Shown here: piece after piece, positions 1 to 5,032 of the stretch
Layout of the letters: each line of letters begins with the position of its first letter
How positions within the stretch are numbered: the first letter of the stretch is position 1
Assembly (NCBI GenBank): GCA_946482355.1
Contig: CAMLRE010000196.1
Location: 1-5,032, forward strand
Source: an uncultured Bdellovibrio sp.
GTDB lineage: Bacteria > Bdellovibrionota > Bdellovibrionia > Bdellovibrionales > Bdellovibrionaceae
DNA length: 5,032 nucleotides
Direction of reading: 5' to 3'
Position numbers and translations under genes: made by a program
The notes under the pieces: model-generated
What the model was told of the DNA's origin: nothing
The model's database searches: none
Seen by the model: the letters and a program-made list of their open reading frames with translations, nothing else

Positions 1-762
1 TTCATTTAAAGTTTCATTGTTATAATAGTTGGTAACCGGAACCTCAGAAGTTGGAATTAAGCAGTAGTCTGTGCCTTCTAATTTAAAAACGTCTTCTTTA
101 AATTTTGGAAACTGACCAGTTCCTACAAAGCTATTACTGTTCGCCATAAATGGTGGAATCATTTCAGTATAACCATGCTGAGTAGAGTGCATGTCCATCA
201 TAAATTGGATCAATGCGCGTTCCATCTGAGCCGCAGCCCCTTTTAAGAAAGTAAAACGCGCCCCAGTGACTTTAGCAGCACGTTCAAAATCTAAAATATT
301 TAATTTTTCACCCAGCTCGATATGTTCTTTCGCTTTGAAAGAAAATTTCTTTGGCTCGCCAACCGTTTTAACCACTTTATTGTCGTGTTCAGATTTTCCA
401 ACCGGAACAGAAGAGTGTGGTTTGTTCGGAATAGTTAATAATAAATTGTAAACTTGCGCATCTGTTTCAGCAGCCTGAGTTTCTAATTCTTTTACGCGTG
501 TTTTTAGTTGGTCAACTTGTGAAAGAATATGCGAAGCATCTTTACCTTCACGTTTTAATTGGCCCACTTCAGCGCTTAATTTATTTTGACGGGCTTTTTC
601 AGTTTCAGCTGTATTGATCATTTCTTTGCGCGTGATGTTCGCTTTCATGATCTGTTCAAGAATTTCTGTGGAAGCGCCGCGATTAATTAAACCTTGTTTG
701 TAGTCATCAAAGTAAGACGTTCCATTTTCAGCTTTTTTCTCTAATAGCTTAATATCAATCAC
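1..762 (-). CDS. serS: Serine--tRNA ligase, N-terminal 254 residues (3' end beyond window)
   Basis: Seryl-tRNA synthetase, a cytoplasmic class II enzyme that charges tRNA-Ser (and tRNA-Sec) with serine. The frame is open from a GTG at 762 to the window edge, giving 254 of the usual ~425-430 residues. Residues 1-110 are the long helical-hairpin arm that grips the tRNA long variable arm, rich in K, E and Q. Next come the family linker IPNKPHSSVPVG (~111-122) and FKAKEHIELGEKLNILDFERAAKVTG (in part ~142-167). Class II motif 1 follows around 179-204, ending GYTEMIPPF with its invariant proline. The serine-binding TSEVPVTN is at ~238-245. Motifs 2 and 3 lie outside the window. The GTG start is chosen because AAGGA sits 6 nt upstream and the protein then opens MIDIKLLE, as SerRS proteins do. 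It is probably the third gene of an operon, 27 nt after a small membrane-protein gene. Identity is secure; co-transcription is inferred. Confidence 0.97.
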   Translation of the reverse strand, partial: MIDIKLLEKKAENGTSYFDDYKQGLINRGASTEILEQIMKANITRKEMINTAETEKARQNKLSAEVGQLKREGKDASHILSQVDQLKTRVKELETQAAETDAQVYNLLLTIPNKPHSSVPVGKSEHDNKVVKTVGEPKKFSFKAKEHIELGEKLNILDFERAAKVTGARFTFLKGAAAQMERALIQFMMDMHSTQHGYTEMIPPFMANSNSFVGTGQFPKFKEDVFKLEGTDYCLIPTSEVPVTNYYNNETLNE

Positions 763-768
763 AAAAAA

Positions 769-773
769 TCCTT
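769..773 (-). promoter_or_regulatory. Shine-Dalgarno site of serS
   Basis: AAGGA on the minus strand, followed by six T residues and then GTG at 762-760. The spacing of 6 nt is near ideal. The site supports the GTG as the true serS start. Confidence 0.8.
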
Positions 774-789
774 GGTTTTAAGAAAAGGG

Positions 790-1104
790 TTATTTACCCG
801 GAGCGATCAGAATATACATGCGAAGCACAGTGCCAAGCAACACACAGATAAGATCAAAGATCAAAATCTGCATCATGCCGAACCGGCTAAGGGCTTTATA
901 AATGGCTGTGGTAAAGACAAGCGTTAAAAACAACAGCATAAAAGTGCCCGATTGGGTAAGCTCTTGAATAATTAACGATAAAACTAATCCAATAAAGAAA
1001 CCGGACACTAGGCGTAACATTGCATGGGCAAAGCTTTGAGAAGCATTTTTAGCTCCTACTTGCAGATCATTTGAAAAGCCTTTGAATTTTTCTCCCAGAG
1101 TCAT
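790..1104 (-). CDS. Small three-helix inner-membrane protein, family unknown
   Basis: A 104-residue protein I do not recognise. Residues 1-28 form a polar, mildly basic N-terminus (MTLGEKFKGFSNDL...), followed by three hydrophobic segments at about 29-48, 53-70 and 78-101. The third is followed only by the tail APGK. There is no signal-peptidase site, no Cys/His cluster and no catalytic motif, so a structural or accessory role in the inner membrane is most likely. The ATG lies 3 nt after the TAG of the upstream TPR gene. Its purine-rich ribosome-binding candidate (GGGGG at 1119-1115, about 10 nt upstream) lies inside the end of that gene, so the two are probably translationally coupled and made in related amounts. 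This suggests, without proof, that the product works with the TPR protein. Its TAA is 27 nt before serS. That this is a real gene is well supported by coupling, spacing and its coherent membrane profile. Confidence 0.82.
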   Translation of the reverse strand: MTLGEKFKGFSNDLQVGAKNASQSFAHAMLRLVSGFFIGLVLSLIIQELTQSGTFMLLFLTLVFTTAIYKALSRFGMMQILIFDLICVLLGTVLRMYILIAPGK

Positions 1105-1107
1105 GGC

Positions 1108-4053
1108 CTATTTTCCCCCTAATGAAGCTATTTTATCTTCAATTTGTTTTCTGTCCAGCGCATTTGGCGAAAGTTCGATGTAAAGTTGGAATAATTCTTT
1201 GGCCTGCTTACGGTCGCCTTGGGCTTCCATAATAAAACCTTTTTCGCGGTACAGGGGAGCAAAGCCGCTTTCTTTAGTGCGCGCAATTTCAAGCATGTCT
1301 AAAGCGATGTCCATGGCGTCACTTTTTCGGTAGCAAGCGGCCGCTTTAACGTAAAGATCAGCCGATGTCGGGCGAAGCTTAATACCTTGCGAATATTCAG
1401 CCGCACATTCTTTAAACTGTTCTTTAGCGTTGTAAACCGTAGCCGCCAGTAAGTATGGATCAGCGATACCAGGGTTTTTTGATTTTTCTTCTTTAATCAT
1501 CTCAAGAGCTTTATCAAATTCGCCCAATTCAAAATGACAGCGCGCTAAGAAATACGAAATACGCGGGTAACTTGGGTTAATTCTTCGAACCATTTCAAAT
1601 TTTTTGTAAGCACTTTGAATAACCGCATTAGCATCTTTACTGCCCGGATTTTCTAATTCAAGCTGGGCTGTTGAAAATAACGGTTCAACATCAGATGGAT
1701 CAAGAACAGCAGCATCCATAAAATATTTTTGTGCCGTTTTAATCTCGTTCATGTACTGGTTAGATCTTGCTAAACCCATTAAGGCTTTTTTGTTTTTAGG
1801 ATCAGCCTCAACAATTTGTGCATAGATTTCAGAAGCTGAACGGTATTTTTCTTGAAGTTCATAGAAATCAGCTAAGCCTAAGCGATAATCAATCGTGTAC
1901 GGAAAAGTTTCGATTAATTTTTTAAAATTATTTTCAGCGGCGATATTACCTTGTTTGGCATAAAGATATTTTGAATAAGTAATCTGCGCTTCAGGTTTAC
2001 CGGGCTCAAGATCGACGGCTTTACTTGAATATCTTTGGGCATCTTCTAAGTATTTTGCTTTACGGTTTTCTTCTTCTTTTGTACGCGACGGAGAATTTAA
2101 AAATAGACTGATATTCGCATTTGCGATTAAACTTAAAAGCTCAACATCAGCGTCATACATTTTTACAGCTTTTTCGCCGTAAGTGATCGCCGTCGTCATG
2201 CTGTTTTTACGAAATTCAACAAGCGCCTGGGTTTTTACGATATCAAAGTTTTGCCCGCCGGCTTTAAGACCGTCTAACAAAGCTTTGCTGGCTTCGCCGA
2301 AAGCATATTTTTGTGAAAGGTAATCTGCTTTTTGCGCATAAGCTTGAGAAAGTTTCGGATCAGCTCGGATCGCACGGTCGACCCACATTAAGGCTTCACG
2401 CGTTTGGTTAATTGCCCATAAACTTTTCGCAGCTTTTAGTGCGGGCTCTGCATTTGTTTTATCAAATTCAAATGCCGCTTTGTACTGCGCTTGCGCAGCT
2501 AAGTGGTCACCCGATCTTGCGAATTGATCGCCTAAGAAAACTAATTCTGCTGATTGGTTGTTTCCGCGGTCTTCACCACCTAGTGACATCACAAGTTCTT
2601 TAATGGCTCTGTGGCTTGGGCTGATCGTTAGGGCAAACTGACCGACATCTAAGGCTTTTGAAGTATCTTTTCTAGAAATTAATAACTGGATGTATTCTTG
2701 AAGTGCATCCATGTGAAAGCTCTTCGGAAGTTTTCCGTCAATTGCATACGCGCGGCCAAAAAAGTTCAACGCTTTTTCTGCGCTTGAATTTTTTAATTCA
2801 ATTAAGCCCATGCCATAAAGAGCGCCTTTATGTTCTGGGTAATCGCGAAGAATGTTTGTGTAGGCATCTTGAGCTTCTTTGATTTTACCCTGTTTGTAAT
2901 ATGAACGCGCTAAAGCAAACTGCGCCCATGCCCAGCCAGGAAACGATTTAACGGCTTCGACGTAATAGGCTTCAGCGCTGATGTGATTTCCCATATCTTC
3001 AAGGATTTGACCCTTCATCAGATATAAGAACGGAAATAAAATAAATCTTTCACCCGATTGTTGATCAAGTGTTCTTTCAATCAAACCGCGTGCATCGCGC
3101 GGTTGGCCTTTAGCTAATAGGTAAACTGATTGGCAAGCATCTGAGTAACTTGAAATCGGATTCACCGTGCGCGCCATTTGAGTCACGACGGTAATCGCTT
3201 TTAAATCGTTTGAATTTTGTTTCGTGTAGGGCCACAGCTGTTCATACACCACACATAGTAAACCTAAAGTTTCTAAATCATTCGGAGAATTTTCAGAAGC
3301 TTGCGCTAAAAACTTTTGTGAATCACGCGTGTTTTCTAAGGTTCCGTTTTTAATAAGCTGAATCGCTTTTGCTTTAAGAGATTTAATTTCTGGTGCAGTT
3401 AATGTTTTTTCTGCTCCACGGGTTGGTGCAATTAAAACCCAGCCACTGTTGTTTTTTGCTCCCGGTTTTAAAACCCAGTAAAGACCTGCCGCCACAAGAA
3501 TAATTATAATAATAAATGGAAAGAACTTTTTAGATTCTTTAGCCTGAATACTTTTTAATTGCTGCATTTCGATCGTGAGCTGTTGGTCACGAGCTACTAA
3601 CAAGGCATTATTGTCAGCCGGGGTAATTGATGAAATGCCTGGTGTGCGGGCCACAGCACGATCAGGAACAACCGCCACCGGTTTTTTCATTTCTTCTTCG
3701 ACGAGTTGTTTGATTTCGTCTTTGAATTCAGGAACTTCTTCTACATCAGGCGGGGCTTCGACAACGTCTTCAGTGGGCTTTGATTGAATCTGCGTTTCAG
3801 CATCCATCTTCGCTGCTTTTTTTTCATCGCGCTCAGTTGGATTTTCTAAAGACTCTAAAAGCGCTTCATAAAATTCATGAACTTTAGCCAGTGGACGCCA
3901 TTCAGCGCTTGGGTGCTGAGCCACTTCTTCTTGGCCCGTTAAGATACCTTCAACAATCATCTTACTGATAGATTCACTTGGAAACGGCCCCTTGATTTGG
4001 CCATTCTCCATTTTGACTCTCCACTGATCGTTAAAATTTACTCTTTTTCCCAC
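1108..4053 (-). CDS. GYF-like domain / single TM / giant TPR-repeat envelope protein
   Basis: A 981-residue protein in four parts. Residues ~10-65 resemble a GYF_2-type domain: W11-R-V, NG, then GPF at 22-24, a helix, EVAQHPSAEWRPL. Residues ~66-150 are an acidic, proline-containing, low-complexity linker. A short helix precedes one strong transmembrane segment at ~177-195 (FFPFIIIIILVAAGLYWVL), flanked by KESKK, which predicts N-inside. From ~220 to ~970 runs a long TPR array with repeated ALA/Y...G and A...DP spacings, such as AEAYYVEAVKSFPG, AQDAYTNILRDYPE, AQKYFMDAAVLDPSD and KALEMIKEEKSKNPG. The inferred topology is a cytoplasmic GYF head with a ~780-residue periplasmic TPR solenoid acting as a protein-binding scaffold. 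GYF heads on membrane proteins occur in myxobacterial gliding machinery (GltJ-type), but I cannot show orthology. The start is GTG, directly after an in-frame TAA and without a clear SD. An in-frame ATG at codon 15 (4011) has a good SD but would lose the conserved Trp. Probably the first gene of the serS operon. Confidence 0.88.
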   Translation of the reverse strand: MGKRVNFNDQWRVKMENGQIKGPFPSESISKMIVEGILTGQEEVAQHPSAEWRPLAKVHEFYEALLESLENPTERDEKKAAKMDAETQIQSKPTEDVVEAPPDVEEVPEFKDEIKQLVEEEMKKPVAVVPDRAVARTPGISSITPADNNALLVARDQQLTIEMQQLKSIQAKESKKFFPFIIIIILVAAGLYWVLKPGAKNNSGWVLIAPTRGAEKTLTAPEIKSLKAKAIQLIKNGTLENTRDSQKFLAQASENSPNDLETLGLLCVVYEQLWPYTKQNSNDLKAITVVTQMARTVNPISSYSDACQSVYLLAKGQPRDARGLIERTLDQQSGERFILFPFLYLMKGQILEDMGNHISAEAYYVEAVKSFPGWAWAQFALARSYYKQGKIKEAQDAYTNILRDYPEHKGALYGMGLIELKNSSAEKALNFFGRAYAIDGKLPKSFHMDALQEYIQLLISRKDTSKALDVGQFALTISPSHRAIKELVMSLGGEDRGNNQSAELVFLGDQFARSGDHLAAQAQYKAAFEFDKTNAEPALKAAKSLWAINQTREALMWVDRAIRADPKLSQAYAQKADYLSQKYAFGEASKALLDGLKAGGQNFDIVKTQALVEFRKNSMTTAITYGEKAVKMYDADVELLSLIANANISLFLNSPSRTKEEENRKAKYLEDAQRYSSKAVDLEPGKPEAQITYSKYLYAKQGNIAAENNFKKLIETFPYTIDYRLGLADFYELQEKYRSASEIYAQIVEADPKNKKALMGLARSNQYMNEIKTAQKYFMDAAVLDPSDVEPLFSTAQLELENPGSKDANAVIQSAYKKFEMVRRINPSYPRISYFLARCHFELGEFDKALEMIKEEKSKNPGIADPYLLAATVYNAKEQFKECAAEYSQGIKLRPTSADLYVKAAACYRKSDAMDIALDMLEIARTKESGFAPLYREKGFIMEAQGDRKQAKELFQLYIELSPNALDRKQIEDKIASLGGK
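4009..4022 (-). promoter_or_regulatory. Internal SD plus ATG: alternative start of the TPR protein
   Basis: GGAGA (4022-4018) lies 6 nt upstream of an in-frame ATG (4011-4009, codon 15). The annotated GTG at 4053 has no comparable SD. With the predicted promoter at 4060-4088, transcription would begin near 4053, giving this ATG a normal ~40-nt leader. The GYF-like fold argues for the longer form because W11 precedes this ATG. Two N-terminal isoforms are also possible. Confidence 0.35.
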
Positions 4054-4059
4054 TTATCT

Positions 4060-4088
4060 ATTATGAAATGGATTCGAAATTCTGACAT
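4060..4088 (-). promoter_or_regulatory. Possible sigma-70 promoter of the TPR-serS operon
   Basis: On the minus strand, ATGTCA (4088-4083, 4 of 6 matches to TTGACA), a 17-nt spacer, then CATAAT (4065-4060, 5 of 6 matches to TATAAT). The predicted +1 falls at about 4053, on the GTG itself. This would make a GTG-started message leaderless. It is only a fair match in AT-rich DNA, so confidence is low. Confidence 0.35.
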
Positions 4089-4134
4089 TCAAATCGTAAA
4101 AAATCGGACCCAACTTATGACCAAAGTCCATCAA

Positions 4135-4164
4135 TGGAACCAGGCGGCAGTTCCAACTTGGAAC
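4135..4164. promoter_or_regulatory. Three TGGAAC half-sites: candidate enhancer-binding-protein site
   Basis: TGGAAC occurs at 4135-4140 and 4159-4164, and its reverse complement GTTCCA at 4150-4155. The last two form a perfect 15-bp palindrome, GTTCCAACTTGGAAC (4150-4164); the first two form an inverted repeat with a 9-bp spacer. The palindrome centre is about 92 bp upstream of the +1 predicted for the sigma-54 promoter at 4223-4237, which is the normal distance for an NtrC-family activator site. An IHF-like match (AATCAAGCGGTTC, minus strand, 4173-4161, 8 of 9 specified positions) overlaps its right edge. The site could equally control the divergent TPR operon, whose start is about 100 bp away. 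The regulator is unknown. Confidence 0.5.
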
Positions 4165-4182
4165 CGCTTGATTTCATTAGGG

Positions 4183-4196
4183 ATTTCTAAAGAAAT
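4183..4196. repeat. Small inverted repeat between operator and sigma-54 promoter
   Basis: ATTTCT-AA-AGAAAT is a perfect 6-bp-arm palindrome centred about 60 bp upstream of the predicted sigma-54 start. It could be a second protein-binding site. A short AT-rich palindrome is easily a chance event. Confidence 0.25.
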
Positions 4197-4222
4197 TAAA
4201 CAGGTCTAGAACTGTCTCAAGT

Positions 4223-4237
4223 TGGCACATCAGTTGC
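4223..4237 (+). promoter_or_regulatory. Sigma-54 (RpoN) promoter, consensus -24/-12 elements
   Basis: TGGCAC (4223-4228), five bases, then TTGC (4234-4237), preceded by T and followed by TTT. This reproduces the YTGGCAC-N5-TTGCW pattern of RpoN promoters, with exactly 10 nt between the invariant GG and GC. Taking the C of GC as -12 places +1 at about 4249. Such promoters need an ATP-driven enhancer-binding protein, and palindromic half-sites lie at the right distance upstream (4135-4164). The next feature downstream is a 48-codon ORF beginning at 4252. The motif match is exact; activity is inferred. Confidence 0.8.
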
Positions 4238-4251
4238 TTTAACAACTTCAC

Positions 4252-4398
4252 ATGAAATGGGTTGCAGTTGCATACATCATCGCAGTTTTGGTGATCTCAG
4301 CGAAAGCTAAGGCCATCAGCGACGAGCAAGCAGTAAACGCAACTTCGTTTTCAGATTCGACTACGGTTTTTGATTACCAAGCGAAGATCTCTGAATAG
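4252..4398 (+). CDS. 48-residue predicted exported peptide, unknown
   Basis: ATG at 4252 to TAG at 4398, 48 codons. The N-terminus looks like a Sec signal peptide: K2, hydrophobic core VAVAYIIAVLVIS (4-16), then AKAKA with a plausible cleavage after residue 19 or 21. The remaining ~27 residues (ISDEQAVNATSFSDS...) are polar, Ser/Thr-rich and acidic, with no Cys and no lipobox. No family is recognised. The ORF sits directly behind a consensus sigma-54 promoter and is followed by a terminator, so it is a self-contained transcription unit. There is no Shine-Dalgarno, and the predicted +1 (about 4249) leaves only ~3 nt of leader, so translation would be leaderless. The stop codon lies in the loop of a strong hairpin (4386-4412). 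The signal-peptide pattern and the promoter fit favour a real gene; the main alternative is that the transcript acts as an RNA. Confidence 0.62.
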   Translation: MKWVAVAYIIAVLVISAKAKAISDEQAVNATSFSDSTTVFDYQAKISE

Positions 4399-4498
4399 CA
4401 GTATTCAGGATCCCCTCCCAGGATAGGCCTCAGAGCTTTGTTTGGTAAATATAGATTCTTAAGTTCAAAATCATGCTGGTAACAGCAGCGGTTTTTAA
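4386..4498 (+). ncRNA. Structured 3' region of the sigma-54 transcript (3' UTR or small RNA)
   Basis: Two hairpins can be read by eye. The first pairs GATC (4386-4389) and CTGAATA (4391-4397) with TATTCAG (4402-4408) and GATC (4409-4412): 11 bp with one bulged T and a GCAG loop. The second is TGCTG-GTAA-CAGCA (4474-4487), a 5-bp stem closed by a GNRA-type GUAA tetraloop. Between them lies a C-rich run, CCCCTCC (4412-4418), followed by AGGATAGGCCTC. GGATCCCCTCC (4408-4418 region) resembles the 3' end of bacterial 16S rRNA (GGATCACCTCC) with one difference. The region ends at the terminator at 4499. I find no known riboswitch core. It may be a structured 3' UTR of the peptide ORF or the functional part of a small RNA. 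Confidence 0.42.
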
Positions 4499-4542
4499 AA
4501 GGCAAGTTTGTGGCCCCTCCTCGAACTTGCCTTAATTTTTTT
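4499..4542 (+). terminator. Strong intrinsic terminator of the sigma-54 unit
   Basis: A perfect 10-bp stem AAGGCAAGTT (4499-4508) / AACTTGCCTT (4524-4533), then AA and seven T (4536-4542). The 13-15-nt loop is unusually large and C-rich and contains CCCCTCC (4514-4520). The U-tract is much better in the rightward direction, so this ends the transcript begun near 4249. Confidence 0.85.
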
Positions 4543-4551
4543 CCCCCAAAA

Positions 4552-4656
4552 TTTTTTCCACCACAATAAAATTTAGACTGCGTTGCTGCGTCGGCGGCCT
4601 AGTAGAACTAGGGCCTTCTCCTTGCGCCTTGCTAAATTTCATTGTGATGAAAAAAA
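4552..4656. repeat. About 100-bp imperfect palindrome, probable dispersed intergenic repeat
   Basis: The outer arms CACAATAAAATTTAG (4562-4576) and CTAAATTTCATTGTG (4632-4646) pair at 14 of 15 positions and extend raggedly into a T-run (4552-4557) and an A-run (4650-4656). In the centre, CCTAGT (4598-4603) pairs with ACTAGG (4607-4612) around an AGA loop, extended by GG/CC past a bulged G. The intervening arms (GCGTTGCTGCGTCGGC and CTTCTCCTTGCGCCTTGC) are GC-rich and do not pair well, so the AT-rich ends and GC-rich core contrast sharply with each other and with the flanks. No ORF is present. The form suits a REP- or MITE-like non-autonomous element; a copy search would settle it. Confidence 0.6.
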
Positions 4657-4684
4657 TCATCTCTTCGATTCATGAAATATAGGC

Positions 4685-4707
4685 GAACTGCCTTCGGCGT
4701 TCTTTTT
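4685..4707 (+). terminator. Terminator-like hairpin
   Basis: GAAC(T)GCC (4685-4692) pairs with GGCGTTC (4696-4702) through 7 bp and one bulge, with a 3-nt TTC loop, followed by five T (4703-4707). No rightward gene ends immediately before it; the nearest rightward unit already has its own terminator at 4499-4542. It may be a backup or a decayed copy of the next hairpin, whose core sequence it resembles. Confidence 0.4.
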
Positions 4708-4714
4708 AGGAAAT

Positions 4715-4749
4715 AAAAAAAGGAACTGCTTTTGGCGGTTCCTTTTTTG
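4715..4749 (-). terminator. Intrinsic terminator of murA, bidirectional
   Basis: GGAACTGC (4722-4729) pairs with GCGGTTCC (4735-4742) over 8 bp, including one T-G wobble, with a TTTTG loop. It is flanked by seven A (4715-4721) and six T (4743-4748), so it has a U-tract in either direction. It lies about 26 nt past the murA stop codon on the minus strand and also blocks rightward read-through into murA. Confidence 0.8.
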
Positions 4750-4774
4750 TTTTTCATTTTGATTTAATTTTTGC

Positions 4775-5032
<258 letters not shown>

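Follow-up and report, generated by a model that had tools for sequence, protein, structure and literature searches.

Several small RNAs, among them Qrr, GlmY/GlmZ and CrcZ, are transcribed from sigma-54-dependent promoters with upstream activator sites. The Cuckoo RNAs (CcsR1-4) carry C/U-rich anti-Shine-Dalgarno (anti-SD) loops with the motif CCUCCUCCC. In the CIN1 locus of Alphaproteobacteria the small-protein ORF ccaF1 is described as preceding the CcsR sRNAs on one transcript, which encodes an RNA-binding protein of the DUF1127 type, starts at an RpoHI/RpoHII promoter and ends in a Rho-independent terminator (PMC10253847, PMC8625941). For the mycobacterial RNA B11 it is reported that either of two C-rich loops represses a reporter with a G tract in the 5' UTR, and the title of reference 42 in that paper speaks of chaperone-independent binding (PMC10470900). 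In Bdellovibrio, an RNA-seq study of B. bacteriovorus from 2013, by its own account the first to report ncRNAs in this genus, gives eight attack-phase sRNAs of strain HD100 with starts between 499,375 and 3,416,607; according to its description, reads were counted in intergenic regions and putative ORFs with homologues were removed (PMC3627812). A screen so described would therefore miss the unit presented here if its ORF were annotated.

The window analysed here is a stretch of 5,032 nucleotides from an uncultured Bdellovibrio sp. (contig CAMLRE010000196.1). A preliminary description had proposed in it a sigma-54-driven, leaderless gene for an exported peptide of 48 residues. This observation is confirmed here, but the object is larger and different in kind, most likely an RNA with two functions that is conserved in the Bdellovibrio group.

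The locus, its relatives and its promoter

The minus strand of the window carries the 5' part of serS, a 104-codon ORF, a 981-codon gene of the GYF/TPR type and the 3' end of an EPSP-synthase family gene, which we read as murA. The plus-strand unit (Table 1) sits between the TPR gene and the convergent murA. In the interval that separates it from murA (4560-4750) there is also a strong terminator-like hairpin (4716-4748), with an A tract before it and a T tract after it, which could serve murA on the other strand.

Table 1. Features of the unit in the window (positions counted from the first nucleotide)
Feature	Position	Strand	Basis
Putative enhancer (UAS) of a sigma-54 activator	4119..4165	+	GACCAAAGTC at 4119-4128, three half-sites
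Half-sites GGAACC, GTTCCA and GGAACC	4136-4141, 4150-4155 and 4160-4165	+	
Sigma-54 (RpoN) -24/-12 promoter TTGGCACATCAGTTGCT	4222..4238	+	Exact consensus
48-codon ORF, predicted leaderless	4252..4398	+	10 homologues, codon pattern
Helix H1, 5' strand, within the ORF	4374..4384	+	10/11 pairs changed on both sides
Hairpin with loop motif 1	4402..4425	+	Loop invariant, stem varies in register
Helix H1, 3' strand	4438..4448	+	Covariation
Small hairpin H2	4474..4487	+	4/5 pairs changed on both sides, 98.2% of cells paired
Intrinsic terminator hairpin with loop motif 2 and T tract	4500..4542	+	Fold, covariation

A protein search with the window peptide returned 10 homologues, all of 48 aa and with 60-98% identity. 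One of them is a 48-aa hypothetical protein of Pseudobdellovibrio sp. HCB154 present in NCBI (98% identical), so that the earlier remark that the product is not covered by standard annotation holds in part only. One locus was taken from the contigs of a named genome, a Pseudobdellovibrio MAG with a TPR protein of 97% identity, and relatives were collected from 140 genomes of the same order as this MAG. The peptide alignment matched 11 of these 140, among them G059. In this genome the locus (L011) has an ORF of 255 codons, with the shared segment at its N-terminus, and also a sigma-54-like site; it was set aside and stands outside the RNA model. This ORF, on the minus strand, is possibly the longest form of the family, and its C-terminal DPLH...VFVLGISS end resembles a 131-aa protein described below. 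Genome G051 (locus L021) was contributed by the RNA model search and not by the peptide alignment. The resulting Pseudobdellovibrio-type set comprises 11 genomes, or 12 sequences with the window included. Promoter, ORF, hairpins and terminator follow each other in one conserved order. In the wider family described below, gene order was read by eye, from translated ORFs and not from a domain search, at 11 loci: a GYF-type gene lies upstream in 10 (L027 being ambiguous), murA lies downstream in 10 (all but L060), and nine have both.

The exact RpoN motif that had been claimed was found again at 4222-4238; it is the sole exact sigma-54 match in the window, and none of 200 shuffles contains one. 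With C4237 taken as -12, the predicted +1 falls at 4249. The claimed start about 3 nt before the ATG agrees with this position and is, as a prediction, supported by sequence comparison, and the claimed absence of an SD follows, since a predicted leader of only 3 nt is too short to hold one. A sigma-54 site is present in 12/12 Pseudobdellovibrio-type loci, window included (L004 and L006 read TGGCAT), and lies 13-14 nt before the ATG as counted from the -12 C in this 12/12 set, L008 being listed with 18 nt. The predicted leader measures 2-3 nt in 11 of the 12 loci and 7 nt in L008. The RpoN DNA-binding domain was detected in 11 of the 12 genomes of relatives searched, G053 being the one where it was not found. 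Both marks of a sigma-54-dependent unit, a correctly spaced -24/-12 element and RpoN in the genomes of relatives, are thus present.

The wider family includes loci that we call Bdellovibrio-type, of which 30 were fetched. All 28 that could be parsed have a sigma-54 site; in 23 of 26 parsed loci, though, the leader measures 29-39 nt, and a loose pattern recovers an SD-like stretch in 21 of 26. The leaderless character claimed for the window's gene can therefore be upheld as a prediction for the window's own clade, to which it is mainly confined, and not for the family as a whole. Outside that clade, the Bdellovibrio-type locus L077 (G031) has a predicted 3-nt leader, and starts without a leader may thus have more than one origin.

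Upstream of the promoter, three GGAACC-type half-sites with near-constant mutual spacing occur in 12/12 Pseudobdellovibrio-type loci. As a rule they stand near -86, -73 and -63 relative to the -24 box; L004, L006, L008 and L013 have them farther upstream. A GACYWWRGTC element is likewise found upstream in all 12. The pattern TGGAACCN5-8GTTCCA matches at the promoter locus and nowhere else in each of the 11 Pseudobdellovibrio-type genomes; of five Bdellovibrio-type genomes, three have it elsewhere and two lack it. The reversed control pattern gave matches in 3 of the 16 genomes searched.

The short ORF and its longer relatives

The peptide encoded at 4252-4398 begins with MKWVAVAYIIAVLVISAKAKA, a putative signal-peptide or membrane-anchor segment. 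A Pfam scan of the window peptide found 0 families. Coding was examined in a block of 22 codons around the start and the SAKAxA stretch, aligned for 12 loci. Third positions vary at 22 of 22 codons, first positions at 13 and second positions at 8, and the synonymous bias that the preliminary description had asked to be looked for is thus visible over the whole hydrophobic segment. Over all pairs, synonymous codon differences (501) slightly outnumber non-synonymous ones (489), whereas the two shifted frames give 116/887 and 27/950 and are interrupted by stops in 12 and 9 of the 12 rows, respectively. Nei-Gojobori estimates were obtained for 37 of the 66 pairs, with medians of 0.27 for dN and 1.5 for dS. 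In three rows, whose start lies one codon later, the first column of the block is non-coding; these rows add non-synonymous differences, and therefore the bias runs against the coding result. Judged by this codon pattern, the hydrophobic segment of the ORF is under protein-level purifying selection, in the right frame only. Relatives that keep the promoter and hairpins and break the frame had been named as what would refute the proposal; no such relative was found, since 12/12 Pseudobdellovibrio-type loci, window included, keep an ORF with the hydrophobic segment. The part of the peptide after this segment is poorly conserved, and peptide length ranges from 38 to 73 aa within the window's clade while the RNA is retained.

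In the Bdellovibrio-type loci, which were found via weaker matches of the RNA model, the ORF has about 131 codons and the same kind of N-terminal hydrophobic segment. In six contigs of this type the locus lies at 66-71 kb, and in the other contigs elsewhere. Of the 140 genomes, 40 match an alignment of the 131-aa form, none of them among the 11 window-type genomes. Thirty of the 40 were fetched; of the ten others, seven match in the N-terminal segment and not beyond it. When the predicted 131-aa protein (mean pLDDT 70.5) was used in a fold search, it gave weak OB-fold matches, the best at E 3.1e-3 and none at 0.001. A protein search with the same form gave 116 matches at E up to 1. The last nine (P0118-P0126) are proteins of 72-74 aa, one of 117, which have the hydrophobic segment at 78-96% identity and also carry DPLP; they share 18-21% of the 131-aa query and differ in the rest. 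So strong a conservation of a signal-peptide-like segment is unusual.

The structured 3' part and its CCCCUCC loops

The unit had been said to be closed by its own terminator, and this is the case, although the terminator lies about 100 nt past position 4398, where the unit had been taken to end, and the stretch in between had been missed. The terminator consists of a hairpin at 4500-4532 and a T tract to about 4542; 8 of its 12 pairs are changed on both sides, with 98.5% of cells paired. The predicted transcript (4249-4546) folds with a z score of -4.21, and 0 of 200 shuffles are as stable. In the alignment of 11 loci, 24 of 33 pairs are changed on both sides and 93.9% of cells are paired, values that none of 500 shuffles attains. 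The covariation score is 0.655 versus 0.321 in shuffles, none of 500 reaching it, and slid controls give at most 9 pairs, the structure having been derived from the same sequences as those used in this test. One of five covariation measures, the number of further pair types, was at the level of the shuffles (45 versus a mean of 43.8, reached by 186 of 500). The weakest helix is the motif 1 hairpin, with 77.8% of cells paired and two registers.

With E up to 0.1 accepted, a covariance model of the 3' part (R1) matched 30 of the order's 140 genomes, 11 of them below 1e-26. Locus L021, from outside the set used to build the model, was recovered at E 5.1e-28 together with its promoter and ORF. In the phylum's 228 genomes outside the order, the same threshold gave matches in four (G182, G193, G238 and G271), the best at 2.4e-5. 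This best match (L044, in G238) has no promoter by pattern and only one, isolated CCCCTCC, and was judged to be due to chance; L042, L046, L047 and L048 were dropped, being without CCCCTCC. L045 (G271), also outside the order, combines a terminator-like hairpin, whose loop holds a single CCCCTCC, with a sigma-54-like site some 730 nt farther up, and is possibly a distant member. The more distant loci L027, L028, L031, L033, L038 and L039 have two or three successive hairpins with a CCCCTCC loop or a variant of it, on very different stems. In L031 the ORF ends directly after the hydrophobic segment (36 aa), and L038 and L039 have no convincing peptide. Among weak matches inside the order, L032 and L034 show tandem loops and no promoter by pattern; L041 has a poor one.

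The motif CCCCTCC occurs in the window at 4412-4418, within CAGGATCCCCTCCCAG, and at 4514-4520, in the terminator loop. Both loop motifs are invariant in all 11 aligned loci and read AGGANCCCCUCCC after the stop and UGGCCCCUCCU in the terminator loop; in L009 the AGGANCCCCUCCC motif lies inside the ORF rather than after its stop. Most loci have CCCCTCC two or three times per transcript. The bases before CCCCUCC vary by loop and locus (GGAU, GGAC, GGAA, UGGC). Dimerisation through the GGATCC palindrome was considered and rejected because relatives carry GGACCC or GGAACC. CCCCUCC is one base apart from the 16S anti-SD tail CACCUCC. The 16S tail itself (GGATCACCTCC) was found in 5 of 12 genomes; seven gave no match, including G047 with a 3.3-Mb contig.

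The pattern GGANCCCCTCCCN75-105CCCCTCC matches 39 of the 140 genomes of the order, once in each, and its reversed control none. These 39 are the 11 window-type genomes and 28 in which the site adjoins or overlaps a match of the 131-aa alignment. A looser pattern, CCCCTCCN25-55CCCCTCC, matched 155 of 368 genomes; outside the order its frequency was about that of the reversed pattern when compared by eye, untallied, and it was not used as evidence. With both types taken together, 107 of 108 CCCCTCC sites have at least three of their seven bases in a predicted hairpin loop, versus 49 of 180 controls, made from six loci by shuffling the flanks and leaving the motif unchanged. If five of the seven bases are required, the figures are 60 of 108 and 34 of 180. 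Mean unpaired probabilities of the loops are 0.70 and 0.79, not far above the 0.63 of flank-shuffled sequences.

Bdellovibrio-type loci have one CCCCTCC inside the ORF and usually two more downstream, in tandem terminator-like hairpins. The copy in the ORF encodes part of DPLP, which is present as such or as the variant GPLP in 25 of 28 parsed loci, the remaining three having neither. Its codons are CCC CTC in 24 of 24 distinct genes, whereas CTC serves at 11 of the 316 other Leu codons of these genes, and at seven of the eight other conserved Leu columns the genes differ, with three to six codons in use. Of the other 55 conserved columns, five likewise have a single codon; the GTG start is one of these and the GTG that directly precedes DPLP another. 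L071 encodes Gly instead of the Asp of DPLP, with CCCCTCC kept. On the evidence of codon usage, the motif inside the Bdellovibrio-type ORF is under RNA-level constraint. In L009 and L021 it is in frame within an ORF of 69-73 aa.

Hfq (PF17209) was found in 0 of 12 genomes (G001, G046-G048, G050-G055, G058, G026), and the same search was positive in 5 of 14 control genomes, E. coli included. The usual helper of trans-acting sRNAs would then be missing, which speaks against an sRNA reading. Candidate targets were sought with GGAGGGGN4-9ATG, which gave 72 sites in 12 genomes versus 20 for the reversed pattern. The sites are few: each Pseudobdellovibrio-type genome has 2 to 8, and the one of Bdellovibrio type has 18. 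Seventy-one were fetched (one of two overlapping readings being dropped) and 48 of them precede ORFs of at least 90 aa; 10 of these 48 were Pfam-scanned, one to two members per recurring group. Candidate GGAGGGG SD sites recur at subtilases (G026, G048, G058), at trypsin-like proteins (G026, G055, G001 and G047, the last two being close relatives), at DksA/TraR-type proteins (G046, G048, G054) and at an exported endonuclease-like protein (G026, G054). The recurring DksA/TraR-type loci are L206, L216 and L239, and those with subtilase genes L196, L211 and L253; between L216 and L239 the stretch CTAGGAGGGGAATTAGATG is identical while the proteins are 63% identical. By a home-made rule, 20 of the 48 candidates and 6 of 29 control genes have signal-peptide-like starts (p 0.049), a weak enrichment that becomes 18 of 45 (p 0.068) without the close relative G001. 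The screen is a lead only, because it was unplanned before the data were seen, its control is small and its baseline comes from samples of three genomes.

Reading of the unit and comparison with described RNAs

We consider it on balance probable that the unit is a sigma-54-dependent dual-function RNA of about 295 nt, which encodes a small peptide and acts as an SD-blocking sRNA with C-rich loops. As far as comparison of relatives can tell, the promoter, the enhancer, the coding of the peptide, the RNA structure and the invariant loops are all supported, and an ORF under protein-level selection, as expected of a dual-function sRNA, was found; a regulatory role, with candidate targets only, is probable. 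In such a system, a dedicated enhancer-binding activator on the GGAACC half-sites would turn on transcription at 4249, and ribosomes would begin directly at the 5'-terminal AUG. The product would be a small signal-like or membrane-anchored peptide, whose coding is indicated by comparison and whose export or insertion and function are presumed. The 3' half, overlapping the last codons, is predicted to fold, with the support of covariation, so as to present the two CCCCUCC loops. These may mimic the 16S anti-SD tail, pair with GGAGGGG-type SDs of other mRNAs and block their translation without Hfq, an idea suggested by the match to the 16S tail, the repeated identical loops, the lack of a recognisable Hfq and the precedent of B11. 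Since murA is convergent, we rejected the idea that the RNA acts in cis as a switch on the next gene.

The view that the tiny exported product is the whole point of the unit is not supported: the CCCCUCC loops are invariant, the 3' end of the ORF takes part in the covarying helix H1, and the peptide drifts in length while the RNA is kept. An ordinary sigma-54-driven gene for an exported or membrane small protein, with a 3' structure serving only as mRNA stabiliser and terminator, seems quite unlikely to us: it would agree with the well-supported coding of the peptide and with a Bdellovibrio version that is a 131-aa protein with weak OB-fold matches, but a stabiliser needs no invariant loop, and here the loop sequence stays the same while stems change, recurs on most transcripts and is fixed at codon level inside an ORF. 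The opposite simplification, in which the RNA is an sRNA without coding function and its short ORF a chance feature or a remnant, is highly improbable; the drift of the ORF and its poorly conserved region past the hydrophobic segment would suit it, yet that segment is under purifying selection in the right frame only, and an ATG stands 2-7 nt from the predicted +1 in 12/12 loci.

It is rather doubtful, though somewhat less so than a plain protein gene, that the loops serve not as an antisense seed but to capture or dock some protein able to recognise C-rich RNA or the 3' tail of the 16S RNA, as a decoy would. Candidate proteins are ribosomal protein S1, Era or another CU-binding protein. Motif 1 (GGAUCCCCUCC) resembles the 16S end GGAUCACCUCC, tandem identical loops fit protein sequestration as well as pairing, and the finding of no Hfq in the 12 genomes is in keeping with such a role. 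Era, however, reads a GAUCA element, and since CCCCUCC alone is constant and the preceding bases vary, this element is not kept.

Within the dual-function reading, we tentatively suggest, as a possibility still well short of even, that a protein gene is turning into a regulatory RNA. The motif would have lain first in the codons for DPLP of a 131-aa protein, then in frame in an ORF of 69-73 aa (as in L009 and L021) and finally after the stop; in most of the window's clade the stop precedes the motif, and motif and structure would outlive the protein. The proposed direction would be from 131 to 48 codons. A leaderless message would stay translated while its own loops occlude SDs elsewhere, and ribosomes at the stop would open or close H1, coupling peptide synthesis, and perhaps thereby the state of membrane export, to sRNA activity. 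The unit as a whole would be a clear case of the same bases carrying coding and regulatory information, with possible stages of the change preserved in living species. Predatory bacteria change gene programmes between hunting and growth. An RNA that many genomes of the order conserve, that has a promoter, an enhancer and a loop motif of its own, and in whose relatives no Hfq was found (0 of 12), offers a testable entry to their post-transcriptional control.

No description of this Bdellovibrio-group RNA was found in the literature searched (most subscription papers and preprints were outside its reach), nor was the combination of a sigma-54 promoter, a predicted leaderless peptide and a motif that is coding or non-coding depending on the genome met there. 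An Rfam cmscan of 3990-4800 at E up to 10 gave 20 matches, none to 6C and none at the gathering score; a FuFi-1 match on the minus strand (25.2 bits versus a cut-off of 59.6) was taken as chance.

The unit resembles the Cuckoo/CcsR RNAs with CcaF1 in having a small-protein ORF and CU-rich hairpins, here predicted to share one transcript, an alternative sigma factor promoter and a terminator. It differs in that the peptide is of the signal or membrane type, the promoter is of the sigma-54 type, the start is predicted to be leaderless and the RNA overlaps the ORF. The Cuckoo motif has 0 matches on both strands of the window, where the loops read CCCCUCCC and GGCCCCUCCUC, and the DUF1127 protein is without a counterpart, the Pfam scan of the peptide having found 0 families. 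Because protein family, promoter and loop sequence differ, we do not regard the unit as a member of this group. With 6C and B11 of Actinobacteria it shares C-rich loops, which would act, if at all, as in those RNAs; it is set apart by the loop sequence CCCCUCC and by the lack of an Rfam match to 6C, on which we know of no ORF or sigma-54 promoter. A -24/-12 promoter and upstream activator sites before an sRNA are common to this unit and to Qrr, GlmY/GlmZ and CrcZ, which have other folds and targets and to our knowledge are not leaderless mRNAs. Like the dual-function RNAs SgrS and VcdRP, the unit would combine a small protein and a base-pairing RNA on one transcript; unlike them, it has a helix that uses coding bases and, in Bdellovibrio-type genomes, a copy of the motif inside the ORF itself.
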